Below are positions 1 to 64,000 of a DNA stretch of 64,000 bases, in pieces. The stretch's first letter is position 1. Each line of letters opens with the position of its first letter. This stretch comes from an uncultured Nocardioidaceae bacterium (GTDB lineage Bacteria > Actinomycetota > Actinomycetes > Propionibacteriales > Nocardioidaceae). Location of the stretch: positions 62,001-126,000 of the forward strand of contig CADCUI010000020.1 of NCBI GenBank assembly GCA_902805845.1, read 5' to 3'. Under the pieces are notes generated by a model that was not told the origin of the DNA, searched no databases, and was given only the letters and a program-made list of their open reading frames with translations. Position numbers and translations under genes: made by a program.

Positions 1-1225
1 CCACCTGGTAGATCCCGGCGTACGACGAGTCGGGGATCACCGCCAGCGTGTCCGCCTCCTCGCCGTCGGGTCCCCACATGTGGCCCGAGGTGCGGATCAT
101 CGCGGGCATCGAGGCGTCGACGATGACGTCGCTCGGGACGTGCAGGTTCGTGATGCCCTTGTCGGAGTCGACCATGGCGAGCCGCGGGCCCTTGTCGAGC
201 CCTTGGCGGATCGCCTGCTCGATCGGCGACCGCTCCTCCTCCGACAGCTGCTGGAGGCCGCTGAGGATCGCGCCGAGCCCGTTGCTGGCGTGCAGCCCGG
301 CCTTGGCCAGGGTGTCGCCGTGCTTCTCGAAGACCGCGGGAAGGAACGCCTCGACGACGTGCCCGAAGATCACCGGGTCGGAGACCTTCATCATCGTGGC
401 CTTGAGGTGCACCGAGAACAGCACGCCCTCCTCCTCGGCCCGGGCGATCTGGGCGCGGAGGAAGTCACGGAGCGCGGCGACGTGCATGACGGTCGCGTCG
501 ACGACCTCCCCCGCCTGCACCGCAAGGCCCTCACGGAGGACAGTCGTGGTGCCCGCCTCGTCGGTGTGCTCGATCCGCAGGACCGCTTCGGCGTCCATGA
601 CCGTGGACTTCTCGTTGGAGCGGAAGTCGTCGGCGGTCATGTGCGCGACGTTGGTCTTGGAGTCCGGCGACCACGCGCCCATCGAGTGCGGGTGGGAGCG
701 GGCGTAGCTCTTCACCGAGGCCGGCGCCCGGCGGTCGGAGTTGCCCTCGCGGAGCACCGGGTTGACGGCGCTGCCCTTGACCTTGTCGTAGCGGGTGCGG
801 ACGTCGCGCTCCTCGTCGGTCTGCGGATCACCCGGGTAGTCGGGCAGGTCGTAGCCCTGGCCCTGGAGCTCGGCGATCGCGGCCTTCAGCTGCGGGACCG
901 AGGCGCTGATGTTCGGCAGCTTGATGATGTTGGCCTCGGGCCGCTGCGCCAGCTCGCCGAGCTCGGCCAGCGCGTCGTGGATGCGCTGCTCGTCGGTCAG
1001 CCGCTCGGGAAAGCCGGCGATGATCCGACCGGCCAGCGAGATGTCCCGCGGCTCCACCTCGACGCCGGCCTTGGCGGCGTACGCCTGGATGACCGGCAGC
1101 AGCGAGTACGTCGCCAGCAGCGGCGCCTCGTCGGTGCGGGTGTAGAGGATCCCGGGGCTGGTTCCTGTGCTGGTTGCTGGGCTGGTCGCTGGGCTGGTTC
1201 CTGTGCTGGTTGCTGGCTCGGTCAC
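1..1225 (-). CDS. icd: Isocitrate dehydrogenase, NADP-dependent, monomeric type (3' end outside window)
   Basis: This gene encodes the N-terminal 408 residues of a monomeric NADP-dependent isocitrate dehydrogenase, the TCA enzyme that converts isocitrate to 2-oxoglutarate and CO2. The conserved family stretch [19 protein letters not shown] is present near residue 100, followed by GYDLPDYP and later [17 protein letters not shown] close to the window edge. Monomeric enzymes are about 740 residues, so roughly 45 percent lies beyond the left edge. I chose the GTG at 1225 because it starts a continuous frame into the domain; the first 25 residues are a low-complexity Thr/Ser/Pro repeat, so a start further in, near [10 protein letters not shown], cannot be excluded. 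It is divergent from mdh across a 212-bp gap that holds three 22-bp direct repeats. Confidence 0.95.
1157..1216 (-). repeat. Five 12-bp tandem repeats in the 5' end of icd
   Basis: Five 12-bp units (two identical 24-bp blocks at 1157-1180 and 1193-1216 with one related unit between) encode the tetrapeptides [20 protein letters not shown] at residues 4-23 of the isocitrate dehydrogenase. The repeat lengthens the N-terminus without touching the catalytic domain and is a likely site of copy-number variation between strains. Confidence 0.85.
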
Positions 1226-1298
1226 AGCCCCATCCTGCCCCGTGTCCGACCGCGGCCGAAACACGCCCTCGGGGAACGGGAAACCCACCGCCCGCCCC

Positions 1299-1364
1299 GC
1301 CGAGCCGCCCACGATGTCTGGCCGAGCCGCCCACGATGTCTGCCCGAGCCGCCCACGATGTGGG
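1299..1364. repeat. Three 22-bp direct repeats in the icd-mdh divergent promoter region
   Basis: Three head-to-tail 22-bp units start at 1299, 1321 and 1343 and share the core GAGCCGCCCACGATGT. They lie 74 bp from both the icd start (1225) and the mdh start (1438). The same unit, in reverse complement with about 20 of 22 matches, occurs twice at 13967-14010 between sdhB and sucC. This could be a regulator-binding array common to TCA-cycle promoters or a dispersed repeat; the sequence alone does not decide. Confidence 0.8.
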
Positions 1365-1437
1365 GAACCGCCGCTGCTAGCGTCAGGCGTTGACACAGCC
1401 CCCTCGACAGTCCCTCGACCTTGCCAAGGAGCCCCTG

Positions 1438-2424
1438 GTGACCCAGCCCGTCAAGGTGGCCGTGACCGGCGCCGCCGGCCAGATCGGCTACAGCCTGCTC
1501 CCCCGCATCGCCAGCGGCGACCTGCTGGGGCCCGACACCCCGGTCGAGCTGCGGCTGCTGGAGATCGCCCCCGCGCTGAAGGCGCTGGAAGGGGTCGTCA
1601 TGGAGCTCGACGACTGCGCCTTCCCGCTGCTGGCCGGTGTGGAGATCGGCGACGACGCGCACACGATCTTCGACGGCGTCAACCTCGCGCTGCTGGTCGG
1701 CGCCCGGCCACGGTCCAAGGGCATGGAACGCGGCGACCTGCTGTCGGCCAACGGTGCGATCTTCACCGCGCAGGGCAAGGCTCTCAACGAGGTCGCCGCC
1801 GAGGACGTCCGCATCAAGGTCACGGGCAACCCGGCCAACACCAACGCGCTGATCGCCATGCACAACGCCCCGGACATCCCTCGCGAGCGGTTCAGCGCCC
1901 TCACGCGGCTCGACCACAACCGCGCGATCTCGCAGCTCGCCGCCAAGACCGGCGCGAAGGTCACCGACATCAAGAAGATGACGATCTGGGGCAACCACTC
2001 CGCGACGCAGTATCCCGACCTCTTCCACGCCGAGGTCGGCGGCCGCAACGCCGCGGAGGTCGTCGGCGACCAGCAGTGGCTCGAGAACGACTTCATCCCG
2101 ACCGTGGCCAAGCGCGGCGCCGCGATCATCGAGGCCCGGGGCTCGTCCTCTGCGGCGTCCGCGGCGTCGGCCACCATCGACGGCGCCCGCGACTGGCTGA
2201 GGGGTACGCCCGAGGGCGACTGGGTCTCGATGTCCGTCCTCTCCGACGGGTCGTACGACGTGCCGGAGGGGCTGATCTACTCCTTCCCGGTGACCACGAG
2301 CGGCGGGGACTGGCGGATCGTCCAGGGGCTCGAGATCGACGGGTTCTCGCGGGGCAAGATGGAGGCCACCGCGGCGGAGCTCGTCGAGGAGCGCGACGCC
2401 GTCAAGGAGCTCGGACTCATCTGA
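1438..2424 (+). CDS. mdh: Malate dehydrogenase
   Basis: The 328-residue product is a cytosolic malate dehydrogenase of the lactate/malate dehydrogenase superfamily, oxidising malate to oxaloacetate with NAD. The NAD-binding glycine motif GAAGQIG sits at residues 11-17, the substrate arginines fall in [13 protein letters not shown] (residues 88-100), the TGNPANTNA motif is at 129-137, and the catalytic pair is D159 (LTRLDHNRA) and H187 (IWGNHSA). Length matches the usual 325-330 residues of actinobacterial MDH. The GTG at 1438 is chosen because AAGGA lies 8 bases upstream; an upstream TTG at 1390 would add 16 non-conserved residues. The gene is convergent with the next gene and ends in a strong hairpin. 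Confidence 0.97.
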
Positions 2425-2442
2425 CCCGACCCCGGAGCGGGC

Positions 2443-2468
2443 GGCCGACTGCCCTCAGGGCAGCGGCC
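2443..2468. terminator. Bidirectional hairpin between mdh and the sulfotransferase-like gene
   Basis: GGCCGACTGCCCT and AGGGCAGCGGCC form a near-perfect 12-bp stem around a single base. The hairpin starts 18 bases after the mdh stop and overlaps the last codon of the convergent gene, so it could end transcription in both directions. No U-tract follows on either strand, as is common in high-GC actinobacteria. Confidence 0.6.
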
Positions 2469-3672
2469 GGCCCTTCGTGGTGCGGCGCAGGTACTGACGG
2501 GCGCCCCACGCGGCGACCGGGCTGCGGTCCGCCCACCTCAGCGCGGCGGTCTTCGACCCGAACACCGCAGCCCGCGCCTGGCTCCGCACGACCTCGAGGG
2601 TGCCGGGATGCTCGCCGGACCGCTCGGCCAGGCGGCGGTACCTCCGGAACAGCGCCCCGTGCGCCATGGCCAGCGCCGTGAGCATGTCCTCGAGGACGTC
2701 GACGAGCTCGTCGTCGCTGACGTCGTCGACCGGCCGGTCCACGGCTGCCCCGGGATCCGGGGGAAGCAGGTCGGCGAGGTCGCCGTGGACCACGTGGCCG
2801 CGCTCGCGGAGGCCGGCAACGATTCCCTCGCTGCGCTCGGCGACCCAGGGATGGTGCTCGGCGGGCAGCCGCAGTGGTCGGGTCGCGGGCGCCTCCAGCC
2901 GCTCACGGATCCCGTGCTCGACGAGGTAGAGGTACTGCCGGGTGCTCAGCTTCGTCGCGATCCGGCCGTTGAGCCGCCTCAGGGCCTCGATCTCGACGGC
3001 TCCGAGAGAGCGGTTGCGGGGACCAGCGTCGAGCGACAGCGTGGCCGGCGGGATCCCCAGCGCGTCGGCGAAGCGCTCGAGCAGCACCCGGTCGTCCGCG
3101 CCGGGCGGCGGCACGGTGACGAGGTGGATGCGCTCGGCCGGGACGTGCCGCCGCCAGGCGTCGAGGACCCGGAACACGTCCTGGCGCAGCCAGAAGGCCA
3201 CCCCCGCACGGGAGCCGGTGGCCCCGGCGTCGCGCACCGCGGCGGCGTACTCGGGCCAGGAGACCGTCTCGCCCATCACCACCTCCTGCTGCCACGCCGA
3301 GACCAGCGTGCGACCGAGGTCGCGCAGGCCCACGATCACCTCGACCCGGTGCGGGGCCAGCGCCCGGACCAGTCGGCGCACCTGCGCGGGTCGCGCCACC
3401 GCGAGCAGCTCCTCGGAGAACAGCGCCTTCTCGGCGCCGGCAGCCGCGATGTCGTCGACCAGTCGTCGGAACGCACCGGGGACCACGTCGGCGTCGTCGC
3501 CCTCGATCCGCCGGCCGAGCAGGTCGTAGGCGGCCAGCCGGTGGTCCCGGTGGCGGGTGCCGGGGACGTGGAGCCCCGCGGCCGCGCACTCGTCGCGGCG
3601 CTCGTGCGCAGCCTGCTGGAGGGACGTGGTGCCGGTCTTGGCCAGGCCGATGTGGACGTAGACGGTGCTCAC
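2455..3672 (-). CDS. Sulfotransferase-family protein (PAPS-binding-like)
   Basis: The 405-residue product begins with a P-loop-like 5'-phosphosulfate-binding motif, VHIGLAKTGTTSLQQ (residues 6-20), typical of sulfotransferases that use PAPS as donor. A second motif, VGLRDLGRTLVSAWQQE, resembles the 3'-phosphate-binding Arg...Ser segment of the family. The remaining sequence is Arg/Ala-rich with no membrane segment, so a soluble enzyme acting on an unknown acceptor is likely. I chose the GTG at 3672 because it overlaps the stop of the upstream DUF3017 gene by the sequence GTGA, implying translational coupling; an upstream alternative would only add arginine-rich residues. The acceptor substrate cannot be told from sequence. 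Confidence 0.7.
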   Translation of the reverse strand: MSTVYVHIGLAKTGTTSLQQAAHERRDECAAAGLHVPGTRHRDHRLAAYDLLGRRIEGDDADVVPGAFRRLVDDIAAAGAEKALFSEELLAVARPAQVRRLVRALAPHRVEVIVGLRDLGRTLVSAWQQEVVMGETVSWPEYAAAVRDAGATGSRAGVAFWLRQDVFRVLDAWRRHVPAERIHLVTVPPPGADDRVLLERFADALGIPPATLSLDAGPRNRSLGAVEIEALRRLNGRIATKLSTRQYLYLVEHGIRERLEAPATRPLRLPAEHHPWVAERSEGIVAGLRERGHVVHGDLADLLPPDPGAAVDRPVDDVSDDELVDVLEDMLTALAMAHGALFRRYRRLAERSGEHPGTLEVVRSQARAAVFGSKTAALRWADRSPVAAWGARQYLRRTTKGRPLP

Positions 3673-4043
3673 AGCGGACCGCCCCGCAGGGCGGCGGCGA
3701 GCAGGCACAGCGCGGTGCCGAGACCGACGAGGGTGGTCACGTCGACGAGCTTGCGACGTACGCCGAGCATGCCTGCCGACTCCTCACGCAGGACCAGCCG
3801 CGCGAGGCCGCCGAGCACCGCCGATCCCCCCATCACCATGAGGCCGCTGCGCCAGGGGCCGACGACCACCAGCAGCAGCCCGACCAGGGTGACGGCGAGC
3901 ACCCCCAGGAACACGACACCTCCGACCGTCCGCGGCTTCCGCGGGACGATGCTGTGCTCGGGGTCCGGGAACGGCCGGTGGGGCTCCTCGTCCGGCGGCA
4001 GCCGGGGATCGGGTACGTCGGCGCGGCCGTCCTGGCCGGTCAT
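3669..4043 (-). CDS. DUF3017 membrane protein
   Basis: This 124-residue protein has a charged N-terminal tail of about 40 residues and three predicted membrane segments (roughly 41-63, 66-83 and 100-120). The pattern [11 protein letters not shown] followed by [18 protein letters not shown]-type residues (around 66-100) fits DUF3017, an actinobacterial family normally found directly after folD. The same order is seen here: the start overlaps the folD stop by ATGA and its own stop overlaps the next gene by GTGA. Function is not known; its conserved position suggests a housekeeping membrane role rather than a folate reaction. Confidence 0.85.
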
Positions 4044-4894
4044 GGAGTGGCGTGCTCGGCGGCCTCCACGATGTTGGCCAGCAACATCGCCCGGGTCATG
4101 GGCCCCACGCCACCCGGGTTCGGGGAGACCCAGGCCGCCACCTCGGACACGTCGGCCGCCAGGTCGCCGGCCACCTGGCCGGACTCGTCCCGGGACACCC
4201 CGACGTCGAGGACGGCCGCGCCCGGCTTCACCATGTCGCCGGTGATGATGCCCGCCACTCCGGCCGCGGCCACCACGATGTCGGCGGTGCGCGTGTGCAT
4301 CGCCAGGTCACGGGTGCCGGTGTGGCACAGCGTCACGGTCGCGTTCTCGGTGCGACGCGTCAGCAGCAGCCCCAGCGGACGGCCCACGGTGACACCGCGA
4401 CCGATGACGCAGACCTCGGCGCCGGCCAGGTCGACGTCGTGCCGGCGCAGCAGCTCGACGATCCCGCGCGGGGTGCAGGGCAGGGGCGCGGTGCGGCCGA
4501 GGACGAGCCAGCCGAGGTTGGTCGGGTGCAGCCCGTCGGCGTCCTTGGCGGGATCGATCATGCCGAGGATCGTGTTCTCGTCCATGTGCTTGGGCAGCGG
4601 CAGCTGCACGATGTAGCCGGTGCAGGCCGGGTCGTCGTTGAGGCGGCGTACCGCCTCCTCCACCTCCGCCTGCGACGCGTCCCCGGGCAGGTCGACCCGG
4701 AGCGAGGTGATGCCCACCTCCGCGCAGTCACGGTGCTTGCCGGCGACGTACCAGCGGCTGCCGGGGTCGTCGCCGACGAGCACGGTGCCGAGGCCGGGCA
4801 CCACGCCCCGCTCCCGGAGCTTCTCCACCCGTTCGGTGAGCTCGCGCTTGATCGCCGCCGAGGTGGCCTTGCCGTCCAGTGTCCGTGCCGTCAC
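4040..4894 (-). CDS. folD: Bifunctional methylenetetrahydrofolate dehydrogenase/cyclohydrolase
   Basis: The 284-residue protein matches FolD, which interconverts 5,10-methylene-, methenyl- and 10-formyl-tetrahydrofolate and so feeds purine synthesis. The catalytic segment [12 protein letters not shown] carries Y49 and K53, the substrate signature [14 protein letters not shown] is near residue 95-108, and the NADP-binding loop [16 protein letters not shown] is near 158-173. The loop has Gly where many bacteria have Ser, a common actinobacterial form. PurH and PurN, which consume 10-formyl-THF, are encoded 1.4 kb away on the same strand. It leads a three-gene run with DUF3017 and the sulfotransferase-like gene through 4-base overlaps. 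Confidence 0.97.
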
Positions 4895-4946
4895 CGGGGC
4901 ATCCTCTCACCACCCGAGGGCGGGACCGGCCGCGGCGAGCCAGGAC

Positions 4947-6206
4947 TCAGCGCGGCGTCGCCCGCCAGCGGGCCAGCAGGTCGGCAGGCACCAGCGACCC
5001 GGGTCCCGCGCCCTGGAGCCGCCAGTACGACGAGGCGCCGGTCCGTGACGGGATCGTCTCGCAGTCGACCCTGGTGTCCCGGTCGTCCAGGCAGCGGTCC
5101 TCACCGGCACCACCGTCCAAGAGGTCGACGCCGGGGCCTCCGTCGAGCGAGTCGCGCCCGGCCAGGCCCCGCAAGGTGTCCGCGCCCCGGTCGCCGTGCA
5201 GGGAGTTCCGGCCGGCGGTTCCCGACAGGGTGTCAGGGCCCGGTCCGCCCGCCGCGTCCTCGAAGCTCCACAGCCGCGCCGACGAATTCCCGTGCTCACC
5301 GGTCCCGGCTCTGAGGTCGATCGTGACAGGGCTGTCGCCCTCGAAGCCCATCGCCACGAGATCTCGGCCGTCACCACCGCGCACGTCGGCGTCCCCGCGG
5401 AGGAACAACGCGAAGTCCGCTCCCGTGCCGGCCTGGACGACGGCGTCCCCGAACACCGCGAACAGGTCGCTGCCCGCGCCCAGCCGGGCGGCGTCGGCCC
5501 CGCGCAGGAGCGCGATGTCGGATCCCGGAGCTCCGCGGACGGAGTCGGCACCGACGCCGGAGTCGAGGAAGTCCCGACCGCCGCGGCCGTCGATCGCGTC
5601 CATGCCGATGCCTCCGGCGAAGAAGTCCGCCCGGCGGGAGCCCGACAAGGAGTCGTCGTGTCTCGATCCCATCACCTGGTTCACCCCGGACACCCGGTCG
5701 GTTCCCAGGCCACGGGACCAGCTGGAGCCGGCTGCCAGGTCCACCACGACCCGGTGCTCGGCGTGCAGGAACGTGAGCATGGAGCCTGCTCCCGCCCGGC
5801 GCCCGAGGATCCGGTCGTCACCGGGGTCGGCGACGAAGAGGTCGGACCCAGAGCGGCGGCCGGCGGCTCCGGAGGACACCGTGTCGGCACCCCGGCCGCC
5901 GCGCAAGCGGTCGCTGCCGTCCCCACCACGCACCAGGTCCGGACCGGAACCGCCCCTGAGGTCGTCGCGACCGGCGCCACCGCAGACGAGGTCGTGGCCA
6001 CCTCGCCCCCGGATCACGTCGCCGCCGCCGAGGCCGGCGATGACGTCGCGCCCTGCGGTCCCGAACAGCCGGTCGGACGCGGGGGTGCCGACGACGGTGG
6101 CGCGCTCTCCCGCGCACGAGACCGCAGCGGCGGCCGGCGGGGCGACCGCCAGAGCACCCAGCGGGCCGAGGGCCAGGACGGCGGACAGGGTCGCGGTGCT
6201 GCGCAT
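4947..6206 (-). CDS. Secreted RTX-like calcium-binding repeat protein
   Basis: The 419-residue product starts with a signal peptide (MRSTATLSAVLALGPLG... cleaved near AAAA/VSC around residue 28) and is otherwise built from glycine/aspartate nonapeptides of the GGxGxDxLxG type. Clear blocks are at about residues 45-110 (for example GGAGRDDLRGGSGPDLVRGG), 185-290 and 325-375. Such repeats fold as calcium-binding parallel beta-rolls. No enzymatic domain, adhesion domain or type I secretion gene is visible nearby, and the signal peptide implies Sec export, so this looks like one of the many actinobacterial exported beta-roll proteins rather than a toxin. It is flanked by folD and purH with 50-80 bp gaps and seems monocistronic. 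Confidence 0.85.
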   Translation of the reverse strand: MRSTATLSAVLALGPLGALAVAPPAAAAVSCAGERATVVGTPASDRLFGTAGRDVIAGLGGGDVIRGRGGHDLVCGGAGRDDLRGGSGPDLVRGGDGSDRLRGGRGADTVSSGAAGRRSGSDLFVADPGDDRILGRRAGAGSMLTFLHAEHRVVVDLAAGSSWSRGLGTDRVSGVNQVMGSRHDDSLSGSRRADFFAGGIGMDAIDGRGGRDFLDSGVGADSVRGAPGSDIALLRGADAARLGAGSDLFAVFGDAVVQAGTGADFALFLRGDADVRGGDGRDLVAMGFEGDSPVTIDLRAGTGEHGNSSARLWSFEDAAGGPGPDTLSGTAGRNSLHGDRGADTLRGLAGRDSLDGGPGVDLLDGGAGEDRCLDDRDTRVDCETIPSRTGASSYWRLQGAGPGSLVPADLLARWRATPR

Positions 6207-6285
6207 GCGGCGCCTCTCGTCAGGCGATGGGGCGCCTCACGCTACGCCTGGTCCACCCGCGATGTCCCTCGTCCCACGCGGCTCG

Positions 6286-7884
6286 TCAGTGGAAGAAGTG
6301 ACGCGTCCCGGTGAGGTACATCGTGATCCCGGCGTCCCGTGCCGCCGCCACGACCTCCTCGTCGCGGACCGACCCCCCGGGCTGCACCACCGCGCGGACC
6401 CCGCCGTCGGCCAGGATCTGCAGGCCGTCGGGGAACGGGAAGAACGCGTCGCTGGCGGCCACCGCACCGGCTGCCCGGTCACCCGCCCGGCTCACCGCCA
6501 GCCGGCACGAGTCCACGCGGTTGACCTGGCCCATGCCGACCCCGACCGAGGCGCCGTCGGCGGCGAGCAGGATCGCGTTCGACTTCACCGACCGGCACGC
6601 CCGCCAGGCGAAGGCCAGGTCGGCCAGCGTCGCCTCGGACGCCGGCTCCCCACTCGCCAGCCGCCAGCGCACCGGGTCGTCGCCGCCGTCGGCCACCTCG
6701 GCGTCGACCAGGTCGCGGTGCTGCATGAGCAGCCCGCCGCTGATCGGCCGGATCTCCGCCGCGGGCCCGCGGTGCGGCGGTGGCACCACCAGCACCCGGA
6801 GGTTCTTCTTGCCCGCCAGCACCTCCACCGCGCCCTCGTCGTACGCCGGAGCAACGATGACCTCGGTGAAGATCTCGGCCACCTGCTCGGCCATGGCGAC
6901 CGTGACCGGAACGTTCGTGGCGATCACCCCGCCGAACGCCGAGACCGGGTCGCACGCGTGCGCCTTGCGGTGGGCCTGCGCGACCGCGTCGGACGGGTCG
7001 TCGCCGACCGCGATCCCGCAGGGGTTGGCGTGCTTGATGATCGCGACGGCGGGCTGCTCGAAGTCGTACGCCGCACGCCGGGCCGCGTCTGCGTCGACGT
7101 AGTTGTTGTAGGACATCTCCTTGCCGTGCAGCTGCTCGGCCCCGGCGAGTCCGCCGCCCTCCCAGCTGGTGTAGAGCGCGGCGGGCTGGTGCGGGTTCTC
7201 GCCGTAGCGCAGCACCGACGCCTTGCCCCACGTCGCGCCGACCCACGCCGGGAACCCGCTGCCGTCGCTGGTGTCGACCAGGGCGTTGCCCATCCACGAG
7301 GCCACCGCCACGTCGTACGTCGCGGTGTGGACGAACGCCTCGGCCGCGAGCCGCTGCCGCTCGGCGAGCGTGAAGCCGCCCCGCCCCACGGCCCCCAGCA
7401 CCTCGGGGTAGTGGTCGGGCGAGGTGACCACGGCGACCGAGGGGTGGTTCTTCGCGGCGGCCCGCACCATCGAGGGACCACCGATGTCGATCTGCTCGAC
7501 GCACTCGTCGGCCGACGCCCCGGACCTGACGGTGTCGGTGAAGGGATAGAGGTTGACCACCACGAGGTCGAACGGCTCGACCTCCAGCTCCTCGAGCTGG
7601 CGACGGTGCGACTCCAGCCGGAGGTCGGCGAGGATGCCGGCGTGCACCCGCGGGTGCAGCGTCTTGACCCGGCCGTCGAGGCACTCGGGGAACCCGGTGA
7701 GCTCCTCGACCCTGGTCACCGGTACGCCGGCGGCAGCGATCCGGCCGGCCGTCGACCCGGTCGACACCAGCTGGACCCCCGCGGCGTGCAGCCCCTGCGC
7801 CAGCTCGTCCAGGCCGGTCTTGTCGTAGACGGAGACCAGTGCCCGGCGCACCGGCCGGCTGTCCTCGGTTGCCTGCTGGGTCAC
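6286..7884 (-). CDS. purH: Bifunctional AICAR transformylase/IMP cyclohydrolase
   Basis: The 532-residue protein carries out the last two steps of purine synthesis, formylating AICAR and closing the ring to IMP. The N-terminal cyclohydrolase part (about 1-200) includes VSVYDKTGL and [14 protein letters not shown] (residues 70-83); the transformylase part includes RYGENPHQ (226-233), [10 protein letters not shown] and KHANPCG with catalytic K284 and H285. Length agrees with E. coli PurH (529). The GTG at 7884 is chosen because it overlaps the purN stop as GTGA; the frame stays open upstream but would run through purN. purN, purH and the DUF6350 gene form one transcription unit as in mycobacteria. 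Confidence 0.97.
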
Positions 7885-8516
7885 TGGCCGAACCGCACCT
7901 TCCTGTCGTGGATCCTGAAACCGTCGCGGGCCATGCGCCCCACGGCGTCGACGAGCATCTGACGCTCGGCGACCTTGATGCGCTCGTGGAGCGCGTCGAC
8001 GTCGTCGTCGTCGAGCACCGGCACCACCGTCTGCGCGACGATCGGCCCGGTGTCCACGCCGGCGTCGACGAGGAACAGCGTCGCGCCGGCGACCTTGACC
8101 CCGTAGGTCAGGGCATCGGCAGGCCCGTGCATCCCGGGGAAGGCCGGGGACAGCGCGGGATGGGTGTTGACGCAGCGTCCCCCGAACGCATGCAGGAAGA
8201 CCGGCCCGACGAGCTTCATGAAGCCCGCGAGCACGACGAGGTCGGGCTCGAGCGCGCGCACGCTCTCGGTCAGCGCCTCGTCCCACGCCGCGCGGTCGGG
8301 GTGGTCCTTCACCCGGTGGACGAAGGTCGGGACGCCGGCACGCTCGGCGCGGGCGAGCCCCTCGATGCCGTCGCGGTCGGAGCCGACCCCCACCACCTCC
8401 GCCCCGTAGTCGACGGCGGCCGCCGCGTCCAGCAGCGCCTGCAGGTTGGTGCCGGAGCCCGACACCAGCACGACGAGGCGCACCGGTCCGGGGTCGGTGG
8501 AGGGCGGCACGGGCAC
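7881..8516 (-). CDS. purN: Phosphoribosylglycinamide formyltransferase
   Basis: The 211-residue product is GAR transformylase, moving a formyl group from 10-formyl-THF to GAR in purine synthesis. Visible landmarks are the phosphate-binding [11 protein letters not shown] (residues 19-29), catalytic N117 and H119 in [13 protein letters not shown], and D155 in [12 protein letters not shown]. The length matches the family (about 210). It starts at GTG 8516, 35 bases after the upstream perM-like stop, and its end overlaps purH by four bases, so expression is coupled to purH. Confidence 0.97.
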
Positions 8517-8551
8517 AGGCTACCGAGCAACGATCCCGGCGCCCGAGGCGC

Positions 8552-10024
8552 TCAGCGCTTCTGCGGCAGCCGGAGCTGCACCGTGTCCTCGGTGGAGAGG
8601 TCGGTGTGCTGGGGAGGCGTCGGTCCCCCGGCCTGCTCGGCCTCCTGGCCGCTTGTCTGCGGCGCTAGCCGGTCGTCGACGGTGACCTTGGGCAGGTGCA
8701 CCGGTTCGGTGAGGTCGTCGGGACCGGCCAGCGGCCGGGCCACCACCGGCGCGGCGGACGTCAGCGACGAGGTGGGCGGCTGTGCGTGCTCGGCCTCCGG
8801 CAGGTCCTGTCGGCGGGCAGCCCAGGTGGCCAGCACCCCACCGAGGGTCGCTGCCGGTGCGACCGACACCAGCCCGGCGACCAACGTCGACCCGAAGGCG
8901 GCGCCGATCTCGGTCATCCGCCCCGAGCCGATCGCGCCGCCGGCGTACGACGTCGCGACCGCGAGCAGCAGGCTGCCGAGCGCCCCGGCGGCCAGACCCC
9001 GCACCGCGCCGGTCTGGTAGGAGCGGGTGGGCAGCGTCCGGCCGGTGAGGTACGCCGACCCCAGGCCCGCCAGCACCGGCACGGCGAGCAGCCCCATGGC
9101 CCACCCAGGGGTCCAGCCGTCGCCGGGCAGCGCGGCGAGCACCGGCACCGCCGGGACGGGACCGAGCGAGACCTCCGCAGGCGACACGACCGTGCCGGCC
9201 CCCATGGCGAAGCCGGGGCCGAGCAGGTAGGCCGCGGCCAGCAACGACAGGTTCGGCGCGATGGCCGCGACGAGCAGCAGCGACAGGAGACCGCCGGTGA
9301 CGTCGAGACGAAGGCTCTCCGTCACGTTCGCGGCCGCCGAGCCGCGGAGGGCAAGGGCCACCGCGATGAGGAGGGAGCCGGCCGCGGTGAGCAGCCCGAC
9401 GACGGCCAGCGCGCCGTACCCGACCGCGAGCGCCGGGACCGGGATGCTGCGGCGCAGCGCGCCGCCGAGCTGCGCCCCGCGCACGAGCCCCAGCGCGCCG
9501 GCGACACCGCCGACCACGGCACCGCCGAGGAAGGCCGCGCCCAGGGCCGGCTCGGCGCCCGGCGCTGCCGCGAGCAGGGACGTCAGCAGCGCCAGGACGG
9601 CGTAGACGCCCGCCATCGCGACCGCGGCCAGCCCTACCGACCGCAGGTCCTCGTCGTGCGCGGTGCGGCCCGCCCACCGCCCGAGCAGGTAGGCCACCCA
9701 GGCGCACAGCAGCGTGAGTCCCACCGGCGAGGCCGTCACGGTGACGTCGCGCAAGGTCAGCGACGCGCCGTGGGCAAGGAGCCAGCCGTCGGCTGCGACG
9801 CGGAGCACCGACCGGGTCGTGCCGTGGCTGCCGCCGTCGGCGGCGTACCAGCCGGCCAGGCCCACGGCCCACAGCGCCATCAGGACCGCTGCCGGGGCTG
9901 CGGCACCCGCGAGAATTGCGGTCACCGCGAGCGGCCGCCGCCGGCTCCCACCCTCGCCGGTCCCGGCAGGGACGGCGGCGCGGCGGGGCGCCCGGGAGGG
10001 CCGCGGCGTGAGCAGATCGGTCAT
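8552..10024 (-). CDS. perM: DUF6350/PerM-family integral membrane protein
   Basis: The 490-residue protein is almost wholly hydrophobic, with about ten predicted membrane helices between residues 25 and 400 and a charged, Pro/Gln-rich C-terminal tail of about 80 residues (ending [12 protein letters not shown]). Its composition and its place directly before purN-purH match the DUF6350 family, whose mycobacterial member Rv0955 (PerM) is known to support cell division and acid/persistence survival in that same gene order. I use ATG 10024; longer frames upstream add only arginine-rich residues. The assignment rests on synteny and overall architecture rather than on a catalytic motif. It is divergent from kynU across 89 bp. 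Confidence 0.75.
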
Positions 10025-10113
10025 CGCGACCAGTCTCACCCGGCCCGCGGCACCGGCCCGGGCGGACACGCCGCCCGCTCGGCGAGCCACGGCGACTCCG
10101 TACAGTCGGAGGC

Positions 10114-11364
10114 GTGACCCAGGAACGGCTCCGCACCCGCGACCTCACCCGTGACGGGGCGGCCGAGCTCGACGCCCGCAACCCGCACGCCGACCGGCGA
10201 GAGCTGTTCGACCTGCCCGACGGGATGCTCTACCTGTGCGGCAACTCCCTCGGGGCGCTGCCCACGGCGGTGCCCGACCGGGTCGCCGAGGTGGTGCGCG
10301 GTGAGTGGGGCGCGGGGCTCGTCGGCTCCTGGAACTCCGCCGACTGGACCCACCTCTCCGACCGGGTGGCCGCCCGGCTGGCGCCGTTGCTGGGTGTGGC
10401 CGCCACCGACGTCGCGGTCGGCGACTCGACCAGCGTCACGCTGTTCAAGACGATGGTCGCCGCCGCCCGGCTGCGTCCCGGGCGCTCGGTGCTGGTGGTG
10501 GAGCCGACGACGTTCCCGACCGACGGCTACGTCGCGGCGGGTGTCGCCAAGACCCTGGGCATGGAGCTGCGGTGGTGCGACGCCGCGAACCCGACCGCCG
10601 CGCTCGACGACGACGTGGCGGTGCTGGCGCTGACCCACGTCGACTTCAGGACCGGGGCGATGTTCGACCTTCCGGGGATCACCGAGGCGGCGCACCGGGC
10701 CGGCGCACTGACCCTGTGGGACCTCTGCCACTCCGCGGGCGCGGTGCCGGTCGACCTCACCGGTGCCGGAGCGGACTTCGCCGTCGGGTGCACCTACAAG
10801 TACCTCAACGGAGGGCCCGGCTCACCGGCCTTCGTCTGGGTCGCCCCCGAGCACCAGGACGCTGTCGAGCAGCCGATCACCGGGTGGTGGGGTCACGCCC
10901 GGCCGTTCGACCTGGCGCTGGAGTTCGAGCCCGCCCCCGGCGTCCAGCGGATGACGGTCGGGACGCCGCCGGTCCTCGGCCTCTCCGCCCTCGAGGCGGC
11001 GCTGTCGGTGTTCGACGGGCTGCCCATGGAGGAGCTGCGCGCGATGTCGCTGTCGCTGACCGAGCTCTTCATCGCGCTGGTCGACGAGCGCCTCGACGGG
11101 TTCGAGGTGCTCACCCCGCGTGACCCCGACAGCCGCGGCAGCCAGGTGTCGCTGCGCCACCCGGAGGCCTACGGCATCATGCAGGCGTTGATCGCCCGCG
11201 GCGTGGTGGGTGACTTCCGGACCCCGGACGTGGCCCGCTTCGGGCTGGCCCCGCTCTACGTCCGGCACGTCGACGTCTACGACGCCGTCGACCACCTCGT
11301 GGCGGTCATGGAGAAGGGCGAGCACCGCGACCCGGCGTACGCCCGGAGGAACGCGGTCACCTGA
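10114..11364 (+). CDS. kynU: Kynureninase
   Basis: The 416-residue PLP enzyme cleaves kynurenine to anthranilate and alanine in tryptophan breakdown. Fold-type I features are clear: YLCGNSLG (40-47), the PLP-ring and phosphate region GDSTSVTLFKTM (103-114), TTFPTD (132-137), WDLCHSAGAVPVDL with PLP-nitrogen aspartate D203, and the Schiff-base lysine K229 in GCTYKYLNGGPGSPAFVW. The GTG start at 10114 is the first in frame and gives the normal length. No kynA or kynB is adjacent, so the rest of the pathway must be elsewhere, or the enzyme serves to recycle kynurenine. Its stop codon is followed within 7 bases by the inverted repeat element at 11371. Confidence 0.95.
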   Translation: MTQERLRTRDLTRDGAAELDARNPHADRRELFDLPDGMLYLCGNSLGALPTAVPDRVAEVVRGEWGAGLVGSWNSADWTHLSDRVAARLAPLLGVAATDVAVGDSTSVTLFKTMVAAARLRPGRSVLVVEPTTFPTDGYVAAGVAKTLGMELRWCDAANPTAALDDDVAVLALTHVDFRTGAMFDLPGITEAAHRAGALTLWDLCHSAGAVPVDLTGAGADFAVGCTYKYLNGGPGSPAFVWVAPEHQDAVEQPITGWWGHARPFDLALEFEPAPGVQRMTVGTPPVLGLSALEAALSVFDGLPMEELRAMSLSLTELFIALVDERLDGFEVLTPRDPDSRGSQVSLRHPEAYGIMQALIARGVVGDFRTPDVARFGLAPLYVRHVDVYDAVDHLVAVMEKGEHRDPAYARRNAVT

Positions 11365-11370
11365 CCCCCC

Positions 11371-11727
11371 GCCGAGTCGGCGCTTACGCACGCGCAAACC
11401 CCGTCGAGTCGGCGCTTGTGCACGCATCGGCCGACTACCCGCGGGAGCCCCTGCAGGCATCGCTCACCCGGCGGGCTCGAGCCGGCGTGGTGTTCGTGAC
11501 GTAGATGCCGGGACCCGGCAATCGCCCTGAAGGACAGGTCCAACCTGCGCTCCGCCTCGTGGACGGTGTGTCGTCCTCGATGTCGGGCGCAGGGGTCCGC
11601 CGAAAATCGACTCGCCGAGGACCACACACCCCGTGCTGAGCGACTGGTCCCGCGCTCCCCCGCCCGAAGGCCGCGTGCGCAAGCGCCGACTCGACCGCCT
11701 TCCAGCGTGCACAAGCGCCGACTCGGC
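11371..11727. repeat. 357-bp intergenic element with doubled 23-bp inverted terminal repeats
   Basis: The whole gap between kynU and sucD is closed at both ends by a pair of 23-bp units with the core GAGTCGGCGCTT. Left units are at 11371-11393 and 11403-11425; right units, in inverted orientation, are at 11673-11695 and 11705-11727. The spacing within each pair is exactly 32 bp, and in both pairs the outer unit starts GCC and the inner unit GTC. The outer ends lie 7 and 3 bases from the two stop codons. The 247-bp interior has short open frames only and nothing I recognise. It could be a small non-autonomous mobile element or a paired terminator/3'-UTR structure. Confidence 0.85.
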
Positions 11728-11729
11728 GG

Positions 11730-12617
11730 TCAGCTCTGGTCGAGGATCTCCCGCATCAGTCGCGCGGTCTCCGACGGTGTCTTGCCGACCTTGACGCCGA
11801 CCGCCTCCAGGGCCTCCTTCTTCGCCGAGGCGGTGCCCGACGACCCGGAGACGATGGCGCCGGCGTGTCCCATGGTCTTGCCCTCCGGCGCGGTGAAGCC
11901 CGCGACGTAGCCGACGACCGGCTTGCTCACGTTGTCCTTGATGTACGCCGCAGCGCGCTCCTCTGCGTCGCCACCGATCTCGCCGATCATCACGATCGCC
12001 TCGGTCTCGGGGTCGTTCTCGAAGGCTTCGAGACAGTCGATGTGCGTCGTGCCGACGATCGGGTCGCCGCCGATGCCGACACAGGTGGTGAACCCGAAGT
12101 CACGCAGCTCGAACATCATCTGGTAGGTCAGCGTGCCCGACTTCGACACCAGCCCGACCGTTCCGGACTTGGTGATGTCGGCCGGGATGATGCCGGCGTT
12201 CGACTTGCCGGGGCTGATCAGGCCGGGGCAGTTCGGCCCGATGATCCGCGTGGTTCCGCCGTGGGTCTGCGCGTAGGAGAAGAACTCGGCGGTGTCGTGG
12301 ACCGGGACGCCCTCGGTGATGACCACCACCAGCGGCATGCCGGCGTCCACGGCCTCGACGACGGCCGCCTTGGTGAACGCCGGCGGGACGAACACCACCG
12401 ACACGTTCGCGCCGGTCTCGCTCATGGCGTCGGCCACGGAACCGAAGACGGGCACGGAGGTGCCGTCGACATCGACCTGCTGTCCCGCCTTGCGCGGGTT
12501 GACGCCGCCGACGATCTGAGTGCCGGAGGCGAGCATGCGGCGGGTGTGCTTCATGCCTTCCGAACCCGTCATGCCCTGGACGACGACCTTGCTGTTCTCA
12601 GTGAGGAAGATTGCCAT
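11730..12617 (-). CDS. sucD: Succinyl-CoA synthetase alpha subunit
   Basis: The 295-residue product is the CoA-binding and phosphohistidine-carrying subunit of succinyl-CoA synthetase, which makes ATP or GTP from succinyl-CoA. It shows the CoA-binding GMTGSEG (15-21), GGVNPRKAG (37-45), IGPNCPGLI (126-134) and active-site H251 in KTMGHAGAI. Length equals that of the family. It follows sucC with a 15-base gap on the same strand, so the two subunits are co-translated. Its stop is immediately followed by the outer repeat of the 11371-11727 element. Confidence 0.97.
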
Positions 12618-12632
12618 GTCTCTCGTCCCGTC

Positions 12633-13814
12633 TCAGGCGTTGCGTGCGGATGACTGGGCTGCCAGCTCGGCGGCCTTGTCGGCCGCGCCGTCCATCGTGT
12701 CCACCAGCGTGACCAGCGGGTGGTTCGCCTCGTCGAGGATGCGCCGACCCTCGATGACGTTGTTGCCGTCGAGGCGGACCACCAGCGGCTTGTTGGCCTC
12801 GTCGCCGAGCAGCTCCAGCGCGTGCACGATCCCGTTGGCGACCGCGTCGCAGGCCGTGATGCCCCCGAAGACGTTGACGAAGACGCTCTTGACCTGCTCG
12901 TCACCGAGCACGATGTGCAGCCCGTTGGCCATCACGTCGGCCGAGGCCCCGCCGCCGATGTCGAGGAAGTTGGCCGGCTTGACGCCGCCGTGCTTCTCCC
13001 CGGCGTACGCGACCACGTCGAGGGTCGACATGACCAGACCGGCGCCGTTGCCGATGATGCCCACCGAGCCGTCGAGCTTGACGTAGTTGAGGTCCTTCTC
13101 CTTGGCGGCCGCCTCGAGCGGGTCGGCCTCCTCCTGCAGCTCGAAGCCGGCGTGGTCCTCGTGGCGGAAGTCCGCGTTGGCGTCGAGCGTCACCTTGCCG
13201 TCGAGGGCTTCGACCGAGCCGTCACCGAGCTTGACCAGCGGGTTCACCTCCACCAGGGAGGCATCCTCCTTCAGGAACACGTCGTACAGCTTGCGGATGA
13301 CCTCACGCGCCTTGTCCGCGATGTCCGCCGGGAAACGGGTCGTGGCGACGATCTCGTCGAGCTCGGCGTCGTCGAGCCCGACCTGCGGGTCGATCGACAC
13401 CTTGGCGACCGCCTCAGGGTTCTCGACAGCGGTCACCTCGATCTCGACACCGCCCTCCACCGAGGCGATGCACAGGTAGTTGCGGTTCGACCGATCGACG
13501 AGGAAGGAGAAGTAGTACTCCTCGGCGATGTCAGCGGTGGGGGCCAGCAGCACCCTGCGGACGGTGTGGCCCTTGATGTCCATGCCGAGGATCTGCTCGG
13601 CCTTGGCGACCGCCTCCTGCGGGTCGTTGGCGAGCTTCACCCCGCCGGCCTTGCCACGGCCGCCGGTCTTGACCTGGGCCTTGACGACGACCCGACCACC
13701 CAGCGCCTCGGCGGCTGCCTCGGCGTCCTCGGGCCGCTCCACGACGGCGCCGAGCGTCACCCGGACGCCGTGCTTGGCGAAGAGCTCTTTCGCCTGGTAC
13801 TCCATCAGGTCCAC
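12633..13814 (-). CDS. sucC: Succinyl-CoA synthetase beta subunit
   Basis: The 393-residue ATP-grasp subunit provides the nucleotide- and succinate-binding sites of succinyl-CoA synthetase. The N-terminus [17 protein letters not shown], the [19 protein letters not shown] nucleotide loop (44-62), [11 protein letters not shown] and [15 protein letters not shown] are all typical. Length fits the 385-395 range. It is the first gene of sucCD; the 210-bp gap upstream, up to the sdhB stop, carries two copies of the 22-bp repeat also found at the icd/mdh promoters. The codirectional sdhCAB operon lies just upstream, so the TCA genes are clustered. Confidence 0.97.
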
Positions 13815-13966
13815 GGTCCAGCCCTCTCCTCGTACTCCCCGCTGCGCCTCGGCCGCGGACTACCGCAGCCGACAGTAGTCCTGCGCCGCCGGCCCCGGCC
13901 ATGCAGGTCCGGTCGCCGTGGGGCCGTGCGGCGCCGGTACGTCGGACCGGGCGATCCGGCCTCGCC

Positions 13967-14010
13967 GCCAGACATCCTGGGCGGGTCGGCCAGACATGAG
14001 GGGCGGGTCG
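13967..14010. repeat. Two 22-bp direct repeats between sdhB and sucC
   Basis: Units at 13967-13988 and 13989-14010 share GCCAGACAT plus GGGCGGGTCG. In reverse complement they match the three units at 1299-1364 in about 20 of 22 positions. They lie 15 bp past the sdhB stop and about 150 bp upstream of the sucC start, so they could act on sucCD transcription or simply be a dispersed element. Confidence 0.75.
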
Positions 14011-14024
14011 GCGGGGGGAGAGGG

Positions 14025-14768
14025 TCAGGCGCCGGCCCGGAGCGCGTTGCGCAGGTCCTTGTTGAGCTGGGAGATCACGTCGAGCGGGATCTCCTGCGGG
14101 CAGGCCGCCGAGCACTCGCCGATGTTGGTGCAGCCGCCGAAGCCCTCGTCGTCGTGCTGGGCGACCATGCCGACGACCCGCGTGTGGCGCTCCGGCTGGC
14201 CCTGGGGGAGCTCGCCGAGGTGGGTGATCTTCGCGCCCACGAACAGCGACGCCGACGCGTTCGGGCAGGCCGCGACACAGGCGCCGCAACCGATGCAGGT
14301 GGCCGCCTCGAAGGCGCGGTCGGCGTTCGCCTTCGGGACCGGCGTGGCGTGCGCGTCGGGAGCCGAACCGGTGTTGGCCGACACGTAGCCGCCGGCCTGG
14401 ATCATCCGGTCCAGGGCGCCGCGGTCGACGCAGAGGTCCCTCAGCACCGGGAAGGCGTCGGCCCGCCACGGCTCGACCGTGATCGTGTCGCCGTCCTTGA
14501 ACGACCTCATGTGCAGCTGGCACGTCGTGGTCTGCACGGGCCCGTGCGCCTGCCCGTTGATCATGAGCCCGCACATGCCGCAGATGCCCTCGCGACAGTC
14601 GCTGTCGAAGGCGACCGGCTCCTCGCCGTTGTTGTTGAGCTGCTCGTTGAGCTGGTCGAGCATCTCCAGGAACGACATGTCCTCCGAGACGTCGTCGAGC
14701 GCGTAGGTCTTCATGGCACCGTCGGCCGAGGGCTTCTCCTGGCGCCAGATCTTGAGGGTGATCTTCAC
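14025..14768 (-). CDS. sdhB: Succinate dehydrogenase iron-sulfur subunit
   Basis: The 247-residue protein carries the three iron-sulfur clusters that pass electrons from FAD to the quinone site. The [2Fe-2S] ligands are C58, C63, C66 ([10 protein letters not shown]) and C83; the [4Fe-4S] motif is [12 protein letters not shown] and the third cluster motif [12 protein letters not shown]. The GTG at 14768 is chosen because it overlaps the sdhA stop as GTGA. An in-frame extension upstream would run into sdhA. It is the last gene of sdhC-sdhA-sdhB; no sdhD is present, as in other complexes with one di-heme cytochrome b subunit. Confidence 0.97.
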
Positions 14769-16831
14769 TTGTAGCTCCGCTGCTTCATCTCGACGAACTC
14801 GTAGACCAGGTCTTCTTTGTGCAGGATCGGCATCCCGGCCTCGCCGCCCCACTCCCAGGCGGCGACGTAGGAGTAGCCCGCGTCGTCACGGAGCGCCTCG
14901 CCGTCCTCCGTCTGCGACTCGGCACGGAAGTGCCCGCCGCAGGACTCGCGGCGGTTGAGCGCGTCGATGCACATCAGCTCGCCCAGCTCCAGGAAGTCGA
15001 CGACCCGGCCCGCCTTCTCCAGGGCCTGGTTCAGGCTGTCGGCGCTGCCGAGGATGCGCACGTTGCGCCAGAAGTCCTCACGCAGCTCCCGGATCATCCC
15101 GACCGCCTTCTTCAGCCCCTCCTCGCTGCGCTCCATGCCGCAGTACTCCCACATGATGTGGCCGAGCTCCTTGTGGTAGCTGTCCACGCTGCGGGTGCCG
15201 TTGACCGACATCAGCTTGGCGATCCGCTGCTCGACGTCCTGCTGCGCCGCCACGACAGCCGGGTTGGCCTCGGTGATCTTCTCGAAGGGGCCGTCGGCGA
15301 GGTAGTCGCGGATCGTGTTCGGCAGCACGAAGTAGCCGTCGGCCAGCCCCTGCATGAGCGCCGAGGCACCGAGCCGGTTGGCCCCGTGGTCGGAGAAGTT
15401 GGCCTCCCCGGTGACGAACAAGCCGGGGATCGAGGACTGCAGGTCGTAGTCGACCCACAGCCCGCCCATCACGTAGTGCACTGCCGGATAGATCCGCATC
15501 GGGGTCGCGTACGGGTCCTCGCCGGTGATCCGCGAGTACATGTCGAAGAGGTTGCCGTACTTGGTGACGACCGCAGGACGCCCCAGCCGCTTGATGGCGT
15601 CGGCGAAGTCGAGGTAGACACCCAGCCCACCGGGCCCCACGCCCTTGCCCTCGTCGCACTGGTACTTCGCCGCACGCGAGGCGATGTCGCGCGGCACGAG
15701 GTTGCCGAAGCTGGGGTAGATGCGCTCCAGGTAGTAGTCGCGGTCCTCCTCCGGGATCTCCCGCGGGTCCTTCTCGCGGTCCTCGGTGTTCTTCGGCACC
15801 CAGATCCGGCCGTCGTTGCGCAGCGACTCGCTCATCAGCGTGAGCTTCGACTGGTGGTCGCCGGAGACCGGGATGCAGGTGGGGTGGATCTGCGTGTAGC
15901 AGGGATTCCCGAACAGTGCGCCCTTGCGGTGCGCGCGCCACGTCGCGGTGACGTTGGAGCCCAACGCGTTCGTCGACAGGTAGAAGACGTTGCCGTAGCC
16001 ACCGGAGGCGAGCACCACGGCGTCGGCGAGGTGCGTCTCGATCGCCCCGGTCACGAGGTCGCGGGCCACGATGCCGCGCGCCCTGCCGTCGACGACGACC
16101 AGCTCGAGCATCTCGTGCCGCGAGTACGTCGCGACGGTGCCCGCGCCCACCTGACGCTCCAGCGCCTGGTAGGCGCCGATCAGCAGCTGCTGCCCCGTCT
16201 GACCACGGGCGTAGAACGTCCGCGACACCTGGACGCCGCCGAACGAGCGGTTGTCGAGGAGACCGCCGTACTCGCGTGCGAACGGGACGCCCTGCGCGAC
16301 GCACTGGTCGATGATGTTGACGCTGACCTCGGCCAGCCGGTAGACGTTCGACTCCCGGCTGCGGTAGTCGCCGCCCTTGACCGTGTCGTAGAAGAGCCGG
16401 TGGACCGAGTCGCCGTCGCCCTTGTAGTTCTTGGCGGCGTTGATGCCGCCCTGCGCCGCGATCGAGTGGGCGCGGCGGGGCGAGTCCTGGTAGAAGAACG
16501 CCTTGACCGCGTACCCCTGCTCCCCCATCGTCGCGGCCGCCGATGCGCCTGCCAGCCCGGTGCCGACGATGATCACGCTCAGCTTGCGGCGGTTCGCCGG
16601 GTTGACGAGCCGGGCGTCGAACTGCCGCGCCCCCCAGCGTTCGCTGATCGGACCGCTCGGGGCCTTGCCGTCCCGGATCGGGACACCCTCGAGGAAGTAG
16701 CCGGCCGCGTCACCCGAGCCCGGACGCAGGTCGGGGCGGGCGCCGGGGTCCGTCGTGTCGGGTCGGTCGATCGTCTGGGTCATCTCGGGGCCGGTCCCGG
16801 GCGTGGTGTCCGTGGTCTTCTGCTGGGTCAT
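14765..16831 (-). CDS. sdhA: Succinate dehydrogenase flavoprotein subunit
   Basis: The 688-residue flavoprotein oxidises succinate to fumarate. It has an unusual 80-residue N-terminal extension rich in Thr, Pro and Asp before the FAD-binding [14 protein letters not shown] (about 86-99). The covalent-FAD histidine lies in [17 protein letters not shown], and the substrate region includes [15 protein letters not shown] and [17 protein letters not shown]. Sequence features (long SdhA, single cytochrome b) match the second type of actinobacterial SDH related to the Bacillus/Bacteroides class rather than the E. coli class. sdhC is 7 bases upstream and sdhB overlaps downstream. The ATG at 16831 may be preceded functionally by a second ATG 16 codons in. 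Confidence 0.96.
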
Positions 16832-16838
16832 GCAGCCC

Positions 16839-17537
16839 TCACTCGATGATTCCGAACAGGATGGCCAGGGGTGTGAGCGCGAAGCCGCCCGCCACGACCG
16901 TTGCGACCGCGTAGCCCACGAGGTTCCAGCGGGCCCGGGAGGCCACGGTGTTGGTCAACCCCAGCGTCTGCGCCGCGCTCCAGACCCCGTGGCGCAGGTG
17001 CATGGCCAGCGCCAGCATCGCGAGGAGGTAGACCACCGTGACCCACCACACGTCGGGCGAGAACGCGTTGACCAGACGCTGGTAGGGGTTGGGGGAGTCC
17101 CCACCGGGGGTCACGACGCGGAAGGTGAACTCCAGCAGGTGGAAGACCACGAACAGCAGCAGGAAGGTGCCGCCCCACCGCATCGTGCGCGAGGAGAGCG
17201 TCGCCACCGCGGTGCGCTTCATCGCGTACTTGTGGCTGCGGGCGCCGGAGGCCCGTGCCCACAAGGTGTACGCCGCGACGGCGTGGACGACGAGCGACAC
17301 GACGAGCACCGCGCGGATGATCCACAGGAGTCCGGAGTAGGGGAGGATCGGCTCCCCGAAGGTCCTCAGGTGCTCGGCGTACACGTTGAAGGGCAGCTCT
17401 CCCTGGAACGCCTTGAGGTTGCCGTACATGTGGAGCGCCAGGTAGCCGACGAAGATGATGCCGGTGACCGCCATCGCAAGCTTCCAGGCGATCGTCGACG
17501 ACCGCGCACGCTTGGCGGATGAGGTGGCCACAGTCAC
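16839..17537 (-). CDS. sdhC: Succinate dehydrogenase cytochrome b subunit (b558 type)
   Basis: The 232-residue membrane anchor has five predicted helices (about 20-40, 65-87, 115-140, 165-185 and 205-228). Histidines suited to heme ligation are found in [22 protein letters not shown] and AMHLRHGVW. One subunit with five helices and two hemes is the B-type arrangement, so the complex should be a menaquinone-linked succinate:quinone reductase. The N-terminus is basic, as expected for a cytoplasmic end. It is the first gene of the operon, and the 170-bp gap upstream to pcrA presumably holds the promoter. Confidence 0.95.
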
Positions 17538-17638
17538 GCTCCCAACCTAGTCGCTGGGGTCGGGCAGGTGGTTGCCGCCCGGTGTGAGATGAGCCCCACC
17601 GTGCTCGTCCCGTCCCAGCCGGGACGCGCCGGGACGCG

Positions 17639-17669
17639 TCGAGGGCGAGCCGAGGGACAGTGCCCTCGA
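17639..17669 (-). terminator. Hairpin after pcrA, before sdhC
   Basis: TCGAGGGC and GCCCTCGA form an 8-bp perfect stem around a 15-base loop, 39 bases past the pcrA stop codon. It is in the right place to end the pcrA transcript before the sdhCAB promoter. There is no U-tract. Confidence 0.4.
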
Positions 17670-17707
17670 GCCGGTGAACGAGGCCTTACTGGCGCGCGGG
17701 GGCCTGC

Positions 17708-20209
17708 TCAGAGCTTCTCGACCGGCGCGTAGCGCAGCAGCAGCCGCTTGACGCCCTGCGAGCCGAAGTCGATCGAGGCGACGGCCTTCTCCCCCGCACC
17801 CTCGACGGTGACGACCGTGCCGAGGCCGAAGGAGTCGTGGCTCACCCGGTCACCCGCCGCCAGGGAGGGCACGTCGCGCTGGGTGCTTCTCTGGGCCTTG
17901 CGCTCGGCGTCGGCACGGATCGCCGAGGTGCCGAACCGGGGCTGCGCGCGACTGGTCCGGCTCGGCAGGGAGGGCATGACGCTGCGGTTCCAGGAGGTCT
18001 GCTCCGCCTCGGTGCGACGCCAGTCGACGAGGTCCTCGGGGATCTCGTCGAGGAACCGCGACGCCGGGTTGTGCGACGGCGCCCCCCAGGCCGACCGGAC
18101 CACCGCTCGGGACAGGTAGAGCCGCTCGCGGGCCCGTGTCACCCCGACGTAGGCGAGCCGGCGCTCCTCCTCCAGCTCGACGTGGTCGCCCAGCGACCGC
18201 ATGTGCGGGAAGACGCCGTCCTCGAGCCCGGTGAGGAAGACCACCGGGAACTCCAGCCCCTTGGCGGTGTGCAGCGTCATCAGCGTGACCACGCCGCCCT
18301 GACCCGACTGCTCGGTGTCCTGGTCGGGTATCTGGTCGGAGTCGGCCACCAGCGACACGCGCTCCAGGAACTCCGGAACGCCGGGCGCTGCGGGGGTGAG
18401 GTCGGCGGGGTCCGCCGACGGCGGGGGCACCGGCTCGTCGGCGAACTCGCGCGCCACCGCGACCAGCTCGGCGAGGTTCTCGACCCGCGACTCGTCCTGC
18501 GGGTCCTGGCTGGCCTCCAGCTCGGCGAGATAGCCCGAACGCGCGAGCGTCTGCTCCAGGACGACGTCGGCGCGCTCGCCGGTGGCGACCATCGCCTGCA
18601 GCTCCTCGATCACCGTCACGAAGGCCCGGATCGCGGTCACCGACCGGGTGGCGATCGCGGGTGCCTGGTCCGCGCGCTGCAGGGCCTCCCAGAACGTCAC
18701 GCCGTCGCGCCGCGCCAGCGCCTCGACGCACGCCTCCGCCCGCTCACCGATCCCACGCTTGGGCACGTTGAGCACCCGGCGCAGGCTGATCTCGTCGGCC
18801 GGGTTGGCGAGCATGCGCAGGTAGGCCAACGCGTCGCGCACCTCGCGGCGCTCGTAGAAGCGCACCCCGCCGACCACCTTGTAGGGCATGCCGACCCGGA
18901 TGAACACCTCCTCGTAGACCCGGGACTGCGCGTTGGTCCGGTAGAAGACCGCGATGTCACGAGGCCGCGCCGCCTCGCTGTCGCTGAGCCGGTCGATCTC
19001 CTCGGCCACGAAGCGGGCCTCGTCGTGCTCGTCGTCGGCGACGTAGCCCACGATCGACTCTCCTGCGCCGGCGTCGGACCACAGGCTCTTCGGCTTGCGC
19101 CCCCTGTTGCGGCTGATCACGGCGTTGGCGGCGTTGAGGATGTTCTGCGTGGAGCGGTAGTTCTGCTCCAGCAGGATCGTCCGCGCGTCCGGGAAGTCCT
19201 CCTCGAACTGGAGGATGTTGCGGATGTTCGCGCCGCGGAAGGCGTAGATCGACTGGTCCGCGTCGCCGACGACCATGAGCTCGGAGGGCGCCACCGCGCC
19301 GTCGCCGTCGGGCAGGTCGGGGTCGTCCCCGCCGGTGGCCGCCGGACGGCCGACGTCGTGGCCGCACAGCTCCCGGATCAGGGCGTACTGCGCGTGGTTG
19401 GTGTCCTGGTACTCGTCCACCAGCACGTGCCGGAACCGGCGCCGGTAGACCTCCCGGACCTCCGGGAACGCCTGGAAGAGGTGGACGGTCATCATGATGA
19501 GGTCGTCGAAGTCCAGCGCGTGGGCGGCCCGGAGCCGCTGCTGGTACGTCGCGTAGGCCTCGGCGTACGTCCTCTCGAGGTCGTTGGTCGCCTTGGCGGC
19601 GGCTTCCTCGAAGTCGACCAGCTCGTTCTTGTGGTTCGACACCCAGGTCAGCACCGAGCGAGGCGGGTAGCGCTTGGGGTCCATCTCCAGGTCGCGGCAG
19701 ACCAGCGTCATGAGCCGCTTGGAGTCGGCCGCGTCGTAGATCGAGAAGCCCGACTTCTGACCGAACCGCTGGATCTCCTTGCGCAGGATGCGCACGCACG
19801 CGGAGTGGAACGTCGAGACCCACATGATGCGGGCGCGGCGACCCACGAGCTCCTCGACCCGCTCCCGCATCTCTGCGGCGGCCTTGTTGGTGAAGGTGAT
19901 GGCGAGGACCGAGCCCGGGTGGGCACCCCGCTCCGAGATCAGCCAGGCGATGCGTCGGGTCAGCACCCGGGTCTTGCCCGAGCCGGCGCCGGCTACGACC
20001 AGCAGCGGCGGGCCGGCATGGGTGACGGCCGCCCGTTGCGGCTCGTTGAGCCCCTCGAGGAGCTGCTCGGCTCCGACCCGTCGGCGGCCCCCGGCGCGCC
20101 GCTCCCCCTCGCCGTGGTCGGCGGTCTCGTCGGCCCCGAACAGGACCTGCTCGGCTGAGGTCATCCGGGTCGCCTGGCTCGAGGAGGGGATCGGAAACGT
20201 AGCGCTCAT
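17708..20209 (-). CDS. pcrA: ATP-dependent DNA helicase PcrA/UvrD (SF1A)
   Basis: The 833-residue helicase unwinds DNA 3' to 5' in repair and displaces proteins from DNA. Walker A is AGAGSGKT at 74-81, motif Ia ITFTNKAAAEMRERV follows, motif II is VDEYQDTNHAQY, motif III GDADQSIYAFRGA, motif V VTLMTLHTAKGLEFP and motif VI YVGVTRARERLYLS. The C-terminus (AAGDRVSHDSFGLGTVV and on) is the Tudor-like domain that in PcrA contacts RNA polymerase. Between motifs II and III there is an extra acidic stretch of about 25 residues (DVGRPAATGGDDPDLPDGDG) that other PcrA proteins lack. ATG 20209 is used; an internal ATG 15 codons later (MTSAEQVLF) is an alternative. Confidence 0.97.
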   Translation of the reverse strand: MSATFPIPSSSQATRMTSAEQVLFGADETADHGEGERRAGGRRRVGAEQLLEGLNEPQRAAVTHAGPPLLVVAGAGSGKTRVLTRRIAWLISERGAHPGSVLAITFTNKAAAEMRERVEELVGRRARIMWVSTFHSACVRILRKEIQRFGQKSGFSIYDAADSKRLMTLVCRDLEMDPKRYPPRSVLTWVSNHKNELVDFEEAAAKATNDLERTYAEAYATYQQRLRAAHALDFDDLIMMTVHLFQAFPEVREVYRRRFRHVLVDEYQDTNHAQYALIRELCGHDVGRPAATGGDDPDLPDGDGAVAPSELMVVGDADQSIYAFRGANIRNILQFEEDFPDARTILLEQNYRSTQNILNAANAVISRNRGRKPKSLWSDAGAGESIVGYVADDEHDEARFVAEEIDRLSDSEAARPRDIAVFYRTNAQSRVYEEVFIRVGMPYKVVGGVRFYERREVRDALAYLRMLANPADEISLRRVLNVPKRGIGERAEACVEALARRDGVTFWEALQRADQAPAIATRSVTAIRAFVTVIEELQAMVATGERADVVLEQTLARSGYLAELEASQDPQDESRVENLAELVAVAREFADEPVPPPSADPADLTPAAPGVPEFLERVSLVADSDQIPDQDTEQSGQGGVVTLMTLHTAKGLEFPVVFLTGLEDGVFPHMRSLGDHVELEEERRLAYVGVTRARERLYLSRAVVRSAWGAPSHNPASRFLDEIPEDLVDWRRTEAEQTSWNRSVMPSLPSRTSRAQPRFGTSAIRADAERKAQRSTQRDVPSLAAGDRVSHDSFGLGTVVTVEGAGEKAVASIDFGSQGVKRLLLRYAPVEKL

Positions 20210-20307
20210 CTCCGGGTCAGCCTACGGGTGCCGACCGACAGCCGGCGCCTCGACGCGAGGGGGACGATCCGGCCGGTGCCTGCCCTCGCGGCGGTGCCGC
20301 GGCGCTC

Positions 20308-21975
20308 TCAGCGGCGGCGTGGGAGGTCGCGGAACAGCGGCGGGAGGTACTTGACCATGAGCGTCGACCAGATCAAGTGGGTCAGCACCGGCGCCTGCAG
20401 CCCCCCGGAGGCGCGCCGCTGCAGCGCCCAGAGCAGCCCCATCGCCCCGGCCGCGAGAACCAGCGCAGGGTTGCGGGTCGGGACGGTCGCCAGGACGTAG
20501 ACAGCGGTCGTCTTCAGCACCGGGTCCGAGTCGCCGAACGCGGCGTAGACGGCGCCACGGAAGAAGATCTCCTCCCCCACCGCGTTGGCGAGCGCTGTCA
20601 GCAGCACCAGCGGCTCCTCACCCTCGTCGGCGAACTGCAGCACCGACGTCACCGCCCGGTCGAGCGGCGGGACGTGCTTGACCACCAGCCCGGCGGCGTA
20701 GAAGAACCCGAACCCGGCCACTCCGGTGGCGATCGGGGTGAGCACCGGCCGGCGTACCGTCCGGTCCTGGAACTGCACCCACCCGAGGTGCAGCGGCCCG
20801 GAGGCCAGCCCGCCGACCGCGTCGAGCGCGGCGACGCTGAGGGTGGTCGCATAGAACGCCCGCGAACCGGGCTTGGTCGAGAGTCCGGCCGCGAGCAGCG
20901 CCGCACCGACCACGGAGGTGCCGGCGACCACCCGACGGCGACGGCGCACCACGTCACGGGACTCGTCGTGCCGCACGGTCACCCGGTGCGCCAGCGACAT
21001 CGGCAGCCTGCCCCGGAGCCGGGCGAACCGGCCTGACGGCCGGTCCTGCGACGCTTCCCGCTCCGCGAGCGCGTCCTGCACGGCGTCGTCGAAGTCGCGC
21101 CGGTCGAAGGGGATGAGCCTGTGCAGGCTGTCGTCGTCGACCACCACCTCGTTGACCATCGAGTCCACGAGGGACCGACCGGCCTTGGTGTCGATGTCGG
21201 TGATGAGGCTGAGCCAGTGCGAGGACAGCCGGGGGGACAACAACGGCACCGGGAAGATCAGCAAGGGGCGCTCCTCGACCGCCGCCACCCTTCGCATCAT
21301 GTCGGAGTAGCGCAGCACCTCCGGGCCGCCGACCTCGAACGGCCGGCCGGCCGTCTCCGGAACGCCCAGCACCTGGACGAGGTAGCGCACCACGTCGCTG
21401 ACGGCGATCGGCTGCGTGCGCGTGGACACCCAGCGCGGCGTCACCATGAACGGCAGCCGTTCCACGAGCTGGCGAGTCATCTCCCAGGACAGCCCACCGT
21501 GGCCGATGACGATGCCGGCACGCAAGGTGGTCACCGGCACGCCACCCGACCCGAGCAGCTGCTCGACCTCCCGGCGGCTGCGCAGGTGCGGCGACAGCAC
21601 GTCGTCGTCCCTGCCGAGCCCGCCGAGGTAGACGATGCGTCGGACACCGGCCGCCGCCGCGGCAGCCCCGAACGCAGCAGCCGCCTCCGCGTCGAGCCGC
21701 TCGAACTCGGCAGAGGCCAGCGAGTGCACGAGGTAGTAGGCGGCCTCGCAGCCGGCAAGCGCGTCGGCGAGGGTGCCGGCGTCGTGGACGTCGCCGAAGA
21801 CCGCTTCGCCGACCCCGGCGTACGACTCGGGGTGCCGGGTCATCGCCACGACGTCGTGGCCGGCCTCGGCAAGGGCCGGGCACAGCCGGCGGCCCACGAA
21901 GCCGGACGCGCCGGCGACGAGCACCCGTCGGTACGCCGACGCATCGCTGGACGGGTCAGGAACGAGGGCGGTCAC
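20308..21975 (-). CDS. Fusion of an NmrA/SDR-type NAD(P)-binding domain with a CPBP-type membrane protease domain
   Basis: The 555-residue protein has two parts. Residues 15-310 are an atypical short-chain dehydrogenase fold with the dinucleotide motif VLVAGASGFVGRRL (18-31), like the NDUFA9/NmrA class that lacks a proper catalytic tetrad. After a basic linker, residues 350-545 contain five or six membrane helices with the CPBP (CaaX protease-like) signature EEIFFR (468-473) and a downstream H533 (LTHLIWS). The usual middle histidine motif (FxxxH) is not evident. It begins 4 bases after the response regulator stop, so it is probably co-transcribed with that two-component system. Substrate and cofactor are unknown. 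The domain combination is uncommon. Confidence 0.8.
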   Translation of the reverse strand: MTALVPDPSSDASAYRRVLVAGASGFVGRRLCPALAEAGHDVVAMTRHPESYAGVGEAVFGDVHDAGTLADALAGCEAAYYLVHSLASAEFERLDAEAAAAFGAAAAAAGVRRIVYLGGLGRDDDVLSPHLRSRREVEQLLGSGGVPVTTLRAGIVIGHGGLSWEMTRQLVERLPFMVTPRWVSTRTQPIAVSDVVRYLVQVLGVPETAGRPFEVGGPEVLRYSDMMRRVAAVEERPLLIFPVPLLSPRLSSHWLSLITDIDTKAGRSLVDSMVNEVVVDDDSLHRLIPFDRRDFDDAVQDALAEREASQDRPSGRFARLRGRLPMSLAHRVTVRHDESRDVVRRRRRVVAGTSVVGAALLAAGLSTKPGSRAFYATTLSVAALDAVGGLASGPLHLGWVQFQDRTVRRPVLTPIATGVAGFGFFYAAGLVVKHVPPLDRAVTSVLQFADEGEEPLVLLTALANAVGEEIFFRGAVYAAFGDSDPVLKTTAVYVLATVPTRNPALVLAAGAMGLLWALQRRASGGLQAPVLTHLIWSTLMVKYLPPLFRDLPRRR

Positions 21976-21979
21976 TTCC

Positions 21980-22615
21980 TCAAAGTAGCCGCCGGTCCAC
22001 AGCCCACCGGGTGAGCTCGTGGCGCGAGGAGAGCTGCAGCTTGCGGAGCACGCTGGACACGTGGGTCTCGACGGTCTTCACCGAGATGAAGAGCGTGGAG
22101 GCGACCTCCTTGTAGGCGTACCCGCGCGCGATCAGCCGCATCACCTCCCGTTCCCGCTCGCTGAGCCGGTCCAGGTCCTCGTCGACCTGCGCCACCTCGA
22201 TCGAGCCGGCGAACGCGTCGAGGACGAAGCCGGCCAGCCGCGGGGAGAAGACGGCGTCGCCGGTGGCCACCCGGTCGATCGCGTCGACGAGCTCCGCTCC
22301 GGTGATCGACTTGGTGACGTAGCCACGCGCCCCGGCGCGGATCGTCCCGATGACGTCCTCCGCCGCGTCCGAGACCGAGAGGGCGAGGAAGCGGGTGGTC
22401 GGCACCGTGGCCGCGATCCGGCGCATGACCTCGCCACCGCCACCGCCGGGCAGGTGCACGTCGAGAAGGACGACCTCGGGCCGGAACCGGCCGATGGCCG
22501 AGACCGCGCTGTCCACGTCCTCTGCCTCGGCCAGCACCTCGACCTGTCCGGAGAGCTCCGACCGGACCCCCGCCCTGAACATCGCGTGGTCGTCCACGAT
22601 CACCACGGTCCTCAT
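21980..22615 (-). CDS. LuxR/NarL-type response regulator
   Basis: The 211-residue protein has a receiver domain (acidic D8-D9, phosphoacceptor D52 in LLDVHLPGG, the conserved lysine in RGYVTKSITG near 105) and a LuxR helix-turn-helix at about 148-205 (LSEREREVMRLIARG ... ISVKTVETHVSSVL). ATG 22615 overlaps the histidine kinase stop as ATGA, so kinase and regulator are made together. The partner kinase has a PspC sensor domain, which suggests a response to membrane or cell-envelope stress; the divergent PspC gene at 24087 is a likely target. Confidence 0.95.
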   Translation of the reverse strand: MRTVVIVDDHAMFRAGVRSELSGQVEVLAEAEDVDSAVSAIGRFRPEVVLLDVHLPGGGGGEVMRRIAATVPTTRFLALSVSDAAEDVIGTIRAGARGYVTKSITGAELVDAIDRVATGDAVFSPRLAGFVLDAFAGSIEVAQVDEDLDRLSEREREVMRLIARGYAYKEVASTLFISVKTVETHVSSVLRKLQLSSRHELTRWAVDRRLL

Positions 22616-23895
22616 GTGCGGTCCCCTTCCCGGTGGCCGGCGAGCGGGAGCGACAGCCGGACCTCGGTGCCCTGTCCAGGCGTCGAGCTCACCGTGGCAC
22701 TGCCACCGTGGCGTCGCATCCGCTCGAGAATGCTGTTGCGCACGCCGAGGCGGTCCGCGGGCACGTTCGAGGGGTCGAAGCCCCGGCCACGGTCCCGCAC
22801 GAACACCTCCACCTGGTCGCGCGCCGCCTCTGCGTAGACGTCCACCTTGGCTGCCCCCGAGTGCCGCGCGGCGTTGACCACAGCCTCGCGGGCGGCCGCG
22901 ACCAGGGCGCGGACCGGCTCGGTCTCCGGCGCGTCCCCCACCGTGACCACCTCGACCGGTACGCCGTGCGCGTCCTCGGCCTCTGCCGCGGCGGTCCGGA
23001 CCGCGCCGACCAGGGTGGAGGCCGCCGACTGCTCGGCCTCGCCGTACATCCATCGCCGGAGGTCCCGCTCCTGCGCACGCGCCAGCCGCGTGACGTGGCC
23101 GGCGTCCCCGGCGCTCTTCTGGATGAGCGCGAGGGTCTGCAGCACCGAGTCGTGGAGGTGAGCCGCCACGTCGGCCCGCTCCTGCGAGCGGATGCGTGCC
23201 GCCCGCTCGGCGGTGAGGTCGGAGAGGATCCGCGTCAGCCACGGGCCGAGGGTCAGGGCGATGCCGACGACCCCCAGGGCCCCTGCGAGGACGACGTCGA
23301 GCGCCGCGGCGACCCGACCGGTACGGGCCGCGAAGAGCAGCAGCGCGACGACCAGGAGCCCGACGCCGGTGGCGAGCCTCGCCCAGGCGGCGGCGCCTCC
23401 GCCGCCGAGGAACACCTGCCGCACGTCGACCCGGCCGGAGCTGTCCAGCCAGCGCTCACGCTGCGCCTCGTCGGCCTGGCGCCAGAGCACCACCACGCCC
23501 CCGACGGCCAGCACCACGGGCCAGAAGGCGAAGGGCCTGCCCACGAAGGCCTCCAGCAGCCCGAAGAGCCCCACCACCGCCACCCCGGCCGCCACCAGGA
23601 CGCCGCGGTCGCGCAGCCGGCGCCGTCGCCCCGGGCGCAGCCCCCGCCGGGTCGCGGAGTCCAGGCCGGGGCTCCGTTCCTCGGAGTACGTCTCCAGCGG
23701 CAGCGTCAGCCACAGACCGGCGTACAGCAGCGGCCCGAAGCCGACCACGCTGGTGAGGAGGAAGAACATGCGGACGAGGGTCGGGTCGACCCCGAGGTGG
23801 GCACCGAGACCTCCGGCCACCCCACCCAGGTAGGCGTCGTCCGCGCTTCGCCTGGCCCGACGGAGCTGGTGCGGCACGGGACCCGAAGTACTCAT
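22612..23895 (-). CDS. PspC-domain sensor histidine kinase
   Basis: The 427-residue kinase starts with a PspC domain (about 12-70, DAYLGGVAGGLGAHLGVDP), followed by five further hydrophobic helices up to residue 220, and a HisKA_3 dimerisation domain with phosphoacceptor H248 in HLHDSVLQTLALIQ. The ATPase lobe shows EAVVNAARHSGA (N-box), DRGRGFDP and GLRNS-like GVRNSILERM, and GQGTEVRLSL. The ATG at 23895 is preferred; the frame extends upstream, but only through the repeat-rich promoter. PspC kinases usually monitor membrane integrity in actinobacteria. It is divergent from the PspC protein at 24087 and overlaps its regulator gene. Confidence 0.93.
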   Translation of the reverse strand: MSTSGPVPHQLRRARRSADDAYLGGVAGGLGAHLGVDPTLVRMFFLLTSVVGFGPLLYAGLWLTLPLETYSEERSPGLDSATRRGLRPGRRRRLRDRGVLVAAGVAVVGLFGLLEAFVGRPFAFWPVVLAVGGVVVLWRQADEAQRERWLDSSGRVDVRQVFLGGGGAAAWARLATGVGLLVVALLLFAARTGRVAAALDVVLAGALGVVGIALTLGPWLTRILSDLTAERAARIRSQERADVAAHLHDSVLQTLALIQKSAGDAGHVTRLARAQERDLRRWMYGEAEQSAASTLVGAVRTAAAEAEDAHGVPVEVVTVGDAPETEPVRALVAAAREAVVNAARHSGAAKVDVYAEAARDQVEVFVRDRGRGFDPSNVPADRLGVRNSILERMRRHGGSATVSSTPGQGTEVRLSLPLAGHREGDRT

Positions 23896-23940
23896 CGTGC
23901 TCTCATCGTCACACGCCGTGGCGACGCCACCCATGAGGCA

Positions 23941-23998
23941 GGACCCTGACTGGACCCCTGAAACGGACCCCTGGACGGACCCCGGAACGGACCCCTGG
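23941..23998. promoter_or_regulatory. Five GGACCCC boxes between the divergent PspC genes
   Basis: GGACCC boxes start at 23941, 23952, 23965, 23977 and 23989, spaced 11-13 bp, which places them on roughly the same face of the helix. They fill the gap between the kinase start (23895) and the PspC protein start (24087). An array like this suits cooperative binding of the local LuxR-type regulator, though a simple tandem repeat is also possible. Confidence 0.5.
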
Positions 23999-24086
23999 CA
24001 GCACTCTGCGACCTGGCGCACGACCAGGGGACGACCAGGGCCGTCCCTGATGGTGCGCCGGTGCCCGACCCCTCCAGGCTGGAGCC

Positions 24087-25283
24087 ATGACAGAGACCCC
24101 TCCCCAGACCTCACCGGGCTGGAACACCGAGCACCTCAAGGACTACCGCGGCCTGCGCCGTGACCGTCTCGACCGCAAGGTCGCGGGCGTGGCCGGCGGT
24201 CTGGGACGCCACCTCGACGTGGACCCGACGATCGTGCGGGTGCTCTTCGTCGTGCTGACGCTCTTCGGCGGCGCCGGCCTCCTGCTGTACGTCGTGCTGT
24301 GGCTGCTGGTCCCCGAGCAGGGCAGCGAGCGGACCGTCCTGCGCACCAAGGACTCGACCCGCAACGTGCTCCTCATCGCCGCGCTCGTCGTCGCCTTCCT
24401 CATCGCCGTCGGCGACAGCCTGTGGGACTACCACGTCCCCTGGCTGGTTGCCGGCATCGTCCTGGTGGCGGTGCTGGTCACGCGCGACCGGCGGGGCACG
24501 CCAGCCGGCGGGCCACCAGGACCGACACCAGGAGCTGCGGCGCCGCCGCCACCTCCTGCTCCGCGGTCGGGCCCGCAGGGGGACGTCCAGCCGGATCTCC
24601 CGCCGGATGCCGACCACACTGCCCCGCTGCCGACCGCCGCGTGGTACCCGCCGCCCGACGTGCCCTCGCGGCCCCCCAAGACCGGGCCGCTCCTCTTCGC
24701 CCCCACCCTCGCGCTGCTCGCCCTCGCCCTCGGCGTCCTCGGCCTGTACGACGTGTCGGGCGGCTCGGTCACGGACGCGGCCTACCCCGCGCTGGCCCTC
24801 GCCGTCACGGGTCTCATGCTCGTGGTGGGCGCCTTCGTGGGCCGTCCCGGCGGGCTCATCCTGCTGGGCCTCGTGACCACGGTGGTCCTGGTGGTCACCG
24901 CGATCGGGCGGCCGACCTACGACGGTCAGCGGGACCTGGTGGTGCGCCCCACGAGCTCCGCGCAGGTCGCGGCCAGCTACGAGGTGCCGGCGGGGCGTAT
25001 CGAGCTGGACCTGACCAGGATCAGAGACGTGGAGGGGCTGGACGGGCGGACGATCGACCTCAGCGGCAACGCCGGTGAGATCGTCGTCATCGTCCCTCGG
25101 GACGTCGATGTGTCCTACGACGCCGAGGTGCACTTCGGGGGCGCCGTCGACACGCCCACCACCAGCCGCGACGGCTGGGGCACGACGGTCACCTCCCAGC
25201 TGAGCGCCACGGGCACGCCGGCGGCCCAGCTGGACCTCGATGTCGACCTGGAGTTCGGGCACATCGAGCTGGTGCAGCGATGA
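24087..25283 (+). CDS. PspC-domain membrane protein with LiaF-like C-terminal domain
   Basis: The 398-residue protein has a PspC domain (about 20-80: RKVAGVAGGLGRHLDVDPTI), two further helices up to 130, a Pro/Ala-rich cytoplasmic linker (130-205), three more helices (205-280) and a C-terminal beta-rich domain (about 285-398) of the LiaF/VraT cell-envelope response type (repeating hydrophobic pattern, ending DVDLEFGHIELVQR). It faces the PspC kinase across 190 bp. By analogy with LiaF it may restrain or tune that kinase. The next small gene overlaps by ATGA. Confidence 0.88.
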   Translation: MTETPPQTSPGWNTEHLKDYRGLRRDRLDRKVAGVAGGLGRHLDVDPTIVRVLFVVLTLFGGAGLLLYVVLWLLVPEQGSERTVLRTKDSTRNVLLIAALVVAFLIAVGDSLWDYHVPWLVAGIVLVAVLVTRDRRGTPAGGPPGPTPGAAAPPPPPAPRSGPQGDVQPDLPPDADHTAPLPTAAWYPPPDVPSRPPKTGPLLFAPTLALLALALGVLGLYDVSGGSVTDAAYPALALAVTGLMLVVGAFVGRPGGLILLGLVTTVVLVVTAIGRPTYDGQRDLVVRPTSSAQVAASYEVPAGRIELDLTRIRDVEGLDGRTIDLSGNAGEIVVIVPRDVDVSYDAEVHFGGAVDTPTTSRDGWGTTVTSQLSATGTPAAQLDLDVDLEFGHIELVQR

Positions 25284-25501
25284 GGACGCACGCGGTGAAC
25301 GTCACTCATCTGGTCCTCGGACTGGTGTTCCTGGGCGTCGCCGGCACCTGGGCGCTGTCGGCGAGCGGGGCGGTCGAGCTGGAGGCGCGGTGGGTGCTTC
25401 CCCTGGTGCTGGTGCTGGCCGGGGGGGCCGGCCTGGTGGCCGCCACGGCCAAGACGATGCGCCGCCCGCAGGCCCTCGAGGAGGCCGATCCACCGGTGTG
25501 A
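25280..25501 (+). CDS. Small two-helix membrane protein
   Basis: This 73-residue protein has two membrane helices (about 8-28 and 37-55) and a short charged tail (KTMRRPQALEEADPPV). It starts within the stop of the PspC gene (ATGA) and is followed directly by a strong hairpin, so the two make a bicistronic unit. I do not recognise a named family; small proteins of this build are common partners of PspC/LiaF-type membrane sensors in actinobacteria, which is an inference from position. Confidence 0.8.
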   Translation: MRTHAVNVTHLVLGLVFLGVAGTWALSASGAVELEARWVLPLVLVLAGGAGLVAATAKTMRRPQALEEADPPV

Positions 25502-25508
25502 CCAGCGC

Positions 25509-25543
25509 GACCGCGGCGAGCCGGAAAACGGCTCGCCGCGGTC
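25509..25543 (+). terminator. 15-bp perfect stem-loop after the PspC operon
   Basis: GACCGCGGCGAGCCG and its exact reverse complement are separated by the five-base loop GAAAA. It begins 8 bases after the stop of the small membrane protein gene and ends before the ABC transporter start at 25569. It is an intrinsic-type terminator without a clear U-tract. Confidence 0.8.
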
Positions 25544-25568
25544 TCGTGTGCTGTCTAGTCTGGGCGGA

Positions 25569-27278
25569 ATGCGCCGCCTGCCCCTCGACCACCCCGGCGT
25601 CGCCGACCACCGGAGTCCGGGGCGGTTCCTCTGGTGGCTCGTCGTGCAGCAGCGCGTCGGGTTGCTGGGCGCCGTGGTCACCGGCATCATCTCCATGCTC
25701 GGGCAGGCGGTCACCCCGGCGATCATCGGGCTCGCGATCGACCGGGGGGTCGCGGCCAAGGACACCGCGGAGCTCTTGCAGCTGGGCGCGCTGATGTTCG
25801 CCGTCGGGGTCGTCTCGACGGTGGCCGGCATCATGCGGCACCGCTTCAACGTCGCCAACTGGCTCGACGCCGCCTACCGCGTGGTGCAGCTGGTCACCCG
25901 ACAGGCCGTCGACCTGGGTTCGACGCTGCCCAAGAGGGTGGCGACCGGCGAGGTGGTGGCGATCGGCAACAACGACCTGTCCCACGTCGGCAACGCGATG
26001 GAGATCACCGGCCGCGCCGCCGGAGCAGCCGTCTCGTTCGTGGCGGTGGCACTCCTTCTCCTCAACACCTCGGTGACGCTCGGCCTGGTCGTGCTCATCG
26101 GCGTACCGCTGCTGGTGCTCGGCCTCACCCCGATGCTGAAGCCGTTGCAGCGGCGGAACCTGCAGCACCGCGAGATGATGGGACACCTGTCGAACTCCGC
26201 CTCCGACATCGTGGCCGGTCTCCGGGTCCTGCGAGGCATCGGTGGTGAGCGGGTCTTCCACGCCCGCTACCGCGGCGAGTCCCAGCAGGTGCGCGAGGCC
26301 GGCGTGCAGGTCGGCCGGCTCCAGTCCGTCCTGGACGCGGCTCAGGTGGGGCTGCCGGGCATCTTCGTGGTCCTGGTCGTGTGGCTGGGCGCTCGCTTCG
26401 CGGTGCAGGGCACGATCTCGGTCGGCGAGCTGGTCGCCTTCTACGGCTACGCGGCGTTCCTCATGCTGCCGCTGCGCACCGCGACCGAGGCCGTCAACAA
26501 GTGGATCCGCGCGTTCGTCGCCGCCGGCCGCATCTGCCGGGTGCTGTCCCTCCGTCCCGAGCTGGGCGACCCGGCCGACGCCGCGGCTGAGCCGCCGGTG
26601 GGCTCCGACCTGGTCGACGTCCAGAGCGGGCTGCGGGTCAGGGCGGGTCGGGTGACCGCGCTGGTCTCGGAGCGGTCCGAGGAGACCGCGGTGCTCGCCG
26701 ACCGGCTGGGCCGCTACCTGCCGGGCGACGTGCGCTGGGGCGACGTTCCGCTCGAGCGGCTCCCTCGCGAGGCGGTACGCCGTCGCATCCTGGTCTCCGA
26801 CGCCAACAGCACCCTGTTCTCCGGCGAGCTCGCCGCTCAGCTGGACCTGCGCGGCCACGGACCCGAGAGCGTCAGCACGGCGCTGCACGCCGCCTCCGCC
26901 GAGGACGTCCTCGAGGCGCTGCCCGACGGGCTCGGCACGCGGGTCGCCGAGCGGGGGCGTTCCTTCTCCGGCGGCCAGCGACAGCGGCTGGTGCTGGCCC
27001 GCGCGCTCGCCGCGGACCCGGAGGTGCTCGTGCTGGTCGAGCCGACCTCCGCGGTGGATGCCCACACCGAGGCGCGCATCGCCGACCGGATGCGGGCCCG
27101 GCGGGCGGGGCGGACCACGGTGGTCACGACCACGAGCCCCCTGCTGCTCGACCGCGCCGACGAGGTCGCGTTCCTCGAGGCCGGTCGGGTGGTGGCCGTG
27201 GGCCGTCACCGCGACCTGCTGCAGGAGGTGCCGGCGTACCGGCACGTGGTCGTCCGTGAGGAGGAGGTGTACCAGTGA
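25569..27278 (+). CDS. ABC exporter half-transporter with degenerate ATP site
   Basis: The 569-residue protein has a six-helix ABC exporter membrane domain (about 15-325) and a nucleotide-binding domain (340-569). The NBD keeps a canonical signature FSGGQRQR (about 466-473) but has lost the Walker A P-loop: the equivalent segment reads ALVSERSEETA (about 364-374). The Q-loop position is VSDANSTLF without Gln, Walker B ends LVLVEPTS with Val for Asp, and the H-loop reads TTTSPLL without His. Its own nucleotide pocket should not hydrolyse ATP, but its signature can complete the partner's site. The next gene overlaps by four bases and encodes the complementary half. ATG 25569 is preferred over a GTG at 25548. 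Confidence 0.93.
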   Translation: MRRLPLDHPGVADHRSPGRFLWWLVVQQRVGLLGAVVTGIISMLGQAVTPAIIGLAIDRGVAAKDTAELLQLGALMFAVGVVSTVAGIMRHRFNVANWLDAAYRVVQLVTRQAVDLGSTLPKRVATGEVVAIGNNDLSHVGNAMEITGRAAGAAVSFVAVALLLLNTSVTLGLVVLIGVPLLVLGLTPMLKPLQRRNLQHREMMGHLSNSASDIVAGLRVLRGIGGERVFHARYRGESQQVREAGVQVGRLQSVLDAAQVGLPGIFVVLVVWLGARFAVQGTISVGELVAFYGYAAFLMLPLRTATEAVNKWIRAFVAAGRICRVLSLRPELGDPADAAAEPPVGSDLVDVQSGLRVRAGRVTALVSERSEETAVLADRLGRYLPGDVRWGDVPLERLPREAVRRRILVSDANSTLFSGELAAQLDLRGHGPESVSTALHAASAEDVLEALPDGLGTRVAERGRSFSGGQRQRLVLARALAADPEVLVLVEPTSAVDAHTEARIADRMRARRAGRTTVVTTTSPLLLDRADEVAFLEAGRVVAVGRHRDLLQEVPAYRHVVVREEEVYQ

Positions 27279-29017
27279 GCACCACGCTGCCGGTCGCCGA
27301 CAGCCGTCAGGTGCGCCAGGCCCTGCGCGCGATGGTCCGGCGCCACCGGAGGGCGCTGGGCGTGACCCTGTTCCTGCACTGCGCCGCCGCGCTCGCCGGC
27401 GTCGTCGCCCCCCGGCTGCTCGGCGACATCGTCGAGGCGGTGCAGAGCGGCACCACCACGGGCCACATCGACCGGCTGGCGTTGCTCATCGCCGGCGCGC
27501 TGGTCCTGCAGACCCTGCTCACCCGGGCGGCGTCGTACCGCTCCCTGGTCCTCGGCGAGCAGGTGCTGGCCGAGGTGCGGGAGGGGTTCGTGTCCGACGC
27601 CCTGGGCCTCCCGCTCGGCGTCGTCGAGTCGGCCGGCAGCGGAGACCTGCTCACCCGCACCTCGCGGGACGTGGAGCAGCTCGGCTGGTCGGTGCGCTGG
27701 GCGGTGCCTCAGTGGGTGACCGCGCTGATCACCGCGGTGTTCGTGACCGGCGCCGCGCTGGCGGTGGGGCTCTGGGTCGCGGTGCCGCTGCTGCTGGGCG
27801 CCCCGGCGCTGGCGGTGGGACTGCGCTGGTACCTGCGGCGGGCCAAGGACGGCTACCTGGCCGAGAACGCGTCCTACTCCCGCATCAACGCCACGCTCAC
27901 CGAGACGGTCGAGGGCGCCCGCACCGTCGAGGCGCTCGGGATGGTCGACGAACGGATCCGGCGTACCGACGGCGACATCGCGCACTCCTTCGCCGCCGAG
28001 CGCTACACGCTGTTCCTGCGGACGGTGTTCTTCCCCAGCGTCGAGGTGGCGTCCTACCTGCTGCCGGGCGTGGCGACGCTGCTCTTCGGCGGCTGGCTCT
28101 ACACCCGTGGCGAGGTGTCGCTCGGCGACGTGACCGCGGCGACGCTCTACGTGCAGATGCTGGTCGACCCCGTGGACCGCGTGGTCATGATCCTCGACGA
28201 GTTCCAGGTCGGGGCGGCCTCGCTGGCCCGCCTGCTCGGCGTCGACCTCGTCCCGGAGGACCGGGTCGCGACCGGGCGGAGGCCGCACGGTGAGGCGATC
28301 GAGGCGGAGGACGTGCGGTTCTCCTACGTCGAGGGTCGCGACGTGCTGCACGGGGTGGACCTGGCGGTCGGGGTCGGAGAGCGGCTGGCGATGGTCGGGC
28401 CGTCCGGGGCCGGCAAGTCGACGCTGGGCCGGCTGCTCGCCGGCATCCACCCGCCGGGTGGCGGGTCGGTGACCGTGGGCGGCGTGGGGCTCACCGAGCT
28501 GCCGCTGACCGACCTGCGGCGCCACGTCGCGCTGGTGACCCAGGAGCACCACATCTTCGTGGGGACGATCCGGGAGAACCTGGCGCTCGCCGCGGACGGC
28601 CTGGCCGGCGACGATCAGCTGCAGGCCGCCCTCGGGGCGGTCGACGCCGCCGAGTGGGTGGCCGCCCTTCCCGAGGGCCTGGACACCGTGGTGGGATCCG
28701 GCGGCCGCGCCCTGACACCGGCGCAGGCACAGCAGCTGGCGCTGGCACGGCTGGTGCTGGCCGACCCGCACACGTTGGTCCTCGACGAGGCGACCTCGCT
28801 CATCGACCCGCGGTCCGCGCGCCACCTGGAGCGGTCGCTCGCGGCGGTGCTCGAGGGCCGCACGGTCATCGCGATCGCCCACCGGCTGTTCTCGGCACAC
28901 GACGCCGACCGGGTCGCGGTCGTGGAGGACGGCCGGATCACCGAGCTCGGCTCGCACGACGAGCTGGTCACCCGCGGCGGCTCCTACGCCGCGCTGTGGG
29001 ACTCCTGGCACGCCTGA
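27275..29017 (+). CDS. ABC exporter half-transporter with intact ATP site
   Basis: The 580-residue partner has six membrane helices (about 25-315) and a nucleotide-binding domain with Walker A GPSGAGKST (375-383), Q-loop Q423, Walker B TLVLDEATS (500-508) and H-loop H536 (AIAHRL). Its signature motif is broken: ALTPAQAQQ stands where LSGGQ is expected (479-487). Paired with the preceding protein, one composite site (this Walker A plus partner signature) is fully canonical and the other fully degenerate. Such asymmetric heterodimers export drugs, lipids or peptides; the substrate is unknown. GTG at 27275 overlaps the previous stop. The gene ends before an array of palindromic repeats. Confidence 0.95.
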   Translation: MSTTLPVADSRQVRQALRAMVRRHRRALGVTLFLHCAAALAGVVAPRLLGDIVEAVQSGTTTGHIDRLALLIAGALVLQTLLTRAASYRSLVLGEQVLAEVREGFVSDALGLPLGVVESAGSGDLLTRTSRDVEQLGWSVRWAVPQWVTALITAVFVTGAALAVGLWVAVPLLLGAPALAVGLRWYLRRAKDGYLAENASYSRINATLTETVEGARTVEALGMVDERIRRTDGDIAHSFAAERYTLFLRTVFFPSVEVASYLLPGVATLLFGGWLYTRGEVSLGDVTAATLYVQMLVDPVDRVVMILDEFQVGAASLARLLGVDLVPEDRVATGRRPHGEAIEAEDVRFSYVEGRDVLHGVDLAVGVGERLAMVGPSGAGKSTLGRLLAGIHPPGGGSVTVGGVGLTELPLTDLRRHVALVTQEHHIFVGTIRENLALAADGLAGDDQLQAALGAVDAAEWVAALPEGLDTVVGSGGRALTPAQAQQLALARLVLADPHTLVLDEATSLIDPRSARHLERSLAAVLEGRTVIAIAHRLFSAHDADRVAVVEDGRITELGSHDELVTRGGSYAALWDSWHA

Positions 29018-29049
29018 GCACGCCCAGCCGCCCGGTCACGGCCGGAAAC

Positions 29050-29171
29050 CCGCGCACCGGTGCGCGGTTGTCGCTCCGTCCGACGACGTGGGGGGTGATT
29101 TCCGCGCACCGGTGCGCGGTTGTCGCTCCGTCCGACGACGTGGGGGGTGATTTCCGCGCACCGGTGCGCGG
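29050..29171. repeat. Three palindromic repeats with a 52-bp period downstream of the DUF559 gene
   Basis: The perfect 18-bp palindrome CCGCGCACCGGTGCGCGG occurs at 29050-29067, 29102-29119 and 29154-29171, exactly 52 bp apart. The 34 bases between the first and second copies are repeated exactly between the second and third. The array fills the gap between the convergent ABC exporter gene and the DUF559 gene. Variants of the same palindrome with the same 52-bp spacing occur at 30218-30284, on the other side of that gene. Confidence 0.9.
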
Positions 29172-29181
29172 GTGTGGCGCG

Positions 29182-30117
29182 TCAACGAGATACCGGGAAG
29201 TGCAGCCGCCACTCCGGGCGGTAGTGCCGTGGCAGCCCGGTCGCCCCCGCGCGCTCGAGGGCGGCCCGGACCCGGTCGAGCGTCTCGTCCGGGCGGCGGT
29301 AGACACCTCGAGCGACCACCGGCACGAGCGTCCACCCCTCGATGTCCATCCACTCCCGCCGCCCGATGTCGTGATCCCACTGGTCGAGGTCCTCGCGGTG
29401 CTGGCGCCCGTCGTACTCCACGATCACCTTGAGCTCGCGGTAGCAGAGGTCGAAGCGGTACCTCACCCGCCCGTCCGGCCACCACACCTTCACGTTGACC
29501 TCCGGCTCAGGGAGCCCGGCCAACACCAGCAGCAGGCGCACCCTCGTCTCCATCGGAGAGTCGACGTCGCGGCGTACCAGGCCTGCTGCTCGTCCGGCCA
29601 GCGCACGCACGCTCCGCGGCGCCGCTGCAGCAGCGTGGATGAGCTCCTCCGGGTCGGCCCGGTGCCAGCGGACGAGGTGGTCCCCCGCGACGACGAGGTC
29701 CACGAGTCCCAGGTGCTCGACCAGCTCACAGAAGAGCGCCGCCGGCGTCGAGACCCGCAACCCGTCGACCACCCGGACCACGGCGCCTGGCTTGGGCAGG
29801 TGGTGACGAAAGAGCCCCGGCCGTCGGCGGTCCTGACGCCTCAGCACGGTGACGTGCTCGGGACCGGACAACGAGACCGGCACCCGGTACACGCGAGCGG
29901 CGCTGAGGTGGCTGGCATACGCGGACGGGGGATGGACGAGCAGTGCCGCCTCGACCAGCACTCGCGGCGTGACCTCGAGGGAGCGATGGATGTAGACCCC
30001 GTGGAAGATGCGGTGGAACTCGGGGCCTTCGAGGAGGGCGGGAGTCACGCCCGCCGCCAGGGCCCCCGCTCGGGTGAAGGGTGCTCGGAGCTCCAGCCGG
30101 CCGGTCGCGCGTAGCAC
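29182..30117 (-). CDS. DUF559/Vsr-type endonuclease-fold protein with AbiEi-like N-terminus
   Basis: The roughly 311-residue product ends in a PD-(D/E)XK-like domain of the DUF559 kind: [23 protein letters not shown] gives the D...ExK-type core (about residues 215-240), followed by the W...D..R region and EGWTLVPVV. The N-terminal 100 residues ([16 protein letters not shown]... HGVYIHRSL) resemble the winged-helix part of AbiEi-like proteins. This two-part family is common in actinobacteria with no settled function. I chose GTG 30117; the frame stays open to 30276 and the true start is uncertain. There is no toxin partner next to it. Both flanks carry the same palindromic repeats with a 52-bp period, which is the most unusual thing about the gene. 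Confidence 0.75.
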
Positions 30118-30217
30118 CGGTGCAGTCTGCGCCGAGACGGTCAGGACGCGTGCGTCCTCTCCACAGGGTGCCGGTGGTGCGGTGCCGGTGGTGCCGTCGC
30201 GGTGCGACCTGGACTTC

Positions 30218-30284
30218 AGCGCACCGGTGCGCCGTTCTCGGGTCCGACAGGGCGGACGAGGCCGAACATCGCGCACGAGTGCGC
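30218..30284. repeat. Two palindromes with 52-bp spacing upstream of the DUF559 gene and fbiC
   Basis: GCGCACCGGTGCGC at 30218-30231 and the variant CGCGCACGAGTGCGCG at 30269-30284 have centres 52 bp apart, the same period as the array at 29050-29171. The sequence after the first copy also contains GTCCGAC, as in that array. They lie between the divergent DUF559 and fbiC genes, so they could also affect either promoter. Confidence 0.7.
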
Positions 30285-30354
30285 GGATCTCACGCCGACC
30301 TGCCTCGCGGGCGGCACGTCAGGCGGTCCGTGGGGCGGCAGATACCCTCGGACG

Positions 30355-33018
30355 GTGACGGACGCCCCCACCACGCAGCAGGTGCGCCGCGCCCTCGCCC
30401 GGGTACGACGGGGCGCCCCCCTCGATGTCGCCGAGGCGACCGTGCTGCTCTCCGCGACGGGCGACGACCTGCACCAGCTGATGACCGCCGCGGCCCGGGT
30501 GCGGGACGCCGGTCTGGTCGCCGCCGGTCGCCCGGGAACGATCACCTACTCCCCCAAGGTGTTCATCCCGCTGACGCACCTGTGCCGGGACCGCTGTCAC
30601 TACTGCACCTTCGTGACGGCGCCCGGCCGACTGGCCGCCGAGGGCAGGGCGCCGTACCTCTCCCCCGACGAGGTGGTCGCGCTCGCCGCGGACGGCGCGC
30701 GGCTGGGCTGCACCGAGGCGCTGTTCACCCTCGGCGACCGCCCCGAGGACCGGTGGCCCGAGGCGAGGACCTGGCTCGACGAGCACGGCTACGACTCGAC
30801 GCTGGACTACGTCCGCGCGATGGCCATCAGGGTGCTCGAGGAGACCGGACTGCTGCCCCACCTCAATCCCGGCGTCATGTCGTGGGCGGAGATCAACCGG
30901 CTCAAGCCGGTGGCGCCGTCGATGGGAATGATGCTCGAGACCACGTCGACGCGGCTGTTCACCGAGAAGGGACAGCCGCACTTCGGCTCCCCCGACAAGG
31001 ACCCCGCCGTCCGGCTGCGGGTGCTCGAGGACGCCGGCCGGCTCTCGGTGCCGTTCACGACGGGGATCCTCGTCGGCATCGGGGAGACACCGGCAGAGCG
31101 GGCCGAGTCGGTGTTCGCCATCCGGCAGGTCGCCCGCCGTCACGGCCACGTGCAGGAGGTGATCGTCCAGAACTTCCGGGCGAAGCCGGGCACCGCGATG
31201 CGCTCCTCCGCCGACGCCGGCCTCGACGAGCACCTCGCCGCGATCGCCGTGGCCCGGCTGGTGCTCGGTCCGAGGATGAGGGTGCAGGCACCGCCCAACC
31301 TCGTGGACCTCGACGAGTGCCGGGCGCTGATCGACGCCGGCATCGACGACCTCGGCGGCGTCTCCCCGCTGACCCCCGACCACGTGAACCCCGAGCGCCC
31401 CTGGCCGTCGCTCGACCGGCTCCGTGACCTCACGGCCGACGCCGGCTTCGTGCTGCGGGAACGGCTCACCGTCCACCCCGAGTACGTGCGCGCCGGCGAG
31501 CCGTGGCTCGACCCCCGGCTCCACCCTCACGTCACCGCGCTGGCCGCCGAGGACGGGCTGGCCCGCCGCGGCGTACGGCCCGAGGGCCTTCCCTGGCAGG
31601 AGCCCGACGGTGGCTTCTCCGCCCACGGCCACGGCACCGGCCGCACCGACCTCCACCGGTCGATCGACACCACCGGTCGCAGCGCCGACCGCCGCGCCGA
31701 CTTCGACGACGTCTACGGCAATTGGGACGACCTGCGCGAAGCGGCCGCGGCGGCCGGGCACGGGGACGCCGCCGCCGCGGGCGTGGATGGGACTGGCCCC
31801 CCCGGAGCGACGGAGGAGCGGAGGGGGTGGTTGCCCGCGGCGGGGGTGGCACTGGGACCGGACGTCGTGACCGCTCTCCACCAGGCGGAGAGCGACCCGA
31901 GCAGGCTGACCGACCAGCAGGCACTGCTGCTCATGACGGCCGAGGGCCCCGCCCTGGAGGAGGTACGCCGCATCGCCGACGGCCTCAGGCACGAGGTCAA
32001 CGGCGACGACGTCACCTACGTCGTGAACCGGAACATCAACTTCACCAACATCTGCTACACCGGCTGCCGTTTCTGCGCCTTCGCCCAACGCCGTACCGAC
32101 GCCGACGCCTACTCGCTCAGCCTCGAGCAGGTGGCCGACCGGGCACAGGAGGCATGGGTCCTCGGCGCCACCGAGGTGTGCATGCAGGGCGGCATCGACC
32201 CGGAGCTTCCCGGCACGGCGTACTTCGACCTGGTCACCGCGGTGAAGCGACGCGTCCCCGAGATGCACGTCCACGCGTTCAGCCCGATGGAGGTCGTCAA
32301 CGGCGCAGCCCGCACCGGGCTCTCGATCGAGGACTGGCTCCGCAAGGCGCGGGAGGCCGGGCTCGACACGGTGCCGGGGACCGCCGCGGAGATCCTCGAC
32401 GACGACGTGCGGTGGATCCTCACCAAGGGCAAGCTGCCCACCAGCGCCTGGGTCGAGGTGATCACCGCAGCGCACCGGCTCGGCATCCGCAGCAGCGCGA
32501 CGATGATGTACGGCCACGTCGACCAGCCGCACCACTGGGTGGCGCACCTCCGTGTCCTGCAAGGGATCCAGGACGCGGCGTCGGATCACGGGAGCGGCGG
32601 GTTCACCGAGTTCGTCCCGCTGCCGTTCGTCCACACCAGCGCGCCGATCTACCTCGCGGGCATTGCCCGACCCGGCCCGTCGCTGCGGGACAACCTTGCG
32701 GTGCACGCGGTGAGCCGGATCATGCTGCACGGCCGCATCCCCAACATCCAGACCTCGTGGGTGAAGCTCGGCGTCGAGGGCACCCGGCTGATGCTGCAGT
32801 CGGGGGCCAACGACCTCGGCGGCACGCTGATGGAGGAGACGATCTCCCGGATGGCCGGCTCCGAGCACGGATCGGCGAAGACCGTGGCCGAGCTGACCGA
32901 CATCGCGGCCGGCGCCGGTCGGCCGGTGCGCGAGAGGACCACGACGTACGGCGACGTGGCGGGGAGATGGTCGGGGCGGCCGGCGCCACGGACCGCGGTC
33001 GCGATCACGCCTGCCTGA
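30355..33018 (+). CDS. fbiC: 7,8-didemethyl-8-hydroxy-5-deazariboflavin synthase (fused CofG-CofH)
   Basis: The 887-residue fusion makes the deazaflavin chromophore Fo of coenzyme F420 from tyrosine and a ribityl-uracil precursor. It holds two radical-SAM centres: CofG CRDRCHYC with C77, C81 and C84, and CofH CYTGCRFC with C567, C571 and C574. A 50-residue Ala/Gly-rich linker around residue 480 joins the halves. FbiC is the actinobacterial form; many other bacteria and archaea have separate proteins. The GTG at 30355 is chosen because upstream sequence is not conserved-looking and carries the palindromes. F420 made here could serve reductases elsewhere. The gene is followed by a 10-bp hairpin. 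Confidence 0.97.
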
Positions 33019-33095
33019 GCGGACTCGATCTGCGCCTTCTCGGCATGTCGGACGTGTGAGCGGGATCACATGGGGTGACCCTGGTGATGAGGTGT

Positions 33096-33124
33096 CGAGG
33101 GACCTCGCGGCTCCAGGTCCCTCG
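33096..33124. terminator. 10-bp stem-loop between fbiC and the 2H phosphoesterase gene
   Basis: CGAGGGACCT and AGGTCCCTCG pair perfectly around a nine-base loop. It starts 78 bases after the fbiC stop and ends 17 bases before the GGAGGAG ribosome-binding site of the next gene, so it may terminate fbiC or sit in the leader of the downstream gene. Confidence 0.55.
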
Positions 33125-33154
33125 GCCACGCCGTGACCCGGGAGGAGAGAGCCG

Positions 33155-33835
33155 GTGCCGATGCACACGGTCTGGCCGGAGGTGGAGACCTTCCAGGACC
33201 ACTCGACCTGGCGGCCCGACTGGACCCCTGAGCGCATCTGTCTCTACTGGTACCTCACGTTCGAGGACCAGCCGGAGGCAGCGAGCGTCGCCGCCCGGGC
33301 TGCCGGCAATTTGAGCCGGCTGCCCGTCATCTATCAGGTGCCGCCGCGGTGGCTGCACCTGACGCTGTGCGACATCGGCTTCCTGGACCAGATCACGACC
33401 GACCAGCTGGAGCAGCTCACCGATGCGGTCTCGGTGGCGTTGCGCGACCAGCCCCACCTGTCGCTGACGCTGGGACCGGTGCTGCCGTTCGACGACGCCG
33501 TGACCTTGGCCGCCACTCCCGAGGACGACCTACGACAGCTGTGGAGCCGCGTCGCCGACGCGATGCTCTCGGCCGGCCTGGCTCCGGAGCACCATTCCCT
33601 GGACGCCTTCCGGCCGCACGTCACGCTCGGCTACCTGAACCGGCGCACCGACACCCGCACGGTGTGGGACGCCCTGGGCGACCCGTCGGCTCGGGAGTCG
33701 CTCACGGTGGACCGGCTGACGCTCGCCGCGGTGGGCCGGCGGGACGGGCACTACCAGTGGGACTGCGGCGCGGTCATCTCCTTCGGTGACGATGGCGAGA
33801 TGTTGAGCACGACCGGCAACGACTCGACCCCGTAG
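33155..33835 (+). CDS. 2H phosphoesterase (2'-5' RNA ligase family)
   Basis: The 226-residue protein carries the two HxT motifs that define 2H phosphoesterases: H68-L-T70 in WLHLTLCDIG and H155-V-T157 in FRPHVTLGYLNRR. The family includes bacterial 2'-5' RNA ligase/cyclic phosphodiesterase (ThpR) and enzymes acting on cyclic nucleotides; the substrate here is open. GTG 33155 follows GGAGGAGAG by 6 bases; ATG 33161 is an equally good start. The last 85 bases overlap the convergent cytochrome P450 gene, so the C-terminal 28 residues (after about QWDCGAVISFGD) may be a recent extension. Confidence 0.85.
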   Translation: MPMHTVWPEVETFQDHSTWRPDWTPERICLYWYLTFEDQPEAASVAARAAGNLSRLPVIYQVPPRWLHLTLCDIGFLDQITTDQLEQLTDAVSVALRDQPHLSLTLGPVLPFDDAVTLAATPEDDLRQLWSRVADAMLSAGLAPEHHSLDAFRPHVTLGYLNRRTDTRTVWDALGDPSARESLTVDRLTLAAVGRRDGHYQWDCGAVISFGDDGEMLSTTGNDSTP

Positions 33836-35061
33836 ACGATCGACCGTTCGCGGAAGGCGAGGTCGTCGACGGCAGGCCTGAGGTCGGGGAACCGCCGGGC
33901 CAGGGCAGGGAACGCGATCCGCAGCTCCATGCGCGCGAGCTCCGCGCCGACACAACGGTGGAACCCGTGACCGAAGGCGAGCTGCCCGGCCCGGACGGGT
34001 CGCTGAGGGTCGAAGTGCCCGTCCATCCCCACCCGTGGGTCGCGGGCGGCGCCGGCGAGGTGGCACATCACGACGTCGCCGGCCGCGATCCGGCGGCCGC
34101 CGAGCTCGAGCGGCGCCTTCGCGAACCTCGGGAAGGCCACCTGCACGACGCTGAGGTAGCGGAGCAGCTCCTCGACGGTGGGGTCCACGGACGAGGGGTC
34201 GGTGGCCAGTCGCCGGTAGTGGTAGGGGTGCCCGAGGAGGACGGCGGTGCCGAGGGCGAGCATGCTCGCGCTGGTCTCCAGCCCACCGGTGAACGCGCCG
34301 TCGGCGAGTCCGGCCAGGTCGAAGTCGCTGACCTCGTCGCCGCGCTCACGGATGATCTGCCCGACCAGTCCGTCCCCGGGGTCGATGCGCTGACGCGCCA
34401 CGAAGTCGCGGAGGTGCTCGCGCGATCCCGAGATCGCTCCGACCACGCCTGCACCGCCGTACGTCACGTCGAAGCGGGCGGAGGCCAGCGACCGGAACAC
34501 GTCCCGCTCCTCGGCGGGTAGCCCGAGGAGCTCGCAGATGACCTGGAAGGGGACCGGGAACGCGAACTCCCGCACGAGGTCGGGCTCGTCGCCCGCTGCC
34601 GCCAGCGCGTCGAGCCGCTCCTCGACGATCGCGGTGATCCGGGGCCGGAGCCGCTCCAGCCGTCGCATGGTGAACTCGGGAGTCAGCAGCCGGCGCAGCC
34701 GCGTGTGGTCCGGCGGGTCGGTGAACCCCAGGCCACCGATGTCCCCGGACTCGGCGTCGCCGCTGCGGCCGAAGAGGGGGCGGATGTCGTTGCTGAAGGC
34801 AGTGGTGTGGGCGAGGACCTGGCGGACCTCCGGGTCACCGGTGACGAGCCAGACGTTGATGCCGAGGAACGAGGTCAGCTTCTGGACCGGTGCGTCCTCG
34901 CGCAGCCGCCCCAGCCGTCGGCTCGGGTCGAATCCCTGGCGGAGCAGGGGCCACGTCAGCCGGTCGGGCACCCGGTCGACCTGGGACAGGTCGACCGGAC
35001 CCACGCGACGGAGCAGGCCTCGCCGCACCACGGTCTGCACCTGAGACGTGATGCGTCCCAT
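33751..35061 (-). CDS. Cytochrome P450
   Basis: The 436-residue protein is a soluble bacterial P450. The heme-ligand loop FGHGFHRCVGAEL has C370; the I-helix segment GAFTGGLETSASML has Glu-Thr in place of the common Asp/Glu-Thr oxygen-activation pair; the K-helix ExxR is EELLRYLSV. ATG 35061 is chosen over upstream frame extension, which is low-complexity. The C-terminus runs about 17 residues beyond the usual end (after SLPVVLN) into the convergent 2H phosphoesterase gene. The substrate is unknown and no ferredoxin is adjacent. It lies downstream of the carbohydrate operon but after a 235-bp gap, so it is probably a separate unit. Confidence 0.95.
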   Translation of the reverse strand: MGRITSQVQTVVRRGLLRRVGPVDLSQVDRVPDRLTWPLLRQGFDPSRRLGRLREDAPVQKLTSFLGINVWLVTGDPEVRQVLAHTTAFSNDIRPLFGRSGDAESGDIGGLGFTDPPDHTRLRRLLTPEFTMRRLERLRPRITAIVEERLDALAAAGDEPDLVREFAFPVPFQVICELLGLPAEERDVFRSLASARFDVTYGGAGVVGAISGSREHLRDFVARQRIDPGDGLVGQIIRERGDEVSDFDLAGLADGAFTGGLETSASMLALGTAVLLGHPYHYRRLATDPSSVDPTVEELLRYLSVVQVAFPRFAKAPLELGGRRIAAGDVVMCHLAGAARDPRVGMDGHFDPQRPVRAGQLAFGHGFHRCVGAELARMELRIAFPALARRFPDLRPAVDDLAFRERSIVYGVESLPVVLNISPSSPKEMTAPQSHW

Positions 35062-35296
35062 GGCGGTCCCCTTTGCTCGAGGATGGGCCGGCGGGTCCGC
35101 CCCCGGCTGCCGATGGCTCAGTGTAGGGACGCAGACCGGGCCAACCCCGGTGAACAACCCAAGCGGGACATCTGCCGACAAAGGTCCCGGGACTTTCGCC
35201 CCGGAGGGGCGGGACAGGGTGACGGAAGGCATGCCGCGAGGGAGGACCAAGGGCCGCCTCGGGACACCGAACCAGCGAGCGCGACGACGACCGCCG

Positions 35297-36994
35297 TCAC
35301 GGCGTCGTGGAGGGCCTGACCCAGGCGTATCCCCAGGGCCCGAGGGTCAGCGGCTCGACGGCCCGGCCGGTGAGGACGTCCCGCCCGTGCACGGTCGGGA
35401 GCGTGAGGCTCTGCCCCGTCACGTTCGCGACGCAGAAGAGCTCGTCGGGCGTGCCCGCCGCCCGGCGCAGCGCGACGACGCGGTCGTCGAGGGACACCAC
35501 CTGCTGGGTTCCGTACGGCGAGAAGGCTTCGTGCCGCCGGCGTACGTCGAGGAGGTGACGCATCCCGTCGAAGACCGCGCGACGTCGGCCGTCGAGGCGC
35601 AGCTCGTCGAGGAGCCGGTCGGCGTCGAGCATCGCTCGGTTGATGCGACGGTTGATCCGGCTGGTCGCCATGCCCTCGTGGTCCGGCGCGGAGCCGACCA
35701 GCGAGTGGTAGTAGATCGCCGGGATGCCGAGGAAGGCGCAGAGGATGCTGTGGGCGGCCAGTGCCTTGGCGGCGACGATGCCGGCGTCGCGCGCCTCCTC
35801 CGGAGTGCACAGGGCATCGAGGTAGCTCAGGTTCAGCTCGTAGACCGTCCTGGTCCCGTCGGGCCGGACGGCCATCGACACCCCGCCGCCGTGCGCGCGG
35901 GTCCGGTCGACGAGCGCCGCGCGCTCGTGGTCGTCCAGGATCCCCTCGGTCGCCCGCAGGCCGATGCCGTCATGGCTGGCGAGGAAGTTGAACCAGGTGG
36001 CCGTCCGGCTCACCGGCCCCACGCCGGACGCCCAGCCGGTGAGCCGCGCCGAGGAGCCGGACACGAAGGAGTGCAGCACCAGCGGAGGCAGCGCGAACTG
36101 GTAGACGAGGTGGGCCTCGTCGCTGCCGTCGCCGAAGTAGGAGATGTTCTCCTCGTGCGGCACGTTGGTCTCGGTCAGCAGCCGTGCCCCGGGAGCGACG
36201 TGCTCGACCACGGCGCGCCAGAGCTTGATGACCGCGTGCGTCTGCGGCAGGTGGAGGCAGGTGGTGCCGGACTCCTTCCACAGGAAGCCGATCGCATCCA
36301 GCCGGATGGCGGAGGCGCCTCTGGCCAGGTAGCCGAGCAGCACGTCGGTCAGCTCGAGAAGGGTGGCCGGGTTGCGGACGTCCACGTCCACCTGGTCCTC
36401 ACCGAACGTGGTCCAGGCCCAGGCCGTCGAGCCGTCGGGACGGTCGAAGGGGTGGAACAGGGGTGTGGTGCGCGGCCGGGTGACGCGCGAGACGTCGAAG
36501 TCGGGATCCCGCTCGAGGTAGAAGCCGTCGCGTCCCGGCTGCCGGGCCAGCCACCCGGTGAACCACGGGCTGCTGCTCGAGGTGTGGTTGGCGACGAAGT
36601 CGAACATCAGCGCGTAGTCCTCGGCGAGCCTCCCCACGTCGTCCCACGTGCCGAGGTCCGGGTTGACCACGCGGTGGTCGACCACGGCGAAACCGTCGTC
36701 GGAGGTCCAGGGGAACATCGGGAGCAGGTGCACGTCGCTGATCACGTCGCCCACCTGCTCGTGCAGGAAGGCGGCGAGCGTGTGCAACGGGGTCTCGCCA
36801 TGACGGCGGATCCCCTCCCCGTAGGTGATCAGGCAGGCCGTGCGGTGGGTGGGGAGCGCCAGGTGCCGGCGCCGGAGCAGGTCGGCGTACTGCTCGGCCA
36901 ACGCCACCACCCCCCGGCACGCCTCGGCGTGCTCCTCGGGGTAGAGCAGCTCGAGGAGCGGCGAGATCCGTGTCGCCAACCGGTCGGCCGTCAC
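35297..36994 (-). CDS. GH13 subfamily-18-type sugar phosphorylase (sucrose/glucosylglycerate phosphorylase-like)
   Basis: The 565-residue protein is a GH13 enzyme of the sucrose-phosphorylase group, which breaks alpha-glucosides with phosphate to alpha-glucose 1-phosphate. Catalytic residues are nucleophile D233 (AIRLDAIGFLWKESGTT), acid/base E275 (LLTETNVPHEENI) and D342 (FLASHDGIG). The segment GFLWKESGTTCLHLPQTH is typical of the YcjM-like sugar phosphorylases rather than of alpha-amylases; members act on sucrose, sucrose 6-phosphate, glucosylglycerol or glucosylglycerate. It is the last gene of a seven-gene operon, with a GTGA overlap to the GH36 gene. There is no signal peptide, so it acts on imported sugar. 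The exact substrate cannot be decided here. Confidence 0.88.
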   Translation of the reverse strand: MTADRLATRISPLLELLYPEEHAEACRGVVALAEQYADLLRRRHLALPTHRTACLITYGEGIRRHGETPLHTLAAFLHEQVGDVISDVHLLPMFPWTSDDGFAVVDHRVVNPDLGTWDDVGRLAEDYALMFDFVANHTSSSSPWFTGWLARQPGRDGFYLERDPDFDVSRVTRPRTTPLFHPFDRPDGSTAWAWTTFGEDQVDVDVRNPATLLELTDVLLGYLARGASAIRLDAIGFLWKESGTTCLHLPQTHAVIKLWRAVVEHVAPGARLLTETNVPHEENISYFGDGSDEAHLVYQFALPPLVLHSFVSGSSARLTGWASGVGPVSRTATWFNFLASHDGIGLRATEGILDDHERAALVDRTRAHGGGVSMAVRPDGTRTVYELNLSYLDALCTPEEARDAGIVAAKALAAHSILCAFLGIPAIYYHSLVGSAPDHEGMATSRINRRINRAMLDADRLLDELRLDGRRRAVFDGMRHLLDVRRRHEAFSPYGTQQVVSLDDRVVALRRAAGTPDELFCVANVTGQSLTLPTVHGRDVLTGRAVEPLTLGPWGYAWVRPSTTP

Positions 36995-38364
36995 GACGCA
37001 TCCCTGGCCTGTGCGCGCTGTGCCCGCTCGCTCGCGGCCAGCCCGGCACCGGCCCGGAGGCGCTCGAGGGGGAACGGGGACGGGTCCCCGCCCTCACCGA
37101 GGAGGTCACGGACGACGCGCAGGCCCCACTCGTCCAGCTCGGCCACCCGGTCGGAGAACGAGGGCAGCCCCCCGTAGGTCACGGCGGCCTCCGCCCACCG
37201 TCCGCGCTCGGAGTACGACGGCCGGGCAACCAGGCAGTCCGGGTCGTTGACCCAGAAGCGGCCCTGCTGCCAGGCTCGCGCCGCCACGGGCATCAGGCCA
37301 CGGAGACCTGTCGACCCGTCCTCACCACCCGCGTGGAAGGTGTCCGGGGAGACCCGCATCGCGTCCACGAGCCCCACGCTGGGAAGGAGCGGCGCGCCGC
37401 AGCCCACCAGGTAGACGTCGGGCCCCACCGCCTCACGCACCAGCGAGAGCCCGGAGCGGTAGGCCTCCGTGCCCGTCAGGTCCTCGTGGCGCGCTCCCGG
37501 CACCGCGGCGCCGTAGAGGAAGTCGAGCTTGAGGTAGCTGATCCCGAGGTCGACGATCCGCCGGAGCACGTGGGCGAGCAGCTCCCGGACGCCCGGATGG
37601 GTGACGTCCAGGCCAACCAGCTGCTGGCCCCAGTTGCGCCCGGCGTCGCCGACCAGCCAGTCCGGGTGCTCGCGGGCGAGGGTGGTCCGACTGCCGACGA
37701 GGAAGGGAGCGAGCCAGAGCCCGGCTCGTCGACCTGAGCTCCGGATCTCGTCCACCAGGGCCGGCAGTGACCCGAACCGCTCCGCGACGCCGAGCCCCTC
37801 GCCGAGTCCCGGGCTCCAGCCGTCGTCGACCTGCACCACGTCGACCGGCAGGTCGTGCGCGTCGATCGCCCGGAGGTTCTCCAGGACGTGTGCCGACGTC
37901 ACCTCCTCGAAGTAGCGGTACCACGAGCACCACACCGTCGGAGGAGCACCGGGCGCAGCGCTGCCGACCCGACGTGCGAACCAGTCGCCGTACGCCGCCA
38001 GGGCGGCCTCACCTCCGTCGGCACTGCTCGTGGACTGCACCTCTCCGTTGCAGCGGACCACCAGGTGGTCCCCGACGAGCTCCGTCCACAGGGTCGGCAC
38101 GGACCCGAGGTCGCCGGCGCCGTAGCAGCGGGCAGGCTCCCCTCCGCCGGGGTCCACGACCAGCACGCCCTCGGCCTGTACGCCGGTCGGGGCGATCGGC
38201 GTGCCCGGGCGGTACCGCATGGTGTGCTGCCAGTCGGAGCCCGGGGCGAGGCTGGTGCCGTCCACGGGGTACCAGGTCGCGGGGCTCCAGCTCTGCCAGC
38301 CCTCGGCGTAGACGCGGCCCGTCGTCGGGTCGACCCGGACCTCGTCGACGACCTTGCCCGGCAT
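36991..38364 (-). CDS. GH36-family alpha-galactosidase-like glycosidase
   Basis: The 457-residue protein has the GH36 (melibiase) catalytic barrel. The nucleophile is in SYLKLDFLYGA (D281), the acid/base in DAMRVSPDT (D341), and DVVQVDDGW and PPTVWCSWYRYF mark the barrel. It is shorter than typical alpha-galactosidases (about 700), having only a small N-terminal beta part, and lacks a signal peptide. I chose ATG 38364, preceded by CGGAGG; an upstream GTG at 38424 overlaps the Gfo/Idh stop and would add 20 residues encoded by a 12-bp repeat (AACCCGGG). Family members hydrolyse or transfer alpha-galactosides; the linkage for this one is unknown. It shares an operon with the sugar transporter. 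Confidence 0.85.
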   Translation of the reverse strand: MPGKVVDEVRVDPTTGRVYAEGWQSWSPATWYPVDGTSLAPGSDWQHTMRYRPGTPIAPTGVQAEGVLVVDPGGGEPARCYGAGDLGSVPTLWTELVGDHLVVRCNGEVQSTSSADGGEAALAAYGDWFARRVGSAAPGAPPTVWCSWYRYFEEVTSAHVLENLRAIDAHDLPVDVVQVDDGWSPGLGEGLGVAERFGSLPALVDEIRSSGRRAGLWLAPFLVGSRTTLAREHPDWLVGDAGRNWGQQLVGLDVTHPGVRELLAHVLRRIVDLGISYLKLDFLYGAAVPGARHEDLTGTEAYRSGLSLVREAVGPDVYLVGCGAPLLPSVGLVDAMRVSPDTFHAGGEDGSTGLRGLMPVAARAWQQGRFWVNDPDCLVARPSYSERGRWAEAAVTYGGLPSFSDRVAELDEWGLRVVRDLLGEGGDPSPFPLERLRAGAGLAASERAQRAQARDAS

Positions 38365-38420
38365 CTCGCCCCTCCGCTGCTCGCCCCTCGGGTTCCTCCC
38401 CGGGTTCCTTCCCGGGTTCC

Positions 38421-39557
38421 TCACCGGGCGGACCCCGGGCCGGTGCGTGTGCCGGGCACCTCGACCGGCACCCCGCCCGCCTCCGCGGAGCTCGCCGCCG
38501 CCAGCACGAGCTCGATCGAGGCAGCGGCGTCAGCGGCGGAGTTCTCGGGTGGACGGCCGTCGGCGACCGCCGACATGAGCTCGCCCATCGTGGCGGCGAA
38601 GCCGTCGACGAACCATGCCCCGCGCAGCGGGACGTCGGTGGTCGTCGTCCCGTCGTCCCGCTCGAGCCGGTCGGAGTCGAGCAGCACGCTGCCGCGGAGC
38701 GACCCCCTCGTGCCGTGGATCCAGAACGGACAGCCGGGCCTTGAGGTCACCGCGTTGCCGGGGACGCGCAGCATCGCTGTGGCGCCGTTCGCGGCCGTCA
38801 TCGAGATCTGGGCCGCCCATGGGTTGCGTGCCTCGGGTGGCTGACCCGGCAGCCTGGAGTCGGTCGCCTGCACCGACGTGACTGCGCCTCGCCCGTCCGG
38901 GCTGCCGTCGGCCAACCAGCTCCGGGAGATGTCGACCCAGTGCAGCAGGTAGTCGGTGAGCAGCATGTGCGGCAGGTCGTCGAACGGCGTGCCCACCAGG
39001 GGAGGCAGAGGCTTGTCGTGGACGTGGGCGACCCCGACGACCTCGCCGACGACGCCGTCGCGGACGAGCAGGGTTGCCGCCCGCCATGGCGGTGCCCAGC
39101 GGCCGTTGTGGTTCACGGCTACCCGCAGCCCCGCCTCGTCGGCCCGCGCCAGCAGGTCGGGCAGGCGGTCCAGATCCTCCGCGGCCAGCGTGAGCGGCTT
39201 CTGGGCGAGCACGTGCTTGCCGGCCGAGACGGCAGCGTCGATCCAGTCCAGGCGGTTCTCGGGACCGGTGGCGAGGTCGACGAAGCGGACCTCGGGGTCG
39301 GCGAGCAGCTCCTCGGCGCTGTCGTAGACCCTGCCCACGAAGGGGAACCGGTCCCGCACCGTGGCGGTCGTCTCCGGGCTGCGGCTCCACACGCCGGTCA
39401 CCCCGACGCCGTGGTCGCGATAGGCGGGCAGGTGGGCCGACTGGGCGATGGCCCCGCAGCCGAGGATGGCGACCCCGGTGCGGTCCGCCGGGAAGTGCGG
39501 CGAGGTGTCGGGCGTCTCGTCGTGCTGCTCCGGGTCGCGGCCGTGGCCGGAGCTCAT
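38421..39557 (-). CDS. Gfo/Idh/MocA family NAD(P)-dependent oxidoreductase
   Basis: The 378-residue enzyme has the Rossmann motif AILGCGAIAQSAHLPAY (about 30-46), the Lys-Pro motif AQKPLTL with the catalytic lysine, and the conserved HWVDISRSW-type histidine segment in the C-terminal domain. The family oxidises sugar hydroxyls, often at C3. In E. coli the YcjS member of the ycj cluster is such an enzyme, and the neighbouring genes here correspond to that cluster. ATG 39557 overlaps the previous stop (ATGA), and its own stop sits next to the GH36 start. The substrate is inferred from context only. Confidence 0.9.
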   Translation of the reverse strand: MSSGHGRDPEQHDETPDTSPHFPADRTGVAILGCGAIAQSAHLPAYRDHGVGVTGVWSRSPETTATVRDRFPFVGRVYDSAEELLADPEVRFVDLATGPENRLDWIDAAVSAGKHVLAQKPLTLAAEDLDRLPDLLARADEAGLRVAVNHNGRWAPPWRAATLLVRDGVVGEVVGVAHVHDKPLPPLVGTPFDDLPHMLLTDYLLHWVDISRSWLADGSPDGRGAVTSVQATDSRLPGQPPEARNPWAAQISMTAANGATAMLRVPGNAVTSRPGCPFWIHGTRGSLRGSVLLDSDRLERDDGTTTTDVPLRGAWFVDGFAATMGELMSAVADGRPPENSAADAAASIELVLAAASSAEAGGVPVEVPGTRTGPGSAR

Positions 39558-40606
39558 GGGCGTCTCGGTGCGTCCGGGAACCTGAGCACCGCCTGCAGGA
39601 CGTCATGACCGCCCTTGTCGAGCCGTTCGAAGACGGCGGCCACGTCGGCGACGTCCACGACGTCGGTGATCAGGGCGCCGATGTCGACGCGACCAGCCTG
39701 CACCTGCCTCATGAAGGTCCGCACCAACCGGCGTTGGTCCCACCGCGGTCCGAGAGCGAGCGGTGTGCCGGAGATGTGGCTGGCCACGATGCGGACCCGG
39801 TTGTGGTGGAACTCCTCGCCGAGGCGCAGGTACTGGGCGCCGCCCTGGTAGAACCCCGACGCGGCCACGGTCCCGTCGACCGCCACCGACCGCACTGCCT
39901 CGTGCAGCGCGCGGTCGTTGCCGCTGAGCTCGATGGCGGCGTCGACGCCACCGTCGGACCAGGAGTGGACAGCAGCGCCCGCGCCGCCGGGGACGTCGGC
40001 AGGCAGGGTGCGGACAGCCCCCATGTAGCGCGCGACGTCCAGCCGCTTCCTGTGGGCGTCGATGGCGACCACCTCGGCGCCGCCCAGGGTCGCCAGGCGG
40101 GTGGCCAGCAGGCCGATGACGCCCTGGCCGAAGACGGCCACCCGGGAGCCCAGGCGCACCTCGGCGGCGAAGATGCCGTTGAGGGCGATGGCTCCCACGC
40201 GGGCGAAGACCCCGGACAGTGCGTCGCCGGCGTGCCAGACGTTGTCCCGCACGGCCGACGCAGGCAGCACCGCGTCACTGCGGTGCCCCCAGATGCCGTA
40301 GACGATCTCACCGACCTTGGGAGCCTCGACGTCGGGCGCCGCCTCGATCACCTCGCCCACCTCGGAGTAGCCCCACCCCTGCACCGGGTAGGCGAAGGTG
40401 GGCGGTCCCTCGACGAAGAGCCGTCTGTCGGGGTCCCAGGTGCTGGTCAGGTAGGGGTTCGAGCCCCGGTACGCCGTGAGCTCGGTGCCGGCCGAGATCC
40501 CGGAGTACCAGGTGCTGACCCGCACCGACCCCGGCGACAGCGGTTCGGGGTCGTAGGGCGCCAGCCCGATCTCCCGGGGTCCGGTGATCGAGACAACCTG
40601 CGGCAC
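39554..40606 (-). CDS. Zinc-type medium-chain dehydrogenase (YcjQ-like)
   Basis: The 350-residue protein is a medium-chain alcohol-dehydrogenase-family oxidoreductase with a GISAGTE motif near the N-terminus, a short catalytic domain, and the nucleotide motif VAVFGQGVIGLLA. The GIS(A/R)GTE class includes the E. coli YcjQ sugar dehydrogenase. GTG 40606 follows AGGAGG by 6 bases and is a confident start. It is fourth in the operon, 46 bases after the second permease gene. Together with the Gfo/Idh enzyme it gives a pair able to oxidise and reduce one sugar hydroxyl in opposite directions. Confidence 0.88.
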   Translation of the reverse strand: MPQVVSITGPREIGLAPYDPEPLSPGSVRVSTWYSGISAGTELTAYRGSNPYLTSTWDPDRRLFVEGPPTFAYPVQGWGYSEVGEVIEAAPDVEAPKVGEIVYGIWGHRSDAVLPASAVRDNVWHAGDALSGVFARVGAIALNGIFAAEVRLGSRVAVFGQGVIGLLATRLATLGGAEVVAIDAHRKRLDVARYMGAVRTLPADVPGGAGAAVHSWSDGGVDAAIELSGNDRALHEAVRSVAVDGTVAASGFYQGGAQYLRLGEEFHHNRVRIVASHISGTPLALGPRWDQRRLVRTFMRQVQAGRVDIGALITDVVDVADVAAVFERLDKGGHDVLQAVLRFPDAPRRP

Positions 40607-40652
40607 GGGGATCCTCCTGGCTCGGCGGGCGCGGGGGAAGCGGAGGTGGAGC

Positions 40653-41519
40653 TCAGCCCTTCTCCGCGCCGGCGGTGAGGCCACCGGCCAGCCAGCGCTC
40701 GCTGAGGAAGAACATGACGACGATCGGGAGCGTCAGGATGACCGAGCCGGCCATCAGCACGGTCGTCGGCACCTCGATGCTTCCGGCCAGCTGCGACAGA
40801 CCGAGGGACACCGTCCAGTTGTCGCGTCGCTCGACGAGGAACAGCAGGGCGAAGAGGAACTCGTTCCACGCGATCATGAAGATGAACAGCGCGTTCGAGG
40901 CGATCGCGGGCAGGGCCAGCGGCAGGCTCACGTGCCACATCGCCTGCAGTCGCCGACAGCCGTCGATCTCCGCCGCCTCCTCCAGGCTGGCCGGGATGGT
41001 GTCGAAGTAGTTGCGCAGCATGTAGATCGACACCGCCGCGACCTGGGCGACGTACACCACGAGGAGCCCGGTCAGCGTGCCGCGCTGCCCGATCCGGGTG
41101 AAGAACACGAACAGCGGGATCGCAAGCAGGATCGCCGGGAAGAAGTAGACGCCGAGGAACAGCGCGCTGATCTGGCGGCGCCCGAAGAACTCCAGCCGGC
41201 TGACGGCGTACGCGCCGGGAATGGAGACGACGAGGGTCAGCACGACGGTGCCGAGAGCCACCAGCAGGCTGTTCCGGATAAAGGTCAGGAAGCCCTGACC
41301 ACCGTCCTCGGTCGACTTGAGGACGTCGCTGTAAGTGCCGAGGTCGATCTCGTTCCACGCCGGCCACAGGGCACCGGGGTTCTGCAGCACCGAGTCGAGG
41401 GGACGGAAGGACAGCATGACCATGTAGTAGAAGGGGAAGACCGTGACGATCAGCAGGACCGCGATGATCACCGGCCGCAGCGCACCGAAGATCCGGCGTT
41501 CGACCGCGTCCCGGCTCAT
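40653..41519 (-). CDS. Carbohydrate ABC transporter permease (MalG type)
   Basis: The 288-residue inner-membrane permease has six predicted helices and the cytoplasmic EAA loop (EEAAEIDGCRRLQAMW, about 180-200) that contacts the ATPase. It pairs with the MalF-type permease whose stop it overlaps by ATGA. The transporter belongs to the CUT1 family for di- and oligosaccharides. No ATPase gene is present in the locus, so it presumably uses a shared MsiK-like ATPase, as is usual in actinobacteria. Confidence 0.95.
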   Translation of the reverse strand: MSRDAVERRIFGALRPVIIAVLLIVTVFPFYYMVMLSFRPLDSVLQNPGALWPAWNEIDLGTYSDVLKSTEDGGQGFLTFIRNSLLVALGTVVLTLVVSIPGAYAVSRLEFFGRRQISALFLGVYFFPAILLAIPLFVFFTRIGQRGTLTGLLVVYVAQVAAVSIYMLRNYFDTIPASLEEAAEIDGCRRLQAMWHVSLPLALPAIASNALFIFMIAWNEFLFALLFLVERRDNWTVSLGLSQLAGSIEVPTTVLMAGSVILTLPIVVMFFLSERWLAGGLTAGAEKG

Positions 41520-42523
41520 GCCTGCTCCTCCGACCGTCCGAAGAACTTGAGGTACACACCGACCAGGACCGCCAGGATGGCCGCGAGCACGAGCGCCTGC
41601 GCGGCGGCCGCGCCGATGTCGCCGCGGTTGATGAGGTAGTCGTACACGCGGACCGTCACGACCCGCGTCCCGGCGCCGCCGCCGGTGAGCAGGTAGATGT
41701 CGTCGAAGTTGTTGAACGTCCAGATGAAGCGCAGCACAGTGAGCACCGCGATCGTGGGGAGCAGCTGAGGCAGGACGATGTGGCGGAACCGCTGCGTCGG
41801 CGCCGCGCCGTCCACGACGGCGGCCTCCTCGTAGGTCTCGGGGATCGCCTGCATCCGCGCGGTGATGAAGAGGAACGCGAACGGGAACGAGCGCCACCCT
41901 TCGAACAGCACCACGCTGAACAACGCAGTGCTGATGTGCAGGTCGAGGCCGAAGATCGACGCCGACTCGCTGGAGGTGAGGAACGCGATCGGCTCGCTCC
42001 ACCCCAACAAGCTCGTGCCGTAGTGGTTCACGAGCCCGAACTGCGGGTTGAGCAGGGTGGCCCACACGAAGGTCGCCGCGACGACCGGCGCGACGTACGG
42101 CAGCAGCATCGCCGCCCTCACCAGCCCCCGCCCGCGGAAGGGTGTGCGCAGCGCGAGGGCAGCGACCAGTCCGAGCCCGATTGCGCAGGCCGTCCCACCG
42201 ACCGAGTAGACCAGCGTCGTGACCAGCGCGTCGACGAAGCCGTCAGAGGTCAGGACGGTGACGAAGTTGTCGAGGCTGTAGTCGCCGATGATGCCGGTCG
42301 TGCGCAGGTTGAGCAGACGCACCTGCTGGAAGGCCAGCGAGAACGTCCACAGGATCGGCAGCACCACCAACACGAACACGATGACGAAGGTGGGCGAGAT
42401 CAGCAGGTAGCCGGTCCGCCGGTCCTCAGTGCTGCGCACGGACACCTCACGCTGGCGCCGCCCAGGACCCATACCCGGGTCCTGGGTCGGCGCAACCTGT
42501 GCAGTGGAGCTGCTGGTGGTCAC
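41516..42523 (-). CDS. Carbohydrate ABC transporter permease (MalF type)
   Basis: The 335-residue permease has an extended cytoplasmic N-terminus (about 35 residues), six membrane helices and the EAA loop YEEAAVVDGAAPTQRFRHI (about 243-261). It starts 2 bases after the binding-protein stop and overlaps the MalG-type gene, so binding protein and both permeases are expressed together. Specificity is set by the binding protein, not visible here. Confidence 0.95.
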   Translation of the reverse strand: MTTSSSTAQVAPTQDPGMGPGRRQREVSVRSTEDRRTGYLLISPTFVIVFVLVVLPILWTFSLAFQQVRLLNLRTTGIIGDYSLDNFVTVLTSDGFVDALVTTLVYSVGGTACAIGLGLVAALALRTPFRGRGLVRAAMLLPYVAPVVAATFVWATLLNPQFGLVNHYGTSLLGWSEPIAFLTSSESASIFGLDLHISTALFSVVLFEGWRSFPFAFLFITARMQAIPETYEEAAVVDGAAPTQRFRHIVLPQLLPTIAVLTVLRFIWTFNNFDDIYLLTGGGAGTRVVTVRVYDYLINRGDIGAAAAQALVLAAILAVLVGVYLKFFGRSEEQA

Positions 42524-42525
42524 CC

Positions 42526-43923
42526 CTACGACCCTTGAGCGCTGCGTACCGCCTCGGCCGCCGCCGTCGCCGCCTCAGCGGGGTCCTCCCCGTTCGCCAC
42601 CTTGTTGACGGCCTCGGCCACCGGTCGCTCACCCTGGAGGGCCCCGAGCAAGTCGCCCTGCCCCTGCGGGATCGCCCAGCGGGCCAGCTGCTCGGGGCCG
42701 GTCGCCAGCGCGTCGAGCACCTCCTGGCCGTAGAACTTCGACAGCGGCGCCTTGGTCTCCACACCGACCTCCATCTTGGCCCAGGCGTCGGTGAAGTTGG
42801 TCGACCCCTCGGAGTCGCCACTACGCACCGGCACCTTGCCCTCGGGTGCGATCGCGATCCACGGCTCGTATCCGTCGTTCATCATGTAGCTCACGAACTC
42901 GGCGGCCGGGTCGGTGGCGGAGTCGGCGGTGATGGTCCACGACGTGATCTCACCGAAGACCGCCGGCTCGGAGCCGGCGGGACCGGCGATCGAGGTGACG
43001 ACGCCGCTGTTCTTGGCGAGGAAGGCCGGATCCTTCCTGCACTCGGGGCAGGTGGGAAGCGCGTCTTCGCGCAACGCCGCCATCTCGTCGAGGATGAACG
43101 TCGACCAGATGATCATGGCGGCCTGGCCGGCGAAGTAGGACGCCCGCGTCGTGTCGACGTCCTGGCCACCGGAGACCGAGTAGTTCTGCATCAGCTGGCC
43201 GTAGAAGTCGAACGCCTCCACGCAGGCGTCGCTGTCGAGGGTGACCTCGCCCTCCTCGTCCACCAGCTCACAGCCGTTGCCCAAGGCGATGTGCTCGAAG
43301 GTCTGCTCGGTGAAGGAGTCTCCGGCGATGTTCGCGCCGACGAAGCCGGCCAGGTCGGAGGAGTCCAGCTCCTCGGCCGCCGACAGGATCGCGTCGTACG
43401 ACGTCGGGGGCTCGAGCCCTGCCTCCTCGAAGAGGTCCTTGCGGTAGACCAGCAGCTGGGTCCACGACTCGCTCGGGATGGCCAGCTGGGTGTCGCCGTC
43501 GCGGGTCAGCTCCAGAGCGCTCTCGTTGAAGGTCCCCTCGCCGAGGTCCTCCAGAAGGGTGGCCGTGGCGTCGGTGTCGAGAAGCTCGTTGGACGACATG
43601 GTGCGGATCTGTCCCAGGGCCAGCCCTCCGATGACGTCGGGCAGCTCCCCGGCAGCGGCCGAGGAGGTGAGCAGCTGGTTGAACTGGTCCTCGGCGACGG
43701 GCAGGAGCTCGACGTCGACGCCGCTGTCCTCGGTGAAGTCGGCGGCGATCGCCTTGGTGGCGGCGACGCGGTCCGGAAGCTCTTCCTGGATCCAGACCTT
43801 GATGCTGTCACCGTCGCCGGAGCCGTCCCCTGACCCGCCGTCGCCGCCGCACGCGGCCAGGCCGACCAGGGCGATCGACATGAGGGTGGCTGCGCGGGCG
43901 CGTCGCCGTCGATGAGTGGACAT
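42526..43923 (-). CDS. Sugar-binding lipoprotein of an ABC transporter
   Basis: The 465-residue extracellular solute-binding protein has a lipoprotein signal: basic start THRRRRARA, hydrophobic core, and the lipobox LAAC at about residues 19-23 followed by a Gly/Asp/Ser-rich linker. The rest fits the family-1 sugar-binding fold (ELPDVIGGLALGQ, QAAMIIWSTF, TSWTITADS). It contains two close cysteine pairs (CELVD...C and CPECRKD), unusual for this family and able to form disulfides outside the cell. It is first in the operon and faces the ROK regulator gene across 128 bp. ATG 43923 is chosen by the lipoprotein signal. Confidence 0.93.
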   Translation of the reverse strand: MSTHRRRRARAATLMSIALVGLAACGGDGGSGDGSGDGDSIKVWIQEELPDRVAATKAIAADFTEDSGVDVELLPVAEDQFNQLLTSSAAAGELPDVIGGLALGQIRTMSSNELLDTDATATLLEDLGEGTFNESALELTRDGDTQLAIPSESWTQLLVYRKDLFEEAGLEPPTSYDAILSAAEELDSSDLAGFVGANIAGDSFTEQTFEHIALGNGCELVDEEGEVTLDSDACVEAFDFYGQLMQNYSVSGGQDVDTTRASYFAGQAAMIIWSTFILDEMAALREDALPTCPECRKDPAFLAKNSGVVTSIAGPAGSEPAVFGEITSWTITADSATDPAAEFVSYMMNDGYEPWIAIAPEGKVPVRSGDSEGSTNFTDAWAKMEVGVETKAPLSKFYGQEVLDALATGPEQLARWAIPQGQGDLLGALQGERPVAEAVNKVANGEDPAEAATAAAEAVRSAQGS

Positions 43924-43976
43924 GGGGCCTCCGAACGGGTGCGAGCTCTTTTGTCGAGACACTGGACCTAGGCCGC

Positions 43977-44005
43977 AAAACTGTCAACATGAGATGTCCA
44001 GTTGT
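43977..44005. promoter_or_regulatory. Nested palindrome, likely ROK operator
   Basis: AACTG at 43979 and CAGTT at 43999 form arms around a central ACATGAGATGT palindrome, with the centre at 43991. It sits between the transporter operon start (43923) and the ROK gene start (44052) in a stretch noticeably richer in A and T than its surroundings. A repressor bound here could control both directions. Confidence 0.5.
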
Positions 44006-44051
44006 TACACGCAGGCGCGCCGCTGCCGGAGGGCACCCTAGGAGGTGCACC

Positions 44052-45206
44052 ATGCCACACGGTCCGGGTGACGTGCTGGACCTCATCCGGCATGGACGCG
44101 CGCAGACGCGCGGTGACGTGGTGAGGATGACCGGGCTGTCCCGCATGACGATCTCGCAGCGACTTGCCGACCTGCTCGCCTCGGGGATGATCGTCGAGGG
44201 TGGCACCACCGAGGCCACCGGGGGCCGGCGGCGCCGGAGTCTCGCCTTCAACAACTCCCAGTCCCGAGCGCTCGTCGCTGCGGTCGACACCACGCACACC
44301 CGCATCGCCGTGACCGACCTCGCGGGTGCGGTCATCGCCGACGACGAGATCGAGGCTCCGGTCCACGACGGGCCGTCATCGGTGCTCGACCGCATCGCGG
44401 CGTGCATGGCTGCCGTGCTGGAACGCAGCGGGACGCAGCCGTCCGACCTCTGCGGGAGCGGGATCAGCCTTCCGGGTCCGGTCGACCCGGCCACCGGGCG
44501 GCCCAGCCAGCCTCCGATCCTGCCGGGATGGGACGGCTACCCCGTGATCGAGCACCTCCAGGCAGGGCTGTCCGGGGTGCCGGTGCTGGTCGCGAACGAC
44601 GCCGACGCCGCCGCGCTCGGTGAGCACGCCGCGGGGTACGCCGGCACGACGTCTCTGTGCCTGGTCAAGGTGTCGACGGGCATCGGCACCGGCATCGTCA
44701 TCAACGGGCAGTCCTACACCGGCGTCGACGGTGGCGCCGGGGACATCGGACACGTGCGGGTGTCGTCCCGGCAGGACGCGCTGTGCCAGTGCGGTGGCCG
44801 GGGCTGTCTGGCGGCGGTGGCCAGTGGCCGCGCGGTGGCCCGTGAGCTGACCGCGCTGGGTGTTTCCGCCGCAGCGGGCCACGACGTGGGCGCGCTCCTC
44901 CGCGCCGGGAACGCAGACGCGGCGCGGCTGACCCAGCAAGCCGGGCGCCGGATCGGCGAGGTGATGGCCACGGTCGTGTGCCTGCTCAACCCCGAGGTGG
45001 TGCTCATCGGCGGCGACCTGGCTTCGGCACCGCTGCTGTCCGGCATCCGGGAGGCGCTCTACCGGCTCTCGCTTCCCCGGGCCACCCGGCACATGACACT
45101 CCAGCTGGGCTCGCTGGGCGAGGACGCCACGGTGGCAGGGCTCACGAGGCTCGTGGTGGACCACGAGTTCTCCGCCGAGGCGGTCAACCGGAAGCTGCGC
45201 AGCTGA
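44052..45206 (+). CDS. ROK-family transcriptional regulator
   Basis: The 384-residue protein has an N-terminal winged helix (LIRHGRAQTRGDVVRMTGLSRMTISQRL, about 10-45) and a ROK/sugar-kinase-like domain with the ATP/sugar motif segments ALVAAVDTTHTRIAVTD, SLPGPVDPATGRP and the zinc-binding CQCGGRGCL (about 257-265). The match to regulators such as XylR/NagC is clear. GAGG in AGGAGGTG lies 7 bases before ATG 44052. It is divergent from the sugar transport operon and most likely represses it until an imported sugar or its product is bound. Confidence 0.93.
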   Translation: MPHGPGDVLDLIRHGRAQTRGDVVRMTGLSRMTISQRLADLLASGMIVEGGTTEATGGRRRRSLAFNNSQSRALVAAVDTTHTRIAVTDLAGAVIADDEIEAPVHDGPSSVLDRIAACMAAVLERSGTQPSDLCGSGISLPGPVDPATGRPSQPPILPGWDGYPVIEHLQAGLSGVPVLVANDADAAALGEHAAGYAGTTSLCLVKVSTGIGTGIVINGQSYTGVDGGAGDIGHVRVSSRQDALCQCGGRGCLAAVASGRAVARELTALGVSAAAGHDVGALLRAGNADAARLTQQAGRRIGEVMATVVCLLNPEVVLIGGDLASAPLLSGIREALYRLSLPRATRHMTLQLGSLGEDATVAGLTRLVVDHEFSAEAVNRKLRS

Positions 45207-45225
45207 AGGACGGGCCGACCACCGG

Positions 45226-45828
45226 TCAGGCGAGCGGAATGGCCCGCACCGCCGACCGCATGCGCATCAGGCCGTCCCGCTTGCGGCTCTTCGCCGTCGC
45301 CAGCTTGACCCCGAGCCTGCTGGCGAGCTCGGGGCCGCTCAGCCCCTCCCAGTAGCTCAGCCTGATCGCCTCGCGCTCCAGCTCCGTCAGTTCGGTCATC
45401 AGCTCCTGCACCTGCTCCCGCTCCTCGAGCGCGGCCGGCGGATGAGTCCCTCCCTCCCAGGCAAGGGGCTCATCCGCCAGAAGCAGCGCCTTCCGTCGGA
45501 TCGCGGCCTCGCGGCGGACTGCATCCACCGCCCGGCGGCGCGCGACCGTGCTGATCAGTGCCGCGGCCGACCCCCGGGCCCTGTCGAAGGAGCGAGCCGA
45601 TCGCCACACCCACACGAAGACGTCCTGGGTGACCTCCTCTGCCAGCTCCGGGCTGAGGACCGCCCGGCTGGCGATGCCGAAGACACTGGGAGCCAGCTCG
45701 TCGTACAGCTCACCGAAGGCGCCCAGGTCACCCGTCGCGACTCGCTCGAGCAACGCGTCGAGTCGACCGCCGACGTCGCCGTCGCGGTCGGAGACTGCAC
45801 GGCGCGACGGGCACGAATCGCTGCTCAC
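45226..45828 (-). CDS. ECF-family RNA polymerase sigma factor
   Basis: The 200-residue protein has region 2 (GELYDELAPSVFGIA ... EEVTQDVFVWVWRSARSF) and region 4 (LTELEREAIRLSYWEGLSGPELASRLGV ... LMRMRSAVR) of an ECF sigma factor. No anti-sigma gene follows. It is convergent with the ROK gene and divergent from the MerR/B12-binding gene at 45977, the arrangement known for LitS and LitR in Streptomyces. The GTG at 45828 is the only good start. Confidence 0.92.
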   Translation of the reverse strand: MSSDSCPSRRAVSDRDGDVGGRLDALLERVATGDLGAFGELYDELAPSVFGIASRAVLSPELAEEVTQDVFVWVWRSARSFDRARGSAAALISTVARRRAVDAVRREAAIRRKALLLADEPLAWEGGTHPPAALEEREQVQELMTELTELEREAIRLSYWEGLSGPELASRLGVKLATAKSRKRDGLMRMRSAVRAIPLA

Positions 45829-45976
45829 GGAGCCTCCTGTCCTGTCGGCGACCTCCGTCCCAGCGTCGTCTCTGCAGCTGCAGGCCCGAAAGTGCGAAAC
45901 TTATGCAGTCATGCGCTACGTGGCGCGCACCGGGATGGGGAGGGCCGGAGCAACCCGTGCCCTGTGGGAGCGATCG

Positions 45977-46858
45977 ATGACGACGGACAGGGATGGCGAC
46001 TGGCTGCTCGAGAAAGGCCTGCCGATCCACCAGGCGAGCGAGCTGCTCGGTGTGCCCGCACCCACGCTGCGGTCGTGGGAACGCCGTTACGGCCTCCCGA
46101 GCACACCGCGCAGCGGAGGTGGGCACCGTCGCTATTCCGCGGCAGCGCTGCACCAGCTCCGGCTGATGCGCGACGAGGTGGCCCACGGGCGACCGGCGGC
46201 CGACGCCGCGCGTCGGGTCCGCATGTCCCTGGACGTGGACGATCCCGGTGCCAGGTGGGTCGACGAGGTGCTGGACGCCTCGCGCCTGATGGACCGAGGC
46301 GCGATCGTCGCCGTCCTGGACCGCGTGGCGGACGAGCAGGGGCTGCCCTTCGCCCTCGACCACGTCCTGATGCCCGCGATGCGGCAGATCGGGAACTGGT
46401 GGGCTGCCGGAAGCTGCGACGTGGAGGTCGAGCACTTCACCACTGCGGCGGTCCGGGGCTGGCTGTCGCGGCTGACCGCGTTCACCGAGGTGACACGGTC
46501 GCGCCCGATCGTGCTGGCGTGCGGTCCGCGCGACACCCACACGCTGGGGCTGGAGGCGCTTGCCGTCCTCCTCGTCCACGATGGGCGGGAGGCGTACGTG
46601 CTGGGCGCCCGGACTCCCGCGCAGGCGCTTGCCACCTGCGTGCAGCGGACGCACGCCGTCGCCGCGGTCGTGGTCTCCCAGCTGCCGAGCCACCGACGGG
46701 TGACTGCCCACTCGTTGGAGGTGGCCGCCGCGACCGGGTGCCAGACCTTCTACGCGGGCAATGCGTTCCTCTTCGCGAGTGCCCGGAAGGGCGTGCCCGG
46801 GACCTATCTGGGAGAGAGCCTGGCCGACGCCGCGACGCGGCTAGGGACGATCGACTGA
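45977..46858 (+). CDS. MerR-type regulator with B12-binding-like domain (LitR/CarH-like)
   Basis: The 293-residue protein has a MerR DNA-binding domain (about 14-85: PIHQASELLGVPAPTLRSWERRYGL) and a C-terminal part resembling the methionine-synthase-type cobalamin-binding module. Landmarks match light-sensing CarH/LitR: the helical-cap tryptophans W141-W142, E150 and E152-H153 in VEVEHFTT, and D186-x-H188 in GPRDTHTLGLEAL, where H188 would be the lower cobalamin ligand. ATG 45977 gives a normal length; ATG 45911 is an upstream alternative. Its last 18 bases overlap the convergent SDR gene. The divergent ECF sigma gene supports a light-response switch, but light sensing itself is inferred. Confidence 0.85.
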   Translation: MTTDRDGDWLLEKGLPIHQASELLGVPAPTLRSWERRYGLPSTPRSGGGHRRYSAAALHQLRLMRDEVAHGRPAADAARRVRMSLDVDDPGARWVDEVLDASRLMDRGAIVAVLDRVADEQGLPFALDHVLMPAMRQIGNWWAAGSCDVEVEHFTTAAVRGWLSRLTAFTEVTRSRPIVLACGPRDTHTLGLEALAVLLVHDGREAYVLGARTPAQALATCVQRTHAVAAVVVSQLPSHRRVTAHSLEVAAATGCQTFYAGNAFLFASARKGVPGTYLGESLADAATRLGTID

Positions 46859-47719
46859 GCCGTGGTCCTGGAGGAACCTGCCGCGGTTCGACTCGGGGAG
46901 GTGGCCGTGCTCGTCGACGACTCCGTAGTCCGCGGCGACCTCGGCGGCGATCAGCCAACGGCCGCTGTGGCGCATGACGTCGGGGTCGGCCGCAAGGGCC
47001 GCGACGACACGGCCCACGAACAGCGGGGTCTCACGGTTCGGCTGGTCCTCGAAGTACTGCAGGTTCGCCAGCACGCCCTCGGTCAGCACGAGCCCGGGGT
47101 AGAGCGCCAGCGAGGCAACCGCGTACGGCCGGAGGTCCTCGGCCATGTCGCTGGCCAGCCGGTCGATGGCGGCGTGCGCGACGCCGTACGGCACCGGTGG
47201 CACGAAGACCTGCCCTGCGAACGACGACAGGCTCACCACGAGCCCTCCTCCGGAGGTGATCATCAAGGGCGCCGCGACAGCAGAGGTGACGTAGTGCGCC
47301 CGCACCCCGATCCGGTGCATCGAGTCCCACATGGCCAGGGGCTGCTCCCAGAAGGGGCCGGGATTGAAGTCTGAGCCGTCCGTGAACCGCTCGTAGCCGC
47401 CCCAGGCACTGTTGACCAGGACGTCCAGCCGGCCGTGCTCGCTGCGAACCCGGTCCACGAGGTCGGCGACCTGCCCGTCGTCGCCGACGTCGCACGGGGC
47501 GGGGATCCCGACGCCGCCCATCGAGGTGACCTGGTCGGCGGTGGTGGTCACGCTGCCGGGCAACCGCGCCGCCGAGGTGCCCTCCTCCACGGTGCGGCCC
47601 GCGACGTAGACGGTGGCGCCCGCCTCGCCCAGCCCCAAGGCGATCCCCCGGCCCACCCCACGGCTGGCGCCGGTGACCAGGGCGACGCGCCCTTGGAGAT
47701 CGCCGCGGACAGCTCCCAC
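46841..47719 (-). CDS. Short-chain dehydrogenase with His in place of the catalytic Lys
   Basis: The 292-residue enzyme is a classical SDR of the DHRS1-like type: cofactor motif TGASRGVGRGIA (16-27), N103 (LVNSAWGG), S166 (SLSSFAG) and Y178. The residue four after the tyrosine is H182 (PYGVAHAAIDR; codon CAC) where lysine is nearly invariant, so activity may be lowered or changed. The substrate is unknown. It is convergent with, and overlaps by 18 bases, the MerR/B12 gene. The GTG start at 47719 is the one used. Confidence 0.85.
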   Translation of the reverse strand: MGAVRGDLQGRVALVTGASRGVGRGIALGLGEAGATVYVAGRTVEEGTSAARLPGSVTTTADQVTSMGGVGIPAPCDVGDDGQVADLVDRVRSEHGRLDVLVNSAWGGYERFTDGSDFNPGPFWEQPLAMWDSMHRIGVRAHYVTSAVAAPLMITSGGGLVVSLSSFAGQVFVPPVPYGVAHAAIDRLASDMAEDLRPYAVASLALYPGLVLTEGVLANLQYFEDQPNRETPLFVGRVVAALAADPDVMRHSGRWLIAAEVAADYGVVDEHGHLPESNRGRFLQDHGSVDRP

Positions 47720-47786
47720 TCGAGCCAGGGTAGGCGCTGCATGCGCTCCCGCGCGGGCGCCGCGGCGGTTGCCGCAGCGCGAAAGG

Positions 47787-48362
47787 TCATGGGTTGTGGC
47801 GCCAGAGCAGGTAGCTCCACGGGATGTCGTAGCCGACCACCCAGGCGGTGTAGGGGCTCAGAGCGAGAACGGAGCCCCGGTCGTCCTTCACCGCGAGCTG
47901 GAGCAGTGCCACCGGCACCGTGAACCCCAGGATGCCCAGGAATGCTCCCCGTGTGCTGCGGCGCTCGAAGAGCACCACGTTCCAGGCCTCGTTGCCCGCG
48001 AGCACCACCAGCGCAAGCCGATAGGCGCGCTGATCTCGACGCATGGCGCTGCGATAGAGCACCGTTCCGATCGAGACGTAGTACAGGCCGCCGACCGCGA
48101 TGGAGCCGGGGAGGGGGAGCTGCATCGCCGGCCTTCGGAGCTCGCGGAACCAGCTCATGGCGTCACGCCCGATGAAGGCGTTCCCGAGGACGGCAGCGGC
48201 GATGGCCGGGGGCACGGACTTGAGAAGTGGGGACCAGTCCCTGGTCCCTCGCGGTGTTGGTTTCGTGCCGGTGACGGTCTCTCCCCACGGGGTGTCGACG
48301 CACCACCCCCTGCCGGGAACCACCTGGGGTGGAAGCGGCCCCTTGCGCCCCGCCGAGAGCAC
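47787..48362 (-). CDS. TspO/MBR-family membrane protein
   Basis: The protein has five membrane helices and matches TspO/MBR in WFRELRRPAM (first loop), GGLYYVSIGTVLYR, GNEAWNVVLFERRST and PYTAWVVGYDIPWSY. TspO proteins bind porphyrins and respond to oxygen or light in Rhodobacter. The start is unclear: GTG 48362 gives 191 residues with a 49-residue soluble extension of no obvious kind; GTG 48215 gives 142 residues, closer to family length. It lies 67 bp upstream of the SDR gene on the same strand. Being next to a LitR/LitS-like pair makes a light-related role plausible. Four GTCAC repeats precede it. Confidence 0.8.
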   Translation of the reverse strand: MLSAGRKGPLPPQVVPGRGWCVDTPWGETVTGTKPTPRGTRDWSPLLKSVPPAIAAAVLGNAFIGRDAMSWFRELRRPAMQLPLPGSIAVGGLYYVSIGTVLYRSAMRRDQRAYRLALVVLAGNEAWNVVLFERRSTRGAFLGILGFTVPVALLQLAVKDDRGSVLALSPYTAWVVGYDIPWSYLLWRHNP

Positions 48363-48379
48363 GACGACACGCGACGCGG

Positions 48380-48422
48380 GTCACCGCGGAGGTCACTCCG
48401 GGGGTCACTGCGGGGGGGTCAC
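48380..48422. repeat. Four GTCAC boxes upstream of the TspO gene
   Basis: GTCAC occurs at 48380, 48392, 48404 and 48418 inside a repeated unit of the form GGTCACTCCGGGG, spaced 12-14 bp. The array covers the end of the GNAT gene and the region upstream of the TspO gene. It could be an operator array or a simple slippage repeat. Confidence 0.55.
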
Positions 48423-48949
48423 TCCGGGGGGTCGTCATGGAGAATCCGTTGGAAGAGGTGGTGATCCCGCCACGCCCCGTCGATCCACAAGTAGCGCGGA
48501 GCGGTACCGAACGGCACGAAGCCGCATCGACGCAGGACCGCCTGCGACGCCAGGTTGTGCACCAGGGTGCCGGCCTCCACCCGGTGGAGTCCGAGGCGGA
48601 GCCCCTCCGCGCAGGCGTGCTCCACCGCTCTGGTGGCGAGCCCTCGACGCGTGTGCGCACCGTCGACCCAGTAGCCGACGGACGCGGAACGGAAAGCGGC
48701 CATCACCATGTTGTTGAGCGACACCCTGCCGACGACCAGCTGTCCGGACCGGACCAGCCACACCGCCAGCTGACCGCGCGCGACGGCCTCGAGCTCGGCG
48801 GTCACACGGGCCTGCTGACCTTCGACGCTGAAGAACACCGGTGGCCGGACCGGGTCCCAAGGACGCAGGTGTTCGCGGTTGCGCTCGTACGCCGCTGCCA
48901 GTGCTGATGCGTCCTCCGCCTGCAAGGGCCGGAGCTCGTACGGTTCCAC
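48419..48949 (-). CDS. GNAT N-acetyltransferase (RimJ/RimL type)
   Basis: The 176-residue protein has the GNAT fold with the acetyl-CoA motif region HTRRGLATRAVEHAC (R/Q-x-x-G-x-A type), VGYWVDGAHTRRG and the C-terminal LVHNLASQAVLRRCGF. This pattern is found in RimJ/RimL-like enzymes that acetylate alpha-amines of ribosomal or other proteins, or small amines. GTG 48949 is chosen; the frame remains open upstream but without homologous-looking sequence. The stop codon falls inside the GTCAC repeat. Confidence 0.88.
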   Translation of the reverse strand: MEPYELRPLQAEDASALAAAYERNREHLRPWDPVRPPVFFSVEGQQARVTAELEAVARGQLAVWLVRSGQLVVGRVSLNNMVMAAFRSASVGYWVDGAHTRRGLATRAVEHACAEGLRLGLHRVEAGTLVHNLASQAVLRRCGFVPFGTAPRYLWIDGAWRDHHLFQRILHDDPPE

Positions 48950-49050
48950 CGTCGCACCCTCGCCTCGGATCGCCAGGTCATTCGGCGCCGGCTGGCCCCA
49001 GAACTGCAGTGGGAGTGGGTGGCTCACGGCGCAGGGGTGAGACTGTCGGT

Positions 49051-49221
49051 ATGACTGATCCGACAGGCGACTACGGTCCGATCCCAGGCATGGACCCACA
49101 TGAGCCGATACCCGACACTCCTGCTGAGCTGGACGAACCCGAGATGCTGCCTGACCCACCCATCGAGTCGACCCCGGAGGACCCCGGCGGTGATCCCGGC
49201 GAGCAGCCGGCTCCTGCGTGA
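49051..49221 (+). CDS. Small acidic, proline-rich protein
   Basis: A 56-residue frame starts at ATG 49051 and encodes an acidic, Pro-rich chain (MTDPTGDYGPIPGMDPHEP ... GGDPGEQPAPA) with no hydrophobic segment. AGGGGTGAG precedes the ATG by about 13 bases. I do not recognise a family. The composition is regular enough to be a real disordered protein, but the evidence is weak and the gene may not be expressed. Confidence 0.4.
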   Translation: MTDPTGDYGPIPGMDPHEPIPDTPAELDEPEMLPDPPIESTPEDPGGDPGEQPAPA

Positions 49222-49298
49222 ACCAGCGACTTGTCGCAACACCACAGCGATGTAGGTGACGCCCCGAAACCGGCTCAGGGTCCTAGGAGCGCAGGCTG

Positions 49299-49589
49299 TC
49301 AGTCGCCGGTCCTGGTGACTCCGAACATGAGGACTCGACGATCGATGTCGTAGAACACGTTCTTGGTGTTCTCCAGGATGTCCTGCAAGGCGTCGGCGTC
49401 GTCGCTGCTGATGGTCAGGACCTCCTCCCAGGCCCCCTCGTCCAGGATCAGCTGCAGCGTCCAGACACCTGTCTCGCCACCTTCGCGAGCGGTCCAGCTG
49501 AACTGGTACTGCGTCAGCTGACGCACCCTGAGACTGTCGTCGGTCATGCGCACTCCGCCGCGCTGCTGCTTCGCTTCACTTCGAGCCAT
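49299..49589 (-). CDS. Small hypothetical protein
   Basis: The 96-residue protein has no membrane segment. Its middle (residues 30-90) alternates aromatic and acidic residues, for example TQYQFSWTAREGGETG and DALQDILENTKNVFYD, suggestive of a small alpha/beta domain. ATG 49589 follows GAGGAGAA by 6 bases, so it is preferred to the ATG at 49547 14 codons inside. Function is unknown. It is convergent with the small gene at 49051 and divergent from the aldo/keto reductase at 49730; the palindrome at 49671 lies between the two. Confidence 0.8.
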   Translation of the reverse strand: MARSEAKQQRGGVRMTDDSLRVRQLTQYQFSWTAREGGETGVWTLQLILDEGAWEEVLTISSDDADALQDILENTKNVFYDIDRRVLMFGVTRTGD

Positions 49590-49670
49590 GGCGTTCTCCT
49601 CGATGGCTGTACGGGTCGGGACGCTGCGTCATCACGCAGTGACCACCATCCCTTACCGCCACTTACCTTG

Positions 49671-49688
49671 GTCGAAACGCGTTTCGAC
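49671..49688. promoter_or_regulatory. Perfect 18-bp palindrome upstream of the aldo/keto reductase
   Basis: GTCGAAACGCGTTTCGAC is a perfect palindrome 42 bp upstream of ATG 49730 and 82 bp upstream of the divergent gene at 49589. GAAACGCGTTTC is the usual kind of core bound by LacI- or TetR-type repressors. A second small inverted repeat (CTGCGT/ACGCAG) lies at 49624-49639. No repressor gene is adjacent. Confidence 0.75.
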
Positions 49689-49729
49689 ATCGGGTTGCCC
49701 GGGCCGGGCGTTTGCCGAAGGGTGTCCTC

Positions 49730-50596
49730 ATGGAGAAGCGAAGGCTCGGACGGCTCGGACACCGAAGCTCAGTGCTCATCTACGGGGCAGCAGCTCTCGG
49801 TGATGTCACGCAGGACGTGGCTGACCATTCGATACGGCAGGCTCTCGACGGGGGAATCAACCACGTCGACGTGGCGGCCGACTACGGCGACGCCGAGCTG
49901 CGGCTGGGTCCGTGGATGGCACAGATCCGCGATCAGATCTTCTTGGCCACGAAGACGGGTCGCCGAGACGAGGAATCAGCGTGGGCGGAGATCAACGCCT
50001 CGCTGGAACGGCTGCAGACAGACCGCATCGACCTGTTGCAGCTGCACGCCGTCGGTGATCTGCACGAGCTCGACCGGGCTACCCGGCCCGACGGCTCTCT
50101 TCAAGCGGCCGTCCGCGCGCAGGAGGCAGGACTGGTGGGCGCCGTCGGCATCACGGGTCATGGCCATTCCGCGCCCTCGACCCATCTCGAGGCGTTGCGC
50201 CGGTACCCGTTCGCGAGCGTCATGACGCCGTTGAACCCGGTGCTGTGGCGAGACGAGTCCTATCGAGCAGACTACGAGGCGCTCGTCGAAGAGGTCCGCC
50301 GCCAGGACGCCGCTCTCATGACCATCAAGACGGTGTCCCGTCGCAACTGGTCCTCCGACACGGCCCATGACCACACCACCTGGTACGAGCCCTACGACGC
50401 CCAGGACCGCATCACCGCTGCGGTCTCGTGGGTCCTGTCGCACGACGAGGTGACGGGCATTCCTACCGCCGGAGACGTCTCACTGCTGGGCATGCTCCTG
50501 GAGGCCGAACGCACCCGCATCTCGGCCACAGAGGCCGAGCGACAGCTCGAAGCCGACGATCAGTACTCGTCACCGTTCCTCGCCATGCCGTTCTAG
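49730..50596 (+). CDS. Aldo/keto reductase
   Basis: The 288-residue protein belongs to the aldo/keto reductase superfamily: G-x-A-ALGDVTQDVADHSIRQALDGGINHVDVAADYG gives the catalytic D and Y (in VDVAADYGDAE), and the catalytic K lies in FLATKTGRRDE (about 64-74). The family reduces aldehydes or ketones with NADPH. The C-terminal 40 residues are charged. ATG 49730 (MEKRRLGRLG) is preferred to the GTG at 49712. The substrate is unknown; control by the upstream palindrome is likely. Confidence 0.88.
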   Translation: MEKRRLGRLGHRSSVLIYGAAALGDVTQDVADHSIRQALDGGINHVDVAADYGDAELRLGPWMAQIRDQIFLATKTGRRDEESAWAEINASLERLQTDRIDLLQLHAVGDLHELDRATRPDGSLQAAVRAQEAGLVGAVGITGHGHSAPSTHLEALRRYPFASVMTPLNPVLWRDESYRADYEALVEEVRRQDAALMTIKTVSRRNWSSDTAHDHTTWYEPYDAQDRITAAVSWVLSHDEVTGIPTAGDVSLLGMLLEAERTRISATEAERQLEADDQYSSPFLAMPF

Positions 50597-50640
50597 TCCG
50601 GGCTGCCGAACCGGGCGGCGTCTGCGAGCGTTGCTGTCAG

Positions 50641-52110
50641 TCAGGCGTCGTTCTTCTTCGCGGGTTGGCCGAACCAGGTCGTGAGTGCTTCACCGAGCCC
50701 GGTCTGTGTTCCGTCGCCCACCCAGGCCACATGGCCATCGGGCCGAATCGCGACAGCGACGGGGGCGGTGACGGTTCCGATGACGGGAAGCTCCCAGGTC
50801 CCGGTGTAGTCCGCAGAGATGTGCTGGACTCGATCCGCCCATGGGGTGATGTCGATGCTGTGGGGCTCACCGAGGTCGAGCAGCACCGGCCGGGCGTCGT
50901 GGAGCAGCTCGAAGACTCGTCGCGGGCCATGGGCCGTGGTGAGGTCGAGATCCGGCATGCGGCGCCCGAGCAAGCGGTGACCGTCGCCGAGGTCGTAACA
51001 CACGTCGAGCCCCGACAGGAGTCCAGCGAGCTGCGCGCGTGGTCCGCCGAAGCTCAGCAGCTCGGAGATCGTGTCGCGCGTGGCCTCAGTGCGCGCGTCC
51101 CCTCGCTGGAGAAGGGCTTGTGCCATCACGTTCTTCAGGACTCGGGCTGTCGTGGGCTGCCGCTCCGCCTGGTAGCTGTCCAGGAGGCTGTCGGGTGACA
51201 CGCCCCGGACGACCTGAGCGAGCTTCCAGCCGAGGTTAACCGCATCCTGCACACCGAGACCGATCCCCTGGCCGCCCGTGGGCGGATGGATGTGCGCGGC
51301 GTCTCCGGCCAGCAGCACCCGCCCACGGCGGTAGGCGACTGCCTGCCGGGTGGCGTCGGTGAACCTCGATATCCACCTCGGGTCATGGGCCCCGAAATCC
51401 GTGCCGTACACGGCCGTCAGTGCCTCGCACAGCTCGGCCAGGGTCGGCTCGGTGGCCGGTCCGAGCTGCTGCTCGGTCACGACCATCCCTACGGTCCGCC
51501 CGTCCTCCATCACGTTCATCGCATGGATTCCGACGTCGTCGAGCCGGAGGCCAGTGGGAGTCTCCTCGGTCACCTCGACCTCGGCGATCAGGTGGCTCCG
51601 GGTCGCCTTCGCCCCGACGAGGTCGATGTCGGCCACCGTGCGGATGACACTGCGCCCGCCATCGGCCCCGACCAGGTACGCCGTTCGGAGCGGCTCGCCC
51701 TCGGCGACGTGGACGTCGACCCCGGCGTCGTCCTGAACGAAGCCGGCTACCTCGAGTCCTCGACGAACGGGCACGCCCAGCTCTTCCACCCAGCCGAGCA
51801 GGATCCTCTCGATGTGGCTCTGCCCCAGCCCCAGCGTGTAAGGGTGCCGGGACGGAAGAGTGCCGGCGTCCAGCGAGGTGCTGCCGAAGCTCAGCGCCTG
51901 GGCCGTCCGTCCCTCAGCAAGGAATCGGTCGACGATGCCGCGCTGGTCGAAGATCTCGATCGTTCGTGAGTGGAACCCGCGAGCACGAGAACCGACGAGG
52001 TCCGGCGTCGAACGCCGCTCGAGGATCACGACATCGACCCCCGCCAACGCCAGCTCTCCCGCCAACATCAGGCCGGTCGGCCCGCTTCCGACGACGGCCA
52101 CGTCGTACAT
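50641..52110 (-). CDS. FAD-dependent aromatic hydroxylase, Rox (rifamycin monooxygenase)-like
   Basis: The 489-residue flavoprotein monooxygenase has the FAD motif VAVVGSGPTGLMLAGELA (about 4-21), the DG motif VGADGGRSVIR, the GD motif GRVLLAGDAAHIHPP followed by GGQGIGLGVQDAVNLGWKLA, and a C-terminal thioredoxin-like tail (PDGHVAWVGDG). This is the group that includes Rox, which oxidatively inactivates rifamycins, as well as polyketide and phenol hydroxylases. The promoter (52156-52185) contains a hairpin closely like the rifamycin-associated element described upstream of rox, rph and helR genes, which favours Rox. ATG 52110 follows GAGGGTCAGGC. The MFS-cNMP gene is divergent from it. Confidence 0.85.
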   Translation of the reverse strand: MYDVAVVGSGPTGLMLAGELALAGVDVVILERRSTPDLVGSRARGFHSRTIEIFDQRGIVDRFLAEGRTAQALSFGSTSLDAGTLPSRHPYTLGLGQSHIERILLGWVEELGVPVRRGLEVAGFVQDDAGVDVHVAEGEPLRTAYLVGADGGRSVIRTVADIDLVGAKATRSHLIAEVEVTEETPTGLRLDDVGIHAMNVMEDGRTVGMVVTEQQLGPATEPTLAELCEALTAVYGTDFGAHDPRWISRFTDATRQAVAYRRGRVLLAGDAAHIHPPTGGQGIGLGVQDAVNLGWKLAQVVRGVSPDSLLDSYQAERQPTTARVLKNVMAQALLQRGDARTEATRDTISELLSFGGPRAQLAGLLSGLDVCYDLGDGHRLLGRRMPDLDLTTAHGPRRVFELLHDARPVLLDLGEPHSIDITPWADRVQHISADYTGTWELPVIGTVTAPVAVAIRPDGHVAWVGDGTQTGLGEALTTWFGQPAKKNDA

Positions 52111-52155
52111 GCCTGACCCTCGCTTCCCTCGGTCTGGCCGAGAAGTCTGAGACAC

Positions 52156-52185
52156 GAGAGGGGCCTTGCCGCAAGATCCCCTCTC
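52156..52185 (-). promoter_or_regulatory. Rifamycin-associated-element-like inverted repeat
   Basis: On the minus strand the region reads GGGG, then AT, then CTTGCGGCAAG, then G, then CCCC, flanked by GAGA/TCTC, giving an 8-bp outer stem and a 4-bp inner stem. This closely matches the RAE consensus as I recall it (GGGG-CTTGCGGCAAG-CCCC). It lies 46-75 bp upstream of the monooxygenase start. A weaker CCTTG/CAAGG pair sits just to the right at about 52193-52209. Confidence 0.75.
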
Positions 52186-52281
52186 CGCTATACCTTGGAA
52201 GTGGCAAGGGGCAGCAGGCTCCAAGCGCCGGAACTCCTTCGGGCCGGTCGCCAGGGACCCGATCGGCGCTAACCTCGCGGT

Positions 52282-53967
52282 GTGACGGGTGCGAGCGGCC
52301 GTGCGAGGCTGGGCATGGCTGCCGCCGCGTTCACCAGCAACGCCCGAAATCCCGATCTGCGCCGCGCCCAGCTCAGCTTCCTCGGAGCCTGGACCGCTGA
52401 GTGGGCCTTCACCGTCGGGCTCGGGATCGTGGCGTACCGCGACGGTGGGGCGGCAGCCGTCGGGTTGGTGGGGCTGCTTCGCATGGTGCCGTCCGCGCTC
52501 CTGGCCCCGCTCCTGTCGCCGCTGTCCGACAGGGGGCGCCGGGAACGCGTGCTCATCCTGGTGTCGGTGCTCCGAGGCGTGGCGACCGGCGCAGCAGCGC
52601 TCGTCGTCGGCATGGGCGGTCCGACACCCATCGTCTACGTGCTGGCGGTGCTGTCGACCATCGCCGCCACCCTCTACCGTCCCGCGCACTCGGCGCTGCT
52701 GCCCTCCCTGTGCAACTCCGGGTACGAGCTCGCGAGCGCCAACGTGGTCCGTGGGCTGCTGGACTCCGCTGCCACGCTGGTGGGTCCCCTGCTCGCTGCG
52801 GTGCTGCTCGAGCTCGCGGGCGTGACCGTGGTGTTCGCCGTGGCGGCGGGTGCGTCGTTGTGGGCGGCAGCCCTGTTGCTGCGCTTGCGGTACGACGCCC
52901 CTCCGCGTCCGTCCGCGCCGACCGAGGTGGCACTCGTCCGTTCCGCCGTGGAGGGGGTCCGCACCGTCGCCCACAACCGCGACCTCGCGTTGATCATGGG
53001 GCTGGCAGCGGCGCAGTCGTTCACCCGCGGTGCGCTGACCGTGCTCACCGTCGTGGTCGCCATCGACCTGCTGGGGACCGGCGAACCGGGCGTCGGTGTC
53101 CTGTCCGCTGCCGTCGGAGCGGGCGCGGTCGTGGGATCGCTCGGCGCCTCGCTGCTGGTCGACACCCGGAGCCTGGGGGCCTGCTTCGCGATGGGCGTCG
53201 CCTTGTGGGGGCTGCCGGTCACGTTGATCGGCGTCTTCCCGAACGAGGTGGCCGCCTGGGCGCTGCTCGCGATCGTTGGCGTCGGCAACGCACTCGTCGA
53301 TCTCGGAGCCTTCACGCTCCTGGCCAGGCTCGTCTCCGACGAGGTGCTGGCAAGGGTCTTCGGAGTGCTGGAGAGCGTCGTCGCCCTGTCCATCGGGGTC
53401 GGCGCCCTCGTTGCCTCGCTGCTGGTCGAGCAGTCCGGGGTGCGTCCGACCCTGGTGATGGTCGGTCTCCTGTGTCCCGTCCTCGCCGCCGCGTCATGGC
53501 GGCGGCTGCGCGGCATGGACCAGACCGTCAACGTGCGTGATCGCGACATCGCCCTGCTGCAGGCGGTAGCCATGTTGAAAGTCCTGCCGCTACCGGCCAT
53601 CGAGCGACTGGCCCGAGGCGTGGAAGCCGTCACTGTTCCCGCCGGCCACTTCGTGTTCGAGCAGGGCGACGTCGGCGACCGCTACTTCGTGGTCGAGTCC
53701 GGCGAGGCGGTCGTTGTCGGCGACGGACGAGACATCGCCACGCTCGGTCCGGGTGAGGGATTCGGCGAGATCGCGCTGCTTCGGCGCAGCCGTCGGACGG
53801 CCGGTGTGCGGGCGGGTGCCGAGCTCCGGCTGCTGTCCCTGCGCTCGGACCACTTCCTGCCAGTCGTGCTCGGCTTCACGCCGAGCGCCCTCGAGGCCGG
53901 GGCGGTGGTCGAGTCCGCACTGGGGCGCTTCAGCCCCCGCGACGACGTCGATAGAGACCCCTCCTGA
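52282..53967 (+). CDS. Major facilitator transporter fused to a cyclic-nucleotide-binding-type domain
   Basis: The 561-residue protein has about eleven or twelve membrane helices (residues 20-420), of the MFS multidrug efflux type, then a cytoplasmic cNMP-binding-like domain at about 440-545. The latter shows the phosphate-binding cassette GEGFGEIALLRRSRRTAGVRA (GE-x-A-L-L ... RTA). Such fusions could gate transport by a nucleotide ligand, but many members may not bind it. The gene is divergent from the Rox-like gene across a promoter with an RAE-like element, so an efflux role with the same antibiotic is possible. GTG 52282 is used; ATG 52315 is an alternative. Confidence 0.87.
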   Translation: MTGASGRARLGMAAAAFTSNARNPDLRRAQLSFLGAWTAEWAFTVGLGIVAYRDGGAAAVGLVGLLRMVPSALLAPLLSPLSDRGRRERVLILVSVLRGVATGAAALVVGMGGPTPIVYVLAVLSTIAATLYRPAHSALLPSLCNSGYELASANVVRGLLDSAATLVGPLLAAVLLELAGVTVVFAVAAGASLWAAALLLRLRYDAPPRPSAPTEVALVRSAVEGVRTVAHNRDLALIMGLAAAQSFTRGALTVLTVVVAIDLLGTGEPGVGVLSAAVGAGAVVGSLGASLLVDTRSLGACFAMGVALWGLPVTLIGVFPNEVAAWALLAIVGVGNALVDLGAFTLLARLVSDEVLARVFGVLESVVALSIGVGALVASLLVEQSGVRPTLVMVGLLCPVLAAASWRRLRGMDQTVNVRDRDIALLQAVAMLKVLPLPAIERLARGVEAVTVPAGHFVFEQGDVGDRYFVVESGEAVVVGDGRDIATLGPGEGFGEIALLRRSRRTAGVRAGAELRLLSLRSDHFLPVVLGFTPSALEAGAVVESALGRFSPRDDVDRDPS

Positions 53968-54138
53968 GCATCAACGTGGGTGAGCCCGGTGAGCACCGAG
54001 CATGTGCGCACGCGCGTTCGCGGCCCTCGCCCCCGCTCGGTCCGGTACGTGCGGCAGGATCGCCTTGGCGTGGTGCTGGGTTGGTCCTGGGCGGCGCCTC
54101 GTGCCGGAGACGCCGGATGGGGAAGGGCGGAACGTGGA

Positions 54139-54885
54139 ATGGTGATCAGCGAGGTCGACCTGCGGCGGCGGTGGTCTGACGGGCAGCCGTGCCACGGCGT
54201 GTGGAGCCTGCTGCCCGGTTCGGTGACCGGCGAGGTCCTGGCGAGCACCGGCGCCGACTTCGTCGTCGTGGACCTCCAGCACGGCGCCGTGACCGAGGCC
54301 GACCTGCCGGGGGTCGTCGCGGCGATCACCGCAGCGGGCTCGGTGCCGCTCGTCCGGACCCGCAGTCCGTTGTTCGCCGATGTGGGCCGCCCGCTCGACC
54401 TTGGTGCCTGCGGCGTCATCGTGCCCAACGTGCGCGACGCCGATCATGCCGCGGAGGTCGTCGCCGCCAGCCGTTACGCCCCCACTGGTGAGCGGTCGAT
54501 CGGGCGGCTCTCCGGCGGAACCGACCAGCCGTTGGTGCTCGTCATGGTGGAGAGCGCGACCGCGCTCGACGACCTCGACGCCATCCTGACCGTGCCGGGG
54601 CTGGACGGGGTCTACGTCGGCCCGGGCGACCTCTCGTTGTCCCTGAACCTTGCCGGCGCGGATCGCAGGAAGGAGCTGCGCGACGTCTTGTCCTCGATCA
54701 TCACCCGGGCCGGCGCCGCTGGCGTGCCCGTCGGAGTCCACGCCTACAACGGCGAGGATGCCGCCAGCTACTCCGCCGAGGGGGCGACCATCGTCACCGT
54801 GTGCGTTGACGCAAACTCGCTGGGTGAGGTCGTGGCGCAGCACCTCGACGTCGCCCGCGGCAGGGCGGCGGCGAACCAGGCCTGA
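54139..54885 (+). CDS. HpcH/HpaI family class II aldolase
   Basis: The 248-residue enzyme is a metal-dependent HpcH/HpaI aldolase/citrate-lyase-family protein that cleaves or joins 2-keto-3-hydroxy acids. Motifs are FVVVDLQHGAVTEADL (about 35-50), MVESATALDDLDAI (metal-binding Glu) and YVGPGDLSLSLNL (about 152-164). ATG 54139 is preferred; the reading frame runs up from 53980, but without similarity-looking sequence. It is not in an aromatic-degradation operon and may act as a 2-dehydro-3-deoxy-aldonate aldolase or a broad pyruvate aldolase. Confidence 0.9.
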   Translation: MVISEVDLRRRWSDGQPCHGVWSLLPGSVTGEVLASTGADFVVVDLQHGAVTEADLPGVVAAITAAGSVPLVRTRSPLFADVGRPLDLGACGVIVPNVRDADHAAEVVAASRYAPTGERSIGRLSGGTDQPLVLVMVESATALDDLDAILTVPGLDGVYVGPGDLSLSLNLAGADRRKELRDVLSSIITRAGAAGVPVGVHAYNGEDAASYSAEGATIVTVCVDANSLGEVVAQHLDVARGRAAANQA

Positions 54886-54974
54886 GCGACCGGTACCGGC
54901 GCCCGCCGGGCCGACCGTCCCGGTAGCCGTCCGGTCACCGGCCAGAAGGTCCACCAGGGGGCACTTCGGCATCG

Positions 54975-54989
54975 CGCACACGGTGTGCG
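54975..54989. repeat. Odd-centred palindrome related to the 52-bp repeat family
   Basis: CGCACAC-G-GTGTGCG is an exact palindrome of 7 bp arms around one base, followed by GTTTCGC, resembling the start of the 52-bp repeat near 29050. It lies 43 bp upstream of the PH-domain gene and may be a further diverged copy or a separate operator. Confidence 0.4.
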
Positions 54990-55031
54990 GTTTCGCGGCT
55001 CGAGCCTCAATCACCGCACTAGGGTGAAATC

Positions 55032-55406
55032 ATGATCGACTTCCAGAACGGAACCTGGGTCAAGCTAGGTCCGATCGACCCGCAATCTCTCTCGGGTGAG
55101 CTGCAGCCCCTCCTGGTTCAGGGTGAGCAGGTGCATCTCGCTTTTAGAGGAATGCGCGACTCTGTTGTGTTCACCGACAAGCGTCTGATCTCCATCAACG
55201 TGCAGGGCATGACGGGGAAGAAGCGGGACTACACCTCCCTTCCGCTCAACAAGATCCAGGCCTGGAGTGTGGAGACGGCGGGCACGTTCGACCTCGACTC
55301 CGAGCTCGAGCTCTGGTTCAGTGGTCTGGGAAAAGTGCGGCTCGAGTTCAAGGGCAACGTGAATATCCGACACCTCAGCCAGCTCATCGGCCACCACGTC
55401 CTCTGA
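55032..55406 (+). CDS. Bacterial PH-domain protein
   Basis: The 124-residue protein is a bacterial pleckstrin-homology-like domain (YvbH/DUF1696 kind): FTDKRLISINVQGMTGKKRDYTSLPLNKIQAWSVE is the typical strand pattern, with a C-terminal helix (RHLSQLIGHHVL). It has no signal peptide or membrane helix. Its base composition is noticeably lower in G+C than that of its neighbours, and it stands alone between two gaps, so recent acquisition is possible. No role can be assigned. Confidence 0.8.
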   Translation: MIDFQNGTWVKLGPIDPQSLSGELQPLLVQGEQVHLAFRGMRDSVVFTDKRLISINVQGMTGKKRDYTSLPLNKIQAWSVETAGTFDLDSELELWFSGLGKVRLEFKGNVNIRHLSQLIGHHVL

Positions 55407-55660
55407 GGAAGCGCCCGTCGCCGGCGCTACGACCACGTCCGGCAAAGTCGCTGGAGAGGTCGAGTCACCCGGTGTAGGAGCGGAGGGCGGAGTTCACGAC
55501 GACCACGCCGACGCCGTACTTTCGATCGAACGCTTCTTTCAGGGTGGCGTCGTCGTAGACGACCTCGAGGTCCTGGCCGGGTGTCGTATCGACGGGCGTG
55601 CGTTCGTGGAGAAGGTGAGCGGCAGCCGCCCGGGCTGCTCGGGACCAAGGGGAGCTGCAG

Positions 55661-56047
55661 ATGACGACGTACCTGATCGCCTTCAACGACGAGTGGGTGC
55701 CTGACCTCACGTTGGAGGAGCTGCGCGCGAGGGGCAAGGCCGGCAGGGCCGTGATCGAGGAGATGACGACCGCCGGTGTCTTTGTCTTCAGCGACGGTGG
55801 CCTGGACGCGTCGACTGTCGTGTGCAGCGTCGACGCGAGCAGCGGCTCGCCCGTCTTCACCGACGGGCCGTACGTCGAGACCAAGGAGCACCTTGGCGGC
55901 TTCGCCGTCGTGGACGTGCCCGACGATGCCGAGGCTCGCTACTGGGCCGGCAGGATCGCGGTCGCGGTCGGCTGGCCGCAGGAGGTGCACCGCTTCCCGA
56001 CTTTCGCGCAGCTCATGTCCGGAACCCGGTCCCAGGGGTCGACCTGA
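55661..56047 (+). CDS. YciI-family protein
   Basis: The 128-residue protein has a YciI/YCII-like ferredoxin fold (TYLIAFNDEWV at the start; GSPVFTDGPYVETKEHLGGFAVVDV in the middle). The family is often encoded next to ECF sigma factors of the ECF41/42 kind, but no such gene is adjacent here. ATG 55661 follows GGGAGCTG by 5 bases. Function unknown. It is convergent with guaA, 57 bases away. Confidence 0.85.
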   Translation: MTTYLIAFNDEWVPDLTLEELRARGKAGRAVIEEMTTAGVFVFSDGGLDASTVVCSVDASSGSPVFTDGPYVETKEHLGGFAVVDVPDDAEARYWAGRIAVAVGWPQEVHRFPTFAQLMSGTRSQGST

Positions 56048-56104
56048 CCGGGACGTTCTGATGACCGTCGCCCCGCACGGGGTGACGGGTCACGCCGAGG
56101 GGGA

Positions 56105-57673
56105 CTACTCCCACTCGATGGTGCCCGGCGGCTTGCTGGTGACGTCGAGGGTCACCCGGTTGACCTCGCGGACCTCGTTGGTGATGCGGGTCGAGATGGC
56201 CTCGACGACGTCGTACGGCAGGCGCGCCCAGTCCGCGGTCATCGCGTCCTCCGACGTGACGGGCCGGAGGACGACGGGATGGCCGTAGGTGCGGCCGTCA
56301 CCCTGCACGCCGACCGACCGCACGTCTCCGAGCAGCACCACGGGGAACTGCCAGATGTCCCGGTCGAGTCCCGCGCGGGTGAGCTCCTCGCGGGCGATGG
56401 CGTCGGCCTCGCGGAGGATCTGGAGGCGTTCGTGCGTGACCTCCCCGATGATCCGGATCCCCAGACCCGGTCCGGGGAACGGGTGCCGCCACACGATCTC
56501 CGGCGGCAGCCCGAGCTGCTCGCCGACGAGCCGCACCTCGTCCTTGAACAACGTCCGCAGCGGTTCGACCAGCTCGAACTCGAGGTCCTCGGGGAGCCCG
56601 CCGACGTTGTGGTGGGACTTGATGCTCGCGGTCCCGCTGCCGCCGCCGGACTCCACGACGTCGGGGTAGAGGGTCCCCTGGACGAGGAACTGCACCTTCT
56701 CGCCCTGTGCCGCGGCCTCGCCCACGATGTCGCGCTCGGCCTGCTCGAAGACCCGGATGAACTCCCGGCCGATGATCTTGCGCTTCTCCTCGGGGTCGGT
56801 GACACCCGAGAGCGCACCGAGGAAGCGCTGCTCGGCGTCCACCACGTGCAGGTCCACGCCGGTCGCGGCGACGAAGTCCCGCTCGACCTGCTCGGGCTCT
56901 CCCTTGCGCAGCAGCCCGTGGTCGACGAACACGCAGGTCAACCGGTCACCGATGGCCCGCTGGACGAGCGCGGCGGCCACCGCGGAGTCGACACCGCCCG
57001 AGAGCCCGCAGATCGCGCGCCGGTCACCCACCTGGTGCTGGATGGAGGCGACCTGCTCCTCGACGATGTTGACCATCGTCCACGTGGGCCGGCAGCCCGC
57101 GATCCGGTGGAGGAAGTGCTCGAGCACCTTCTGCCCGTGCTCGGTGTGGAGCACCTCCGGGTGCCACTGGACGCCGGCGAGCCCGCGGTCGACGTCCTCG
57201 AACGCCGCTACCGGCGAGCCCTCGGTCGAGGCCAGCACCGCGAATCCCTCGGGTGCCGCGACGACGGAGTCACCGTGGCTCATCCACACCCGGTGCTGGG
57301 CAGGCACCTCGGCGAGCAGCGTGCCGGCCGAGCCGACCTCCACCGACGTGCGCCCGAACTCCGAACGCCCGGTCCGGCGCACCTCGCCGCCGAGGGACTG
57401 CGCCATCGCCTGGAAGCCGTAGCACATGCCGAACACCGGTACGCCGGAGGTGAACACGTCCGAGGGCACCTGAGGAGCGTCCGGCGCGTAGACCGAGGAC
57501 GGGCCACCGGAGAGGATGATCGCCTTCGGCCGGCGGGCCAGGAGGTCCTCGACCGGCGTCGTGTGCGGCACGATCTCGGAGTAGACACGCGCCTCGCGGA
57601 CGCGTCGGGCGATCAGCTGTGCGTACTGCGCCCCGAAGTCGACGACGAGGACCAGATCGTGATCGGTGGACAC
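56105..57673 (-). CDS. guaA: GMP synthase (glutamine-hydrolysing)
   Basis: The 522-residue enzyme converts XMP to GMP. The class I glutamine amidotransferase part (about 1-195) has C84 in [10 protein letters not shown] and a GVQWHPEV histidine; the ATP pyrophosphatase part has the P-loop [13 protein letters not shown] and the C-terminal [13 protein letters not shown] ... IEWE dimerisation segment. The GTG at 57673 is chosen; an upstream TG-start frame exists but adds unrelated residues. It is last of the codirectional set with guaB and guaB3, with glpD just upstream. Confidence 0.97.
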
Positions 57674-57720
57674 GGCTCGCAGTCTAGTCCCGGGACACCC
57701 CAACCCTTTCGGGTGCGCCG

Positions 57721-59433
57721 TCACGGCCGGTCAGGCGCCCGCACCCGCGCCTCGTGGGCCTCCCGGTCGGTGAGGTGCGACTGGCTGTCACGCTCGGCCG
57801 CGACCCGGCGCCGGTAGTGGTCGACCTCGGCATCGATCCTCGCGTCGTCCCAGTCGAGAGCCGTCGCCATCAGCTCCGCGGCCGGACGCGCCGCCGCCAG
57901 CCCGCGGTCGTGCGTCTCGATCGAGATGCGGGTCCGCCGGGTGAGGACGTCGTCGAGGTGGCGGGCGCCCTCATGGGTGACCGCATAGACCACCTCGGCC
58001 CGCAGGTAGTCCCCGGCACCCGGGAGGGGCCGCCCCAGTCCCGAATCCTGGCCGATCATCGCCAGGAGCTCGTCGACCAGGTCACCGAACCTGCCCAGGA
58101 GGTGCTCGACCTGGCTCACCGACAGTCCGGAGGAACCCGCGAGGGCCGCCTTCTGGTTGCGCCTGGCCTCGAAGCCCTCGGCGCCGACGAGCGGAACCCG
58201 GTCGGTGATGCTGGCAGGGACCTCGCCGTCGAGATCGGCGGCGGCCGCGTCGACCGCGTCACTGGCCATCACGCGGTACGTCGTGTACTTGCCGCCCGCC
58301 ACCAGGACGAGACCCGGCACGGGGGTGACGACGGTGTGCTCGCGGGAGATGTGGCTGGTCGACTCCGACTCACCCTGGAGCAGCGGCCGCAGCCCGGCGT
58401 ACACCCCCACGACGTCGTCGTGCCCGAGCGGCTCCCGCAGGACCTGGTTGACCCGGTCGAGCAGGTAGTCGATGTCGGCCCGTGAGGCGGCGGGATGCGC
58501 CTTGTCGAGCTGCCACGGCGTGTCCGTGGTGCCGAGAATCCAGTGGCGTCCCCAAGGGATGACGAACAGCACCGAGAGCGACGTCCGCAGGATGATCCCC
58601 GAGGACGACGGGATGCGTTCGCGCGGGACGACGAGGTGGATGCCCTTGCTGGCCCGCACCTCCAGCGCTCCGCGGCCGGCCATCTCCTGGATCTCGTCGG
58701 TCCAGACGCCCGCGGCGTTGACCACGACCCGGGCACGCACGGTGAGCTCCTGCCCGGTCTCGAGATCGTGGGCGTGGACGCCGGTGACCCGCCCGCCGTC
58801 GCGCAGGAAGCCTGTCACCCGGGTCCGGGTGGCGACGTGGGCGCCGTGGTGGGCGGCGGTGCGGGCGACGTTCAGCGTGTGGCGCGCGTCGTCGACCTGG
58901 CAGTCGTAGTACTGCACCGCCCCGGTGAGCGAGTCCGGCCGCAGCGCGGGGACCACGGCGAGTGCCTGCCGCCGGGTGAGGTGGCGGTGGCGGGGCACTC
59001 CGACCCGGTGCCGCCCGGCAGCCGCACCCGCGCCCGCCATGGCGTCGTAGAGGACCATGCCGGCACCGACGTAGGGCCGCTCCCGACGCGAGGTCAGCGG
59101 GTAGAGGAACGGCACCGGCCGGACCAGGTGCGGCGCCAGCCTGGTGAGCAGCAGGCCACGCTCTCGCAGCGCCTCACGCACCAGGCCGAAGTGGAGCAGC
59201 TCGAGGTAGCGCAGTCCCCCGTGGAGGAGCTTGCTCGACCGTGACGAGGTGCCGGACGCCAGGTCGCGCTGCTCCAGCAGCCCGCACGACAGCCCCCGGG
59301 TGACCGCGTCGAGCGCCACACCGGCGCCGGTGACACCGCCTCCGACGACGAGCACGTCGAGCCCCGGCCCCTCGGCGCCTGTCATCGCCGCCAGCGCGGC
59401 CGCCCGGGCGTCGGGGCTGAGTGCAGATGTCAT
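57721..59433 (-). CDS. glpD: Aerobic glycerol-3-phosphate dehydrogenase
   Basis: The 570-residue FAD protein oxidises glycerol 3-phosphate to dihydroxyacetone phosphate and passes electrons to menaquinone. FAD motif [21 protein letters not shown] (about 27-47), [14 protein letters not shown], and the C-terminal DAO-C domain with [24 protein letters not shown] are typical of GlpD. Length matches (about 560-580). It sits between guaA and guaB3 on the same strand with 30-50 bp gaps. No glpK or glpF is next to it. Confidence 0.96.
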
Positions 59434-59466
59434 CGCCGGGCCAGTCTGCCAGCGGCTGCCAGGCCG

Positions 59467-60573
59467 CTACTGGATGACGATCTCCACCCGCTGGAACTCC
59501 TTGAGCTCGGTGTAGCCCGTCATCGCCATCGCCCGGCGCAGCGCACCGATGAGGTTGAGGGTGCCGTCGGCGGTGTTCGAGGGGCCGAACATGATCTCCG
59601 CCAGCGTGCCGGCGGTGCCGATCGCGATGCGCTCGCCGCGCGGAAGGCTGTGGTGCCAGGCCTCCGACCCCCAGTGGTGAGCGCCGCCGGGCGCCTCGGT
59701 GGCGCGCGCCAGCGGCGAGCCGATCATGACCGCGTCCGACCCGCAGGCGATCGCCTTGGCCAGGTCGCCCGAGCGGCCGATCGAGCCGTCCGCGATGACA
59801 TGGACGTAGCGGCCGCCGGACTCGTCGAGGTAGTCCCGGCGCGCCGCTGCCACGTCGGCGACGGCGCTGGCCATCGGCACCGCCAGGCCCAGCACCGTCC
59901 GGGTCGTGTGCGCCGCTCCCCCGCCGAACCCCACGAGGACGCCCGCGGCTCCGGTGCGCATGAGGTGCAGCGCCGCCTGGTACGTCGCGCAGCCGCCGAC
60001 GATGACCGGCACGTCGAGCTCGTAGATGAACTCCTTGAGGTTCAGTGGCTCGGCCTGCCCCGACACGTGCTCCGCCGACACCGTCGTACCCCGGATCACG
60101 AACATGTCGACGCCCGCGTCGACGACGGTCTTGGCGAACTCCTGCGTCCGCTGGGGCGACAGGCTGCCCGCCACGGTGATGCCGGCCTCGCGGAGCTCGT
60201 GGAGCCGCAGCGTGATCAGCTCGGGCTTCACCGGCTCGCGGTAGATCTCCTGGAGCCGGCGGGTCGCGGCACGCTCGTCGAGCCCGGCCACCTCGGCCAG
60301 CAGTCCGCTGGGGTCCTCGTAGCGGGTCCACAGCCCCTCGAGGTCGAGGACGCCCAGCCCTCCGAGCCGACCGAAGGCGACGGCGGTCGCCGGCGACATG
60401 ACCGAGTCCATGGGCGCCGCCATGACCGGGATGTCGAACCGGTAGGCGTCGATCTGCCACGCGGTCGAGACCTCTTCGGGATCGCGGGTGCGCCGGGAGG
60501 GGACGATCGCGATGTCGTCGAAGGACCATGCTCTGCGGCCGCGCTTGGCGCGGCCGATCTCGATCTCCTGCAC
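59467..60573 (-). CDS. guaB3: GuaB3-family IMP dehydrogenase-related protein
   Basis: The 368-residue protein has an IMPDH/GMP-reductase barrel but no CBS domains. The flexible loop where IMPDH has the catalytic cysteine (GPGSICTTR) reads GFGGGAAHTTRTVLG, with no Cys, as in the actinobacterial GuaB3 (Rv3410c-like) family. It is therefore unlikely to do the IMP-to-XMP step by the usual way; its true role is unsettled. It follows the M20 amidohydrolase gene by 9 bases. Confidence 0.92.
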   Translation of the reverse strand: MQEIEIGRAKRGRRAWSFDDIAIVPSRRTRDPEEVSTAWQIDAYRFDIPVMAAPMDSVMSPATAVAFGRLGGLGVLDLEGLWTRYEDPSGLLAEVAGLDERAATRRLQEIYREPVKPELITLRLHELREAGITVAGSLSPQRTQEFAKTVVDAGVDMFVIRGTTVSAEHVSGQAEPLNLKEFIYELDVPVIVGGCATYQAALHLMRTGAAGVLVGFGGGAAHTTRTVLGLAVPMASAVADVAAARRDYLDESGGRYVHVIADGSIGRSGDLAKAIACGSDAVMIGSPLARATEAPGGAHHWGSEAWHHSLPRGERIAIGTAGTLAEIMFGPSNTADGTLNLIGALRRAMAMTGYTELKEFQRVEIVIQ

Positions 60574-60582
60574 GGTCCGACC

Positions 60583-61746
60583 CTATCGGGAGAGCAGCGC
60601 GGGGTCCTCGGCCACGGCGAGCGCGGTCAGGGCCAGGGCCTTCGCCCCGTCGAGCATCGTCCGGTCTCCGGACTCCGAGACGCAGGCGGCTGCGAACTCG
60701 TGCTGGTGGTTGACCGCGGGCCAGGAGTCGACCGCCATGTCGGCGTGCAGCCCCGGCACCAGCTGGCTGACGTTGCCGAAGTCGGTCGACCCGCTGATCG
60801 GCTCGCCGGCGGGGTCGGGGGCATAGGGCCGACCGATCGCGGCACACGCAGCGGTGAAGGCCGCTGCCAGGCCCGGGTGGGCGTCGATGGGCTCGTACAC
60901 GTGACCCTCGGGGGTGATCTCGACCGTGGTCCCGGTCGCCGTGGCGGCTCCCTCGAGGCAGGCACGGGCCCGTTCCCGCAGGTCGGCCAGGTCGTCGGCG
61001 TCCACGGCGCGCAGGTAGTACGACGCCTCGGCTCGTTCGGGCACGACGTTGGCCGCCGCGCCCCCGTCCACGATCACCCCGTGCACCTGCTGCAGCGGTC
61101 GCAGGTGCTGACGCAGCATCGCCAGGGCGGTGTAGCCCTGCACCACCCCGTCGAGGGCGTTGATGCCCAGCTCGGGGGCGTACGACGCGTGCGAGGCGCG
61201 ACCCCGGTAGACCACCCGCCACTCCTCGATCGCGAGCGCCTTGGGGGCGTAGTCGTCGAACGGCGTGGGGTGCATCATCAGCGCCGCGTCCACGTCCTCG
61301 AAGGCGCCTGCCTTGAGAAGGTCCACCTTGCCGCCGCCGACCTCTTCGGCCGGCGTGCCGAGGATCGTCAGCCGGAGTCCCGCCCGCTCGATGAAGGGGG
61401 CCAGCGCCAGCCCGGCGCCCACGGCCGAGGCGGCGATGACGTTGTGGCCGCAGGCGTGCCCCACCCCCGGGAGGGCGTCGTACTCCGCGCACACGACGAC
61501 GTGCGGACCGGAGCCCCCGAGCCGGGCCGCGAAGGCCGTGGGCTGGCCGTAGGCGCCGCGCTCCACGACGAAGGCGTGCTCCTCGAGGAGGTCGGCACAC
61601 CGGGCTGCGGCGCGGTGCTCGGCATAGGCGAGCTCGGGGTCGGCCGAGATCGCGTGCGAGAGGGCGACGAGACGGGGTGCGAGCCCCTCGACCCGGGTGG
61701 TCACGGCATCGAGCTGTTCCTCGGTCCAGTTCGTCATGGAGGCCAT
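60583..61746 (-). CDS. M20-family amidohydrolase
   Basis: The 387-residue metallohydrolase has the M20 zinc site residues (VCAEYDALPGVGHACGHNV with H and D; HPTPFDDY; EEVGGGKVDLL) and belongs to the aminoacylase/p-aminobenzoyl-glutamate hydrolase-like group. It should cleave an amide such as an N-acyl amino acid. ATG 61746 follows GGGGCAAG; ATG 61737 is three codons in. It lies between guaB and guaB3 and shares their direction, though no link with guanine synthesis is evident. Confidence 0.9.
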   Translation of the reverse strand: MASMTNWTEEQLDAVTTRVEGLAPRLVALSHAISADPELAYAEHRAAARCADLLEEHAFVVERGAYGQPTAFAARLGGSGPHVVVCAEYDALPGVGHACGHNVIAASAVGAGLALAPFIERAGLRLTILGTPAEEVGGGKVDLLKAGAFEDVDAALMMHPTPFDDYAPKALAIEEWRVVYRGRASHASYAPELGINALDGVVQGYTALAMLRQHLRPLQQVHGVIVDGGAAANVVPERAEASYYLRAVDADDLADLRERARACLEGAATATGTTVEITPEGHVYEPIDAHPGLAAAFTAACAAIGRPYAPDPAGEPISGSTDFGNVSQLVPGLHADMAVDSWPAVNHQHEFAAACVSESGDRTMLDGAKALALTALAVAEDPALLSR

Positions 61747-61772
61747 CTTGCCCCTGGTGCGTCGAGCCGCCC

Positions 61773-63323
<1,551 letters not shown>

Positions 63324-63328
63324 TTAGT

Positions 63329-64000
63329 CTACTGGCCGGTGTGAGCCCTCCCGGACGACGCGACGAGTGCCCCGCGCTGGAGCCAGAGGTGTTCCACGTC
63401 ATGCGCGTAGATCACGTGGTGCCCGAGGCGGTAGGGCTCATGCTCCGGCCCGTCGGCGTGACGCTGGAAGACGATGTGCCTGATGGCCTCGGCGAGCCGT
63501 TGCTCGGCGCGCACCAGGACGTCCGCCGCGGTCACGTGGTCGGGTCCGTACGCCTCACAGAGGAGCTGCAGACGTCGCCGTTGCTCGTCCACGGGGAACG
63601 TGGGGGTCTCCGGATTGGCGTCGGCGGTCAGCGGCACGAAGCGGTAGGCCGCGTAGGCGAGGTCCCAGGCGCGGGGTCCGGGCGAGGCGAAGTCCCAGTC
63701 GATGACGCCGCTCAGCCGCTGCTCCCGGAAGACCAGGTTGTACGGCGCGAAGTCGTTGTGGCAGATGACCTCCGCCGGCTGGCCGGTGGGGCTCCTCCAC
63801 ACCGGGTTGTCGGTGCGGAAGTCTGAGGTGGCGTCGTGGGCCCTCCGCAGGGTCCGGCCCACCTCGACCAGGACACGGTCATGCCAGAGCCACTCGGGCA
63901 CGGGGTACAGGGGCACGTCTCCCTCGAGGTAGGAGACCACCTCGCGTCCCCCCGCGTCGTAGCCCAGGGGTTGTGGCGCCAACGTGAAGCCTCGCTCGCG
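63329..64000 (-). CDS. Aminoglycoside-phosphotransferase-fold kinase (5' end outside window)
   Basis: The visible 223 residues show the APH/choline-kinase catalytic core: VICHNDFAPYNLVF (H-x-D-x-x-x-x-N) and VIDWDFASPGPRAWDLA (metal-binding D). Upstream sequence continues in frame to the window edge (ERGFTLAPQPLGYD). Members phosphorylate aminoglycosides, choline, homoserine or unknown small alcohols; nothing here fixes the substrate. It ends 42 bases before guaB on the same strand. Confidence 0.85.
   Translation of the reverse strand, partial: RERGFTLAPQPLGYDAGGREVVSYLEGDVPLYPVPEWLWHDRVLVEVGRTLRRAHDATSDFRTDNPVWRSPTGQPAEVICHNDFAPYNLVFREQRLSGVIDWDFASPGPRAWDLAYAAYRFVPLTADANPETPTFPVDEQRRRLQLLCEAYGPDHVTAADVLVRAEQRLAEAIRHIVFQRHADGPEHEPYRLGHHVIYAHDVEHLWLQRGALVASSGRAHTGQ

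Follow-up and report, generated by a model that had tools for sequence, protein, structure and literature searches.

A conserved actinobacterial operon related to the Escherichia coli ycj cluster, in which a putative alpha-galactosidase of family GH36 alternates with the epimerase YcjR

Introduction

In Escherichia coli, the enzymes YcjQ, YcjR, and YcjS reportedly carry out a guloside-glucoside conversion by way of 3-keto sugars, as found in Raushel's work. The interconversion of D-gulosides and D-glucosides by these three enzymes is named in PMC11543891. What the E. coli ycj cluster acts on in nature is still open, as is the in vivo purpose of glucosylglycerate phosphorylase (GGaP) in organisms that do not produce glucosylglycerate (PMC7178133, PMC11543891). 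GGaP itself can be recognized by two diagnostic features, a (T/S)ETN motif at beta-strand 5 and a conserved Glu that replaces Gln in loop A (Franceus and Desmet, PMC7178133).

The locus described here lies in a 64,000-nucleotide stretch of DNA (the window) from an uncultured Nocardioidaceae bacterium. In the original prediction, it had been regarded as a ycj-like operon with a divergent ROK regulator.

Results

Organization and conservation of the operon

Eight genes were found (Table 1), seven on the minus strand and the ROK gene divergent from them, with Pfam and NCBIfam calls of SBP_bac_1, BPD_transp_1 (twice), ADH_zinc_N, GFO_IDH_MocA, Melibiase (GH36), Alpha-amylase, and ROK. Neighboring genes overlap by 4 bp at four junctions (41516-41519, 39554-39557, 38421-38424, and 36991-36994), and at a fifth the genes for the binding protein (SBP) and permease 1 are 2 bp apart, leaving the junction of permease 2 with the medium-chain dehydrogenase (MDR) gene as the sole exception to the tight packing. 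The overlaps and the 2-bp gap therefore indicate a single unit, with one transcript likely. The predicted operon with its divergent ROK gene was thus confirmed, together with the families of all eight genes. Directly downstream of the operon is a cytochrome P450-like gene (33751-35250, minus strand), and beyond it a large radical-SAM (FbiC-like) gene (30202-33018, plus strand); on reading of their sequences, both are apparently unrelated to the operon.

Table 1. Genes of the operon and the divergent regulator, in window coordinates
Gene product	Coordinates	Strand	Remarks
Sugar-binding lipoprotein of ABC importer, YcjN-like	42526..43962	-	PF01547; likely start ATG 43923
CUT1 permease 1, YcjO-like	41516..42523	-	PF00528; 35% to YcjO
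CUT1 permease 2, YcjP-like	40653..41519	-	PF00528; 39% to YcjP; start ATG 41519
Medium-chain dehydrogenase (MDR), distant YcjQ homologue	39554..40684	-	PF00107; likely start GTG ~40606
Gfo/Idh/MocA oxidoreductase (GFO), predicted NAD(P)-dependent keto-sugar reductase	38421..39557	-	PF01408/PF22725
Putative compact GH36 alpha-galactosidase, cytoplasmic	36991..38424	-	PF02065
Predicted GH13_18 glucosylglycerate phosphorylase (GGaP), YcjM type	35297..36994	-	41% to YcjM
Divergent ROK-family regulator	43989..45206	+	PF00480; likely start ~44052

An alignment of MDR was used to scan 84,980 species, and the best 80 loci were examined. All 80 were actinobacterial, and in about 25 of them all eight genes were present in unchanged order. 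The genera sharing the operon were Nocardioides, Microbacterium, Cellulomonas, Knoellia, Ornithinimicrobium, Microlunatus, Naasia, Mycetocola, and others, and the divergent ROK gene was retained in sister operons. Since the order is kept in about 25 genomes, the arrangement is a stable unit and not due to chance; the operon is conserved, gene for gene, among soil actinobacteria. A scan of viral contigs with MDR gave one distant match, which was set aside.

Importer and regulator region

The nearest PDB relative of the SBP was YcjN of E. coli (8vqk; E = 2.8e-37), to which it is 30% identical, and a lipobox, LAAC, was read in its sequence. By homology, the binding protein and permeases are assigned to the YcjNOP type. 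Two cysteine pairs in the SBP had been singled out as a quirk of this protein; the pairs (C231/C247 and C305/C308) are present, but they were found in 86 of 87 aligned SBPs, with YcjN as the sole exception, and are therefore a mark of this SBP family. The absence of an ABC ATPase gene from the operon, also remarked on in advance, was confirmed and extends to nearly all sister operons. Many ABC ATPases are encoded in the host genome, the best of which is near full length, of the sugar-importer type, and 46% identical, making it a plausible shared partner of the importer.

No clear operator palindrome was found in the intergenic region between the SBP and ROK genes. A 9-mer, ATGCTTGAC, or its complement was present in 13 of 31 such regions, partly from duplicate loci, and often continued into TTGACA; the region in the window (approximately 43923-44052) carries TGTTGACA. 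The recurrent 9-mer is possibly a promoter or a ROK operator.

The GH13_18 protein and its exchange with GH63

The GH13 protein was 41% identical to YcjM over its full length, with 543 aa aligned (E = 1e-154, 445 bits, blastp), and the best sucrose phosphorylase chain in the PDB scored 153 bits with phmmer. Its best equivalog, sucrose_gtfA (TIGR03852), scored 187.7 bits, below the cut-off of 334.4. Both diagnostic features of GGaP were observed, TETN at residues 274 to 277 and, in loop A, E386 following Y385, and each was invariant across 24 aligned sequences. The protein is therefore, as far as sequence can tell, a glucosylglycerate phosphorylase (EC 2.4.1.352), in agreement with the GGaP-type assignment made originally, and it did not group with plain sucrose phosphorylases.

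In sister operons with the same SBP, permeases, and MDR, a GH63 "MGH1-like" gene was found in place of the GH13 gene. Its product matched the mannosylglycerate hydrolase TTHA0978 of Thermus thermophilus (E = 2e-70) and structures of the glucosylglycerate hydrolase (GgH) of M. hassiacum (E = 2e-59), and it retains the sequence that surrounds the residues for substrate and catalysis (residues per PMC6608630). For counting exchanges, 105 loci centered on MDR were used, with duplicates removed and a distance limit applied. GH13 occurred in 26 of these, GH63 in 55, and both in none; an independent-contrast test of this exchange had too little power. In a further locus (L074), the same SBP and permease genes are accompanied by a GGaP gene, without dehydrogenases or GH36. 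As two unrelated glycosylglycerate enzymes swap places, the importer most likely takes up a 2-O-alpha-glycosyl-D-glycerate; we infer both the glycerate aglycone and the use of the imported compound by the operon enzymes. The "unknown alpha-glycoside" of the original prediction is thus not wholly unknown and can be narrowed to the glycosylglycerates. A role of the operon in import and catabolism of glycerate glycosides is well supported.

A galactokinase (283.7 bits) and a glycerate kinase (361.2 bits) were detected in the host genome, each above its cut-off. No GpgS above the cut-off was found there, so that the substrate is probably taken up and not made by the cell itself. Neither a GH63 MGH-type hydrolase nor a GH4 protein was found in the window's genome, and the literature searched contained no mention of alpha-gulosyl- or galactosylglycerate.

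Another GH63 MGH1-like protein, GH63b, is shorter at about 390 aa and is encoded at L140:11053-12234 and also in L045, L046, L139, L147, L153, L157, and L117. It often adjoins MDR/GFO/GH36 where GH63 stands in for GGaP. In L045 (12760-13962) and L046, a gene of the GlcNAc 2-epimerase family (AGE) lies downstream of GH36-MDR-GFO; these loci also encode a dedicated ABC ATPase and a sugar importer of an unrelated type.

The GH36 protein and its alternation with YcjR

The GH36 protein matched TmGalA with an E value of 1.7e-56, and by fold it matched TtGalA (Z 38.2, 2.3 Å over 394 residues) as well as TmGalA (Z 36.3). Residues W165, D200, D201, W237, K299, D301, R357, and D361 were invariant in 25 sequences, and the motifs KLD (D301), RVSPD (D361), QVDDG, WCSWY, and CGAP aligned with those of TmGalA. 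By sequence and fold, it is a putative alpha-galactosidase of compact type that branches with TtGalA and TmGalA and has a complete, ordinary active site, for which cleavage should need no keto-sugar chemistry. The oxidize-cleave-reduce route proposed originally is consequently not upheld, since the GH36 site is ordinary and E. coli YcjQRS interconvert glycosides instead.

Among the 105 MDR loci, an intact YcjR was found in 55 and a GH36 in 45, with both in none and neither in 5; L191 has a remote piece of GH36 at its outermost end, which lay beyond the distance limit and was not scored as "both." The metal-site residues are kept in the YcjR homologues of sister loci. GH36 had been predicted to take the place of the GH65 phosphorylase, and this has to be revised, because GH36 alternates with the YcjR epimerase instead. 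The lack of a visible YcjR, by comparison, was borne out: none was found in the operon or window, and there was no match in the host genome, which is 96% complete and was searched without a positive control.

At least three unlike types of GH36 partner MDR, namely the compact type, a three-domain type (L145, L116, and L237), and that of L235. The gene order in L235, which is one incomplete MAG, is GH63b, GGaP, MDR, YcjR remnant, and GH36. The remnant (L235:8056-8379) is a 108-aa N-terminal YcjR-like piece without metal ligands, and its last codons overlap the GH36 start, as if GH36 took over from YcjR; a second locus of this kind was sought in the family of L235, and none was found. On the MDR tree, the YcjR and GH36 labels were clustered, with approximately six changes on the best tree, two of them on well-supported branches. 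The exchange is therefore recurrent but not strictly independent in the statistical sense, with too few contrasts for significance.

The dehydrogenases

MDR was 29% identical to YcjQ over 324 aa (E = 4e-25). The two proteins share the GTE and ExxHxN motifs, and the canonical catalytic-zinc Cys is missing from both; MDR is predicted to be a 3-dehydrogenase of the glycosyl group. For GFO and YcjS, the identity was 22% over 146 aa (E = 3e-4). The lysine of the GFO QKP motif (K120), D202, and H206 were invariant in 25 sequences. The GFO model (pLDDT 87.8) had the Gfo/Idh fold with many tied matches (Z 30 to 34), among which no single function stood out. At these levels of identity, activity cannot be confidently transferred from YcjQ and YcjS; MDR has a distant likeness to YcjQ, and GFO is no more than remotely related to YcjS. 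The Gfo gene was not beside GH36 in L129 and L235, and none was seen next to MDR in Jiangella.

A second MDR-Gfo/Idh pair (MDR2/GFO2) was observed on the opposite strand at L168:12999-14844 and in other Nonomuraea/Streptosporangiaceae loci. It adjoins an MDR-YcjR-GH63 operon and occurs alone in L245 to L248 and L250.

Discussion

The reading tentatively favored, at somewhat under an even chance, is that of a catabolic operon for scavenged 2-O-alpha-D-glycosyl-D-glycerates, in which a guloside would be converted via a 3-keto form to a galactoside for GH36, with GGaP as an additional outlet. The lipoprotein and two permeases, energized by an ATPase encoded elsewhere, would take up the glycosylglycerate. 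Where the sugar is glucose, phosphorolysis by GGaP would yield glucose 1-phosphate and D-glycerate. Where it has another configuration (D-gulose, by analogy with E. coli YcjQ), it would be oxidized at C3 by MDR. D-Gulose and D-galactose differ at C3 only, and therefore the 3-keto forms of a guloside and a galactoside are identical. GFO could thus reduce the 3-keto product to an alpha-galactoside, which GH36 would cleave to galactose and glycerate, to be taken by the galactokinase and glycerate kinase of the cell. In loci with YcjR, the alternative would be epimerization at C4 (gulo/galacto to gluco) and reduction to a glucoside, on which GGaP or GH63 would act. If the 3-keto product can be reduced straight to the galactoside, the C4 epimerase is needless, which would account for loci having either YcjR or GH36. 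The gulo-to-galacto idea would also explain why GFO is usually found with GH36 in operons of this kind and why a GH36 lies inside a glycosylglycerate operon. The gulo-to-galacto step, the regio- and stereochemistry of MDR, the direction of GFO, and the natural substrate are what we infer. The narrower claim of an undescribed redox route from D-guloside to D-galactoside through the shared 3-keto form, with a dedicated GH36 replacing YcjR and running parallel to GGaP, is possible but doubtful.

The dehydrogenases might instead serve an unrelated polyol or inositol step, with two separate outlets in the operon, GGaP for glucosylglycerate and GH36 for an imported alpha-galactoside, and an importer that takes the glycosylglycerate family or mixed alpha-glycosides. 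The ordinary alpha-galactosidase site of GH36 is consistent with this, as are the best score of GFO, against inositol 2-dehydrogenase (67 bits), and the weak matches of MDR to IolM. However, every inositol-family match was far under its cut-off, and MDR stands beside YcjR or GH36 in 100 of the 105 loci, which would be unexpected for an unrelated polyol step, so this reading appears unlikely. A role of GFO, with or without MDR, as an oxidoreductive glycosidase dependent on NAD or as a 3-keto-glycoside eliminase system (as in GH109/GH188 or the levoglucosan pathway), to which GH36 would be accessory, is improbable. The GFO model did match NAD-dependent sulfoquinovosidases (8qc6, Z 33.7) and levoglucosan dehydrogenase (Z 32.5), but at approximately 20% identity and tied with many plain dehydrogenases, and the same operon has dedicated glycosidases in GH36 and GGaP/GH63.

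Dehydrogenase steps are in principle reversible, and MDR and GFO could give imported alpha-galactosyl- or glucosylglycerate a gulo/allo configuration that would serve in storage, protection, or detoxification; this is very improbable given the catabolic layout of an importer with two glycoside-cleaving enzymes and a divergent ROK gene. There is a similarly slight chance of an ordinary sucrose/raffinose locus, with GH13 as sucrose phosphorylase and GH36 as raffinase. GH13_18 and GH36 occur together in known raffinose loci, and the best PDB matches of the GH13 protein were sucrose phosphorylases, but YcjM was far closer than any of these chains, and GH63 glycosylglycerate hydrolases substitute for GH13 in sister operons. 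The GGaP signatures of GH13 led to rejection of a plain sucrose/raffinose locus.

On the favored reading of glycosylglycerate catabolism, an importer combined with swappable GGaP/GH63 and YcjR/GH36 modules would offer an answer to the purpose of GGaP and the substrate of the ycj cluster, namely scavenging of glycosylglycerates whose sugars differ in configuration. The model further predicts a new shortcut, at the enzyme level, between gulo and galacto sugars. The enzyme families are each known; for their combination and for the YcjR/GH36 and GGaP/GH63 exchanges, no earlier description was found in the literature searched.

Comparison with known systems

The likeness to ycj held for GGaP, SBP, permeases, and MDR, all homologous to the E. 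coli cluster. In common with ycjMNOPQRSTU-W, the window operon has GGaP (41% identity), SBP (30%), permeases (35 to 39%), MDR (29%), and a Gfo/Idh enzyme, the last being just a remote relative of YcjS. It differs in lacking YcjR, YcjT, and YcjU, in the presence of GH36, and in having a ROK regulator, whereas that of E. coli ycj is of the LacI type. With TtGalA and TmGalA, the operon GH36 shares its fold and active-site residues; unlike them, it is found in a context of glycosylglycerate enzymes and sugar dehydrogenases. The GH63 hydrolases, represented by T. thermophilus MgH and M. hassiacum GgH, occupy the GGaP slot in sister operons and act by hydrolysis, whereas phosphorolysis is predicted for the GGaP of the window operon.
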